The notes under the pieces: generated by a model | Databases searched by the model: none | What the model saw: the letters and a program-made list of their open reading frames with translations, nothing else | Told to the model about the DNA's origin: nothing | Part shown: positions 1 to 47,225 of the stretch, in pieces | Numbering within the stretch: position 1 is the stretch's first letter | Layout: every line of letters begins with the position of its first letter | Origin: Flavobacteriales bacterium BRH_c54 | GTDB taxonomy: Bacteria > Bacteroidota > Bacteroidia > Flavobacteriales_E > Vicingaceae | Direction of reading: 5' to 3' | NCBI GenBank assembly: GCA_000961845.1 | Contig: LADZ01000067.1 | Location: 1 to 47,225 of the forward strand | Length of the DNA: 47,225 nt | Program-made: the position numbers and the translations under genes

Positions 1-31
1 ATCAATAAATAAAAACAATTTAAATTTAACT

Positions 32-754
32 ATGAAAAAAATTACATTACCAGCATTAGCTTTACTAACGTTAGCAGCGTGCAACAATTCAGGTTCAGCA
101 GATAAAAAAGTTGAACTTACTACAAATATTGACTCTGTAAGTTATGCTATAGGCATGAACTCAGCAACCGGATTAAAAGAAAATGTTCCGGAAATTAATA
201 TGGATGCTTATTTGAATGGTTTTAAACATCAAGCAGATTCAGGAGTAACTTTAATGACAACTGAAGATGTTGAAGCAGTTTTACAAGCTTACTCAATGAA
301 AAGACAAATGCAAAAAATGGAAGAGCAACAAAAACAACAAGAAGCTCAGTTTGGGAGTATTAAAGAAGAAGGAATTAAATTCTTAGAAGAAAACAAGCAA
401 AATCCTGATGTTAAAGTTACTGCAAGTGGTTTACAATATATTGTGTTGAAAGAAGGAAAAGGTAAAAATCCGACAGCAGAATCTGTAGTTAAAGTACATT
501 ATCATGGAACTACACCTGATGGAACAGTTTTTGACAGTTCAGTAGAAAGAGGAGAACCGATAGAATTTGGATTGAACCAAGTAATTGCAGGATGGACAGA
601 AGGTGTTCAGTTAATGAAAGAAGGCGCTAAATACAAATTCTTCATTCCTCAAGAATTAGCTTACGGAGCTAATGCTCCACAAGGCGGACAAGGACCAATT
701 AAACCTTTTATGCCATTGGTTTTTGAAGTGGAGTTAATTCAAGTAGTGAAGTAA
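32..754 (+). CDS. FKBP-type peptidyl-prolyl isomerase, lipoprotein
   Basis: Catalyses cis-trans isomerisation of prolyl bonds, probably in exported proteins. The N-terminus is a lipoprotein signal ending in the lipobox LAAC with Cys17, so the protein is likely anchored to an envelope membrane. Residues about 33-125 resemble the FKBP_N dimerisation/helical segment (VSYAIGMN). Residues about 135-240 form the FKBP catalytic domain with the VHYHGTTPDGTVFDSS, GWTEGVQLM and IPQELAYG signatures. The 240-residue length is normal for FkpA/Mip-like proteins. The next gene is a paralogue with a nearly identical catalytic domain but a different export signal. A hairpin terminator separates the two. Confidence 0.93.
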   Translation: MKKITLPALALLTLAACNNSGSADKKVELTTNIDSVSYAIGMNSATGLKENVPEINMDAYLNGFKHQADSGVTLMTTEDVEAVLQAYSMKRQMQKMEEQQKQQEAQFGSIKEEGIKFLEENKQNPDVKVTASGLQYIVLKEGKGKNPTAESVVKVHYHGTTPDGTVFDSSVERGEPIEFGLNQVIAGWTEGVQLMKEGAKYKFFIPQELAYGANAPQGGQGPIKPFMPLVFEVELIQVVK

Positions 755-767
755 TAAATTAAACAAA

Positions 768-800
768 AAGTGCATTTAGTGAATTTCACTAAATGCACTT
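768..800. terminator. Palindromic hairpin between the two FKBP genes
   Basis: A perfect inverted repeat has 16-base arms at 768-783 and 785-800 around a single T. The plus-strand 3' side has no T-run; an A-run precedes the left arm (764-769). It may end the first FKBP transcript or reduce read-through into the second. Termination is inferred from position only. Confidence 0.6.
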
Positions 801-827
801 CAAGTTAACCTAATAAAACTAAATAGT

Positions 828-1595
828 ATGCAAAAATCAATCATTAAAGTAAGCTTGTTTGCTGCAGTGATATTATTAGCATCAGCTAATTTACAGGCAC
901 AGAAAGAAGATAAAAAAGAGAAGCAAAAGAAAACTAAAACAGAAAAAGTTGATAAAAATGCTTTCCAACTAAAAAATCAGTTAGATTCAGTAAGTTATAG
1001 TGTTGGATTAAACATGGGAGCAAGTATTAAACAAGAGTTTAGTGAAGCAGAATTGACAGCTTTAATGAAAGGTATTGAAGCTGCTTTTACTGATACTAAT
1101 TATTTAATTACTCAAGAACAATCTCCCGAAATTATTCGTCCATATTTTCAGAAAAAACAAGAAGCTGCTCAAGCTGAAGAGATGAAACAGTTTGAAAGTG
1201 TGAAAGCTGATGGACTTAAGTTTTTAGAAGAAAATAAAAAGAATAAAGATGTTAAAGTTACTCCTAGTGGGTTGCAATACATGGTAATGAAAGAAGGAGA
1301 GGGAAAACAGCCTGTTGCTACTTCAAAAGTTAGGGTGCATTATACCGGTTTAACTCCTGATGGAACTGTATTCGATAGCTCTGTAGAAAGAGGTCAGCCT
1401 GCAGAATTTGGATTAAATCAAGTAATTCCAGGCTGGACAGAAGGTGTTCAGTTAATGAAAGAAGGGGCTAAATATAAGTTTTTTATTCCTCAAGAATTGG
1501 CTTATGGAGCTAATGTGCCACAAGGTGGTAAAGGTCCAATAAAACCTTTTATGCCATTGGTTTTTGAAGTTGAATTAATTAAAATATTAGATTAA
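828..1595 (+). CDS. FKBP-type peptidyl-prolyl isomerase, periplasmic
   Basis: Second FKBP-family prolyl isomerase, 255 residues. It has a Sec signal peptide with likely cleavage after LQA (residue 24), no lipobox Cys, and a Lys/Glu-rich stretch at about 25-45 before the FKBP_N segment (VSYSVGLN). The catalytic domain at about 150-255 carries VHYTGLTPDGTVFDSS and IPQELAYG. It should therefore act as a soluble periplasmic folding factor next to its lipid-anchored paralogue. The last roughly 70 residues differ from the paralogue at only a few positions while the N-terminal halves are far more different, which suggests gene conversion or strong constraint. A strong intrinsic terminator follows. 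Confidence 0.92.
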   Translation: MQKSIIKVSLFAAVILLASANLQAQKEDKKEKQKKTKTEKVDKNAFQLKNQLDSVSYSVGLNMGASIKQEFSEAELTALMKGIEAAFTDTNYLITQEQSPEIIRPYFQKKQEAAQAEEMKQFESVKADGLKFLEENKKNKDVKVTPSGLQYMVMKEGEGKQPVATSKVRVHYTGLTPDGTVFDSSVERGQPAEFGLNQVIPGWTEGVQLMKEGAKYKFFIPQELAYGANVPQGGKGPIKPFMPLVFEVELIKILD

Positions 1596-1617
1596 TAAAT
1601 ACTGTTAAATAAATTTA

Positions 1618-1651
1618 AAGTCCTAAGATTAACTTCTTAGGACTTTTTTTG
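1618..1651 (+). terminator. Intrinsic terminator after second FKBP gene
   Basis: A 10-bp perfect stem (1618-1627 with 1636-1645) with an 8-nt loop is followed directly by a T-run to 1650. This is a textbook Rho-independent terminator 23 bases after the stop codon of the second FKBP gene. Confidence 0.9.
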
Positions 1652-1714
1652 TATAATAATACTGATTAGAAATAATTTAAACTTTAAAAAGGTTTTTATA
1701 TATAATTCAATGAT

Positions 1715-1722
1715 TACATTTG
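1715..1722 (+). promoter_or_regulatory. Putative -7 promoter element for trkA-trkH
   Basis: TACATTTG matches the Bacteroidota -7 consensus TAnnTTTG exactly and lies 19 bases before the trkA start codon. No clear TTTG -33 box is visible at the expected spacing, so the call rests on the -7 motif and its position. Confidence 0.5.
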
Positions 1723-1741
1723 TCCTCTTTTTTAATAAACT

Positions 1742-3079
1742 ATGAGAATAATAATTGCCGGAGCCGGAGAAGTAGGTTTTCACTTAGCTAAAATGATGTC
1801 GAGCGAGTCGCAAAACATCTATATTATTGATGAAAATGAAGACCGAGTAAACTATGTACAAGCTCATTTAGATGTGTTTTGTGTATTAGGAGATGCAAAA
1901 GATTTAGAAGTTTTAAAAGAAAACAAAATCAGTTCTTGCGATTTGCTAATAGCAGCAACATCTTCTGAAGAAACTAATTTATTGGTTTGTATAACCGGAA
2001 AAAAATTAGGAGCAAAAAGAACCATAGCTAGAATTAATAACTATGAAGGTATTGGTACCAGTATGCGTGTGTTTTACGAATCTTTAGGAGTTGATAACAT
2101 TATTTCTCCTGTGGAGCTAGCTTCAAAAGAGATAAATAGATTAATTACCCAATCTGCTTTTACTAATGACTACGAATTTGAAGGCGGAAAACTCTCTGTT
2201 TTTGGTATTCCTATTTGCGATAAATCTCCATTAAAAGATAAATCTGTTGTTGAAACAGCTTATTTAAATCCTAACCGTTCTTTTAAACCTTTATTTTTAT
2301 TAAGGGGAGAAAAAACAATATTAATACAAGCTTCTACAGAATTAAAAGAAAACGATATTGTTTACTTTATTTCTACACCGGAGAGTATTCCTTTAATCAC
2401 AAAAATTTGTGGTCAGCAGTTTTATGATATTAAAAACATTATGATTTTAGGAGCAAGTAGAATAGGCGTGCTTACTGCCGAAATTCTGGAGAAAGATTAC
2501 AATGTAATTTTAATTGAAGAAGATAGAAATAAAGCCACAAGAATAGCAGATCAATTAAAACATACCTTAGTTATAAATGCTGATGGAACAGATGTTTCTG
2601 TTTTGGAAGAAGAAAATATTGCCGAAATGGATGCTTTTATTGCTGTTACAGGAGATTCTGAAACTAATATTATTTCATCTTTAATAGCTAAATCTCATGG
2701 CGTTAAAAAAACCATCGCAGGAGTAGAAAATATAGATTACATTAACCTTTCTCATAATATTGGAATAGATACACTTATCAACAAAAAAATTATTGCTGCC
2801 AATAATATTTTTACCTACTTAAGAAAGGGAGTAAGTGCTATTGCTAATTTTCATGGGGTGGATGGAGAAATTATTGAATTTAATGTTAAAGCCAATACCA
2901 AAATACTCTCAAAACCTTTAAGAGAACTAAAATTACCTGAAAATGTTGGTGTTGCAGGTGTTGTTAGAAATAACAAAGGGTTTATTCCCTTTGGTGGTTT
3001 TCAATTAGAAGAAAACGATAAAGTGATTGTATTTTCGAATAAAGAAAGTATTTCAGAATTAGAAAAGTTCTTTAATTAA
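1742..3079 (+). CDS. trkA: Trk system potassium uptake protein TrkA
   Basis: Cytoplasmic peripheral NAD(H)-binding subunit that gates the TrkH potassium channel. The 445 residues are a tandem duplication of an RCK_N Rossmann domain followed by a TrkA_C domain. The first dinucleotide-binding loop is GAGEVGFHLA at residues 6-15 and the second is GASRIGVLTAE starting at residue 237. The C-terminal TrkA_C motif (LRELKLPENVGVAGVVR) is also clear. Length is normal for full-length TrkA. trkH begins 6 bases after the stop, so the two subunits are co-transcribed. Confidence 0.95.
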   Translation: MRIIIAGAGEVGFHLAKMMSSESQNIYIIDENEDRVNYVQAHLDVFCVLGDAKDLEVLKENKISSCDLLIAATSSEETNLLVCITGKKLGAKRTIARINNYEGIGTSMRVFYESLGVDNIISPVELASKEINRLITQSAFTNDYEFEGGKLSVFGIPICDKSPLKDKSVVETAYLNPNRSFKPLFLLRGEKTILIQASTELKENDIVYFISTPESIPLITKICGQQFYDIKNIMILGASRIGVLTAEILEKDYNVILIEEDRNKATRIADQLKHTLVINADGTDVSVLEEENIAEMDAFIAVTGDSETNIISSLIAKSHGVKKTIAGVENIDYINLSHNIGIDTLINKKIIAANNIFTYLRKGVSAIANFHGVDGEIIEFNVKANTKILSKPLRELKLPENVGVAGVVRNNKGFIPFGGFQLEENDKVIVFSNKESISELEKFFN

Positions 3080-3085
3080 ACGAAA

Positions 3086-4558
3086 GTGTCTAGAAATCTG
3101 ATAAATATTAAAGTTGTATTCAATGTTATAGGTAATCTTATCATAATTACCGGATTATTGATGGCTACAGCTATTCCTTTTTCATTGTATTATGATGAAG
3201 GAGATTTATATCCGTTAATTTTATCTTCTTTAACAACGCTTTTTTTTGGGCTTATCGTTAAATTAAGAACCCAAAAACACAAAAATGATGAAGTTAAAAA
3301 AAGAGAAGGATATTTAATTGTTGCTTTTGGTTGGTTAGCTATGACTATATTTGGTTCTTTGCCTTATGTGTTTTCTAATGCAATTCCTGATTATACCAAT
3401 GCTTTTTTTGAAACCATTTCGGGTTTAACTACAACAGGGGCTACAATTTTAAATGATATAGAATCCGTTCCCAAAGGAATTTTGTTTTGGAGAAGTATGA
3501 CGCAATGGATTGGTGGTATGGGAATTATTGTGTTAACCATTGCTATTCTGCCATTGCTTGGTGTTGGTGGGATGGAATTATTTGCTTCAGAATCACCCGG
3601 ACCTACCAAAGATAAAATTCATCCGAGAATTAAAGAAACAGCGAAAAGATTGTGGTTAATTTATTTTTCATTAACGGCTATTCAATGTGTGTTACTACTT
3701 TTTGGAGGAATGGATTTTTATGATGCTATAAACCATTCACTCACTACAATGTCAACAGGTGGGTTTTCTACCAAACAAGCAAGTATAGGTCATTTTGACT
3801 CTGCTTATATTCAGTATGTCGTTATTTTGTTTATGTTTTTGGCAGGAACAAACTTCACCTTACTTTATTTTGGTTTCAAGTTGAATTTTAAAAAATTTTG
3901 GATTAACGATGAGTTTAAATGGTATATAGCAGCCATAATAGTATTGTGTTTTGTAATCTTTCCTACTGTATATTTTGTGTATGGCAGAGCCGATGGTGTT
4001 GAAGCCTCTTTTAGAGCGGTTTTGTTTCAGGTAACCAGTATTATTACAACAACAGGATATGCTACATCAGATTATACCTTATGGGGGTCTTTTGTAACTT
4101 TTTTGTTTTTTCTATTATTGTTTACTGGAGCAAGTGCGGGTTCTACAAGTGGAGGTATGAAGTTAGTAAGAATAGTATTATTAATGAAGAACGGCTTTTT
4201 AGAATTTAAAAGAAGATTGCATCCAAATGCCGTAATTCCGGTACATTTAAATGGAATAGGAGTATCTCAAAAAATTATTTATAACCTATTGGCATTTGTG
4301 TTTTTCTACCTCTTTTTATTTGTAACAGGGTCTATAGTCGTTACTTTTTTTGGAGTTGATTTTATTGATGCATTAAGTGCTGTTGCCACCTCTATTAGTA
4401 ATGTTGGACCGGGTATTGGTAGTATTGGTCCTTCATTCTCATTTTCTCACTTACCCGATGGTGTAAAATGGGTGTTATCCTTCTTAATGTTAGTAGGAAG
4501 ATTAGAGCTTTTTACCATTACCATTTTATTTACCCCTTACTTTTGGAGGTTGAAATAA
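3086..4558 (+). CDS. trkH: Trk-type potassium transporter membrane subunit TrkH
   Basis: Polytopic inner-membrane potassium channel/transporter subunit partnered with the TrkA encoded just upstream. It has 490 residues and about ten hydrophobic segments. Filter-loop signatures include ISGLTTTGATIL, MSTGGFS, ITTTGYATSDY and SNVGPGIGSIG, corresponding to the four P-loop repeats of the family. The start codon is GTG (SRNLINIK follows), only 6 bases after the trkA stop, consistent with translational coupling. The C-terminal motif ending ILFTPYFWR is typical of TrkH. Confidence 0.94.
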   Translation: MSRNLINIKVVFNVIGNLIIITGLLMATAIPFSLYYDEGDLYPLILSSLTTLFFGLIVKLRTQKHKNDEVKKREGYLIVAFGWLAMTIFGSLPYVFSNAIPDYTNAFFETISGLTTTGATILNDIESVPKGILFWRSMTQWIGGMGIIVLTIAILPLLGVGGMELFASESPGPTKDKIHPRIKETAKRLWLIYFSLTAIQCVLLLFGGMDFYDAINHSLTTMSTGGFSTKQASIGHFDSAYIQYVVILFMFLAGTNFTLLYFGFKLNFKKFWINDEFKWYIAAIIVLCFVIFPTVYFVYGRADGVEASFRAVLFQVTSIITTTGYATSDYTLWGSFVTFLFFLLLFTGASAGSTSGGMKLVRIVLLMKNGFLEFKRRLHPNAVIPVHLNGIGVSQKIIYNLLAFVFFYLFLFVTGSIVVTFFGVDFIDALSAVATSISNVGPGIGSIGPSFSFSHLPDGVKWVLSFLMLVGRLELFTITILFTPYFWRLK

Positions 4559-4615
4559 GATATATTTTTTTATAAATACTACTGCTTCCAAAGCTATAAT
4601 CCGTTCATAAAAACT

Positions 4616-4623
4616 TATTTTTG
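4616..4623 (+). promoter_or_regulatory. Putative -7 promoter element for hemL
   Basis: TATTTTTG fits TAnnTTTG. Transcription would start near 4630. That leaves only about 9 bases before the ATG at 4639 but about 33 before the ATG at 4663, which supports the downstream start for hemL. Confidence 0.45.
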
Positions 4624-4662
4624 CAGCGAAAATAACGCATGTTTGCGAAAAATGATATTTTA

Positions 4663-5943
4663 ATGAACAACACCAAATCTCAAGCACTTTATAGTAAAGG
4701 ACAACAACACTTAGTAGGAGCAGTAAACTCGCCCGTTAGGGCATTTAAATCGGTAGGGGGAAATCCATTGTTTATGGAACGAGCTCATGGTTCAAAGATT
4801 TACGATGTTGACGGTAACGAATACATTGATTTAGTACTTTCTTATGGACCAATGATTTTAGGTCATGGCAACAACAAGGTAATAGAAGCAGTACAGAAAC
4901 AAGTTTGTACAGGCTTTACATTTGGTGCGAGCACAGAAAATGAAATTGTTTTAGCAGAAATAGTTTGCAATGCTTTTCCGGGAATGGATAAGGTTCGTTT
5001 TGTAAATTCAGGAACAGAAGCTGTTTTGAGTGTTATTCGTTTGGCAAGAGCTTATACAGGAAAAAATCACATCATTAAGTTTGCAGGTTGTTATCACGGA
5101 CATTCAGATGCTTTGTTGGTTGCTGCCGGTAGCGGATTAGCAACACTAAGTATTCCGGGAAGTAAAGGGGTGCCTGCTGATGCAGTTAAAAACACCCTAA
5201 TTGCCGAGTACAATAATATTGAGTCTGTAAAAAAACACATTAATGAATGCAAAGATGTAGCAGCTGTATTTATTGAGCCTATTGCCGGAAATATGGGGGT
5301 AGTATTGCCTTCTGATCATTTTATTAAAGAGTTAAGAGAAATTACTAAAGCTGCAGGAATCTTATTGGTAGTAGATGAAGTTATGACAGGTTTTCGTTCT
5401 AAATTTGGTGGAGCTCAGGAGTTATTGGGTATAGAGGCAGATATTACTTGTTTGGGTAAAGTAGTGGGAGGTGGTTTTCCTGTGGGGGCTTATGGATCAA
5501 GAAATGAAATTATGGAAATGGTTTCTCCTTTAGGTGATATGTACCAAGCAGGAACCTTATCAGGAAACCCTGTAGCAATGGCTGCCGGAATTGCTACACT
5601 AACGGAATTAAAAGCTCAAAATCCTTACGAAAAGTTTAATCAGCAAGCAGCTATTATCGAAAAAGCTCTGTTAGATGCTGCTACTGAAAATGGTATAGCG
5701 TTAACAGTAAATCGATTTGGATCGATGATCAATCCATTTTTCTCTGCTAAAAAAATTACCAATTTTACAGAAGCTCAAGAGTGTAATACTGCTCAGTTTA
5801 CCAAATTCTTTTGGGGATTAATAGAAAATGGTATTTATATTCCGCCAAGCCAGTTCGAAGCTTGGTTTTTATCATCAGTTATTTCTGATGAGGATATGGA
5901 AAGAATTATAAAAGGGATTAATAATGCAATGAAATCTATTTAA
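4663..5943 (+). CDS. hemL: Glutamate-1-semialdehyde 2,1-aminomutase
   Basis: PLP enzyme that converts glutamate-1-semialdehyde to 5-aminolevulinate in the C5 route to heme. Signatures are VNSPVRAFKSVGG, FVNSGTEAVLSVIRLARAYTG and CLGKVVGGGFPVGAYG, whose Lys (residue 266 from this start) is the Schiff-base lysine. I chose the ATG at 4663 over the in-frame ATG at 4639. It gives 426 residues, matching the usual length and the K265 numbering of the E. coli enzyme, and a likely -7 element ends at 4623, very close to 4639. The canonical PGGVNSPVR is VGAVNSPVR here. It lies upstream of hemE in the same orientation. Confidence 0.94.
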   Translation: MNNTKSQALYSKGQQHLVGAVNSPVRAFKSVGGNPLFMERAHGSKIYDVDGNEYIDLVLSYGPMILGHGNNKVIEAVQKQVCTGFTFGASTENEIVLAEIVCNAFPGMDKVRFVNSGTEAVLSVIRLARAYTGKNHIIKFAGCYHGHSDALLVAAGSGLATLSIPGSKGVPADAVKNTLIAEYNNIESVKKHINECKDVAAVFIEPIAGNMGVVLPSDHFIKELREITKAAGILLVVDEVMTGFRSKFGGAQELLGIEADITCLGKVVGGGFPVGAYGSRNEIMEMVSPLGDMYQAGTLSGNPVAMAAGIATLTELKAQNPYEKFNQQAAIIEKALLDAATENGIALTVNRFGSMINPFFSAKKITNFTEAQECNTAQFTKFFWGLIENGIYIPPSQFEAWFLSSVISDEDMERIIKGINNAMKSI

Positions 5944-5997
5944 TTGAAAAAGGATAATTGAGAAAAACAATTCAAATATCAATACAACAGTAAGTTA

Positions 5998-6183
5998 ATG
6001 AAAACACTTTTAGTATTTGGTATTATTTTGTCCTTTATTGCATTTACTAGTATTATTTTCGGGGCTCTCTTTAAAATAATGCATTGGCCTGGTGCAAATC
6101 TTTTTTTTAGCGTGGGAGCTGTATTACTAATAATTGGCATAGGTTTAATCATTAATTTCGCAATAAAAAATAATAAAAATTAA
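5998..6183 (+). CDS. Small two-helix membrane protein with GldL-like HWPG motif
   Basis: A 61-residue peptide with two hydrophobic helices (about residues 3-24 and 33-56) joined by the loop FKIMHWPGANLF. The same FKxxHWPGA signature occurs in the transmembrane hairpin of GldL, the ion-driven motor subunit of the T9SS. This protein lacks GldL's cytoplasmic domain, so it is a stand-alone GldL-type transmembrane module and not GldL. It sits between hemL and hemE in the same direction with gaps of 54 and 57 bases, so it is probably co-transcribed. Function is unknown. The coding call rests on the motif, a clean ATG start and conserved membrane topology. Confidence 0.75.
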   Translation: MKTLLVFGIILSFIAFTSIIFGALFKIMHWPGANLFFSVGAVLLIIGIGLIINFAIKNNKN

Positions 6184-6240
6184 AAACATAAGCAGATTGC
6201 TTCGTCATACTTCCCCGCAATGACGGTAAAACTATAAACA

Positions 6241-7278
6241 ATGACAACTTTCAACGATAATTTTTTAAAAGCTTGTAGAAGAGAAGAAACGCCATATACA
6301 CCACTTTGGTTAGCTCGTCAAGCTGGACGCTACCAAAAAGAATACATGAAAATTAAAGAAAAGTACAGTATTATTGAAATTAGTACTATTCCGGAAGTGA
6401 GTGCAGAGGTTACTTTGTTGCCTATCAATCAGTTTGAATTAGATTCCGCTATCATATTTTCGGATATTTTAATTCCACTCGGACCTATGGGAATAAGCTT
6501 TGAATATAAAAAAGGCTATGGTCCATTAATTCATAATCCAATACGAACAGTTGCTGATGTGGAGAAACTTAAGGTTGTAGATCCTGCAACAGAAATGTGG
6601 TATACCGGTAAAGCATTAACTATTTTAAAAGGGGAATTAAATGTGCCTTGTATTGGTTTTGTTGGAGCTCCGTTTACCTTAGCAAGTTACATGATTGAAG
6701 GTGGTCCATCTAAGAATTATGAAAGAATGAAAGCTTTTATGTATAATGAAAGTAAAGCTTGGCACTTGTTGATGGATAAATTAGGCACCGTTATGGCGAA
6801 TTATTTAAACTTTCAGATTGAAAGTGGAGCAATGGCGGTACAAATTTTTGACAGTTGGGTAGGCGCGTTAGATATTGATGACTATAACGAGTACGTTTAT
6901 CCGCATGTTGAGGAAATGATACAAATTGTTAAGAGCAAATACCCAAATGTTCCATTAATTTCTATGGGGGTAAATTCAGCTCACCTTATACCGAGTTTAC
7001 GAAAAGCTAATCCTGATGTAATTGCTATTGATTGGAAAACCGACCTTGCTAAAACTTGGGCTGATTTAAACTACGAAGTAGCTGTACAAGGAAATTTAGA
7101 TCCTACTGCTTTATTTGCCGATTGGGATATTATTGAACGTAAAACAAAAAAACTACTTGACTCAGTAAAAGGTAAACCCGGACATATTTTTAACTTAGGA
7201 CATGGAATTTTACCGGGAACCCCTGTAGAAAATGTAAAACAGCTTTGTAAGTTTGTACATGAATATACTAGGAAATAA
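6241..7278 (+). CDS. hemE: Uroporphyrinogen decarboxylase
   Basis: Decarboxylates the four acetate side chains of uroporphyrinogen III to give coproporphyrinogen III in heme synthesis. The family signature PLWLARQAGRYQKEY near residue 21 holds the substrate-binding Arg residues. The second signature, GFVGAPFTLASYMIEGG, lies at about residues 140-156. The C-terminal NLGHGILPGTPVENV loop is also typical. The 345-residue length is normal. It is in the same orientation as hemL and the small HWPG peptide. A short hairpin-prone sequence (about 6195-6225) lies in the gap before it. Confidence 0.95.
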   Translation: MTTFNDNFLKACRREETPYTPLWLARQAGRYQKEYMKIKEKYSIIEISTIPEVSAEVTLLPINQFELDSAIIFSDILIPLGPMGISFEYKKGYGPLIHNPIRTVADVEKLKVVDPATEMWYTGKALTILKGELNVPCIGFVGAPFTLASYMIEGGPSKNYERMKAFMYNESKAWHLLMDKLGTVMANYLNFQIESGAMAVQIFDSWVGALDIDDYNEYVYPHVEEMIQIVKSKYPNVPLISMGVNSAHLIPSLRKANPDVIAIDWKTDLAKTWADLNYEVAVQGNLDPTALFADWDIIERKTKKLLDSVKGKPGHIFNLGHGILPGTPVENVKQLCKFVHEYTRK

Positions 7279-7289
7279 ACGAAGGAATT

Positions 7290-7667
7290 TTAATTTATTA
7301 TCTTTTTAATCACTACATAAGTACCACCTCTACTTTGAGCATAGGCGGGGTCGTCTGTACAAATGTCCCAATTACCTTCTTTTATTTCTATTTCTATGCT
7401 AATACTTTTATTGAGGTATTTTCTTAGTGTTTTTGCATCAACATTGCTTTCGCAGATTTTTATAAAATAATCTTGAATAGAACAACGTAAATACAATTCT
7501 TTGTATTCGGTTACTTTTCCACCTTTATTGATAAACTCTTTTTCAATCAGCTGGCAAGTGGTGTGACTTTTATTAGGATCTTTCTCTTTTAAGTTTGCTT
7601 CTGAAGTATTTTTGCAAGAGCTAAAGAAAATAAGTCCGACTGATAAAATTAAAATTAGTGTTTTCAT
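7290..7667 (-). CDS. Putative lipoprotein of unknown function
   Basis: A 125-residue predicted lipoprotein. From the ATG at 7667 the N-terminus is a clean lipoprotein signal with Cys18 after IFFSS. A further upstream in-frame ATG (7685) would add six residues and would start inside a hairpin, so I reject it. The mature part contains three further Cys residues (two near CQLIEK and YLRCSIQ, one in WDICTD) and ends in a Thr-Tyr-Val-Val-Ile-Lys-Lys strand. I do not recognise a named family. It converges on hemE and lies downstream of the DUF2892 gene. Confidence 0.65.
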   Translation of the reverse strand: MKTLILILSVGLIFFSSCKNTSEANLKEKDPNKSHTTCQLIEKEFINKGGKVTEYKELYLRCSIQDYFIKICESNVDAKTLRKYLNKSISIEIEIKEGNWDICTDDPAYAQSRGGTYVVIKKIIN

Positions 7668-7679
7668 AAATAAAAGAAA

Positions 7680-7702
7680 CACCACGCTAATATAGTGTGG
7701 TG
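7680..7702 (-). terminator. Hairpin terminator of the DUF2892 gene
   Basis: A 9-bp stem (7680-7688 with 7694-7702, one G-U pair) lies just after the DUF2892 stop codon when read on the minus strand. It is followed there by a T-rich stretch. It overlaps the 5' region of the next minus-strand gene. Confidence 0.55.
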
Positions 7703-7714
7703 CTTAAGGTATTG

Positions 7715-7924
7715 TTAGTTATCTTTTTTAGGACAAGTTTTTATTCCAAATAAAGTGTAGAGCGGACAAAAACTGATGAAGCTTGTTAGTACAAAAATAC
7801 CTGATAAAACTAGTAACACAATGGCTACGTTTCCTGTAATCATTTCGGTAAAATATAAAGTAACAATAATGGCAGCAGTTATTAATCTAATAATTCTATC
7901 TGCAGTTCCCATGTTTTTTTTCAT
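7715..7924 (-). CDS. DUF2892 (YgaP-like) membrane protein
   Basis: A 69-residue inner-membrane protein with two hydrophobic helices (about 14-30 and 33-50). The N-terminal NMGTADRIIRL and C-terminal CPLYTLFGIKTCPK motifs define the DUF2892 family, also found as the membrane part of rhodanese YgaP. The two Cys residues of the C-terminal motif are present. No rhodanese domain is fused. Function is not established, though family members often sit near sulfur or redox genes. No such neighbours are seen here. Confidence 0.85.
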   Translation of the reverse strand: MKKNMGTADRIIRLITAAIIVTLYFTEMITGNVAIVLLVLSGIFVLTSFISFCPLYTLFGIKTCPKKDN

Positions 7925-8000
7925 AAGGTGAAGTTTTAGAAGTTTATGCTACCAAATGTACTGAAAAATAGATGATTTGGAATTTATTAGCATAATTATT

Positions 8001-8363
8001 TTATCTCTGACGAAACTCTTCAAAGGTGTTATCAGTGTAAAAAACCACTATCTTATGAATTTTTTTATCGCCTTCATGTTTATTGAGTGATGTAGTAGGG
8101 GAGTTGTAAGTTGGACTTGCTTCACTTTGTACCTGATTAGAAGGATTACTTTCGTTGGTAGTAGTATTTCCTGTCAGTAACCAATCGGAACTTACTTTTG
8201 GAAAAGCAGCTAATACTTTTTGAATAAATTCTAAACTAGGTTTATTTCGTCCGGAAAGTATATGAGAAATACTCGAACGTTGCACTTCAATTTTGTCGGC
8301 AAAAGCAGAAGCTGATAAGTTATTTAACTTCATGATGTATTGCAATCTTTCGGTGATATTCAT
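8001..8363 (-). CDS. XRE-family helix-turn-helix repressor
   Basis: A 120-residue DNA-binding protein. Residues about 3-65 form a lambda-repressor-type HTH (Cro/CI family), with the recognition region SASAFADKIEVQRSSISHIL followed by SGRNKPSLEF. A low-complexity linker rich in Ser, Asn and Thr leads to a short C-terminal strand motif (IHKIVVFYTDNTFEEF) often seen in Bacteroidota XRE proteins. There is no peptidase domain. Its upstream region carries five TTACAWWTGTAA palindromes, three within about 90 bases of the start codon, so negative autoregulation is likely. The target beyond itself is not obvious. Confidence 0.85.
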   Translation of the reverse strand: MNITERLQYIMKLNNLSASAFADKIEVQRSSISHILSGRNKPSLEFIQKVLAAFPKVSSDWLLTGNTTTNESNPSNQVQSEASPTYNSPTTSLNKHEGDKKIHKIVVFYTDNTFEEFRQR

Positions 8364-8377
8364 GGTCTTTTAGTATG

Positions 8378-8449
8378 TTACAATTGTAAATCAATTAACT
8401 TGTTACAAATGTAAACATAAGTTTTGGATTGGTGATGTTACAAATGTAA
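8378..8449. promoter_or_regulatory. Operator cluster: three TTACAWWTGTAA palindromes
   Basis: Three 12-bp near-perfect palindromes, TTACAATTGTAA (8378-8389) and TTACAAATGTAA (8403-8414 and 8438-8449), lie 15-86 bases upstream of the XRE gene start. The 25- and 35-base start-to-start spacings and shared sequence fit operator sites for a dimeric HTH repressor. Assignment to the XRE protein is inferred from proximity. Confidence 0.7.
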
Positions 8450-8980
8450 ATTATTTTAAAAAGCCCTTATTTTATCAATATTTATACTTTACATAACTAT
8501 ATATAACTAACTGATTTTTAATAATTATAAATTTACAATTCGAGGTTTAGGTATAGCTGTATTACAATTGTAATATTCTTGTTTTGTTTTCAGTTGTTTT
8601 GATATAAATTGATGTTTACATTTGTAATGTTTGATGTGTTTTCGCCACGAATGCACGAATGTTTTTTAGCCCTCTAAACCTTCTGAAAGAAACTAACCAA
8701 TCACAACCTAAAACGTCATTTTTTGAAATTTTTGAGCAGCGAAAAAATCTCATTGGTTTTTACCTATAAAATAATAGATTCCTGTCTTCGTAAAAGTGAT
8801 GTTATAGCTTGTTTTTCTCAAACCACTCATGTATTCGTAGCTTTAAAATAAGCTTCTTTTTGAAAAATTGTCAGTCATTTTATAATTGTTTTGGGTTTAA
8901 TTAGTCAATCTGTCATTAAATAGGTGGTGGCATACGGTTTGACTATTAAGAAAACTGTTAAACTTAAAAATTAAAAGACT
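8450..8980. other. 531-bp intergenic region with two further operator-like palindromes
   Basis: No convincing ORF is present on either strand. The region holds two more copies of the 12-bp palindrome: TTACAATTGTAA at 8572-8583 and TTACATTTGTAA at 8626-8637, with a half-site near 8533. The right half (8640-8980) must contain the htpG promoter, but I cannot pick out a clean TAnnTTTG box; TACGGTTTG at 8934-8942 is one base too long. No terminator stands out. Confidence 0.6.
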
Positions 8981-10873
8981 ATGGCAAAAGGAAAAATTAA
9001 GGTTCAAACGGAGAACATCTTTCCCATTATTAAAAAATTCTTATACTCAGATCACGAAATATTTTTAAGAGAATTGATCGCCAATGCTACGGATGCGACT
9101 AAAAAGCTACATTCGTTAAGTGCCTTGGGCGAGTTTAAAGGCGAAATTGGTGATGATACCATAGAAGTAAAGCTAGATAAAGCTGCCAAAACGCTTACCA
9201 TAAGCGATAAAGGGATTGGTATGAGTGATGAGGAGATTAAAAAATACATTAATCAAATTGCTTTTTCGGGTGCCGAAGAGTTTGTTAGTAAATTCAAAGA
9301 TAAAACTGATACACAAAACATTATTGGTAAATTCGGTTTAGGTTTTTACTCTTCTTTTATGGTTGCTGAACGAGTGGAAATCATATCAAAAAATTATAAA
9401 GACGAACCTGCTGCTCATTGGGAGTGTGATGGTAGTCCTGAATATAGTTTAAAACAAGGCAATAAAGAAACTCGAGGAACAGATATCATCTTGCACATTG
9501 CAGAAGATTCTACTGAGTTTTTAGAAGAACATAGAATTTCATCTTTATTAGAAAAATATTGTAAGTTTATGCCAATTGCTATAAAATTTGGCACTAAAAC
9601 TATTTATGAGGACAATAAAGAAGGTAAAAAAGATAAAGATGGCAATGTAGAGCAAGTTAAAAAAGAGGTGGATAATATTGTTAATAATCCATCACCGGCA
9701 TGGACTAAAACGCCATCAAGCTTAGAGGAGAAAGATTATGCAGCTTTCTATAGAGAGCTTTATCCAATAAATTTTGAAGAATCTTTGTTTCACATACATT
9801 TGAATGTGGACTATCCTTTTAACCTAACAGGAATTTTGTATTTTCCTAAGATAAAACCTAACATGGAAGTACAGCGAGATAAAATTCAATTGTATTCTCG
9901 TCAGGTGTTTATTACTGATTCTGTAGAAGGAATTGTACCTGATTTCTTAATGTTGTTACATGGAGTTATCGACTCTCCTGATATTCCGTTAAATGTTTCT
10001 CGTTCTTACTTACAAGCTGATGGAGCAGTTAAAAAGATTTCGAGCCACATCTCTAAAAAAGTAGCTGATAAGCTAGAAGAGTTATTTAAAAACGATAGAG
10101 CAGATTTTGAGCAAAAATGGGACGATATTAAAGTGTTTATAGAGTATGGAATGCTTTCAGATGAGAAGTTCTTTGAGAGAGCTCAGAAATTCGCTTTATA
10201 CAAAACAACAGATGGTAAGTATTATACCATGGATGAGCTTACCGAGAAAATCAAACCCTTACAAACAGATAAAGACAACAAAATTGTGTTTTTATATGCT
10301 AGTGATGTAGAAGATCAACATTCGTTTATAGAAGCAGCTACCAATAAAGGTTATGAAGTAATTGTGTTAGATACAGCACTTACTGCTCACTTAGTGGGTA
10401 AGTTAGAGCAAACGGTAAAAGACAGCACTTTTGCTCGTATAGATGCGGATACTATTGATAAATTAATAAACAAGGACGAAAAAATTCCTTCTAAATTATC
10501 TGATAAAGAACAAGAAAAGCTAAAACCAATTATTGAAGAAGTAGTTCCAAAAGAAAAGTTTACCGTACTTTTTGAAAGTATGAATGAAACAGATCAACCT
10601 ATGACGATTGTTCAGCCGGAGTTTATGCGTAGAATGAAAGATATGAGTAAAGTTGGTGGAGGAATGAATATGTTTGGAGGTGCAATGCCTGATTCTTACA
10701 ATTTAGTGGTAAATGCTAATCATCCTATTATTTCTAAAATATTGAATGAGAAAGATGCGACCAAACAAAAAGAAATCACCAAACAGACTGCCGATTTAGC
10801 CATGCTTTCGCAAAACATGCTGAAAGGAGAGGAGTTGACTAAATTTATTAAACGTAGTTTGGAATTGATATAA
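8981..10873 (+). CDS. htpG: Molecular chaperone HtpG (Hsp90)
   Basis: Cytoplasmic ATP-dependent chaperone of the Hsp90 family, acting on late-stage folding clients. The 630 residues include the GHKL ATPase domain at about 1-230, with the motifs ELIANATDATKKL, DKGIGMSDEE and IGKFGLGFYSSFMV. The middle domain contains PLNVSRSYLQAD, whose Arg is the catalytic arginine, and a C-terminal dimerisation region follows. A charged, Lys-rich insert (DNKEGKKDKDGNVEQVKKEV) lies between the ATPase and middle domains, as in other Bacteroidota homologues. It stands alone and is followed by a hairpin terminator. Confidence 0.96.
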   Translation: MAKGKIKVQTENIFPIIKKFLYSDHEIFLRELIANATDATKKLHSLSALGEFKGEIGDDTIEVKLDKAAKTLTISDKGIGMSDEEIKKYINQIAFSGAEEFVSKFKDKTDTQNIIGKFGLGFYSSFMVAERVEIISKNYKDEPAAHWECDGSPEYSLKQGNKETRGTDIILHIAEDSTEFLEEHRISSLLEKYCKFMPIAIKFGTKTIYEDNKEGKKDKDGNVEQVKKEVDNIVNNPSPAWTKTPSSLEEKDYAAFYRELYPINFEESLFHIHLNVDYPFNLTGILYFPKIKPNMEVQRDKIQLYSRQVFITDSVEGIVPDFLMLLHGVIDSPDIPLNVSRSYLQADGAVKKISSHISKKVADKLEELFKNDRADFEQKWDDIKVFIEYGMLSDEKFFERAQKFALYKTTDGKYYTMDELTEKIKPLQTDKDNKIVFLYASDVEDQHSFIEAATNKGYEVIVLDTALTAHLVGKLEQTVKDSTFARIDADTIDKLINKDEKIPSKLSDKEQEKLKPIIEEVVPKEKFTVLFESMNETDQPMTIVQPEFMRRMKDMSKVGGGMNMFGGAMPDSYNLVVNANHPIISKILNEKDATKQKEITKQTADLAMLSQNMLKGEELTKFIKRSLELI

Positions 10874-10882
10874 TCTTAAACT

Positions 10883-10915
10883 AAACCCGACAGGTTTACA
10901 AAACCTGTCGGGTCT
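10883..10915. terminator. Hairpin downstream of htpG
   Basis: A 13-bp perfect stem (10885-10897 with 10901-10913) has a 3-nt loop. No plus-strand T-run follows. A related hairpin with different base pairs follows lemA at 11627-11658, so the two may belong to a dispersed palindrome family used as 3'-end structures. Confidence 0.6.
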
Positions 10916-11021
10916 AAAATTCATAAAAAGATTGTGAATAAGATTTTGTAAAAAGCGAATGGCAACTCCCTCACATTAAATACATTTGCATAACGATAAC
11001 TAAAATTTAAAAAACAAAAAC

Positions 11022-11612
11022 ATGAAAAAATCAATAATTGTATTAGGTGTCTTAGGATTACTTATTTTATGGCTAGTATTCTCAGCAATTGGCACATACA
11101 ACAGTATGGTAACCAAAGATGAAGCTATTGATGGACAATGGGCACAGGTAGAAAACGTTTACCAACGTAGAGCCGACCTTATTCCTAACTTAGTAAATAC
11201 AGTAAAAGGTTATGCTGCTCACGAAAAAGAAACCTTAGAAGGAGTTGTAAATGCTAGAGCTAAGGCTACCTCTACTACTATAAATGCTGATAATTTAGAT
11301 GCGGCAGCTTTGCAAAAATTCCAGGCAGCTCAAGATGGATTAAGCTCTGCTTTGTCTCGTTTGATGGTGGTGGTAGAAAGATATCCTGACTTAAAAGCCA
11401 ATCAAAACTTTTTAGAATTACAAGCTCAGTTGGAAGGTACAGAAAACCGAATTGCTAACGAACGTATGAAGTTCAATGATGCTTCTAAAGATTTCAACAC
11501 TTACATCAGAAAATTTCCAAAAAATATTTATGCAGGAATGTTTGGATTTGAAAAAAGAGCCTATTTCGAATCTGCCGAAGGTGCTGATGTAGCTCCAACA
11601 GTAGAGTTTTAA
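11022..11612 (+). CDS. lemA: LemA family protein
   Basis: Membrane-anchored helical protein of 196 residues. A single N-terminal transmembrane helix (about 5-25) precedes the LemA domain with the family motifs YNSMVTKDEAIDGQWAQVEN, YQRRADLIPNLVNTVKGYA and FNDASKDFNTYIRKFP. The biochemical role is not settled. It is followed by two TPM-domain genes in the same direction, and the LemA-TPM-TPM arrangement is a widely conserved neighbourhood. A hairpin and a heptanucleotide tandem repeat separate it from the TPM genes, so they may have partly separate expression. Confidence 0.92.
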   Translation: MKKSIIVLGVLGLLILWLVFSAIGTYNSMVTKDEAIDGQWAQVENVYQRRADLIPNLVNTVKGYAAHEKETLEGVVNARAKATSTTINADNLDAAALQKFQAAQDGLSSALSRLMVVVERYPDLKANQNFLELQAQLEGTENRIANERMKFNDASKDFNTYIRKFPKNIYAGMFGFEKRAYFESAEGADVAPTVEF

Positions 11613-11626
11613 TAAACGTAAAGAAT

Positions 11627-11658
11627 AAACCTAATAGGTTTCCAAAACCTGTTAAGTT
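11627..11658. repeat. Palindromic hairpin after lemA
   Basis: AAACCTAATAGGTTT (11627-11641) faces AAACCTGTTAAGTTT shortly after it (about 11644-11659), forming an imperfect stem. It resembles the htpG downstream hairpin in layout and in the AGGTTT/AAACCT core, with some paired changes in the outer stem. Confidence 0.5.
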
Positions 11659-11667
11659 TTAATTTAA

Positions 11668-11716
11668 CTTCAAACTTCAAACTTCAAACTTCAAACTTCA
11701 AACTTCAAACTTCAAA
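11668..11716 (+). repeat. Seven perfect copies of CTTCAAA
   Basis: The 7-bp unit CTTCAAA is repeated seven times without a mismatch (49 bp). It ends 22 bases before the ATG of the first TPM gene. Short perfect tandem arrays change copy number by slippage, so it could alter expression of the downstream pair. Confidence 0.95.
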
Positions 11717-11738
11717 CATTTAACCCTTAACCCAACCC

Positions 11739-12176
11739 ATGCCACAAGATTTATTTACCATAGCCCAACAAAAAGAAATAGTTGCGGCCATCAAAGAAGC
11801 AGAGAGAAACACTTCCGGAGAAATTCGTGTACACATAGAAAAGAATTGCAAAGAAGATGTTCTCGACCATGCTGCTTTTATTTTTGATGAATTGGAAATG
11901 CAAAAAACAGCATTACGCAATGGAGTGTTAATTTATTTGGCAGTAGAAGATAGAAAACTAGCTATTTTGGGCGATGCAGGCATTAATTTAAAAGTGCCAA
12001 AAGGATTTTGGGATGAAATTAAAGACTTGATGATTTCTAACTTTAAAGAAGGTAAATTTACTGAAGGTTTGTCGCAAGGGATTATTTTGGCAGGAGAGCA
12101 GTTGAAAAAACACTATCCGCACGACAAACATAATGATGAAAATGAATTGAGTGATGAAATTTCTTTTGGAGGCTAA
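11739..12176 (+). CDS. TPM-domain protein, cytoplasmic-type
   Basis: A 145-residue protein made almost entirely of a TPM (TLP18.3/Psb32/MOLO-1) domain. Visible signatures are IKEAERNTSGEIRVHIE, NGVLIYLAVEDRKLAILGDAGIN and the C-terminal EGLSQGIILAGEQLKKHYP. There is no signal peptide or membrane helix. In LemA clusters the TPM genes commonly come as a soluble plus an anchored pair, as here. The molecular function is not established. The next gene starts 2 bases after its stop, so the two are translationally linked. The heptamer array lies in its 5' region. Confidence 0.88.
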   Translation: MPQDLFTIAQQKEIVAAIKEAERNTSGEIRVHIEKNCKEDVLDHAAFIFDELEMQKTALRNGVLIYLAVEDRKLAILGDAGINLKVPKGFWDEIKDLMISNFKEGKFTEGLSQGIILAGEQLKKHYPHDKHNDENELSDEISFGG

Positions 12177-12178
12177 TA

Positions 12179-12955
12179 ATGAAACAACTATTTAATATAT
12201 TCTTTTTGTTAGTTTCTTTTTCTGTTTTTGCAGCAAAGGAGGAAAAATGCTTGTTAGACCGACCGGCAAAACAAGACTTAGTGCAAGATTATGCTAATAT
12301 TATAGATGCTGAATCGGAAGCTCATTTACGTAAAACATTAATTGCTTTTAATGATACCACTTCTACTCAGATTTTGGTTGTTACCGTTACCGATTTGTGT
12401 GGTTATGATAAAGCCGAGTTTACTTATACCTTGGGCGAAAGATGGAAAGTAGGTCAAAAAGGAAAGAACAATGGTATAGTAATAATGATAAAGCCCAAAG
12501 AAATCGATGGTGTTGGAGAAACCTTTATAGCTCCCGGATATGGTTTAGAAGGGGTTTTACCTGATGCTATTGCGAAAAGAATAGTAGAAAATGAAATGAT
12601 TCCTTATTTTAAGGAAAAACAATACAGTTGGGGAATAATTGCTGGAGTAAATACAGTAATATCAATTACTTCAGGAGAATTTTCAGCAGATGAATATGCT
12701 AAGAAAAACTCAGCAGGGTGGGTTCCATTTGTTTTTGTATTGTTGTTTATTATTTTCTTTGTAATATTAAAATCTAGAGGAGCATCAAAATATGCAGCCT
12801 CTAACAATTTAGGCTTTTGGGCTGCTTTAATGATGATGAATGCTTCTAATAAAAGTCATGGAGGCTCTTTCGGCAACTTTAGTTCCGGTGGTGGATCATT
12901 TGGCGGATTTGGAGGTGGTTCTTTCGGTGGTGGTGGAGCAGGAGGAAGTTGGTAA
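12179..12955 (+). CDS. TPM-domain protein with signal peptide and Gly-rich tail (YgcG-like)
   Basis: A 258-residue exported membrane protein. It has a signal peptide (to about residue 19), a TPM domain at about 30-165 with VQDYANIIDAESEAHLRK, NNGIVIMIKPKE and APGYGLEGVLPDAIAKRI, and one transmembrane helix at about 182-198. The low-complexity Gly/Ser/Phe tail ends GGGGAGGSW, which is typical of YgcG-type TPM proteins. The TPM domain should face the periplasm. It converges on the SGNH-hydrolase gene with one base between the stops. Confidence 0.9.
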   Translation: MKQLFNIFFLLVSFSVFAAKEEKCLLDRPAKQDLVQDYANIIDAESEAHLRKTLIAFNDTTSTQILVVTVTDLCGYDKAEFTYTLGERWKVGQKGKNNGIVIMIKPKEIDGVGETFIAPGYGLEGVLPDAIAKRIVENEMIPYFKEKQYSWGIIAGVNTVISITSGEFSADEYAKKNSAGWVPFVFVLLFIIFFVILKSRGASKYAASNNLGFWAALMMMNASNKSHGGSFGNFSSGGGSFGGFGGGSFGGGGAGGSW

Positions 12956-12956
12956 G

Positions 12957-14285
12957 TTAAGGAAAAGTAATTCCTCGGTAGTTACTTACCGCTACAGGTT
13001 TTAGATTGGCACCATAAGAAGCATTAATCACTTCCATATATTCATTGGCTATCATAGCATAACCTCTCGTATTTGGATGAATACCATCAACAGAATAGAA
13101 ACCACCTTTAATAAATTCTGTGGTAAAGTTAATTCCGTCAAAACTGAATTCGTTTCTGCTATTAACTGTTTTCATAAATTGGTACATATCTAATATTGCA
13201 TAAGCCCTTACTTGTGCAGAAGCTCTAATTTCAGCATTAATAGCATTAATATAGTTTTTTACAATAAGCACTTCCTCTTTGTCCAGCACTTGTTGATGAG
13301 GCAATGGATCTTGCATGGTTAAGCCTTTTCCTTCTTTAATTAGAGAGGAAGAAGAAAGCAATAATAAGTCTTCTTTTACTGCTTTTCTTATAATGTTAGT
13401 ATCAGCTCCTTCTTTAATCCAAATATCCTTACCTAATACTTCTAAAGTAACGGTATTAAAAAATGGTGCTTCAGTAATATCATGTACCGTAGCACAAACG
13501 CCACCACTGGCTGTTAATTTTAAGGTATCTAACAAAGCATCATATTTTGTTCTAAAACTACTAATAGGTGTAAGGATTGAAGAGCCACTAACATCATCAC
13601 CACCGGCATTTGCCCACCCCATAACATCATGAATACCTAACCAGCAAGTAAAAAATGTAGCTTTACTATTTTTCACATGTTCAATATAATCAACAGGATT
13701 ACTAATACTGCCAAAATTTAAAAATCTACCATAAGGACTAATAGGTTCTCCGGCAACGCAATTCCAAGCTAACTGACCAGAAGGTGTGCCTCCTCCAAAT
13801 AAGATGTAATTGGTAATAGCATCTGTACTATTAAAAGAAATAACATTTCTAACATTTAAACCACCTATGGCTAAATTATTATAAGTCGTAGTTTGATTCG
13901 TCCAAGTAAGAAAAGAAGGATCGTAAGCAATAGCTAACGGATGATTGTCATTTTTTTTACAATCGTAAGCTTTTATTACTTCTATTTTTTCATTAAGAAA
14001 TGCTAAATGCATATAACCCGAACCAGCTCCAGTAACCAATGGTTGTTTAAATGAAACGCCCATTTGAGCAGCAATAATAGCAGGGTAAGAGTTTTCTTGT
14101 TGTTGAAATTCGTTGTGTAAGCCACCATCTTGAAAACCTTGAGTAAATGAGCTTCCTATAGAAATATAGTTAGAAAAATCAGCACTTCCTGAATCTGGCG
14201 CTTCGTAAGGATCAAATTCAGTTTTGGTGCAAGATACAGCAACTAAAATTGTAGCTGAAAGATATGTAAGTTTAGAAAATTTCAT
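12957..14285 (-). CDS. SGNH/GDSL hydrolase-like lipoprotein
   Basis: A 442-residue surface or periplasmic lipoprotein (lipobox ending VAVSC, Cys19) with an SGNH-hydrolase-like fold. The block I motif is IGSSFTQG at 43-50, so the usual GDS is GSS, with the putative nucleophile Ser46 kept. The oxyanion Gly/Asn block is plausible at NLAIGGLNV. The catalytic Asp/His pair is in DGIHPN (Asp400, His403). It probably cleaves acyl esters. Its ATG overlaps the stop of the upstream FadL gene by one base (TAATG), implying coupled translation and a shared job in lipid breakdown and uptake. Confidence 0.82.
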   Translation of the reverse strand: MKFSKLTYLSATILVAVSCTKTEFDPYEAPDSGSADFSNYISIGSSFTQGFQDGGLHNEFQQQENSYPAIIAAQMGVSFKQPLVTGAGSGYMHLAFLNEKIEVIKAYDCKKNDNHPLAIAYDPSFLTWTNQTTTYNNLAIGGLNVRNVISFNSTDAITNYILFGGGTPSGQLAWNCVAGEPISPYGRFLNFGSISNPVDYIEHVKNSKATFFTCWLGIHDVMGWANAGGDDVSGSSILTPISSFRTKYDALLDTLKLTASGGVCATVHDITEAPFFNTVTLEVLGKDIWIKEGADTNIIRKAVKEDLLLLSSSSLIKEGKGLTMQDPLPHQQVLDKEEVLIVKNYINAINAEIRASAQVRAYAILDMYQFMKTVNSRNEFSFDGINFTTEFIKGGFYSVDGIHPNTRGYAMIANEYMEVINASYGANLKPVAVSNYRGITFP

Positions 14286-15568
14286 TATTCAATAGTTGAA
14301 GTAGAGGACTTAGATTTTCCGGATAATTTAATGTTCAATGCTAATCCGTAAACATTCACTTTTCTTCTGTAGGTACCATCAAAATTAGCAGCTAACAACA
14401 AATCTCTACGTTCGGCACTTTGTCTGATAAAAGAAAAGTCGATAGAAAATTTTTCATTGATTTTATAGCCAAAACCTCCTGTGTATGCAGTTTGGGTAAT
14501 ATCCGGTAATTCCGGACTAACAAAACCATCTTTTATAGGTGAATTATCCATATAGATACCACCTCTAATGCTATATTTGTTTTTGTAAGTAATATCTAAA
14601 CCAAAACGGTGCGTAACAACATCTTGCCAATCTTTTACAGTTTTAGATTCAGGAGTTTCTTTATTATCAAATTTAAACGTTAGCGTATCGTAAGAAGACC
14701 AACCTGTCCAGTTGAAATCATAAATTACAGTAAACAGTAAGTTTTCATTGTATTGATGTTGAACACTTAAACCAGCGGTAAAAACTTGAGGAAGTGTAAG
14801 TTTAGAAGTAAAGCCTGTTTTTGTAGGAAATTGTTCTTGAAGAGCAACCGGTATATCAGTAAATTCAGCCTCTCCATTAGATAAATCAATAGGCATAGCA
14901 GAACGATAACTTAATCCTAAATTAAAATCAGTTTTTTTACTTCCACTTTCTAAGGTTAAAAAGTTAGAGAAAATACCAATGTTGTAACCAACACCATCAC
15001 CACTACCTGTTAAACTTGCTTTACCTTCAGTAGTTGTTGAAGAGCTTACGGGTATCGCTTTTTCTGTAGAGAAACTTCCTGTAGCATAAACAAAACCAGC
15101 ACCAATGCTTATTTTATCATGTAACTTATAAGAAACCGTTGGTTGAAACATAAATGTTCTAAGGCTAATATTTTGGATGATGTATCTACCTTGCCAATCA
15201 TCTTCATAAGAAGAACTCGAACCAAACTGATTATTTACCAAAAAACCAAAATTAAATTTTTCATTCAATTGACCTGAGTAATAAAAATGAATAGGGGTAG
15301 CCCTAGGAGAGGTTTGATTGGTGTTTGCCACCTGAGGCGTTTGTACAGAAACATGAGGATCTACTAAATTAGCTCCAAAAGTAAATTGATGTCCTGTAAG
15401 TGAACTCATGGCTCCCGGATTATAAAAAACTGCACTGGCATCGTTTGATAAGCCTGTGAAAGCACCTCCCATGGCAGCAGCTTTTAATCCTTGTAAATTT
15501 AACTGAAAACCTCCTGCCGAAACAGCAGCAGGAGTGATTAGTAATAGTTTTAATAGTATTTTCTTCAT
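14285..15568 (-). CDS. OmpP1/FadL family outer-membrane transporter
   Basis: Outer-membrane beta-barrel of the FadL/TodX family, which imports long-chain fatty acids or other hydrophobic compounds. After a signal peptide (to about residue 18) the mature N-terminus GGFQLNLQGLKAAAMGGAFTG and NDASAVFYNPGAMSSL are the family hallmark. The 427-residue length and alternating strands fit a 14-strand barrel. It overlaps the SGNH lipoprotein gene by one base and follows a T9SS cargo gene after 24 bases, so the three may form one transcript. Confidence 0.9.
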   Translation of the reverse strand: MKKILLKLLLITPAAVSAGGFQLNLQGLKAAAMGGAFTGLSNDASAVFYNPGAMSSLTGHQFTFGANLVDPHVSVQTPQVANTNQTSPRATPIHFYYSGQLNEKFNFGFLVNNQFGSSSSYEDDWQGRYIIQNISLRTFMFQPTVSYKLHDKISIGAGFVYATGSFSTEKAIPVSSSTTTEGKASLTGSGDGVGYNIGIFSNFLTLESGSKKTDFNLGLSYRSAMPIDLSNGEAEFTDIPVALQEQFPTKTGFTSKLTLPQVFTAGLSVQHQYNENLLFTVIYDFNWTGWSSYDTLTFKFDNKETPESKTVKDWQDVVTHRFGLDITYKNKYSIRGGIYMDNSPIKDGFVSPELPDITQTAYTGGFGYKINEKFSIDFSFIRQSAERRDLLLAANFDGTYRRKVNVYGLALNIKLSGKSKSSTSTIE

Positions 15569-15592
15569 GTTTTTATACTCAGTCGTTTAATC

Positions 15593-16372
15593 TTATTTAT
15601 TTACAATAAATCTTTTTGTAATTCTTTCAGCTTGATAAGTAAGTTGGTAGAAATAAACTCCATTTTCATAGTTACTTGCATTAAGCGTGTAAGTGTTTTT
15701 ACCAGAACTTGCACTAATTTTTTCTGTTTTAATTTCTTTTCCTAATAAATTAAAAACTGTTAGTTCAACTACTTCTGCTGTAGGAGTGTTAAATTCTATA
15801 GTAGAAGTATTGCTAAATGGGTTAGGATAGTTTTGAGTAATTGCAAATTTATTTTCAGCTAATTCATTTACACTAACTGGCGAACCTGTTGTATCTACAA
15901 TATCAATAAAATAATAATTAACATCAAACGGTTGGGTTTGCGTAAGGCTAAACACAGTAGCGTAAGTTGTTCCGTTGACACTTATAGAATAATGTCCGGT
16001 ATCTAAAACTGTAGGGTTACCTGTAATTAACATACAGCTGGAAGTTCCTCCTAGAAATTTAAAAGGCAATGAATTTTCATTTTCAGAAACAATTGTAAAT
16101 CCTGGAGGTAAACCTGTAACAGATGTAACAATAACACTATCAATTGGCACAGTAGTACAAGGAGGAAAAGCAATAACAATACAAGTATCCGCAGGGGTTA
16201 CAGCAGTTATCACTTCGCTATACGGTTGACCAACATAAGCAGTTGGTAAATTAGTCGCACTATCTGGATATACACCCGGAGCAGTATATTGACCATCTGG
16301 AGCACAATTTTGAGCTACAATAGTTGATGTAATAGCAACAATTGCTAATAAAGAAAGTAATGTTTTTTTCAT
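15593..16372 (-). CDS. Secreted protein with T9SS type A sorting domain
   Basis: A 259-residue exported protein: signal peptide (cleavage near VAQ, residue 20), a Pro/Thr/Val-rich beta domain with several Cys residues, and a C-terminal T9SS sorting domain at about 170-259. The sorting domain shows the motif QNYPNPFSNTSTIEF, then VFNLLGKEI, then the terminal NGVYFYQL and KRFIVNK strands. The cargo part is not recognised. The tail shows that the organism has a type IX secretion system. A minus-strand TACATTTG (plus-strand 16403-16410) upstream is a likely -7 element. Confidence 0.9.
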   Translation of the reverse strand: MKKTLLSLLAIVAITSTIVAQNCAPDGQYTAPGVYPDSATNLPTAYVGQPYSEVITAVTPADTCIVIAFPPCTTVPIDSVIVTSVTGLPPGFTIVSENENSLPFKFLGGTSSCMLITGNPTVLDTGHYSISVNGTTYATVFSLTQTQPFDVNYYFIDIVDTTGSPVSVNELAENKFAITQNYPNPFSNTSTIEFNTPTAEVVELTVFNLLGKEIKTEKISASSGKNTYTLNASNYENGVYFYQLTYQAERITKRFIVNK

Positions 16373-16402
16373 AAGGTTGATTTTAGTTTAAATTTTAGTT
16401 TT

Positions 16403-16410
16403 CAAATGTA
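16403..16410 (-). promoter_or_regulatory. Putative -7 element for T9SS cargo gene
   Basis: On the minus strand this reads TACATTTG, an exact TAnnTTTG match, 31-38 bases before the cargo start codon. The -33 box is not obvious. Confidence 0.45.
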
Positions 16411-16463
16411 TAAAAAAATATGATGAGATAAAATAAAACTTATTAACGATTAAAAGACGTTGA

Positions 16464-17459
16464 TTAATAGATAGCTATACCGTTTTCTGTTGCTATCCAT
16501 GCTTTATTAGAGAAGTCTACAGTAATTTTGTTAATGTAATTATTAGGCAAGTTTGAATTGGAAAAATTGAAATGTACCCATTCGCTAGTAGTTGGGTTAA
16601 ATTGAGCAATACCTTGTCCCGACATACCTACAAATACTTCTGTAGAAGATTTAATGGCAACAGAGCGGAGTAAATTTAAAGGTAAGCCTGAATTTTGCAT
16701 ATTATAAGTATACCATGAACTACCATCAATTTTTGTGAGTCCTCCATTAGTTGCTACCCAAGTAATGGTATTATCAAAAGTAATATCAAATACAAAAGGA
16801 TTAGGTAAGTTTGAATTTCCAGGATTATAATTGGTGAAATTATTTCCATCAAAAACAGAGATACCAGATCCTGTTCCTATCCATAAATCACCGTTTGTAT
16901 TTTCCTTAATAACAGAAACAGAGTTGTTTGGCAAATCCGAGTTTGAGGGAGTAAAAACTTGCCAATTACTTCCATCAAAAGAAGCTAATCCGCCTCCTGA
17001 AAAAGTACCTATCCACAATTTACCACTAATACTTAGGGTTAAAGCTCTTATTTTATTAGCAGGTAATGGAGAGTTGCTTGTATTATAGATGGTTGTTATT
17101 CCGTTGGTATAATTCACTAAACCATTATCTGTTCCTATCCAAGTAGTTGTGCCATTAGATTGTATACAATTAATTTTATTACTTGGTAATCCTGCGTTTG
17201 TTGTATTCAGTACCGACCAATTATTTCCATCAAAAATAGAAAGACCATTATTAGTAGCTATTTTTACAATGTTCCCAAGTATTTCAATGTCATTAATAAA
17301 GTTATCGGCAATTCCTGAATTTGAAGTTTGATAAATTGAAGAGAAAATATCAGGAGTAGGAGTGGGTTCTGGGGTTGGGGTAATTTTGTTTGCTTCTTTG
17401 TTACAAGCAAACAACAAGAGTAAAATGGAAAAAATAAGATATATTAAACTGTTTTTCAA
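16464..17459 (-). CDS. Beta-propeller lipoprotein (two-component-propeller-like repeats)
   Basis: A 331-residue predicted lipoprotein (lipobox LLFAC, Cys19) with a Pro/Thr spacer (TPTPEPTPTPD). It then has about seven repeats of a 40-45-residue unit with the pattern L-P-x-N-x-I...W-I-G-T-x-x-G-[LI]-x-x-[FY]-[DN]-G. This matches the Reg_prop repeat of the sensor propellers in hybrid two-component proteins, but no membrane helix, histidine kinase or regulator domain follows. It is therefore a free-standing surface propeller. Its ligand is unknown. Confidence 0.82.
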   Translation of the reverse strand: MKNSLIYLIFSILLLLFACNKEANKITPTPEPTPTPDIFSSIYQTSNSGIADNFINDIEILGNIVKIATNNGLSIFDGNNWSVLNTTNAGLPSNKINCIQSNGTTTWIGTDNGLVNYTNGITTIYNTSNSPLPANKIRALTLSISGKLWIGTFSGGGLASFDGSNWQVFTPSNSDLPNNSVSVIKENTNGDLWIGTGSGISVFDGNNFTNYNPGNSNLPNPFVFDITFDNTITWVATNGGLTKIDGSSWYTYNMQNSGLPLNLLRSVAIKSSTEVFVGMSGQGIAQFNPTTSEWVHFNFSNSNLPNNYINKITVDFSNKAWIATENGIAIY

Positions 17460-17502
17460 GACAATGTAGTAATGATTAAGTCGCTAAGGTATAAAAAAAT
17501 AG

Positions 17503-18744
17503 TTAGTTTACAACCTCTCTAAGCTTTATTTTTTTCTCGTAGTCTAATATTAATAAGTAATAGAGAAAAACTCCAAAAAAGTAAAGAGCAGCTGTAATAA
17601 GGAAAACATAAACATATTGCAATCCTATTTGTCGTAACACTTGAAAAATTATAGAACTAATAAACCAACTGCCCGACCAAACGGCAGAAGTTAAGGCGCT
17701 CATCATTTCTTGGTTTCTTTCACCAACGTAATCCATTACAATATCTGATGTCATAGGACCAGCCATGTTCATTAATGGTTGTCTTATGATGTAAGCTGCA
17801 ATGGCAATATAAACCGCCCATTCAAATGACATAATTTCTGTAAAAGCCAATACAATTAAAGCAACTATAGCAATGGTCTGAGTAAGTGGAACAGCTAATT
17901 TATAGCCTAATTTGTCTTTTATTATGGGAACATACAGCACCATGCTAAAAACAATTAAGGTGGCAAAAGCACTAATAATAGCAAATTCATCAGAATCTAA
18001 TCCGTGAATTTTAAAGAAAAATAAACCAATAAAAGGTATGGTAAGTCCGGCACCAACAGCAATAACAATAGTTGGAATTAATGCTTTAAAAATAATGAGC
18101 CAATCAAATTCTTTAAGGTTGGTTCGTTTTTTCTTGAGTTGGGGAATGTTTTCACTAAATTTTATTTTAAAGATAAAGAATGTACCTATAAAACCGAGTG
18201 TACAGATAACTTGTAAAATCAATTTTTCATCAAATAATTCAGGGTTAATGTTTTTTAAACTGAAAATTAATGCCCCGCTAAAGATGTTTGCCAGGCTCCA
18301 AGTGGAGTAACTCAACGTAATGGCAGCGGTATGTGTTTCTTTTTTTGCATTTCTTAAAATATAAGGTATAGCAGAAATTTGTATTCCAATAAAACTTACT
18401 CCCCAAAAAAACAATACAATATAAAGTAATAATGAGGCTTGTTGCGAAATAGCAAAAACAATAAGTAAAGCAAGAGCAGGCGTTAAGAAAGACGAAATAT
18501 AAAAGATGGGTTTTAACTTTCGTCCCTTAATAAATAAACCTAAAGGAAATGCAAATAATAAAACACCTAAAAACCGAAAAGAAACAAAAGAAGCACTTTC
18601 ATGATCTTCGTAGCCAACTTTTTCCATATAAATCAGCATAATAGCCATAAATGCACTATTAATAAGTTGTAGAAAAAATTCAGCAACGATAAACTGAATA
18701 ATGTGTTTTTCCAGTTGTTTATAATGCTTTACGAATGAGAACAT
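17503..18744 (-). CDS. Major facilitator superfamily transporter
   Basis: A 413-residue integral membrane protein with about 12 hydrophobic segments and a basic central loop near KIKFSENIPQLKKKRTNLKE, the usual layout of MFS carriers. The substrate cannot be read from the sequence; no sugar or drug signature stands out. The short loop RQPLMNMAGPMTSDIVMDYV is conserved in one uncharacterised MFS branch. The gene starts 10 bases after the fmt stop, so it is probably the last gene of a YCII-fmt-MFS transcript. Confidence 0.85.
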   Translation of the reverse strand: MFSFVKHYKQLEKHIIQFIVAEFFLQLINSAFMAIMLIYMEKVGYEDHESASFVSFRFLGVLLFAFPLGLFIKGRKLKPIFYISSFLTPALALLIVFAISQQASLLLYIVLFFWGVSFIGIQISAIPYILRNAKKETHTAAITLSYSTWSLANIFSGALIFSLKNINPELFDEKLILQVICTLGFIGTFFIFKIKFSENIPQLKKKRTNLKEFDWLIIFKALIPTIVIAVGAGLTIPFIGLFFFKIHGLDSDEFAIISAFATLIVFSMVLYVPIIKDKLGYKLAVPLTQTIAIVALIVLAFTEIMSFEWAVYIAIAAYIIRQPLMNMAGPMTSDIVMDYVGERNQEMMSALTSAVWSGSWFISSIIFQVLRQIGLQYVYVFLITAALYFFGVFLYYLLILDYEKKIKLREVVN

Positions 18745-18754
18745 TTAGATTTTT

Positions 18755-19711
18755 TTAAACGATTAACAAGTAATCATTCATATCAATACCATTAAGAAAA
18801 GCTACAGCTGTCATTCTTTTTTTCCCTTCTGGTTGTAATTCTAAAATAGCAATATAGCCATCTTTAACAGCAATTTTTAATTCATTTTTAGTAAAAATAA
18901 TTTTACCAATTTTATAGTTATGATTTTCTTTTAAAGCCTTGGATTTAAAAATTTTACAATTAATCACCTTACCTGTTGGTTGATGTATAAACTGAGTAAA
19001 AGCAGTAGGGTAAGGGCTTAATCCTCTTATATGGTTATGTATCTCATTTAGAGGTTTTTTCCAGTCAGTTTTACAAAAGGGTTTAAAGATTTTATAAGCG
19101 AGTTTTAGTTCTTTGTTATTCTCTTGAGGAGTTGTTTGTATATTATTTTCTGTTATGGCTGTTAAGGTTTTTACAACCAAATTAGCACCAATTTTCATTA
19201 ATTTATCATGTAATTGCCCGGCAGTTTCATCATCTCCAATAGATACCTTTTCCTGAAATATAATTTCTCCGGTATCAATTTCATGTTGTAAGAAAAAAGT
19301 AGTTACCCCGGTTTCTTTTTCTCCATTAATAATAACCCAGTTTATTGGAGCAGCACCTCTGTATTGAGGTAGGAGAGACGCGTGTAAATTAAAAGTACCT
19401 AATTCGGGCATATTCCAAACTACTTCAGGGAGCATTCTGAAAGCGACAACTACTTGAAGATTGGCATTTAAGGCTTTTAATTCATTAAGAAATTGTTCAT
19501 CTTTAAGATTGGTAGGTTGCAGTAAAGTAAGTTGTTGCTCTTCGGCATAAATTTTAACTGCAGATTTAGAAAGTTGCTGACCTCTTCCCGCAGGTTTATC
19601 GGGAGCTGTAATTACACCCACTACATTAAAACCAGCTTCTACTATGCTTTTTAATGAAGCTACAGCAAAATCAGGTGTTCCCATGAAAACAATACGTAAA
19701 TCTTTATTCAT
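18755..19711 (-). CDS. fmt: Methionyl-tRNA formyltransferase
   Basis: Transfers a formyl group from 10-formyltetrahydrofolate to initiator Met-tRNA in the cytoplasm. Clear motifs are IVFMGTPDFAVASL, DKPAGRGQQLSKSAVK, the catalytic FNLHASLLPQYRGAAPINW with Asn and His, and HEIDTGEII with the catalytic Asp. A C-terminal domain follows from about residue 205. The start is the ATG at 19711 (NKDLRIVFMG), giving 318 residues. The longer in-frame start would overlap the previous gene and add 23 non-homologous residues. It starts 4 bases after the YCII gene stop. Confidence 0.95.
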   Translation of the reverse strand: MNKDLRIVFMGTPDFAVASLKSIVEAGFNVVGVITAPDKPAGRGQQLSKSAVKIYAEEQQLTLLQPTNLKDEQFLNELKALNANLQVVVAFRMLPEVVWNMPELGTFNLHASLLPQYRGAAPINWVIINGEKETGVTTFFLQHEIDTGEIIFQEKVSIGDDETAGQLHDKLMKIGANLVVKTLTAITENNIQTTPQENNKELKLAYKIFKPFCKTDWKKPLNEIHNHIRGLSPYPTAFTQFIHQPTGKVINCKIFKSKALKENHNYKIGKIIFTKNELKIAVKDGYIAILELQPEGKKRMTAVAFLNGIDMNDYLLIV

Positions 19712-19715
19712 TAAC

Positions 19716-20177
19716 TTAAGGATTTTTCTTACTAACTTTTTTAGCATAAGGTAAATAAGTAGGCAAAGCTGCAGAACCATACCAATCGTAAATTTCTGCT
19801 TCTAAAAATGATTGATCCACAGCAGGATCGGTACTCAAAAACTTTTCTACTTCTTCTTTATTTTCTGCAATAAAAATGAACAGTCCTCTATATTGCTTCT
19901 CATTTTTGCCAAAAGGTCCTGCTACAATTAACTTACCTTCTTTTACCAATTTATTAATATTGTCAAGATGTCCTCTAAAGGCGGCACTTATTTCTTCTTT
20001 GTTATCAGAGGTGTTTGTACCTGTTTTAAGAATCACAAAATAATACATTCTCATACCGTAATCATCAGCTTTTAAGCTATCTGCTAATGCTTTATCATAG
20101 TGAGTTGAGTCTGTTTGTGCTTTTACGGAAAAACAAGAGAGTGTTATTAACAAATACAATATAGCTAGGTGTTTCAT
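19716..20177 (-). CDS. Secreted YCII-related domain protein
   Basis: A 153-residue exported protein. From the ATG at 20177 it has a signal peptide (cleavage near VKAQ, residue 21). A YCII-like (dimeric ferredoxin-like) domain at about 40-140 follows, with YYFVILKTG, FRGHLDNINKLVKEGKLIVAGPFG and the C-terminal FLEAEIYDWYG. An in-frame frame extends upstream to 20360, but those codons give no signal peptide and overlap promoter sequence. The YCII family includes poorly characterised small enzymes. It lies upstream of fmt by 4 bases. Confidence 0.8.
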   Translation of the reverse strand: MKHLAILYLLITLSCFSVKAQTDSTHYDKALADSLKADDYGMRMYYFVILKTGTNTSDNKEEISAAFRGHLDNINKLVKEGKLIVAGPFGKNEKQYRGLFIFIAENKEEVEKFLSTDPAVDQSFLEAEIYDWYGSAALPTYLPYAKKVSKKNP

Positions 20178-20322
20178 GATGTTGAAAGATTTAGTTAAGT
20201 CGCAAAAATAAAGAATAATTAGAGTAGAATGAGGAAAAGGTAAAATAGATGTTTGTTGAAAATTAATATAATTTAACAAAAATAAAATACTCATTCTTAC
20301 TAAGAACAATTGCTTTAATAGG

Positions 20323-20330
20323 TAAATTTG
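20323..20330 (+). promoter_or_regulatory. -7 promoter element of the TonB-receptor leader
   Basis: TAAATTTG matches TAnnTTTG exactly and predicts a transcript start near 20337. That is just before the conserved leader that begins with the MKRP micro-ORF at 20348. No -33 TTG lies at good spacing. Confidence 0.5.
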
Positions 20331-20347
20331 TTGCCTATTTAAAAAAA

Positions 20348-20362
20348 ATGAAACGACCATGA
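20348..20362 (+). CDS. Micro-ORF encoding MKRP in leader copy 1
   Basis: ATG-AAA-CGA-CCA-TGA is identical in both leader copies. The TGA overlaps another ATG (20359), which opens a 24-codon frame ending at TAA 20431-20433, just before the receptor start. That longer frame is not kept in copy 2. Translation of the micro-ORF is a hypothesis only. Confidence 0.3.
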   Translation: MKRP

Positions 20363-20440
20363 TAAAGATTTTTACACAGGAAAATGATTATGTGGAAGTT
20401 ACATGTGTCCGATTTAATAAAATAGAAAAATAAACACATG
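20348..20440 (+). promoter_or_regulatory. Candidate structured leader RNA (copy 1) before TonB receptor
   Basis: This leader closely matches one at 36168-36262. Shared blocks are ATGAAACGACCATGA, AATGATTA, AGTTACAT and GATTTAATAA. Two helices can be drawn in both copies. In this copy, TTTTT (20369-20373) pairs with GAAAA (20380-20384) across a 6-nt loop, and CATGTGT (20402-20408) pairs with ACACATG (20434-20440), which contains the start codon. Both helices are kept in the other copy by compensatory changes. I infer control of translation initiation by structure. The ligand or trigger is unknown and I do not recognise the family. Confidence 0.6.
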
Positions 20441-22804
20441 AAAGGAATTTGGTCGATAGTTTTATTGAGTGTATTGTTGCTTTTAAGTGCCAACAATATA
20501 ACAGCACAAAATTATACAGTTAGTGGAACTATTACAGATGCATCTACCAACGAACCTGCTGTTGGGGCTACGGTTTATATTAAAGAAACCCGTAAAGGAA
20601 CAGCAACTAATGATAAAGGTTTTTATTCCTTAAGCCTTCCTAAAGGTAATTACACTTTAGTAATTTCATATATAGGTTTTAATGAACAAGAAATTCCTTT
20701 AGTACTTAACAAAAACACTAAAATTAACCGCAAAATTGAACCAGCTGTAATTACTGCTGAAGAGTTTACTGTGGTTGGTGAAAAAGAAAATCAGAATACA
20801 GATGAGGCTGTAATGAGTACAGTAGAATTAAAAATGGATAAGGTAAAAACATTGCCTGCTATTTTTGGTGAAGTAGATGTACTAAAAACTATTCAGTTGC
20901 TTCCCGGAGTGCAAAATGCAGGTGAAGGAAACTCCGGATTTTATGTTAGAGGTGGTGGTCCTGACCAAAACTTAATTTTGCTTGATGGAGCCACTGTTTA
21001 TAATGCTTCTCATTTATTTGGTTTTTTCTCTGTTTTTAATGCTGATGCTATTGATGAAGTGAAGTTGGTAAAAGGCGGAATGCCTGCTGAGTATGGCGGA
21101 AGATTATCATCTGTTTTAGATATTTCCATGAATAATGGTGATATGAAAAAATATAGAGTTGATGGAGGCATAGGTGTAATTTCATCCAGACTAACAGTAC
21201 AAGGTCCAATAAAAAAAGATACAGCCGCTTTTTTAGTGTCTGCCAGAAGAACTTATGCAGGAGATTTAGCACAGCCTTTTGTTAGCGACTCCTCAAAATT
21301 TAAAGGAAGTAACTATTATTTCTATGATTTTAATACTAAATTCAACTATATCTTATCCTCAAAAGATAAATTAAGTTTAAGTGGTTATTTGGGTAGAGAT
21401 GTGTTTACTTTTAAAAATTCTGATGATGGTTTTGAGTTAAATACACCATGGGGAAACAGTATAGTTGCCCTAAAATGGAGTCATATTTTTAATGATGAAT
21501 TTTATGGAGATGTTACTGCTTCTTTTACAGATTATAGATTTAAAGTAATTGCCAAACAAGATCAATTTGAATTTGGATTATACTCAGGAATCACTGACTA
21601 TAACTTAAAAGCAGATTATACTTATTTACCATCCATCCTACATAAAATAAAGTTTGGAGGAGCTTATATCTTTCATAAATTTACTCCTAATAGTGCAGAA
21701 GTAAGTTCTGCCGATGTTGAATTTAATACGGGAGATGTAATTATTAATTATGCTAACGAAGGGGCTTTGTATGTTTCTGATGAATGGGATATTAGTGAAA
21801 AATTTAAAATTCAACCTGGATTAAGATATACCGTTTACCAACACATTGGTCCATTTAAACGCTATATTAATGATGAAAGAGGTGCTCCTCTAGATACTGT
21901 TGAGTACGGTAAAAGGGAAACCGTAAAACTATATCAAGGATTGGAACCAAGATTTATTACCCGTTATGCTTTTAACGATAAAGCTTCTGTTAAAGCCTCG
22001 TTTACACAAAATTATCAATACATTCATTTAGCTACTTTAGCTTCTGTTTCCTTACCTACAGATCAATGGATACCGAGTACTGAGGTTACTAAGCCTCAAT
22101 TTTCTACTCAATATGCTTTAGGTTATTTTAGAAATATTTTTAAAAATAAATGGGAAACATCTGTTGAAGTATATTATAAGGATATGAAAAATCAAGTAGA
22201 ATATAAAGATGGCGCAATGCCTCAGGATGATAGTGGAACGAATGTAGATAATAACCTTACTTTTGGTAAAGGTTGGTCGTATGGTGCTGAGTTTTTCTTA
22301 AAGAAAAAAGTAGGAAAAATTAATGGTTGGATAGGTTACACCTTAGCATGGACAAAAAGACAATTTGATGATTTAAACAACGGGAAACCATTTTACCCAA
22401 GATACGATAGAAGACATGATGCTTCAGTAGTTTTTAATTACGAAATTTCCGACCGCTTAATTTTAGGTGCAACTTGGGTTTATGCTTCAGGAAATGCTTT
22501 AACACTTCCTGCAGCTCGTTATATTATAGAAGGACAAGTGGTAAACGAATATGGAGAAAGAAATTCTTACAGAATGGAAGCTTTCCACAGAATGGATGTT
22601 GCTTTGACATTAAAAGGAAAGGAAACAAAAAAGTTTAAATCGAGCTGGAATTTTTCTATTTATAACCTATACAACAGAAAAAACCCTTATTTCATTTACT
22701 TCTCTAACGAAGGAAATATTTACAATGGCAGTTTAGATATTAAAGCAAAACAAGTTTCATTATTTGGAATAATTCCTTCCATATCTTGGAATTTTAGTTT
22801 TTAA
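20438..22804 (+). CDS. TonB-dependent receptor with carboxypeptidase-regulatory-like domain
   Basis: A 788-residue outer-membrane active transporter. It has a signal peptide (to about residue 23), then a CarboxypepD_reg-like domain (about 25-105; YTVSGTITDASTNEPAVGATV). The plug domain at about 120-240 has TIQLLPGVQ, GFYVRGGGPDQNLILLDG and GGRLSSVLDI. A beta-barrel follows, ending in the aromatic PSISWNFSF. Substrate is unknown. A DUF4249 lipoprotein follows 11 bases later, a common pairing in Bacteroidota that resembles SusC/SusD-type partners. The candidate structured leader covers its start codon. Confidence 0.94.
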   Translation: MKGIWSIVLLSVLLLLSANNITAQNYTVSGTITDASTNEPAVGATVYIKETRKGTATNDKGFYSLSLPKGNYTLVISYIGFNEQEIPLVLNKNTKINRKIEPAVITAEEFTVVGEKENQNTDEAVMSTVELKMDKVKTLPAIFGEVDVLKTIQLLPGVQNAGEGNSGFYVRGGGPDQNLILLDGATVYNASHLFGFFSVFNADAIDEVKLVKGGMPAEYGGRLSSVLDISMNNGDMKKYRVDGGIGVISSRLTVQGPIKKDTAAFLVSARRTYAGDLAQPFVSDSSKFKGSNYYFYDFNTKFNYILSSKDKLSLSGYLGRDVFTFKNSDDGFELNTPWGNSIVALKWSHIFNDEFYGDVTASFTDYRFKVIAKQDQFEFGLYSGITDYNLKADYTYLPSILHKIKFGGAYIFHKFTPNSAEVSSADVEFNTGDVIINYANEGALYVSDEWDISEKFKIQPGLRYTVYQHIGPFKRYINDERGAPLDTVEYGKRETVKLYQGLEPRFITRYAFNDKASVKASFTQNYQYIHLATLASVSLPTDQWIPSTEVTKPQFSTQYALGYFRNIFKNKWETSVEVYYKDMKNQVEYKDGAMPQDDSGTNVDNNLTFGKGWSYGAEFFLKKKVGKINGWIGYTLAWTKRQFDDLNNGKPFYPRYDRRHDASVVFNYEISDRLILGATWVYASGNALTLPAARYIIEGQVVNEYGERNSYRMEAFHRMDVALTLKGKETKKFKSSWNFSIYNLYNRKNPYFIYFSNEGNIYNGSLDIKAKQVSLFGIIPSISWNFSF

Positions 22805-22815
22805 AACCAATTATT

Positions 22816-23766
22816 ATGAACAAATTAAACCATATTATCCCCGTTTTATTGCTACTTATGCTAGCAATGGTGTTGGTTTCTTGCGAAAAAGAAATTGAAA
22901 TTGATTTGCCTGATGCTCAAACTAAATTGGTTGTTGAGGGAAACATAGAGCAGGGTAGACCTCCTTTTGTTATTTTAACCAAAACATCTCCTTATTTTGA
23001 ACCAACAGATATCAACTCCTTACAAACACTTTTTGTAAGTGATGCATTAGTAACGGTTTCTAATGGAACTAATACGGTGCAACTTACGGAAATTTGTACG
23101 AATCAATTACCTGATTCACTTTTACCCGCTGTTGCAGAGTTAATAGGTGTTTCGTTAAGTAATTTACAAACTTTCGGGTTTTGCCTTTATACTACCTTAG
23201 ATTCTACTATTTTTGGTGAAGTAGGCAAAACATATTCCTTATATATTTCCTCGGGTGATGAAGTGTTGACTTCAACAACAGAAATTCCGCCATTAGTTTT
23301 TATGAATAGGTATTGGTATAAAGATCAACCGGGTTATAGTAATTTCGGATATATTTGGTTTGAACTTTCAGACCCACCACAATTAGGAAATGCTTATCGA
23401 CTTTATACAAAAAGACTTGGTAAAGATGGAAGGTTTATACCTATTTTTGGTTCTGCTTTTGATGATCAATTTATTAACGGACTTACTTTTGAAGGTAATT
23501 TTGGTAGAGGTAAAGAATCCGGTTCTCAAGCTCCTGATGATTTAGCCGAAACATCTTATTATTATCAACAAGGTGACACGGTTATTATTAAGTTTTGTAC
23601 CATAGATTATTATCATTTTAAATTTTGGGAAAGTTTTGAAGCTGCAGCTATGAGTTCCGGAAATCCTTTTTCAGCACCAACTACTGTAACCACTAACATT
23701 GAAGGTGGTTTGGGTATTTGGGGCGGTTATGGAGCAACTTACGATACACTTATTTTAGTGGATTAA
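22816..23766 (+). CDS. DUF4249 lipoprotein partner of the TonB receptor
   Basis: A 316-residue predicted lipoprotein (lipobox LVSC; Cys23) of the DUF4249 family, with the typical start CEKEIEIDLPDAQTKLVVEG and a beta-sandwich-like remainder. Family members are almost always encoded just after a TonB-dependent receptor of the type found here and are thought to form its extracellular partner. The gap to the receptor is 11 bases. It converges on the radical SAM gene, and the two stop codons share bases of one TTAA (23763-23766). Confidence 0.88.
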   Translation: MNKLNHIIPVLLLLMLAMVLVSCEKEIEIDLPDAQTKLVVEGNIEQGRPPFVILTKTSPYFEPTDINSLQTLFVSDALVTVSNGTNTVQLTEICTNQLPDSLLPAVAELIGVSLSNLQTFGFCLYTTLDSTIFGEVGKTYSLYISSGDEVLTSTTEIPPLVFMNRYWYKDQPGYSNFGYIWFELSDPPQLGNAYRLYTKRLGKDGRFIPIFGSAFDDQFINGLTFEGNFGRGKESGSQAPDDLAETSYYYQQGDTVIIKFCTIDYYHFKFWESFEAAAMSSGNPFSAPTTVTTNIEGGLGIWGGYGATYDTLILVD

Positions 23767-24800
23767 AACAAACTCAATTGACTAGTCGGACGACAAAAAG
23801 CAGTTAAATCATAAGCCGGCCAAACTTTGTCTTTTAGGTATTTTTTTCTGGCTACATCAAACATACTTTTTATCATTACTGCTGTTTCTCCGTGCAGCTT
23901 TAATCTGTTTTTCCCTTTACTTTCTAAACTGCCATTATTTATTTCTTTTATCTGATTCAACACTTTGTCGGCTCTTTCAGGATAAGTTTTGCGTAGCCAA
24001 TCTTCAAAAATTTCAGCAATTTCTCCATTTAACCTAACTGTAGTGTAGCCAACAGATAAAGCTCCTGATTCAGCAACTTTTTTAACAATATTAGGAATTT
24101 CATGACTATTTAATCCAGGAATAATAGGAGCTACCATCACATTTACAGGAATATTATTGGCAGATAATAATTCTAATGTTTCTAGTTTCTTTTGGATAGA
24201 AGCTGTTCTTGGTTCTAATAAGCTTCTTAATTTATTATCAAATGAAGTAATACTTAAGCTTACATGAACTAAATTTAATTTTGCTAAAGGAATCAATAAA
24301 TCAATATCTCTTTGTATTAACGCATTTTTAGTGATGATGCTTACCGGATGTTTATATTTTAAACATACCTTTAATATTTCTCTTGTAATTTTTAGCTTTC
24401 TCTCTATCGGTTGGTAGCAATCGGTATTTCCTGACAACATAATAGGGCTAACTTTCCAATTTTTAGTGTTAAACTGTTTTTCTAACAGTTTGGGAGCATC
24501 AGGTTTATAAATAATTTTACGTTCAAAATCTAATCCTGCTCCATAACCCCAGTATTGGTGACTTTCTCTCGCATAACAATACACACAACCATGTTCACAG
24601 CCCTGATATGGATTCATAGAATAAGCAAACGGTACAGTAGGACTATACACTTTGTTGACTATCTTTTTAGGAAATTCTGCAATGTATTCGGTTTTAGTAT
24701 CTTCCAAAAAAGGCACATCAATACCTTCTATATGTTCGTTTACATAAGCGGTTTTAGCAAATTTGTTGTTTACCTGTATTTGACTTCCTCTACCTCGCAT
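23763..24800 (-). CDS. PA0069-type radical SAM protein (SplB/Rv2578c-like)
   Basis: A 345-residue radical S-adenosylmethionine enzyme. The 4Fe-4S cluster motif CEHGCVYCYAR holds Cys68, Cys72 and Cys75. The flanking MNPYQG, the LSGNTDCYQPIERKL segment and LLEPRTASIQKK are typical of the PA0069/COG1533 family, related to spore photoproduct lyase. The reaction is unknown. It is divergent from a LexA-like cleavable repressor with 63 bases between start codons, so it is probably that repressor's target and may be damage-inducible. The regulation is inferred from the arrangement. Confidence 0.88.
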   Translation of the reverse strand: MRGRGSQIQVNNKFAKTAYVNEHIEGIDVPFLEDTKTEYIAEFPKKIVNKVYSPTVPFAYSMNPYQGCEHGCVYCYARESHQYWGYGAGLDFERKIIYKPDAPKLLEKQFNTKNWKVSPIMLSGNTDCYQPIERKLKITREILKVCLKYKHPVSIITKNALIQRDIDLLIPLAKLNLVHVSLSITSFDNKLRSLLEPRTASIQKKLETLELLSANNIPVNVMVAPIIPGLNSHEIPNIVKKVAESGALSVGYTTVRLNGEIAEIFEDWLRKTYPERADKVLNQIKEINNGSLESKGKNRLKLHGETAVMIKSMFDVARKKYLKDKVWPAYDLTAFCRPTSQLSLF

Positions 24801-24815
24801 AGTTTTAAATTATTT

Positions 24816-24860
24816 TACAAATATAACTATAATATGTAGATTATTTGACTTATATTTGTA
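24816..24860. promoter_or_regulatory. Divergent promoter/operator between radical SAM gene and LexA-like repressor
   Basis: TACAAATATA (24816-24825) and its exact reverse complement TATATTTGTA (24851-24860) lie in the 63-base gap between two divergent start codons. They are 25 bases apart, each close to one gene. This is the expected layout for a repressor controlling both genes. Confidence 0.6.
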
Positions 24861-24863
24861 GTT

Positions 24864-25655
24864 ATGATGAAAATTTCAAAAAACATCAAGCATTTACGAA
24901 TGTTAAAAGGCTTGACACAAGAGCAGTTTGCTCAAGCAATAGAGGTTACTAAATCTAGAATTGGTTCTTATGAAGAAGGTAGATCTGTTCCGCCAATAGA
25001 AACACTTATTGTGTTGTCTGAATTTTTTAAAATTCCGATAGATGCATTGGTGAAAAACGATTTAACTTTAGCTCAAGATGATACTTTTATGGATATTGGT
25101 AATCAGCGGATTTTATTTCCTATAAAAGTAGATGTCAACAATAATGATGTAATTGAAGTGGTTACCAAAGAAGCTTCGGCAGGTTATTTACAAGGTTATA
25201 CCGATACCGAATACATTGCAGATTTACCTATTATGAGTTTAAACTTTTTACCAACAGGAAAACACAGGGCTTTTCCTATTAAAGGAGATTCTATGCATCC
25301 GTGGGTAAAAGATGGTGATGTAGTAGTGGGAGAATATTTAGAAGGACCTCACCAAGTAAAAAACAGTTATTGTTATATTATCCTTACAAAAAATGACGGA
25401 TTAGTTTACAAACGAGTACTTACGGATAGGATGGAGGAGGGAATATTAATGCTCTCATCTGATAATAAAATGTATGAGCCTTACATGTTGCATTTATCCG
25501 AAGTATTGGAAATATGGCAATTTAAACTCAATTTATGTATTGGGCAGTATCAAGAAGATGAAATTAATCCGGCAAACATTCTTAATTTGATGAGAAGTGT
25601 TGGCATAGAGCTCAAAGACCTTAAACACAGAGTTGAAAAGTTAGAAGGAAACTAA
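24864..25655 (+). CDS. LexA/CI-like self-cleaving repressor (XRE + S24 peptidase)
   Basis: A 263-residue regulator. An XRE helix-turn-helix at about 5-62 (LTQEQFAQAIEVTKSRIGSY) is joined to an S24 peptidase domain at about 100-225. The cleavage site is probably Ala106-Gly107 in KEASAGYLQ. The catalytic Ser143 is in KGDSMHPW and Lys183 is in LVYKRV, a spacing close to that of LexA. A coiled tail (MRSVGIELKDLKHRVEKLEG) ends the protein. This is the architecture of phage CI and of SOS-like repressors that self-cleave on RecA contact. Either of two adjacent ATGs may start it. It is divergent from the radical SAM gene. Confidence 0.88.
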   Translation: MMKISKNIKHLRMLKGLTQEQFAQAIEVTKSRIGSYEEGRSVPPIETLIVLSEFFKIPIDALVKNDLTLAQDDTFMDIGNQRILFPIKVDVNNNDVIEVVTKEASAGYLQGYTDTEYIADLPIMSLNFLPTGKHRAFPIKGDSMHPWVKDGDVVVGEYLEGPHQVKNSYCYIILTKNDGLVYKRVLTDRMEEGILMLSSDNKMYEPYMLHLSEVLEIWQFKLNLCIGQYQEDEINPANILNLMRSVGIELKDLKHRVEKLEGN

Positions 25656-26816
25656 TTAGTTCACTTGTATTAAATCCGTTTCCTTTATTATTTCTCTAAT
25701 GCATTGAGCTAAATAATCTATTTCATTAGTAGTATTGAAAGCTTGAAATGAAAAACGAATAAAACATTTATCGCCATGTTTCATAATAGGAATTTCAATA
25801 TGATACTTATTGAATAACAATTCTTTTAGTTTTTCTGGTGATGGAGTTGTTATTTCAGCACTACATATTTGTCCATAAAATTCTTTATTTAATGGTGCTA
25901 AGGGGTTAGTTTTTAGTACTTCAAAAAGAGTTGGTGCAACAGATAGTAATTTCTCTTTACAATCCCCTGCCACTGTTTTCCAATTATGTTTTTCCATAAA
26001 TTTAATGGCTTTAGGAACTGTTAAATAAGCAGAAAAGTCTCTGGTGCCATTAAATTGGTGATAGTCAAAAAACTGAGAATCAGATGGGGAAGTACTTTCA
26101 TATCCCCAACTAATAATTAGAGGATCTAGCATTTTTTGGAACTCAGGTTTAGCATAAAGAAAAGAACAGCCTTTGGGAGTCATCATCCATTTGTGACAAG
26201 CTCCGGTATAAAAATCCGCCTCAATTTTACTTAGGTCTAAATCAATATGTCCCGGAACATGGGCTCCATCAACAATAGTAAGTAGCCCTCTTTTTTTAGC
26301 TTCCTCACAAATTTCTTTTACAGGTAAAATAAGAGCTGTGCTACTGGTAATATGACTTATGAAAACTACTTTGGTTTTATCAGAATAACCTTTCCAAAAC
26401 TCTTTTAAGAAAGCTTCTTTAGACTGAATCGGTAAACTTATTGGTTGTTGAACATATTTAGCTCCTGAGGCATTGCAATAAAAACTCCAGGTTCTATCCA
26501 GAGCCCCATATTCCAGATTAGTAGTTAAAATTTCATCTTCCGGAGAGAGTTTTATATTTTTAGCCAATATATTAACAGCAAAAGTAGGATTAGGAACAAA
26601 TACAAGGTTCGATGAATCACAATGAATATAGTCAGCTAAGCTATTTAGTGCAGTTTTTACATAGTTAATACCATTATAAGCAATAAACTGTACGGGTTCT
26701 TTTTCGAGTAAGTATTGCCATTTTATATAATCTTCAAAAATTTCTTTAGGACAAGCTCCAAAAGAACCAAAATTCAGGTAAACAATATCTTTGTCAAGTA
26801 AAAACAAGTTTTTCAT
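25656..26816 (-). CDS. Class V aminotransferase-fold PLP enzyme
   Basis: A 386-residue PLP enzyme of the aminotransferase class V / isopenicillin-N-epimerase-like branch. It has an opening YLNFGSFGACP motif, the cofactor-binding VDGAH (Asp183), the Schiff-base Lys209 in TGACHKWMMTPKG, and the FDYHQFNGTRDFSAY motif that is typical of the epimerase-like branch. No sulfurtransferase Cys loop is visible, so a cysteine desulfurase role is less likely. Substrate is unknown. It converges on the LexA-like gene with no bases between the stops and is divergent from the cold-shock-domain gene. Confidence 0.85.
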   Translation of the reverse strand: MKNLFLLDKDIVYLNFGSFGACPKEIFEDYIKWQYLLEKEPVQFIAYNGINYVKTALNSLADYIHCDSSNLVFVPNPTFAVNILAKNIKLSPEDEILTTNLEYGALDRTWSFYCNASGAKYVQQPISLPIQSKEAFLKEFWKGYSDKTKVVFISHITSSTALILPVKEICEEAKKRGLLTIVDGAHVPGHIDLDLSKIEADFYTGACHKWMMTPKGCSFLYAKPEFQKMLDPLIISWGYESTSPSDSQFFDYHQFNGTRDFSAYLTVPKAIKFMEKHNWKTVAGDCKEKLLSVAPTLFEVLKTNPLAPLNKEFYGQICSAEITTPSPEKLKELLFNKYHIEIPIMKHGDKCFIRFSFQAFNTTNEIDYLAQCIREIIKETDLIQVN

Positions 26817-26932
26817 AACTTAAATACATACAGGTTAGGACGTTAAAATTAAGATTTATTTAGGTTTTAAAATTAATTCAAAATGAAGTAATTAAAAGTA
26901 GTGAAATTCATAAAAACGGCATATAAAAAGAC

Positions 26933-26940
26933 TACCTTTG
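26933..26940 (+). promoter_or_regulatory. -7 promoter element of the cold-shock-domain gene
   Basis: TACCTTTG is an exact TAnnTTTG match, giving a predicted start near 26946 and a leader of about 60 nt that contains the hairpin at 26961-26984. Confidence 0.55.
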
Positions 26941-26960
26941 CAGCCTGAAAGCTCAAAATT

Positions 26961-26984
26961 ACACACAATATTCAGATTGTGTGT
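26961..26984 (+). promoter_or_regulatory. 5'-UTR hairpin of the cold-shock-domain gene
   Basis: ACACACAAT (26961-26969) and ATTGTGTGT (26976-26984) form a perfect 9-bp stem with a 6-nt loop, ending 22 bases before the ATG. It lies within the predicted 5' UTR and could affect translation or mRNA stability with temperature. That role is inferred. Confidence 0.6.
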
Positions 26985-27006
26985 GTATTAACAACTAAAC
27001 TATACA

Positions 27007-27456
27007 ATGGCAAAATCGCAACAAACCTACAACAAAAAAGAAAAAGAGAAAAAAAGATTAAAAAAACGTCAAGATAAATTAGCCAAAAAAGAAGAACGTA
27101 AAGCCAACTCATCTGATGGCGACTTCGATAGCATGATTGCTTATGTTGATGAAAACGGTATGATTACCGATACTCCACCAGACCCCAACAAAAAAAAGAA
27201 AGTTATTAAAGCCGAAAACATTGAGTTAGGCGTTTCTAAAAGAGTAGATGAAGAATTTAATCCTAATAGAAAAGGAAAAGTTTCTTTTTTCGATAGCTCT
27301 AAAGGGTACGGATTTATACTAGATACCGATAATCAAGAAAAATATTTTGTTCATGTTAGCGGATTAATTGATGAAATTGGCGAAAACGACAAAGTAACGT
27401 TTGAACTAGAACAAGGTCAAAAAGGACTGAATGCTGTTCGAGTGAAGAAGGTGTAA
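27007..27456 (+). CDS. Cold-shock-domain protein with basic N-terminal extension
   Basis: A 149-residue nucleic-acid-binding protein. The C-terminal cold-shock domain (about 88-149) has the RNA-binding motifs KGYGFI (RNP1) and YFVHVS (RNP2). The first 35 residues are extremely Lys/Arg/Glu-rich, followed by an acidic linker (SSDGDFDSMIAYVDENG). Longer than the ~65-residue CspA type, it matches the Bacteroidota form with an added basic tail that probably binds RNA or ribosomes. The leader has a 9-bp hairpin. A repeat element follows the gene. Confidence 0.9.
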   Translation: MAKSQQTYNKKEKEKKRLKKRQDKLAKKEERKANSSDGDFDSMIAYVDENGMITDTPPDPNKKKKVIKAENIELGVSKRVDEEFNPNRKGKVSFFDSSKGYGFILDTDNQEKYFVHVSGLIDEIGENDKVTFELEQGQKGLNAVRVKKV

Positions 27457-27476
27457 GAAGCTCATTCCCTTAGAGT

Positions 27477-27638
27477 TGTCATGCCGAACGAAGTTTATAA
27501 AATGAAGCTAAATACATCTTCTTAGTTAGGAATTATGATTTTAAATTGACTATATAGGTCAATGAAATTAGAAGTTCTCTCGACTGTGTTTTTCTGTACT
27601 GATTACTATCAGTACGAAAAACTTTGCTCGAGATGACA
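27477..27638. repeat. Dispersed repeat element, copy A
   Basis: A ~160-bp noncoding element begins TGTCAT and ends ATGACA, an inverted terminal match. An internal hairpin has arms GTACTGA and TCAGTAC (about 27597-27617) inside flanking T- and A-runs. It shares several ordered blocks with the element at 37609-37797, including GAACGAAGTTTA, AAATGAAGC, a TTAGGAA block, TATATAG-TCAATGA, GCTC-A-ATGACAAAAG and a trailing AAACT. No ORF is present. It is probably a nonautonomous mobile or structured intergenic repeat. Confidence 0.7.
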
Positions 27639-27651
27639 AAAGGAAAAAAAC

Positions 27652-28170
27652 TTAAAACAACGTTGTTTGATTGGTCTCCAATTCCAGTAATTTTTGTTTT
27701 CGCCAAATACCACCACCATAACCGGTTAAACTACCATCAGAACCAATAATGCGATGACAAGGAATAATAATAGAAATTCTATTTTCTCCGTTAGCAGTGG
27801 CTACAGCTCTTATGGCTTTTAAATCTCCTACAGCAACAGCCTGTTCTTTATAGCTTCGGGTAATGCCATAAGGTACTTTTAATAGTTCCTTCCAAACTTT
27901 TAATTGAAAATCTGTCCCTACCATATCCAATCGCAAATCAAACGTTTTAAGTTCACCATCAAAGTATTTTTTTAACTGTTCTTCTGCTTGAATAAGCAAA
28001 TCAGATGTTGCATTAATCAATACTACTTCCTCACGTTTATTAAATTGATCAAGATGTTTGGCAATGCGTTGTTCATTATCAAATTCTAACAAGCAGATTC
28101 CTTTGCTGGTAGCTCCAACAGTTAACAAACCTAATGGAGAATCTATTTTGTGAATATAAATTTTTTGCAT
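27652..28170 (-). CDS. ogt: Methylated-DNA-[protein]-cysteine S-methyltransferase
   Basis: A suicide DNA-repair protein that removes the methyl group from O6-methylguanine. The 172 residues hold the catalytic IIPCHRIIGSDGSLTGYGGG, with acceptor Cys138. The helix-turn-helix region is VPYGITRSYKEQAVAVG, with RAVATANGENRISI before the active site; the Arg finger and Asn hinge are in place. There is no N-terminal Ada domain, so it is the Ogt type. It is divergent from the ABC exporter with 53 bases between starts. Confidence 0.95.
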   Translation of the reverse strand: MQKIYIHKIDSPLGLLTVGATSKGICLLEFDNEQRIAKHLDQFNKREEVVLINATSDLLIQAEEQLKKYFDGELKTFDLRLDMVGTDFQLKVWKELLKVPYGITRSYKEQAVAVGDLKAIRAVATANGENRISIIIPCHRIIGSDGSLTGYGGGIWRKQKLLELETNQTTLF

Positions 28171-28223
28171 ACCAACAAAAGTAATTGATTAAAAGTAATT
28201 TTACGACTTAAATTTATCACATC

Positions 28224-29960
28224 ATGAGTAATACAAAAGTATCCATAGGCAGCGTATTTAAAACCATTATTTGGCCAAGAAAAAAGTTGCTTTTTGTGGG
28301 GTTAGTCCTTATTGTAATTAGCCGTTTAGCAAGTTTAATTCTTCCTGGAGCTTCTAAGTACTTGATTGATGATGTTATTGTCAATAAAGATTTTGATAAA
28401 TTATATACCATAATTCTTGTTGTTGCCGGAGCAATTTTGGTCCAAGCCGTTACTTCATTTTTGTTAACTAAATTATTGAGTGTTGAAGCACAGCATTTGA
28501 TTGCTCAATTGCGAGTGAAGGTGCAGCAAAAAATATTGAGTTTGCCTGTTAGTTTTTTTGACAACAGTAAATCAGGAGAATTGGTTTCTAGAATTATGAC
28601 AGATGTAGAAGGTGTAAGAAACATAGTAGGAACAGGTTTAGTGCAATTGGTAGGAGGAACACTAACTGCTGTCATTTCTTTGATACTATTAATAAAAATT
28701 AGTCCAATGATGACCGCTTATGTGCTTGTTCCTGTTGCTATATTCGGATTTGTAGCTATGAAAGCTTTTGGATTTATTCGCCCTATTTTTAGAGAACGAG
28801 GGAAAATAAATGCAGAAGTAACCGGTCGATTAACAGAAACTTTAAATGGGGTAAGGGTGGTAAAAGGGTTTAATGCCGAGCAACAAGAAATAAAAAGTTT
28901 TGAAACGGGGGTAGAAAAGCTGTTCTTAAACATTAAAAAAAGCCTTACTTCCACAGCTTTAATTACCAGTTCAGCTACTTTTTTATTAGGGCTTGCTTCC
29001 ACAGGTATTATGGGAATTGGAGGATATATGATTATGCATGATGAATTAACTTTTGGAGATTTCTTGGCATTTACCCTTTATTTAGGATTTATGATAGCTC
29101 CCATAGTGCAGATGAGTAATATTGGCAGTCAGCTAACAGAAGGTTTTGCAGGATTAGATCGAACGGAAGAAATTATGAACATGGAATCGGAACACGATAC
29201 AAAAGAACGAGTAATAGAGCTGGAAGCGATAAATGGAGATATCACTTTTGAAAATGTTTCTTTTGCTTATGAACAAGACAAAGAAGTAATTCGTAACATC
29301 AATATTCATGCACCCAGAGGTTCAGTAACAGCTTTGGTGGGATCTTCCGGTTCGGGAAAAAGTACCATTGCCAGTTTGGTTTCTTCATTTTTAACACCAC
29401 ATTCGGGTAAAATAACCATAGATGGAAAAGACTTATCGAAAGTCACTTTAAACAGTTATAGAAAACATTTGGGCGTAGTATTACAAGATGATTTTTTATT
29501 TGAAGGCACAATTAGGGAAAATATTATTTTTCCTCGACCAAATGCTAGTGAAGAAGCCATACAAGCAGCGGTAAAAGCAGCTTATGTAAATGAATTTACT
29601 GATAGGTTTGAAAAAGGCTTAGAAACTGTAATAGGAGAAAGAGGTGTTAAACTTTCTGGAGGACAACGACAACGAATAGCCATTGCAAGAGCGGTATTGG
29701 CAGATCCTAAAATATTAATTTTAGATGAAGCTACCTCTAACTTAGATACCGAAAGCGAGGCCTTGATACAAGCGAGTTTGGGTAATTTAATGCAAGGAAG
29801 AACTACCTTTGTAATTGCTCACCGATTGAGTACTATCCGCAAAGCTGACCAGATTTTAGTAATAGAGAATGGGGAGATAAAAGAAAAAGGCAATCATGAT
29901 GAATTAATTGCTAAACAAGGACGCTATTTTGAATTGTTTACGTATCAATCGAGGATTTGA
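28224..29960 (+). CDS. ABC transporter, fused permease/ATPase (MsbA/MDR type)
   Basis: A 578-residue half-transporter expected to work as a homodimer exporting lipid or drug-like substrates. The six-helix membrane domain spans about 20-315. The ATPase domain at about 335-575 has Walker A GSSGSGKST, the signature LSGGQRQR, Walker B ILILDEATS and the H-loop IAHRLST. The fusion order and length match the MsbA/ABCB family. Substrate cannot be assigned. The YjjG-like HAD gene follows 87 bases downstream in the same orientation. Confidence 0.93.
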   Translation: MSNTKVSIGSVFKTIIWPRKKLLFVGLVLIVISRLASLILPGASKYLIDDVIVNKDFDKLYTIILVVAGAILVQAVTSFLLTKLLSVEAQHLIAQLRVKVQQKILSLPVSFFDNSKSGELVSRIMTDVEGVRNIVGTGLVQLVGGTLTAVISLILLIKISPMMTAYVLVPVAIFGFVAMKAFGFIRPIFRERGKINAEVTGRLTETLNGVRVVKGFNAEQQEIKSFETGVEKLFLNIKKSLTSTALITSSATFLLGLASTGIMGIGGYMIMHDELTFGDFLAFTLYLGFMIAPIVQMSNIGSQLTEGFAGLDRTEEIMNMESEHDTKERVIELEAINGDITFENVSFAYEQDKEVIRNINIHAPRGSVTALVGSSGSGKSTIASLVSSFLTPHSGKITIDGKDLSKVTLNSYRKHLGVVLQDDFLFEGTIRENIIFPRPNASEEAIQAAVKAAYVNEFTDRFEKGLETVIGERGVKLSGGQRQRIAIARAVLADPKILILDEATSNLDTESEALIQASLGNLMQGRTTFVIAHRLSTIRKADQILVIENGEIKEKGNHDELIAKQGRYFELFTYQSRI

Positions 29961-30047
29961 TTGGGTTATTAATATAAAAAATAATTCAATATTTTAGATA
30001 ATTTAAAAAATTAGCTGTATTTTTCTAATTCACTTTATAAATTTTAA

Positions 30048-30743
30048 ATGAGTAAACAATACGAACATATTTTTTTCGACTTAGACAGAACACTGTGGCA
30101 TTTTGATGAAAATTCTAAAAATGTGTTGAATGAAATTTTTGTGAAATTTGAGTTGGCTCGTTTTATCAGTAATTCGGATGAGTTTATTAAAACCTATGAA
30201 GTTATCAATGAAAAGCTTTGGAAACAATATAGCAGAAATAAAATAGATAAAGAAAAACTTCGCTCCGAAAGATTTTACAAAACCATGCTGGAGTATGGTG
30301 CAGACGATAATGATATTGCTGTACAAATAGGCGATTATTACATTAATTATTCTCCACAGCAAACTGTTTTGTTGCCACACACTATTGAAACATTAGATTA
30401 TTTGAAAAATAAATATGTGCTGCATATTATTACTAACGGATTTGAGGAAGTTCAGCTGATAAAACTGAATAAGTCGGGAATAATGAATTATTTTAATCAG
30501 CTTATATTTTCTGAGAAAGTAGGCGTAAAAAAACCACATCCACTAATTTTTAAAAAAGCCATTAAAAATGCCAATGCGCATGTTAGTAATTCCATAATGA
30601 TAGGGGATGATTATTATGCCGATATTTATGGAGCTACAAGAGCTGGCATGGACAGTATTTATTTTAACTTTAATAATCGTCCGCACCAACATAATGTTAA
30701 CAATGAAATTAATTGCTTAAGTGAGTTAACTAATTTGCTTTAG
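30048..30743 (+). CDS. YjjG-type HAD phosphatase (noncanonical pyrimidine nucleotidase)
   Basis: A 231-residue cytoplasmic HAD-superfamily hydrolase. Motif I is FFDLDRTLWHF (Asp11, Asp13), motif II is IITNGFEE, motif III has Lys in SEKVGVKKPHPLIF, and motif IV is MIGDDYYADIYGA. The four-helix cap between motifs I and II and the overall length fit the YjjG family, which dephosphorylates noncanonical pyrimidine nucleotides as a house-cleaning activity. The exact substrate is inferred from the family. A strong bidirectional hairpin separates it from clpC. Confidence 0.88.
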   Translation: MSKQYEHIFFDLDRTLWHFDENSKNVLNEIFVKFELARFISNSDEFIKTYEVINEKLWKQYSRNKIDKEKLRSERFYKTMLEYGADDNDIAVQIGDYYINYSPQQTVLLPHTIETLDYLKNKYVLHIITNGFEEVQLIKLNKSGIMNYFNQLIFSEKVGVKKPHPLIFKKAIKNANAHVSNSIMIGDDYYADIYGATRAGMDSIYFNFNNRPHQHNVNNEINCLSELTNLL

Positions 30744-30754
30744 AAGGAGTGTGT

Positions 30755-30795
30755 AAAAAAATAACCCTTAAGTAAGTTTATTACTTAAGGGTTAT
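30755..30795 (-). terminator. Strong hairpin terminator between the HAD gene and clpC
   Basis: A 15-bp perfect stem (30761-30775 with 30781-30795) has a 5-nt loop. On the minus strand it is followed by a T-run (30760 down to 30755), so it ends clpC transcription. It may also stop the convergent plus-strand transcript. Confidence 0.85.
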
Positions 30796-30816
30796 CAATA
30801 AACTATTTTCCTGTTG

Positions 30817-33381
30817 TTATTTTTCAGCGTCTTTTTCTGAGCTGGTGTCCGCTTTTTTAGGTTTTTCTTTAACAACGGTCATTACCAATTCTTTAGTAAC
30901 TTTATCCAATTCTACTTTAATGGTATCTCCTTCTTTAATTTTTGACTGAATAATTTCTTCAGCCAACGGATCTTCCAAGTATTTTTGGATAGCTCTTTTT
31001 AAAGGTCTTGCTCCGTAAGCAGCATCATACCCCTTATCTGCAATAAAGTCTTTAGCATCGTTAGCCAAATCAATTTTATATCCTAAGCCTTGAATACGTT
31101 TGTATAAGCTTTCTAATTCAATATCAATAATTTTGAAAATATCATCTTTTGATAACGAATTGAAAATGACAACATCATCAATTCTATTAAGGAACTCAGG
31201 AGCAAAAGCTTTTTTCAATGCATTTTGAATAACACTTGCCGAATGTTCATCAGCAGTTTCTTTTTTAGCTGAAGTAGCAAAACCTACTCCCTGACCAAAA
31301 TCTTTTAACTGACGAGCTCCAATATTAGATGTCATAATAATAATGGTGTTCTTAAAGTTGATTTTTCTACCTAAACTATCAGTTAAAATACCATCATCTA
31401 ATGCTTGTAACAACAGATTGAATACATCCGGATGAGCTTTTTCAATTTCGTCAAGCAATACAATAGAGTAGGGTTTTCTTCTTACTTTTTCAGTAAGCTG
31501 TCCACCTTCCTCATAACCTACATAGCCCGGAGGGGCACCAACCAAACGAGAAACAGCAAATTTTTCCATGTATTCACTCATATCAATTCTAATAAGTGCA
31601 TCTTCACTATCGAATAAATACCTGGCTAATACTTTTGCTAATTGAGTTTTACCAACACCTGTTGGTCCTAAGAAGATAAAACTTCCAATAGGTTTGTTTG
31701 GGTCTTTAAGTCCCGCTCTGTTTCTCTGAATAGCTTTAACAACTTTTTTAATGGCATCATTTTGTCCGATAACTTTATCGTGTATTTCATCAAACATTTT
31801 AAATAAACGATCGCCTTCTGCTTGAGCTACACGTTGAACAGGAACTCCTGACATCATAGAAACCACTTCCGCAACACTTTCCTCAGAAACTGTTTCTTTA
31901 TTGTTTTTAGTTTCTTCTTCCCATGCTGTTTTAGCATCATCCAATTCTTTCAAAAGTGTTCTTTCAGTATCTCTTAGCTGAGCAGCTTCTTCATATTTCT
32001 GACTTTTTACCACATGACTTTTCTTTGCCTTTATTTCATCAATTTTTTTCTCAATTTCAATGATGTTTTTAGGCACTTTAATGTTGGTAATATGTACTCG
32101 AGAGCCGGCTTCATCTAACGCATCAATTGCTTTATCCGGTAAATGTCTGTCAGTAATGTATCTATCTGTTAAGGTTACACAAGCTTTAATTGCTTCTTCT
32201 GTGTAAACAACATTATGATGATCTTCATATTTTTCTTTAATATTTTCAAGTATCTGCATAGTTTCTTCAACTGTAGCAGGATCTATCACTACTTTTTGAA
32301 ATCTTCTTTCCAGCGCACCATCTTTCTCTATGTATTGTCTATACTCATCAAGAGTGGTAGCACCAATACATTGAAGTTCGCCTCTTGCTAATGCAGGTTT
32401 AAACATATTAGAAGCATCTAAAGAACCTGTAGCACCTCCTGCACCAATAATGGTATGAATTTCATCAATAAATAAAATAATGTCTGGAGATTTTTCCAAT
32501 TCATTCATCACCGCTTTCATACGTTCTTCAAACTGTCCTCTGTATTTTGTTCCTGCAACCAAAGAAGCTAAATCTAAGGTAACAATTCTTTTGTTGAATA
32601 ATACTCTGGAAACTTTCTTTTGAACAATACGCAAAGCCAATCCTTCTGCAATAGCAGATTTACCCACACCGGGTTCTCCAATTAAAATAGGGTTATTCTT
32701 CTTTCTTCTACTTAAGATTTGAGAAACACGTTCTATTTCTTTTTCACGGCCAACAATAGGATCTAGTTTTCCATCTTCGGCATACTTGGTTAAATCTCTA
32801 CCAAAATTATCCAATACAGGAGTTTTTGATTTGCTTTCTGAGCCTTTTGAAGGACTTCCGCCTCCACCCATAAAACCTTTTCCGCTGTCGTCATCGTCAT
32901 CAGATGAAGCTCCCGGGAATTCTGATTTTGGGTTAAAATCTTCTGACGAGTTTAATATCATAATTTCTTCTTTTACTTTGTCGTAATTAACATCAAATTG
33001 TTGTAATGTTTGTGTAGCCACATTATCTTGGTCTTTTAATATAGACAACAATAAATGTTCTGTACCAATTACATTACTTTTAAACAATTTGGCTTCTAAA
33101 TAAGTTATCTTTAATACTTTTTCTGCTTGTTTTACCAATGGAATATTTAGTAATTGACTAGGAATTCCTGAACCGGTTTTAGTAGAAAGTTCAATTTGTG
33201 CTCTTAAATCTTTCGGATTTACGCCTAATGATTCAAGAATTTTTACTGCCAATCCATTACCTTCACGAATAATTCCTAATAAGAGATGTTCTACTCCAAT
33301 ATAGTCATGCCCTAATCTCAGAGCTTCTTCTTTACTATAAGAAATTACATCTTTAACTTTTGATGAGAAATTTGCATCCAT
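30817..33381 (-). CDS. clpC: ATP-dependent Clp protease ATP-binding subunit ClpC
   Basis: AAA+ unfoldase that feeds proteins to ClpP or acts in protein quality control. The 854 residues comprise a double Clp_N domain (about 1-140), a Asp/Gly-rich linker (160-180), the first AAA+ module with Walker A GEPGVGKS at 235-242, a middle domain with a UVR-like segment ([18 protein letters not shown]), and the second AAA+ module (GPTGVGKT, then [27 protein letters not shown]). The middle domain and UVR motif separate ClpC from ClpB. It is divergent from gyrA. An intrinsic terminator follows. Confidence 0.94.
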
Positions 33382-33517
33382 ATACTTTCTATTATATTTT
33401 ACACCCTAAAATTAGGATTATTTCAAGTAAGTCAAAAATAATTATATACTAATATCTATTAAAAATATATAATATGTCTTTTTCAACAGAATTTTGTTAG
33501 TAAATAAGCGCTAAAAA

Positions 33518-33574
33518 TTTGTCTTTAAAAAAGGCTTATTAGTACTTTCGGGAGTTCAAAAAATCAGTACTAAT
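33518..33574 (+). promoter_or_regulatory. gyrA promoter with overlapping inverted repeat
   Basis: TTTG (33518-33521), 21 bases, then TACTTTCG (33543-33550) approximates the Bacteroidota promoter with one mismatch at the -7 box. A 9-bp inverted repeat, ATTAGTACT (33538-33546) and AGTACTAAT (33566-33574), straddles the -7 box and the predicted start site. It could be an operator or a hairpin at the mRNA 5' end. Confidence 0.5.
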
Positions 33575-33589
33575 TAAAATGTAAATTAC

Positions 33590-36139
33590 ATGATAGAAGG
33601 CGAAAAAATTATTCCGATTAATATAGAGAAAGAAATGAAATCTGCCTACATTGACTATTCAATGTCGGTTATTATATCTAGAGCTCTTCCTGATGTGAGA
33701 GATGGTTTAAAGCCTGTTCACAGAAGAATTCTATTTGGGATGATGGAATTAGGAGTTAGATCAAACGGTGCACATAAAAAATCAGCCAGAATTGTAGGAG
33801 AAGTACTTGGTAAGTACCATCCACATGGAGATACTGCGGTTTATGATTCTATGGTGCGTATGGCTCAAGAATGGTCATTACGTTATAAATTAGTTGATGG
33901 ACAAGGTAACTTTGGTTCTGTTGATGGTGATAGTCCTGCTGCAATGCGTTATACCGAAGCCAGATTACAAAAGATAGCTGAAGAAATGTTGGCAGATATC
34001 GATAAAGAAACGGTTGATTTTAGCTTAAATTTTGATGATACACTTCAAGAACCAACAGTATTACCTACAAGGATTCCTGCTTTATTATTAAATGGAGCAT
34101 CAGGTATCGCAGTAGGTATGGCAACCAACATGGCTCCTCATAACTTAACTGAAGTTATTGACGGAATTATTGCTTATATAGACAACAGAGAAATAGATAT
34201 AGATGGCTTAATGGAACACATAAAAGCACCTGACTTTCCTACAGGTGGAATTATTTATGGTTACCAAGGAGTAAAAGATGCTTTCCATACAGGTAAAGGA
34301 CGTATTGTAATGCGTGCAAAAACTGAATTGGAAGAAACAGATTCAGGAAGGTTTAGAATTATTGTAAACGAAATTCCTTACCAAGTTAATAAAGCTGACA
34401 TGATTAAAAAAACAGCTGACTTGGTAAATGACAAGAAAATTGATGGCATTTCTGATATTAGAGATGAATCGGATAGAAATGGAATGAGAATAGTCTACGA
34501 ACTTAAGAGAGAGGCTATTCCGAATGTTGTATTAAACAATTTGTTTAAACAAACAGGCTTACAAACATCCTTTAGTGTAAACAATATTGCATTGGTAAAA
34601 GGCAGACCGGTTGTGTTAAACTTAAAAGATATTATTGTCGAATTTGTTGAATTCAGACATGAAGTAGTAGTTAGAAGAACAACTTACGAATTAAGAAAAG
34701 CAGAAGAGAGAGCACATATCTTAGAAGGATTAATTATTGCTTCAGATAATATTGATGAAGTTATTAAAATAATTAGAGCATCTTCTAGCCCTGACGAAGC
34801 TCGTGATAACTTAATGGAAAGATTTAATTTATCAGACATTCAATCCAGAGCAATTGTTGAAATGAGATTGCGTCAGTTAACCGGACTGGAGCAAGATAAA
34901 TTAAGAGCTGAATACGAAAGTATTATGGCTTTAATTACAGATTTAAAAGACATTTTAGCTAACGAAGACAGAAGAATGCAAATCATTAAAGATGAATTGT
35001 TAGAAGTAAAAGCTAAATATGGCGATGAAAGAAGAAGTGTAATAGAATATGCCGGAGGAGATTTTAGTATTGAAGATATGATTCCTGATGAAACAGTTGT
35101 TGTGACTATTTCTCACTTAGGATATATCAAAAGAACTTCTTTATCTGAATACAAATTACAAAATAGAGGAGGAGTAGGAGCTAAAGGTTCTGCTACCAGA
35201 GATGAAGATTTCTTAGAAAACTTGTTTGTAGCTACTACTCATAATTACTTATTGGTATTTACTGAAAAAGGTAAATGTTATTGGATGCGTGTATTTGAAA
35301 TTCCTGAAGGTACGAAACAATCTAAAGGTAGAGCTATTCAAAACTTAATAAACATTGAAACTGACGATAAAGTGTTGGCTTATATTAATGTTAAAGATTT
35401 GAAAGATGAAGAATACATTAATAACAATTTTATCATTATGTGTACTGAAAAAGGTGTGGTTAAGAAAACTACCTTAGAAGCTTATTCAAGACCAAGAGTG
35501 AACGGCATTAATGCTATTACTGTTAGAGAAGGGGACAGATTGTTAGAAGCTAAATTAACAAGTGGTTCTGATGAAATTTTATTAGCACTTAAATCAGGAA
35601 AAGCAATTCGTTTTAATGAATCTACTACCAGACCAATGGGTAGAAATGCATCAGGAGTTAGAGGTATTAGGTTGGCCAACGAAAAAGATGCTGTAATTGG
35701 AATGATAGCTATAAATGATAAGAGTAGAAACATCTTGGTAGTTTCTGAAAACGGATATGGAAAACGTTCTGAATTAGAAGACTACAGAGTAACCAATAGA
35801 GGTGGTAAAGGTGTTAAAACCATTAACATTACTGATAAAACAGGTGGATTAATCGCTATGAAAGATGTGTCTGATAACGATGATTTAATGATTATTAATA
35901 AATCAGGATTGGTGATTCGTTTGGCTGTTGAAACATTAAGAGTAATGGGTAGAGCAACTCAAGGAGTAAGATTGATTAACCTAAAAGGAAACGATAGTAT
36001 TGCTGCAGTTGCAAAAGTTGAAAAATCTGAGGATGAAGATGAAGTGATAATTAATGAAATAGAAAATCCGGACGCTCCAATGGGTGATATTGAAACTGAC
36101 AATGGCAAGGATGTTGATATTTCTAACGATGAAGAATAA
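33590..36139 (+). CDS. gyrA: DNA gyrase subunit A
   Basis: Cuts and rejoins DNA as the A2B2 gyrase to introduce negative supercoils. The 849 residues begin with the breakage-reunion domain, including [18 protein letters not shown] and the catalytic Tyr121 in AMRYTEARL. The quinolone-contact region reads [12 protein letters not shown], with Thr82 at the E. coli Ser83 position and Asp86 at the Asp87 position. The C-terminal beta-pinwheel carries the GyrA-box-like [10 protein letters not shown], followed by an acidic tail. The acidic tail and GyrA box favour GyrA over ParC. The TPR-protein leader begins just after its stop. Confidence 0.95.
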
Positions 36140-36140
36140 A

Positions 36141-36148
36141 TAAAATTG
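36141..36148 (+). promoter_or_regulatory. Possible -7 element of the TPR-gene leader
   Basis: TAAAATTG matches TAnnTTTG at all but one base and sits just after the gyrA stop, about 20 bases before the leader micro-ORF. A TTG lies at 36114-36116. The TPR gene could also be reached by read-through from gyrA. Confidence 0.35.
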
Positions 36149-36167
36149 AAAATTAAAAAACAATAAG

Positions 36168-36182
36168 ATGAAACGACCATGA
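36168..36182 (+). CDS. Micro-ORF encoding MKRP in leader copy 2
   Basis: Identical at every base to the micro-ORF of copy 1 (ATG-AAA-CGA-CCA-TGA). The overlapping second ATG opens an 11-codon frame here instead of 24, so only the short frame is conserved. It may be RNA structure and not a translated peptide. Confidence 0.3.
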   Translation: MKRP

Positions 36183-36262
36183 GTAAAAAATCCCTCATAC
36201 AAGGGAATGATTAATGGGAGTTACATCTGACAGATTTAATAATAATAAAATATAAACAGATG
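36168..36262 (+). promoter_or_regulatory. Candidate structured leader RNA (copy 2) before TPR protein
   Basis: Second copy of the leader found at 20348-20440. Helix 1 pairs TCCCT (36191-36195) with AGGGA (36202-36206) over a 6-nt loop, where copy 1 has TTTTT and GAAAA, so base changes preserve pairing. Helix 2 pairs CATCTG (36224-36229) with CAGATG (36257-36262), which contains the ATG. Copy 1 has CATGTG and CACATG, one G-C to C-G swap. The conservation next to an unrelated gene argues for a shared regulatory RNA. Function is inferred. Confidence 0.6.
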
Positions 36263-37531
36263 AAAAAAATACTGATAACAGCTGCTGTAATTGTTGGGTC
36301 AACAGTGGTATTTGCTCAAAAAAATCAAGTACAAAGTGCTTACAACTATAGTAAAGCTTTTGATAGAAACGGTAAATGCTCTGAATTACAAAATGGTTTA
36401 GAAGCTATTAATGCCGCTATACAAGATGAAATCACCAAAACTTGGGCTAAGACTTGGGTATATAGAGGAAACCTTTATTATAGTGTATTATTACCAACAA
36501 CAGATAAAAACTGTAAAGACCTTTATAAAGAAGCTTTAGATGAAGCTACTGATTCTTACTTAAAAGCATTGGTGCTCAATTTTGAAGATCCTGAGTTGAA
36601 AAAATTAGATTTAAACAAAGAGGATGGAAGTGATGTAATGAAGTTCTTCTCTGCTTTACAAAATAAAAGTAAAGTTGATGATGAGTCTTATACAGGGTTA
36701 ATTTTAGGAATGAGAATGCCCGGTTTAGCAGGAGAATACGCTAATAAAGGAATAGAAAACTTCCAAGCTAAAGATTACAAAAAAGCACAAGAGAACTTTG
36801 GAAAATCTATGATGTTAAATCAACTTGCCGGAAAAATGGACACGGTAATGATGTTTAATACAGCATTAGCTTCTGAATATGCCGATGATTATGAAGCAGC
36901 AAAACAATTGTACAATGCTTTAATTCAGTTGAAATACAATGTTGATGGTAACGGACCAAGTTTATATCAATCGCTTTCTAGAATTCACAAAAAGGAAGGA
37001 GACAACGAAAAATCGTTAGCAGTTTTACAAGCAGGAAGAAAAGCTTATCCAACCAATCAAGCATTAATATTTGAAGAAATTGATTATTATTTGCAAGCGG
37101 ATAAAGCTGAGGACGCATTAGCAAGTTTAAATACAGCTATTGAATTAGATGCTACCAATGCTTTTCTTTATTATGTTAGAGGAACTGTTCAAGAGAAACT
37201 AGAAAATAAAGACGCTGCTGTGTTAGATTATAAAAAATCGTTAGAGTTAGATCCTAAACAACATGATGCAGCTTATAACTTAGGTGCTTATTACTTTAAC
37301 AAAGGTGTTGATAAAATTAATGAAGCAAATGATTTGCCTTTAAGTCAGTCTAAAAAGTTTGAAGCAATGAAAGCCGAAGCTAAAAAAGACTTTGAAAGTG
37401 CTATTCCTTATGTAGAAATGGCAAACAAAGCAAAACCGGAAGATGGCGATACTGCTACTATGCTAATTAAACTTTACACTCAAGTAGGTGAGTACGAAAA
37501 AGCAAAAGAATTAAAAGCGAAATACCAATAA
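36260..37531 (+). CDS. Exported tetratricopeptide-repeat protein
   Basis: A 423-residue periplasmic or surface protein: signal peptide (cleavage near VFAQ, residue 20) and at least five TPR-like helical pairs. The clearest are AKDYKKAQENFGKSMMLN, NEKSLAVLQAGRKAYPTN, KAEDALASLNTAIELDATN and NKDAAVLDYKKSLELDPKQ. TPRs mediate protein contacts and no catalytic domain is present, so it is probably a scaffold. The partner is unknown. The start codon is covered by the candidate structured leader shared with the TonB receptor. A strong terminator follows. Confidence 0.85.
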   Translation: MKKILITAAVIVGSTVVFAQKNQVQSAYNYSKAFDRNGKCSELQNGLEAINAAIQDEITKTWAKTWVYRGNLYYSVLLPTTDKNCKDLYKEALDEATDSYLKALVLNFEDPELKKLDLNKEDGSDVMKFFSALQNKSKVDDESYTGLILGMRMPGLAGEYANKGIENFQAKDYKKAQENFGKSMMLNQLAGKMDTVMMFNTALASEYADDYEAAKQLYNALIQLKYNVDGNGPSLYQSLSRIHKKEGDNEKSLAVLQAGRKAYPTNQALIFEEIDYYLQADKAEDALASLNTAIELDATNAFLYYVRGTVQEKLENKDAAVLDYKKSLELDPKQHDAAYNLGAYYFNKGVDKINEANDLPLSQSKKFEAMKAEAKKDFESAIPYVEMANKAKPEDGDTATMLIKLYTQVGEYEKAKELKAKYQ

Positions 37532-37556
37532 GCTTTTCAATTAAGTAATTTTAAAA

Positions 37557-37591
37557 AAAGAGGTTGTCTTAACAGACAACCTCTTTTTTTT
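37557..37591 (+). terminator. Intrinsic terminator after the TPR gene
   Basis: An 11-bp perfect stem (37559-37569 with 37574-37584) with a 4-nt loop is followed by eight T. Preceding A-runs make it potentially bidirectional. Confidence 0.92.
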
Positions 37592-37608
37592 ATCAACTTA
37601 TTCATTAC

Positions 37609-37797
37609 TGTCATATCGATTGAAATTTTACAAACTGAGGAACGAAGTTTAGTAAAATGAAGCCAGAGATATCTTGTTGGTTAGGAAATATAGATTTTAA
37701 TAAGATAAGATATATAGATCAATGAATAAGAAGATATTTCGACAGCATTTTTCTACCCCTCATACTTCGGAATGAAAAATATTGCTCAATATGACAA
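37609..37797. repeat. Dispersed repeat element, copy B
   Basis: Homologous to the 27477-27638 element over several ordered blocks, with inverted ends (TGTCATATCGATTG against a 3' end that reads TGTCATATTGAGCA on the other strand). An internal hairpin-like T-run/A-run segment is at about 37748-37781. It is about 25 bases longer than copy A, with an insertion near the left end. No ORF is present. Confidence 0.7.
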
Positions 37798-37820
37798 AAG
37801 AAAGAAACTGATAGTTATAA

Positions 37821-37945
37821 AGATTCCTGCAAAGGCAGGAATGACCTACAGAGAACGAGAATGATGTTAAAACTATTTCAGCATTAATTAACCTACAACG
37901 TCATTCCCTAAATTTTCGAGGAATGTAGAAAATTGTCGGGAATCT
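37821..37945. repeat. Palindromic repeat with AGATTCCTGC/GGGAATCT ends
   Basis: A ~125-bp noncoding segment starts AGATTCCTGC-AAA-GGCAGGAATGAC, itself a hairpin, and ends with CGTCATTCCC and GGGAATCT, which are inverted relative to the start. It resembles the small palindromic intergenic repeats seen in many bacterial genomes. From 37946 to 38060 I see nothing else. Confidence 0.5.
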
Positions 37946-38067
37946 TAAGAGGAATGTAAAGCCTAATTGAATAAGCTTCATATTAAGATAAGCTCATATT
38001 TATGTTAAAATTGTTTAATGCTTCAAAAATCTGATAAAAATCATTTCTAATTATGCAATAATTAATG

Positions 38068-38092
38068 TACTTTTGGTTATATATAATTAACC
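38068..38092 (+). promoter_or_regulatory. Putative promoter of the UspA pair
   Basis: TACTTTTG (38068-38075) matches TAnnTTTG exactly. GGTTA (38075-38079) and TAACC (38088-38092) form a short inverted repeat at the predicted transcript start. The -33 box is unclear. Confidence 0.5.
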
Positions 38093-38118
38093 ATTAAACC
38101 TCTTAATTAAAAAATATT

Positions 38119-38940
38119 ATGAAAACAGTTCTTCTTCCAACAGATTTTTCTGCTAATTCTAAGAATGCAGTTAATTGGGCACTTCAATTTTATCAAAATG
38201 AGCAAGTAAAATTCATTTTAATTCACTCTTATTTTTCGCCTCAATCAGGCTCTAGTGCTGTGGTTTCTATTAATGAGATATTAAGAAAACAAGCTGTAGA
38301 AGATTTAACCAACTATAAAAAAGAGTTAGCAACTGCTTTTCCTGATAATAAAAATGAAATTCTTTTTAAAGAGGTTTATGGTGACGTATTGTACGCCATA
38401 AAATCCATTTCTGAAGAAACAGAAAATGCAGAAGTTGTTGTTGGAGCAAAAGGAATGAGTGCTATGGAAGAAATTTTTATAGGTAGTAATACCTCTGCTA
38501 TTGTTAAAGAAGCTGATGCACCTGTTTTTGTTATTCCGGAAAATGTGGTATATAAAGCAGTTGAAAAAGTTGCATTGGCAATAGATTTTCAAGATAATAT
38601 GAATAGTGACTCTTTAGCGCCATTAAAAAATTTATTGGTAAATAAAAACGCTGCATTACGTGTTTTTTATGTGGAAGATGAAGATGGTGAAATAGAAGAA
38701 GCACAACAAAAAAGAGTAACCAATGATTTAGAGTCAAAACTTAACCAGAAAATTGATGTTCTTAAAATAAATGAAGAAGATCCGTTAAGCGCAGTTCAGA
38801 AATTTATTCACTCACATAAAATTGATTGTTTAGTAACAATAAACCGTAAAAAATCTTTCTTCGAAAGTTTGTTCCACAGAAGTTTTAGCAAACAAATAGC
38901 ACTTCATACAGATACGCCATTATTAGTACTACACGATTAA
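38119..38940 (+). CDS. Universal stress protein (tandem UspA), first of pair
   Basis: A 273-residue cytoplasmic protein with two UspA domains. The first (about 1-140) begins VLLPTDFSANSKNAVNWAL. It has the ATP-binding loop GAKGMSAMEEIFIGSNTS, which fits the G-x2-G-x9-G-S/T pattern of nucleotide-binding Usps. The second half (about 150-273) is degenerate and ends SFSKQIALHTDTPLLVLHD. Such proteins are induced by stress or growth arrest. It has its own promoter and is followed 24 bases later by a homologue. Confidence 0.9.
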   Translation: MKTVLLPTDFSANSKNAVNWALQFYQNEQVKFILIHSYFSPQSGSSAVVSINEILRKQAVEDLTNYKKELATAFPDNKNEILFKEVYGDVLYAIKSISEETENAEVVVGAKGMSAMEEIFIGSNTSAIVKEADAPVFVIPENVVYKAVEKVALAIDFQDNMNSDSLAPLKNLLVNKNAALRVFYVEDEDGEIEEAQQKRVTNDLESKLNQKIDVLKINEEDPLSAVQKFIHSHKIDCLVTINRKKSFFESLFHRSFSKQIALHTDTPLLVLHD

Positions 38941-38964
38941 TCATTCACTTCTTAATAAAATTAT

Positions 38965-39801
38965 ATGATAACCATACTTTTACCTACAGACTTCTCTAAC
39001 AATGCTAAAAATGCCATTTTTTATGCATTAGAACTATATAAAAATCAGGAAGTTAATTTTATATTAATGAATGCCTTTCATCCAACACACGATGATATGG
39101 CCAATAGTATTACCGGTGGTTCATTAAATGATTTGTTAAGCCAAGCTTCTGAAAAACAATTACAAGAATTAATTGCTGAGATAAAATCAAAAAAACAACT
39201 TTACAATAAAAAACATTCGTTTAGCTTTAAATCTGCTTATGGAAGTTTAGTAGAAATTATTGACACTTTTGTTGATAAACATCCTATAGATTTAATAGTA
39301 ATGGGAGCAAAAGGAATGAGTGCCGTAGAAAAAATTGTTTTTGGGAGCAACACTTATGCAGTAATTAAAGAAGTAGATTGTCCTGCTTTAGTTATTCCTG
39401 ATAAAGTTAGTTTTTCTTCTCCATCAACCATTAGTATTGCTACTGACTTTAAAGAAATTAAAAAGAAAAACATATTTGCTACATTACAACCTTTGGTAAA
39501 GGATTTTAAACCGGAAATTACTTTATTTAATGTAACGGAAGAAATGAAATCGATTGGTACTGACGAAAAACAAATGGCTCAATCTATTGCTAATATCCTT
39601 GATGTAGCGGATATTAAAACTTCTTATTTTAAACATGAAGATGTAATTTACGGTACTAAAGAATATGTTAAACAACACAACACCTCTTTAATGGTACTGG
39701 TAAACAAGAAAAGAAACTTCTTTGAAGATTTATTTCACATTAGCTTTACCAAACAAATTTCTTTTCATGCCGAAATTCCATTGTTAATCTTACACGATTA
39801 A
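38965..39801 (+). CDS. Universal stress protein (tandem UspA), second of pair
   Basis: A 278-residue paralogue of the preceding gene. It has the same two-domain layout, with ILLPTDFSNNAKNAIFYAL at the start, the ATP loop GAKGMSAVEKIVFGSNT and the terminal FTKQISFHAEIPLLILHD. Adjacent tandem Usp genes allow heterodimers. The gap of 24 bases and common orientation suggest a single transcript with the first copy. Confidence 0.9.
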   Translation: MITILLPTDFSNNAKNAIFYALELYKNQEVNFILMNAFHPTHDDMANSITGGSLNDLLSQASEKQLQELIAEIKSKKQLYNKKHSFSFKSAYGSLVEIIDTFVDKHPIDLIVMGAKGMSAVEKIVFGSNTYAVIKEVDCPALVIPDKVSFSSPSTISIATDFKEIKKKNIFATLQPLVKDFKPEITLFNVTEEMKSIGTDEKQMAQSIANILDVADIKTSYFKHEDVIYGTKEYVKQHNTSLMVLVNKKRNFFEDLFHISFTKQISFHAEIPLLILHD

Positions 39802-39828
39802 TTTAAAAGCCAATTGTTGGCTATAAAT

Positions 39829-40836
39829 ATGGATTCTTTAACACAAATTGTACTAGGAGCAGCTGTAGGTGAAGCTGCTATCGGTAAAAAAGTGGGTAAT
39901 TGGGCTATCCTTTGGGGAGCTGTTGCCGGAACTATTCCCGATTTAGATGTTTTCGCTTTTCATTTTACTGATAACATTACTGCTCTCGAAATCCACAGAG
40001 GATTTACCCATTCACTATTTTTTAGTGTGTTTTTTGCACCAATTTTTGGTTTTATAATCAGTAAAATTCATAGAAAGTTAAACGCCACCTGGAAAGATTG
40101 GACTTTACTAATGTTTTTAGGCTTTTTTACTCATGGCTTGTTAGATGCCCATACTACATGGGGGACACAACTCTTTTGGCCGCTAGATTATCGCTTGGCT
40201 TACAAAAATATTTTTGTTATTGACCCGCTATACACCATACCATTTTTATTTTTCGTGATTTTAGCCATGTGTTATAAAAAAGAAAGTGAAAAGCGTAGCA
40301 AATACAACAATTTAGGACTAATCATCAGTAGCAGCTATATGGTGTTAACGTTAGGATTTAAGTGGATAGGACATCAACAATTTACTACAGCCTTAGCCAA
40401 ACAGGAAATAGACTACCAAGCAATAGCTACCAGACCTACACCTTTAAATGCCATACTTTGGGGAGCAAATGTTCAGCTTAAAGATGCTTATATTATTGGT
40501 TATTACTCATTGTTTGACAAAAGCGATATTCAGTTTAGTGAGAAAATTCCTAAAAATCAGCACTTATTAAAAGAGGTGCTTCACGAAAAGAAAGTACAGC
40601 AATTAATTAAGATTACCGAAGGTTGGTATGCTGTTGAGCAAAGTAGCGACAGGCTTATTTTTAAAGACTTGCGTTTTGGTCAGAATGATATTAACAACAT
40701 AAAAAGCAACTTCGTTTTTAGTTTTGAATTATTTTATGATGAAAATGGTGAATTTCAAGCCATAGAACAGTCTAAAGACATTAAAGATGGCAAACTACTT
40801 CTAAAAGCCTTATTTGCCAGAATTAGTGGTGTTTAA
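39829..40836 (+). CDS. YdjM/DUF457-type membrane-bound metal-dependent hydrolase
   Basis: A 335-residue integral membrane protein of the DUF457 (YdjM, LexA-regulated in E. coli) family. Signatures are MDSLTQIVLGAAVGEA at the start, the metal-ligand motifs PDLD, HRGFTHSLFF and GLLDAHTTWG, and about four to five transmembrane helices before a soluble C-terminal region. I chose the ATG at 39829 over an upstream TTG (39814) because family members start MDSLTQ. The substrate is unknown; the family relates to lipid- or phospholipase-like hydrolases. Confidence 0.88.
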   Translation: MDSLTQIVLGAAVGEAAIGKKVGNWAILWGAVAGTIPDLDVFAFHFTDNITALEIHRGFTHSLFFSVFFAPIFGFIISKIHRKLNATWKDWTLLMFLGFFTHGLLDAHTTWGTQLFWPLDYRLAYKNIFVIDPLYTIPFLFFVILAMCYKKESEKRSKYNNLGLIISSSYMVLTLGFKWIGHQQFTTALAKQEIDYQAIATRPTPLNAILWGANVQLKDAYIIGYYSLFDKSDIQFSEKIPKNQHLLKEVLHEKKVQQLIKITEGWYAVEQSSDRLIFKDLRFGQNDINNIKSNFVFSFELFYDENGEFQAIEQSKDIKDGKLLLKALFARISGV

Positions 40837-40875
40837 TTCATTAATAATCTTATCTAAAATAAATAAACTCTTTAC

Positions 40876-41241
40876 CTAATCATTAAGTTTATCCAAATCC
40901 CTACGCACTTTCTTGGTAGGGCGACCTTTAATTCCCAGAAGCTTATTTTGATGTTGTTGTTGCTGAACTTCTTCTAAAAGCTGTAAATCTGCTGCGGTGG
41001 TGGTTTCTAATAAGTATTGATTCACTAATTTAGCTCCTATACGTGATTTAGGAATATCCAACACCTTAAAACTTCTCCAAATAAGAATTATTTTAACGCT
41101 AATTTCATCGCCAACAGCAATAAGCTTACTTGGTTTTACAAACACACCATTAAGTTTCACTTTTTCGGCATCGCAAGCTTTTGTGGCTAATGTTCTAGTT
41201 TTAAACAAACGTACCACCCAAGTATATTTATCTATCCTCAT
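40876..41241 (-). CDS. S4-domain RNA-binding protein (HslR-like)
   Basis: A 121-residue protein with an N-terminal S4 RNA-binding domain (MRIDKYTWVVRLFKTRTLATKACDAEKVKLNG) and a basic C-terminal tail (GIKGRPTKKVRRDLDKL). This layout matches HslR/Hsp15, which binds stalled 50S subunits. The start ATG overlaps the TruC stop by 4 bases (ATGA), so its translation is coupled to the upstream pseudouridine synthase, another RNA-acting protein. Confidence 0.88.
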   Translation of the reverse strand: MRIDKYTWVVRLFKTRTLATKACDAEKVKLNGVFVKPSKLIAVGDEISVKIILIWRSFKVLDIPKSRIGAKLVNQYLLETTTAADLQLLEEVQQQQHQNKLLGIKGRPTKKVRRDLDKLND

Positions 41242-41960
41242 GGTTGTTGCCAGTTAAATTCGTTAAACAACTTAAGCCAATCTTCAGGAAAATCAGCAGT
41301 AAGAATCATTTTTTGGTGGAAGAGGGGGTGTTCCAACTCAATCTGTTGAGCATGTAAAAACAAATAATGGCAGTTAAATTGCGTTTCATACATACGGTTA
41401 TGAAATCGATCTCCGTATTTATAATCACCAACTATAGGATGATTGATTTTATTCAAATGCTTACGCAATTGGTGCATGCGTCCGGTTTTAGGAGTTAACT
41501 CCATTAAACTATAACGTGATTTAGTGTAAGGATGAACAGGAATATCCAACTCAACAGATGATACAGTTGTATAATGCGTTAAAGCTGCTTTATAAACTCC
41601 GGTATCATCATTTTTTACAAGAGAATCAATTTTTCCGGCAGGCGGACTAAAACCTCTGACAATGGCAAAATATTTCTTTGTAATACGATTATTGGTAAAT
41701 AACGCCTGAAATGGAGCTACGAAGGATTTATCTTTTACTAAGAGCAAAATTCCCGAAGTTTTTCTATCCAAACGATGTACAGGAAAAAGTGGAAAGCCTA
41801 ATTGTTGTTGTAATATTTCCAACAAAGTTGTTTCCGTAATGTTTCTGGCGTAGTGTGATTGATGAATGAGAAAATTATTAGGTTTGTTTACAGCAACCAT
41901 ATAATCGTCTTCAAAAACAATTTCTATGGAATCAACTAAGGGTTGTACAGACGTATTCAT
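41238..41960 (-). CDS. truC: tRNA pseudouridine synthase, TruC-like (RluA family)
   Basis: Isomerises uridine to pseudouridine, by homology at tRNA position 65. The 240 residues include the catalytic HRLDRKTSGILLL with the active Asp, the VNKPNNFLIHQS start region and GRMHQLRKHLNKINHPIVGD near the C-terminus. The short form without an S4 domain and the PHTRYGLVE-like PYTKSRYSLMELTPKTG block favour TruC over RluA/RluC. Its 5' end (41918-41961) is duplicated at 42227-42270. The S4 gene overlaps its stop. Confidence 0.88.
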   Translation of the reverse strand: MNTSVQPLVDSIEIVFEDDYMVAVNKPNNFLIHQSHYARNITETTLLEILQQQLGFPLFPVHRLDRKTSGILLLVKDKSFVAPFQALFTNNRITKKYFAIVRGFSPPAGKIDSLVKNDDTGVYKAALTHYTTVSSVELDIPVHPYTKSRYSLMELTPKTGRMHQLRKHLNKINHPIVGDYKYGDRFHNRMYETQFNCHYLFLHAQQIELEHPLFHQKMILTADFPEDWLKLFNEFNWQQP

Positions 41961-41996
41961 TATAGGAAATAAGACTAAATGATGTTCGTTTGGATA

Positions 41997-42131
41997 TTAA
42001 AGTTCTTTTTTTACATCGTTAACAGCTTTTTTTGATTCTTTTCCAACGTATTTTATCGGTTTACAAGCTAACATCACCAACATTAGGGTGGTTAGTAACA
42101 TAAATTTGAATGTTGTTATTCTTAATTTCAT
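41997..42131 (-). CDS. Tiny lipoprotein, 44 residues
   Basis: A short ORF begins MKLRITTFKFMLLTTL and has a clear lipobox ending VMLAC (Cys23), then a mature tail of 21 residues rich in Lys (KPIKYVGKESKKAVNDVKKE). The signal, hydrophobic core, lipobox and charged mature part make it a convincing small lipoprotein despite its size. It lies between truC and the duplicated truC 5' end. Function is unknown. Confidence 0.65.
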   Translation of the reverse strand: MKLRITTFKFMLLTTLMLVMLACKPIKYVGKESKKAVNDVKKEL

Positions 42132-42427
42132 GGAATACGATATTAGATAAGTACTGTATTTCCAAAATTACACATTTAAATTCATGCATTTCAGAAAGGA
42201 TGGGTGTTAACTAAATTACTCATTAACAATTTTTACGGAATCAACTAAGGGTTGTACAGACGTATTCATTTCCTTTGAGATACAATTAATAAAAAATATA
42301 CCTACATAACTTGATGAAATTTATATTACCTAATGCTAACTTCGCTATTAAAATTCAATAATTTACTCCGTGCAATGTAACTTTTTTCATTTTCGTTACA
42401 CTTACTATATAGAACACACCTTTTAAC
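42132..42427. other. Intergenic region with duplicated truC 5' end and inverted repeat
   Basis: It contains the second copy of the truC start region (42227-42270). Near the sigma gene it also has a spaced inverted repeat, TGTAAC (42376-42381) and GTTACA (42395-42400), 28-61 bases before the sigma start. No other gene is visible. Confidence 0.6.
42216..42269 (-). pseudogene. Truncated duplicate of the truC 5' end
   Basis: The first ten codons, MNTSVQPLVD, are identical to those of truC. The frame continues SVKIVNE and stops after 17 codons, where truC reads SIEIVFED. The 34 bases 42237-42270 are identical to 41928-41961. This is a fragment and not a working gene. Confidence 0.75.
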
Positions 42428-42436
42428 GTGTTATTG

Positions 42437-42967
42437 ATGATCAAAAATAAAGAACAACAAGAAAAATTTCTAATACTCTACAAACCAATTCATGATAGGT
42501 TTGAACGCTTCTGCAGGGCAAGGGTTTTTGGAAATATGGAATATCAGGATTTAATGAATGATACCTTACTTGTTGCTTTTAAAAAGTTTAATACACTTAA
42601 AAATGAAAAAACTTTTTTATCATTTTTAATAGGTATAAGTGTTCGTTTATTAGCTAATCATCACAAAAAAATAAAAGAAGATTTAATAGTTGAATCTAAT
42701 TATGACCATCATCAAGATGTAAATGCCAATACTGAAAAAGATACTGAAATCTATTTTCTATACAAAGCATTAGCATTGCTCCCTGACGAACAAAGGGAAT
42801 GTTTGGTGCTTTTTGAGATTACAGGTTTCTCCATTAAGGAAATCATGGACATTCAAAACTCTTCAGAATCGGCAGTAAAACAACGATTAAAAAGAGGACG
42901 AGCTAAGTTATTAGAGATATTGACTTTTGAATCAAAATATCAAACTAAAGAGGATAGTCATGAGTAA
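42437..42967 (+). CDS. ECF-type RNA polymerase sigma factor
   Basis: A 176-residue sigma-70-family regulator. Region 2 spans about 20-75 (YQDLMNDTLLVAFKKF, then TFLSFLIGISVRLLANHHKK). Region 4 at about 110-165 has LLPDEQRECLVLFEITGFSIKEIM and SSESAVKQRLKRGRAKLLEIL. The ATG at 42437 is preferred over an upstream GTG (42428). Its last 8 bases overlap the next gene, whose product has a soluble N-terminus and one membrane helix. That is the classic sigma/anti-sigma arrangement, so signalling from the membrane protein is likely. Confidence 0.9.
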   Translation: MIKNKEQQEKFLILYKPIHDRFERFCRARVFGNMEYQDLMNDTLLVAFKKFNTLKNEKTFLSFLIGISVRLLANHHKKIKEDLIVESNYDHHQDVNANTEKDTEIYFLYKALALLPDEQRECLVLFEITGFSIKEIMDIQNSSESAVKQRLKRGRAKLLEILTFESKYQTKEDSHE

Positions 42968-45020
42968 TGATACTAATAAAATGTTGAACGATTTATTCAA
43001 CAAAGCCAAAAATGAACCTTCAAAAGTATCTTTTGAAGCAACTAAGGAGCGATTTTTAACTTCTATTAGCACTAAAAACAATGCTACAAAAGGAAACAAT
43101 TTTGCTCGATTTTTTAACCTTAAATTAATTATTATGATAGCATCAATAATAACAACTATTACATTAGTATTAGTTTTAAAACCAACAACCACAACAAAAA
43201 CAACAGATAAGGAAAATACCATAAATACATCAACTGTAGAAACAACAGTTGAGAATGAAAAACAGGTTTTACAAGAACAACAACAAGTGATAACAGAATA
43301 TTTACAAAAAGTAGATAGGTTAACACCTAAAAACATTGCCTTAAATCAAGAAAAAGTCCTCCTTATTCCGACAGATAGTTTAAAAAAATACAAAAAAGCA
43401 TTAGTAGCATCGGCTCGTATTTCCGAAATATTAGATACCGCTTATAGATTTCCGAATTTAACACCTGATGAAATTGCTGCTAACAACAAACAAAAAGCAA
43501 AAATGGTAAAACAACTTATTAAATTAGATAAAAAACAATATGCTTTTATTCCTTCAGGTACGTTTAAAATAGAAAATAAAGATTGGTCGGTACAGGCATT
43601 TTACATGCAAACTACCGAAGTTACCAATTTAGAATACCGAACTTTTTTATTTGATTTATTAATTACCGACAGAAAGGAAGCATTTTTAAAAGCGAAACCT
43701 AATCAAGCCATGTGGGTAAAAGAATATCCAAATGCTTTTAATAAACCAATGCAAGATAATTATTTTTCACACTCAGCATATAATGACTACCCTGTTGTTG
43801 CTATAAGTAGGGAAGGGGCGGAGATGTATTGTAAGTGGTTAACTGAAGAGGTAAACAAACAAAAAACTGAACCTATTAATGATGTACGTTTGCCAAGCAA
43901 TTACGAATGGATGTACGCAGCATCTGATGGAGGTAAACATTTTCCTTATCCATGGGGAGGACCTTATCTTAGAAACTCAAAAGGATGCTTTTTGGCTAAT
44001 TTTTATCCGATGAAAGATAATTATATAGCTGATGGTGCATTTCATACAACTAAAGTACAATCATACATTCCTAATGATTTTGGTTTGTATTGCATGAGTG
44101 GCAATGTGGCTGAGATGATATATTACGAAGATGAAAATAATTTACCGGGAACTAGAGGCGGTAGTTGGTCGAGTATAGGACAAGAGCTACAAATAATTGA
44201 AGGAAATGATAGATTTAAAGAAAAAACCAAACCTTCTGTAAATGTTGGTTTCAGACCGGTTATAACTTATTTAGGAAGAGCAAAAGCACAAATAAATCCT
44301 CCCGGAACAGTTAAAATAAAAGACAATATTTACATAGATGAAACGGAAATAACCAACTTTAATTGGCGAGAATACGTGATGTGGTTGGAGAAAAAACACG
44401 GAAAAAACGCTATCGAATACAAAAATGCGTTGCCCGACACCTTAGTTTGGAAAGAAGAAGAATCATTTAATGAACCTTATGCTCAATATTACTATAGTCA
44501 TCCGGCATATAATGATTATCCTGTGGTTGGAATAAGCTACGAACAAGCCGTGCAATATTGCAAATGGCGAACGGAACGCGTAAAAGAATTGTTTGAAATC
44601 AAGGTGTTGACCGATAAAAAGAACGTGTATCCAACCAATTTTGAATACCGATTGCCAACAAAAGAAGAATGGGAAACCGCAGCAAAAATTGGTTATTCCG
44701 AGAAAACACAACAACAATTGAATACTAAATACAAAGGACAAATTTTAGCTAATTTGAAAAGAAATAAAGAAGATAATGTGGTGGTAGCCGGAAATATTCC
44801 AGACAATGCAGATATAACAGCTCAGGTTAAATCATATTGGCCAAATGCTGCAGGATGTTATAATTTAATTGGAAATGTAGCCGAAATGATTAACCAACAA
44901 GGATTGGCTAAAGGCGGCTCATGGATTAATAATCCAAATGAAATTTCTATTGAAAAGGAGATGAATTATACCAAACCAACAGCATGGTTGGGGTTTAGAT
45001 GTGTTGCCGAAATTAAGTAG
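42960..45020 (+). CDS. Membrane protein with two SUMF1/GldK-like domains, candidate sigma partner
   Basis: A 686-residue protein with about 54 cytoplasmic residues (LNDLFNKAKNEPSKVSFEAT), one transmembrane helix at 55-74, a Thr-rich spacer, and a coiled segment at about 90-110. Two formylglycine-generating-enzyme-like domains follow, at about 190-440 and 447-686. Each has a YNDYPVV-IS motif, a CKW motif, a GNVAEMI motif and an RGGSW/KGGSW motif near its end. Neither has the paired Cys residues after GGSW that active FGE needs, so they are probably binding or structural, like GldJ/GldK. It overlaps the sigma gene by 8 bases and may act as its membrane-bound regulator. Confidence 0.8.
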   Translation: MSNDTNKMLNDLFNKAKNEPSKVSFEATKERFLTSISTKNNATKGNNFARFFNLKLIIMIASIITTITLVLVLKPTTTTKTTDKENTINTSTVETTVENEKQVLQEQQQVITEYLQKVDRLTPKNIALNQEKVLLIPTDSLKKYKKALVASARISEILDTAYRFPNLTPDEIAANNKQKAKMVKQLIKLDKKQYAFIPSGTFKIENKDWSVQAFYMQTTEVTNLEYRTFLFDLLITDRKEAFLKAKPNQAMWVKEYPNAFNKPMQDNYFSHSAYNDYPVVAISREGAEMYCKWLTEEVNKQKTEPINDVRLPSNYEWMYAASDGGKHFPYPWGGPYLRNSKGCFLANFYPMKDNYIADGAFHTTKVQSYIPNDFGLYCMSGNVAEMIYYEDENNLPGTRGGSWSSIGQELQIIEGNDRFKEKTKPSVNVGFRPVITYLGRAKAQINPPGTVKIKDNIYIDETEITNFNWREYVMWLEKKHGKNAIEYKNALPDTLVWKEEESFNEPYAQYYYSHPAYNDYPVVGISYEQAVQYCKWRTERVKELFEIKVLTDKKNVYPTNFEYRLPTKEEWETAAKIGYSEKTQQQLNTKYKGQILANLKRNKEDNVVVAGNIPDNADITAQVKSYWPNAAGCYNLIGNVAEMINQQGLAKGGSWINNPNEISIEKEMNYTKPTAWLGFRCVAEIK

Positions 45021-45036
45021 GGGTAATTCTTTAACT

Positions 45037-45081
45037 AAAAGCTCCCTAAAAGTTTTCTTTATTGAAGATAGGGAGCTTTTT
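45037..45081 (+). terminator. Intrinsic terminator after the SUMF-domain gene
   Basis: An 11-bp perfect stem AAAAGCTCCCT (45037-45047) with AGGGAGCTTTT (45070-45080) closes a 22-nt loop and ends in a T-run. Confidence 0.8.
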
Positions 45082-45125
45082 AGTTTATTATTGCGAGTTT
45101 GGAAAACTCTATTTAACATAATATA

Positions 45126-45352
45126 AATTATAAGACAAAACGATAGTGTTTATTTATTGATGTATTTAATTCGTTTTGTCAATTATAATGAATATTATGT
45201 CTCCACTTCGTTTCGCCCTGACGGGTAAATAGAACGCACAAGCCAACGCTTCTAATTTTTCGTATTCAAGGTAATTCTCCGTAAATTTAAAAATATTCGA
45301 TTCTAATGAAGTTTAGTTTTTTATAAGGTTTATCGTTTTGTCCTTATAATTA
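45126..45352. mobile_element. MITE-like element with ~20-bp terminal inverted repeats
   Basis: The left end AATTATAAGACAAAACGATA (45126-45145) and the right end (45331-45352), which reads TAATTATAAGGACAAAACGATA on the minus strand, are inverted copies with one indel. A third partial copy (TCGTTTTGTC, then AATTATAAT) is at 45171-45189. The ~227-bp interior has no ORF. The size and TIRs fit a nonautonomous transposable element. No target duplication is obvious. Confidence 0.55.
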
Positions 45353-46018
45353 GCCATTATATTAAATAGCCGCACATGCCTTTCTTTTTTAAAAAATTTA
45401 TTCTTTTGCCCTCGCTCAAAAAAATTATGTGGTAGTTCACTTGCATACAAAAAATGCGTTTGCCTTAATAAGGCTTCATTTCGCATTTTTCTATGCTGCG
45501 TTCACTGAGCCTGTTTGATTTATTCTTTTTTCTTGATAAAAAAGAACCAAAAAATCAAGAAAGAAATATGCTTCAACGCTCTCTGTATAAATGCTAAAAC
45601 AATACAAAAGTAATTGTTTGCTACGCAACAAAAGGACAAGCCCCTTTTGTTTGTTTTTACGCATTTATGCCATTACTCACTGTTTATTATTGTTTCGGGT
45701 GTTCGTGAACTCGTAAACTCGTTTCACAGCCAAACGCTTGCCCGCATTTCTTTCGTGCCAACACGCCTTTCTATTTAACATAATTATATGTTTTAATAGT
45801 TATTAGCTTGTTGATTTGAGTTTTCTACACACAAGTTGCAGCAAAGTTATGGTTATTGGTTCGGGAAATTGCAAGGATAAAATGTAGTAAAGCTATTTAG
45901 CCAACACACTTTGCTACCGCACCGTAAACCGCTTTACTCCTTGCAATTGCCTCACTCAAAACCATTGTGAACGCCTAACTTGGCGTATTGCCAAGGGTTC
46001 ATTTAATTTTTTTAATTA
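45353..46018. other. Gene-free stretch dense in inverted repeats
   Basis: No convincing ORF is present. Hairpins include AAAAATGCG/CGCATTTTT (45450-45490) enclosing GCCTT/AAGGC, TTTCTTGAT/ATCAAGAAA (45529-45562), a long imperfect pair (45587-45610 with 45645-45668) enclosing AACAAAAGG/CCTTTTGTT, AATTGCAAGGA/TCCTTGCAATT (45867-45948), and CTTGGC/GCCAAG (45979-45995). The base composition is visibly richer in G+C than the genes to its left. It is probably accessory or repeat sequence. Confidence 0.55.
45867..45948. repeat. Inverted repeat with 8-nt bulge
   Basis: AATTGCAAGGA (45867-45877) pairs with TCCTTGCAATT (45938-45948). After an 8-base bulge on the left side, AGTAAAGC (45886-45893) pairs with GCTTTAC (45931-45937). 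The loop of about 37 bases holds TAGC- and CCG-rich words. Confidence 0.65.
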
Positions 46019-46218
46019 TGTTATGTATTCTTGTTTATGCTCGTATTAATCCTATTAAATCTTGGTTCTGGTTGCATCCCCATGCTAAGTCTTGGTTTTG
46101 GCTAGGTTATTATCGCAAGTGTGGTTTTAAGTTTGCTTATAGTCGCAATAAGTGGCTTTATGTTTTCTACATTCGGTTTCTTTGGTTAGAGCTTGGTTGC
46201 TCTTCGCTCTCTTTATAA
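46019..46218 (+). CDS. Possible small aromatic-rich protein
   Basis: An ATG at 46019 opens a frame of 66 residues (an upstream TTG at 45988 would add ten). The product is basic and very rich in Trp, Tyr, Phe and Cys, with an internal duplication (KSWFWL twice, ten residues apart). The stop codon lies inside the loop of a T-tailed hairpin. Such composition is unusual and may reflect repeat DNA and not a gene. No family recognised. Confidence 0.25.
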
Positions 46219-46231
46219 GGGAGCTTTTTTT
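46206..46231 (+). terminator. Terminator-like hairpin with T-run
   Basis: GCTCTC (46206-46211) pairs with GGGAGC (46219-46224), with one wobble pair and a 7-nt loop, then seven T. It is a fair intrinsic terminator for plus-strand transcription from the structured region or the small ORF. Confidence 0.6.
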
Positions 46232-46240
46232 GTTCAAAAA

Positions 46241-46678
46241 CTAGATTAGATTTTGTACTTGATTGACTAACCGATATTTATTCAATTCATCCATCCCATT
46301 CTTAAACACTTTAATTTCCCAATTTGCGAAATGAGCAAACATTTCGCTTTGCGAATTATCTTTAAAGATATAATCATCTGGGGTTGTAAAAATTTTTGAA
46401 GGAATCAAAAACAACCCTAATTCTTCTTCATTCATAAATAGAATTAAAACAATCCATAAATTATCTTTTAGCTCCCCTAATTGTTGTTTAGGAATTTTAA
46501 TGCTTCTTTGCTTATCTAATTCGAGTATTTGCAAATACAATTCATGCTTATTTCCTGATTTGGTTTTGACAATAAAATCTACTCCTTCCCTCCCACTCTC
46601 GTTTTGAAATACTTCTTGCTTGGCTTTCATAAATTCAGCCATCATAAAGTATTCAGAGTATTTTATCAGTTTAATCAT
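46241..46678 (-). CDS. Hypothetical protein, orphan
   Basis: A 145-residue soluble protein with no signal peptide or membrane helix. The middle reads GREGVDFIVKTKSGNKHELYLQI, then LWIVLILFMNEEELGLFLIPS. The alternating Asp/Glu and hydrophobic strands loosely recall PD-(D/E)xK-fold proteins such as DUF4365, but the usual QxK motif is not convincing, so I do not assign it. It sits next to an integrase remnant and a marR gene, in a region that looks accessory. Confidence 0.6.
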   Translation of the reverse strand: MIKLIKYSEYFMMAEFMKAKQEVFQNESGREGVDFIVKTKSGNKHELYLQILELDKQRSIKIPKQQLGELKDNLWIVLILFMNEEELGLFLIPSKIFTTPDDYIFKDNSQSEMFAHFANWEIKVFKNGMDELNKYRLVNQVQNLI

Positions 46679-46689
46679 TTACAGCAAAA

Positions 46690-46821
46690 TTAAACATTAT
46701 CCTCATAAATCTTATCCAATGGATTAATACAGGATTTCAATTCTGTTTTGGCAGCTTTAATGTATAGCAATGTTGAATGAAAGCTTTTATGTCCTAATAT
46801 TTTCTGAATAGTGTATAAATT
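46690..46821 (-). pseudogene. 3' remnant of a tyrosine recombinase/integrase
   Basis: A 43-codon open stretch ending in TAA encodes YTIQKILGHKSFHSTLLYIK, then AAKTELKSCINPLDKIYE. This is the C-terminal end of a phage-integrase-type tyrosine recombinase: the conserved LGHKS box with its His, followed by the Tyr at the YTH-like position. An in-frame TAG lies just before it and the upstream Arg-His-x-x-Arg region is absent, so it is a decayed fragment. It marks a past mobile element. Confidence 0.75.
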
Positions 46822-46919
46822 CTATCCTTCTTCATTTTCATTATTCTTATTTTAAACACCAGTCATTTATAAAAGTAAACTCCTGACTTTCAAAACTGCG
46901 AAAACCTCGAACTCAAACA

Positions 46920-47225
46920 TTATAGTTCAACCTCCCTAATTTGCGGAACGATACTATCTATAGTTACACATAGTTTGTCCATACTCTTCTTAAAACTTAC
47001 TTTTTCTTCTTCAGTAAAATCTCTAAGCAATAAATCATTGGTTTGTTGTACCCCTTCTTTAATTTTAGGCAGCAGTTCCAATGCTTTATCAGTAATTTCT
47101 AAAATCTGACATCTTCTATCCTTACAATCCGGTGTTCTAATCAATAGACTTTTTTCGCTTAAATAATCTACCATTCGCATAGTAGAAACTTTGTCTCTTT
47201 TTAATGCTTCGGCTAAATCTTTTTG
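46920..47225 (-). CDS. MarR-family transcriptional regulator (partial, runs off the window)
   Basis: The frame is open to the window edge. The visible 101 residues begin QKDLAEALKRDKVSTMRMVDYL, the recognition region of a MarR winged helix. The wing is SLLIRTPDCKDRRCQILEITDKA (read as two parts), with the DxRxR-like motif. A C-terminal dimerisation helix follows. The internal ATG at 47180 is inside the HTH, so the true start lies beyond 47225. Target unknown. Confidence 0.88.
   Translation of the reverse strand, partial: QKDLAEALKRDKVSTMRMVDYLSEKSLLIRTPDCKDRRCQILEITDKALELLPKIKEGVQQTNDLLLRDFTEEEKVSFKKSMDKLCVTIDSIVPQIREVEL

Follow-up and report, generated by a model that had tools for sequence, protein, structure and literature searches.

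Why do two unrelated genes, one encoding a TonB-dependent receptor and the other a TPR protein, begin with the same leader of about 95 nt? Both lie in a 47,225-nt stretch of the genome of Flavobacteriales bacterium BRH_c54 (the stretch being the window, and the genome the host genome, G000), and an earlier note on this DNA had read the leader as an RNA whose second helix would hide the start codon. Both copies are where that note placed them. We find that the sequence is very probably a structured, non-autonomous mobile element of ~92 nt that inserts at start codons, and we set out below the evidence for this reading, its possible mechanism and the alternatives to it.

Fold of the window copies and of the wider set

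The two copies (Table 1) match a single covariance model, derived from 20 copies, over their full length, with E-values of 1e-14 (copy 1) and 3e-15 (copy 2) for a model that itself contains both. Their fold comprises a stem, P1, that pairs AAC-GA-CC(A) with (T)GG-GA-GTT across a GA/GA internal loop, an apical hairpin, P2, that is enclosed by P1, and a 3' helix, P3 (CATnTG/CAnATG), that contains the start codon. P2 and P3 are the two helices that the earlier note had described, and both are present; the enclosing P1, the ATGAA at the left end and ~46 further copies in the same genome were not part of that description. Folded alone, copy 2 yielded exactly P2 and P3 as proposed (z = -3.2), and copy 1 retained an intact 3' helix (z = -2.2), while predicted folds have the CAT strand pairing with the right ATG in both window copies and with the left ATG in a further copy (L206).

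Table 1. Positions of the element copies, their parts and adjoining genes in the window, and of the second, nested repeat in several genomes (genome:contig:position).
Feature	Position	Strand	Basis
Copy 1, from the left ATGAA through the right ATGAAA, 96 nt (90-nt insert by comparison with the empty site)	20348..20443	+	empty sites in G004, G002
Copy 1 left ATGAA, border repeat	20348..20352	+	sequence and empty sites
Copy 1 P1 5' arm AACGACCA (AAC, GA internal loop, CCA)	20352..20359	+	sequence
Copy 1 P2 5' arm ATTTT (helix 1 of the earlier note)	20368..20372	+	sequence
Copy 1 P2 3' arm AAAAT	20381..20385	+	sequence
Copy 1 P1 3' arm TGGAAGTT; GA/GA loop is GA/AA here	20393..20400	+	sequence
Copy 1 P3 5' arm / putative internal guide CATGTG	20402..20407	+	covariation
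Copy 1 P3 3' arm CACATG, contains start codon 20438-20440	20435..20440	+	covariation, folding
TonB-dependent receptor gene (plug and carboxypeptidase-regulatory-like domains), downstream of copy 1	20438..22804	+	
Copy 2, 98 nt (insert 92 nt)	36168..36265	+	empty site in G004
Copy 2 left ATGAA, border repeat	36168..36172	+	sequence and empty sites
Copy 2 P1 5' arm AACGACCA	36172..36179	+	sequence, folding
Copy 2 P2 5' arm TCCCT	36191..36195	+	folding
Copy 2 P2 3' arm AGGGA	36202..36206	+	folding
Copy 2 P1 3' arm TGGGAGTT	36215..36222	+	folding
Copy 2 P3 5' arm / putative internal guide CATCTG	36224..36229	+	covariation, folding
Copy 2 P3 3' arm CAGATG, contains start codon 36260-36262	36257..36262	+	covariation, folding
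TPR protein gene, downstream of copy 2, adjoins gyrA (33590-36139)	36260..37531	+	
Second repeat, ~50-58 nt	G000:C40:46042-46055 (L109); G000:C30:25212 (L105); G004:C9:257425 and 283153; G002:C10:131478; G003:C19 and C159		

Covariation extends well beyond the two window copies. At the variable P3 position (n-n'), 92% of 182 copies have a standard pair, versus 41% in shuffles (maximum 53% of 2000), where the shuffles ignore relatedness and the pair types nevertheless change within lineages. With C-G in 72 copies, A-T in 44, G-C in 42 and T-A in 4, the G-C to C-G exchange that the earlier note had seen between the two copies is real and holds across the wider set. For P1, positions 1, 2 and 3 are paired in 84, 90 and 68% of copies versus shuffled maxima of 59, 84 and 49%, all of these counts being anchored on conserved blocks rather than on a structure-based alignment, and the GA/GA loop is retained in 180/191 copies.

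An encoded product was discarded as an explanation, since no reading frame is conserved for a small protein or peptide (MKRP*, MKRA* or longer): copy lengths differ by single bases and the open frame differs from copy to copy. Comparison with Rfam 15 at the gathering threshold gave 0 hits on the window and 12 copy-bearing loci, in agreement with the earlier note, which had not recognised a known riboswitch; a permissive search with single copies returned chance hits only, and a group I or group II intron was rejected for want of a hit to the Rfam intron models.

Copies, empty sites and the start-codon target

Searching with the covariance model, we found 48 copies in the host genome, 6-28 in each of the five other genomes of its genus and at least one in 21/46 genomes of its family, most of the genomes compared being draft metagenome assemblies. 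An exact 16-base gapped pattern recovers 7 copies in the host genome, and a 17-base pattern finds copies in 5/5 other genomes of the genus and in 0/54 other relatives. A broader pattern matched at least 117 stretches in the one-genome-per-species GTDB collection; among the matches listed, almost every record carries the name of Bacteroidota or of a group within it (Marinilabiliaceae, Prevotellaceae, Dysgonamonadaceae, Paludibacteraceae, Proteiniphilum, Labilibacter, Prolixibacteraceae, Flavobacteriales and others), the cultured Labilibacter sediminis CG51 and the unclassified BMS3Abin03 are carriers too, and one GC-rich match (L288) looks like chance. The family thus reaches far outside the host species, the earlier note having named confinement to one species as grounds for doubt, and its distribution across the phylum is patchy, given that a strict pattern matched 4/395 genomes of a spread sample. 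Exact-pattern copies number 79 in G070, 32 in G072 and 32 in G075, with 0 for the reversed control pattern. Copies are near-identical inside single genomes and lineage-specific in sequence between genomes, and the 32 almost identical copies of G075 are, as judged from that likeness, a recent burst. No copy was matched in viral contigs or in phage and plasmid collections at the sensitivity used.

The genes that follow the copies are unrelated (TonB receptor, gyrA-linked TPR, nadA, cmk, kdsB, pheT, ddl, glycosyltransferase and others), so that of the earlier interpretation the structured, shared leader with covarying helices stands, and the idea of a leader or riboswitch common to a group of related envelope genes does not. 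Orthologous genes within the genus carry the element in one species and lack it, with clean junctions, in another. The clearest case is nadA, filled in the host genome (...AAAACAAGAA[93 nt]ATGAACAC...) and empty in G004 (...AAAACAAGAA|ATGAACGC...), where 147/150 upstream bases are identical, the insert measures 93 nt and ATGAA stands at both junctions, the right one being the start codon of the gene. Since ATGAAC follows this insert and the left border reads ATGAAA, the common border is at most ATGAA and the cut point could lie anywhere within it. Empty sites were also found for ddl, cmk, pheT and others and, in G004, for the TPR gene (...AAAACGATAAA|ATGAAAAAAATAC) and the TonB gene (...TTAAAATGAA|ATGAGAGG), the empty relatives of the latter reading ATGAG rather than ATGAA and so needing one extra base change.

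Empty sites alone do not distinguish gain from loss, and several copies are common to more than one species at the same locus, which means that the insertions span a range of ages and that some are old. We further observed ~26 head-to-tail tandem arrays with a spacing of 84-100 nt and a shared ATGAA joint, and in G070 many sampled copies sit directly after the right end of another copy. Taken together, unrelated downstream genes, presence and absence at the same start codon, tandem arrays and lineage-specific bursts are the behaviour of a mobile element. At two start codons (L020/L095 and L012/L065) the element is represented by different subfamilies in different species, which suggests repeated independent insertion. 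At the TPR gene after gyrA in G002 (L075), 11 nt at the start resemble the 3' end of the element and are possibly the remnant of a deleted copy; if real, this remnant would imply an older presence of the element and its loss in G004.

The position of the copies relative to genes is strongly biased. Counting as open a frame that runs for 60 codons or more from the right ATG, or has not yet closed, we found one in 70/77 copies of the host genome, G004 and G002, and in a wider set an ORF begins at the right ATG in 142/180 copies, about a dozen of the exceptions being tandem partners. The window holds 251 ATGAA sites on both strands, of which 13 lie at first ORF starts and 34 outside ORFs, so that ~28% of surviving insertions would be expected at start codons, an expectation that rests on one 47-kb window and assumes survival of intergenic and start-codon insertions only. 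In the recent burst of G075, an ORF of at least 50 aa follows the copy in 14/20 sampled cases, which makes start codons a strong preference and not a strict rule; part of the excess may stem from later loss of other insertions. The right end carries ATGAA in 182/191 copies, yet only 13/38 window genes start with ATGAA, and by the evidence of these borders the target is ATGAA and not merely ATG. The base before the left ATG in the G075 copies (L370-L389) is mostly T (TATGAAA), possibly an additional target preference.

An internal strand and possible routes of mobility

An internal strand, GCGAGTTCCATnTG, is the complement of CAnATGAAACGAGC, the sequence that arises where the element's two ends are joined, and the complementarity breaks only at the GA/GA loop and at one A.C or A.A mismatch. 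One strand could therefore align both borders, and we infer that GCGAGTTCCATnTG acts as a guide. In the mechanism that we propose, the guide, acting on single-stranded DNA or RNA, would line up both element ends with the ATGAA target, and an enzyme supplied in trans would cut and join. Because both borders are ATGAA and translation starts at the right one, the first codons of the host gene are preserved and it gains a new A-rich upstream region; P3 would then fold over the start codon in the mRNA, where it may dampen or tune translation, and the left ATG would be left over as a spare start and decay as copies grow old. That these features define a new, Bacteroidota-wide class of mobile element, which homes on start codons through a single junction-complementary guide, rebuilds the initiation region, stacks and leaves behind a start-codon helix open to co-option, is a tentative proposal to which we give slightly less than even weight.

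The search for a mobiliser returned no gene-carrying (autonomous, long) copy; 9/191 copies are without the right ATGAA, and those inspected by eye looked mutated. As universal partners, the Y1 transposase (PF01797) was set aside because one positive genome is without a match, and reverse transcriptase (PF00078) because it is missing from three positive, high-copy genomes. RAYT/IS200 genes were likewise rejected as carriers, no element copy lying beside them in the genus. The RAYT-like Y1 genes seen (L030, L034 and other RAYT loci) are flanked by palindromes of their own (e.g. GTTTGTAGCTACAAGC...) that are unrelated to the element. Weak RVT_1 proteins occur in G000, G020 and G070, and divergent reverse-transcriptase-like proteins of ~500 aa in several positive genomes (L365 in G000:C41, L364, L366).

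At the DNA level, a single-strand transposase of the HUH/Y1 (IS200/IS605-like) kind might recognise the folded element and cleave beside ATGAA, which would account for the fixed 5-nt border at both ends, the subterminal hairpin, the internal strand complementary to the ends and the orientation fixed by the target, and Y1 genes are indeed found in most positive genomes. They are also found in some element-free genomes, however, and in G020, which is 97% complete and holds 8 copies, no Y1 gene was matched; together with the different palindromes of the RAYT genes in the genus, this makes the route less likely than not.

Unlikely, in turn, is the interpretation of the element as a cis-regulatory leader or riboswitch, in which a ligand, protein or ribosome would toggle P3 and thereby control translation of the downstream gene. 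The covarying P3 does include the start codon, the CAT strand is able to pair with the left or the right ATG in a switch-like manner, and old copies in the host genome often have an altered left ATG (TTG, GTG, ATA, ACG) and a mostly intact P3. Moreover, where species have a copy in common, 22 comparisons showed changes at 6/330 sites of the guide and P3 arms, versus 76/884 in P1ext/P2 (Fisher p = 5e-6) and 80/1540 upstream (p = 0.006), comparisons that share species pairs. Counted in substitutions only, though, this signal is weak (6/330 versus ~3-4% elsewhere), the unrelated downstream genes form no regulon, and neither filled and empty versions of one start codon among close species nor tandem arrays and genome-specific bursts are expected of such a leader. 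For the mobile element, the same sequence comparisons suggest a host-level function of retained copies, and tuning of translation by P3 is plausible.

We regard an RNA-level route as improbable, whereby the element RNA would insert at the exposed start region of an mRNA and then be copied to DNA, or would be spliced out like a tiny intron. In its favour, insertion is aimed at the start codon on the sense strand, the GA/GA loop and the long stems with their covariation resemble RNA, and a single guide could pair with both borders in the manner of the internal guide in group I introns; against this, a self-splicing RNA of ~90 nt would be small, the element matches no known ribozyme family and three high-copy genomes yielded no reverse transcriptase. 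Finally, it is very hard to credit that nothing moved at all and that ancient shared leaders were lost independently or spread by ordinary gene conversion, a view to which the old, shared copies and the possible 11-nt remnant lend something, and which sits poorly with the precision of the junctions at many unrelated loci, copies that are near-identical within genomes beside lineage-specific sequences between them, different subfamilies at one start codon and tandem stacking.

Nearest known elements and consequences

In the open-access papers searched, we found no description of the element, and it falls outside each of the full definitions tested for the nearest known kinds. Elements of the IS200/IS605 family, and the short elements derived from them, combine a short fixed target with subterminal hairpins and internal guides that pair with cleavage sites. 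Our element resembles them in inserting at a fixed short target with a matching border (ATGAA, empty sites) but has no transposase gene, one guide for both ends, a repeated ATGAA and no consistent Y1 partner. Integron cassettes with attC form head-to-tail arrays that share a core site and are recognised as folded single strands, and the element likewise arrays head-to-tail with a shared core (ATGAA); unlike them, it carries no gene, showed no attC consensus that we noticed and has many chromosomal start codons as sites. The small dispersed repeats (SDR) of cyanobacteria, which Elhai in 2008 is said to have described as very small mobile repeats with no known enzyme, are reportedly shorter than the element and not aimed at start codons.

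REP/REPIN elements are small, structured, non-coding dispersed repeats mobilised in trans by RAYT (PMC3116915). The element is also small, structured, non-coding and dispersed, with patchy, lineage-specific sequences, but it differs in its length of ~92 nt, its ATGAA at both borders, its place at start codons and its fold, and the RAYT genes of the genus are not flanked by its sequence. The mitochondrial bypassing inserts of Magnusiomyces capitatus are many, short, located inside reading frames and skipped by the ribosome (PMC5009743); they share with the element a multitude of short inserts in or beside genes that the host tolerates without protein loss, whereas the element supplies a fresh start codon. 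The element is, in our assessment, a new family of miniature mobile element with a start-codon preference, of which the leader-RNA reading captures only the fold.

In some Bacteroidota, dozens of genes per genome, including the essential pheT and cmk, would on this reading owe their start codon and the region upstream of it to the element. If so, nature would offer an example of a parasite aimed at the initiation codon itself, which would also keep a supply of new translation-control leaders at hand and might serve as a tool for start-codon-directed insertion, and comparative searches for leader RNAs in Bacteroidota could be misled by its copies.

A second repeat of ~50-58 nt (AGTTCRTGARTACA...) lies nested within the element at two places that recur (Table 1), and one of its forms (CGAGC-loop-GCGAGTTCAT...ATGAAC) resembles a small-scale version of the element's own design.
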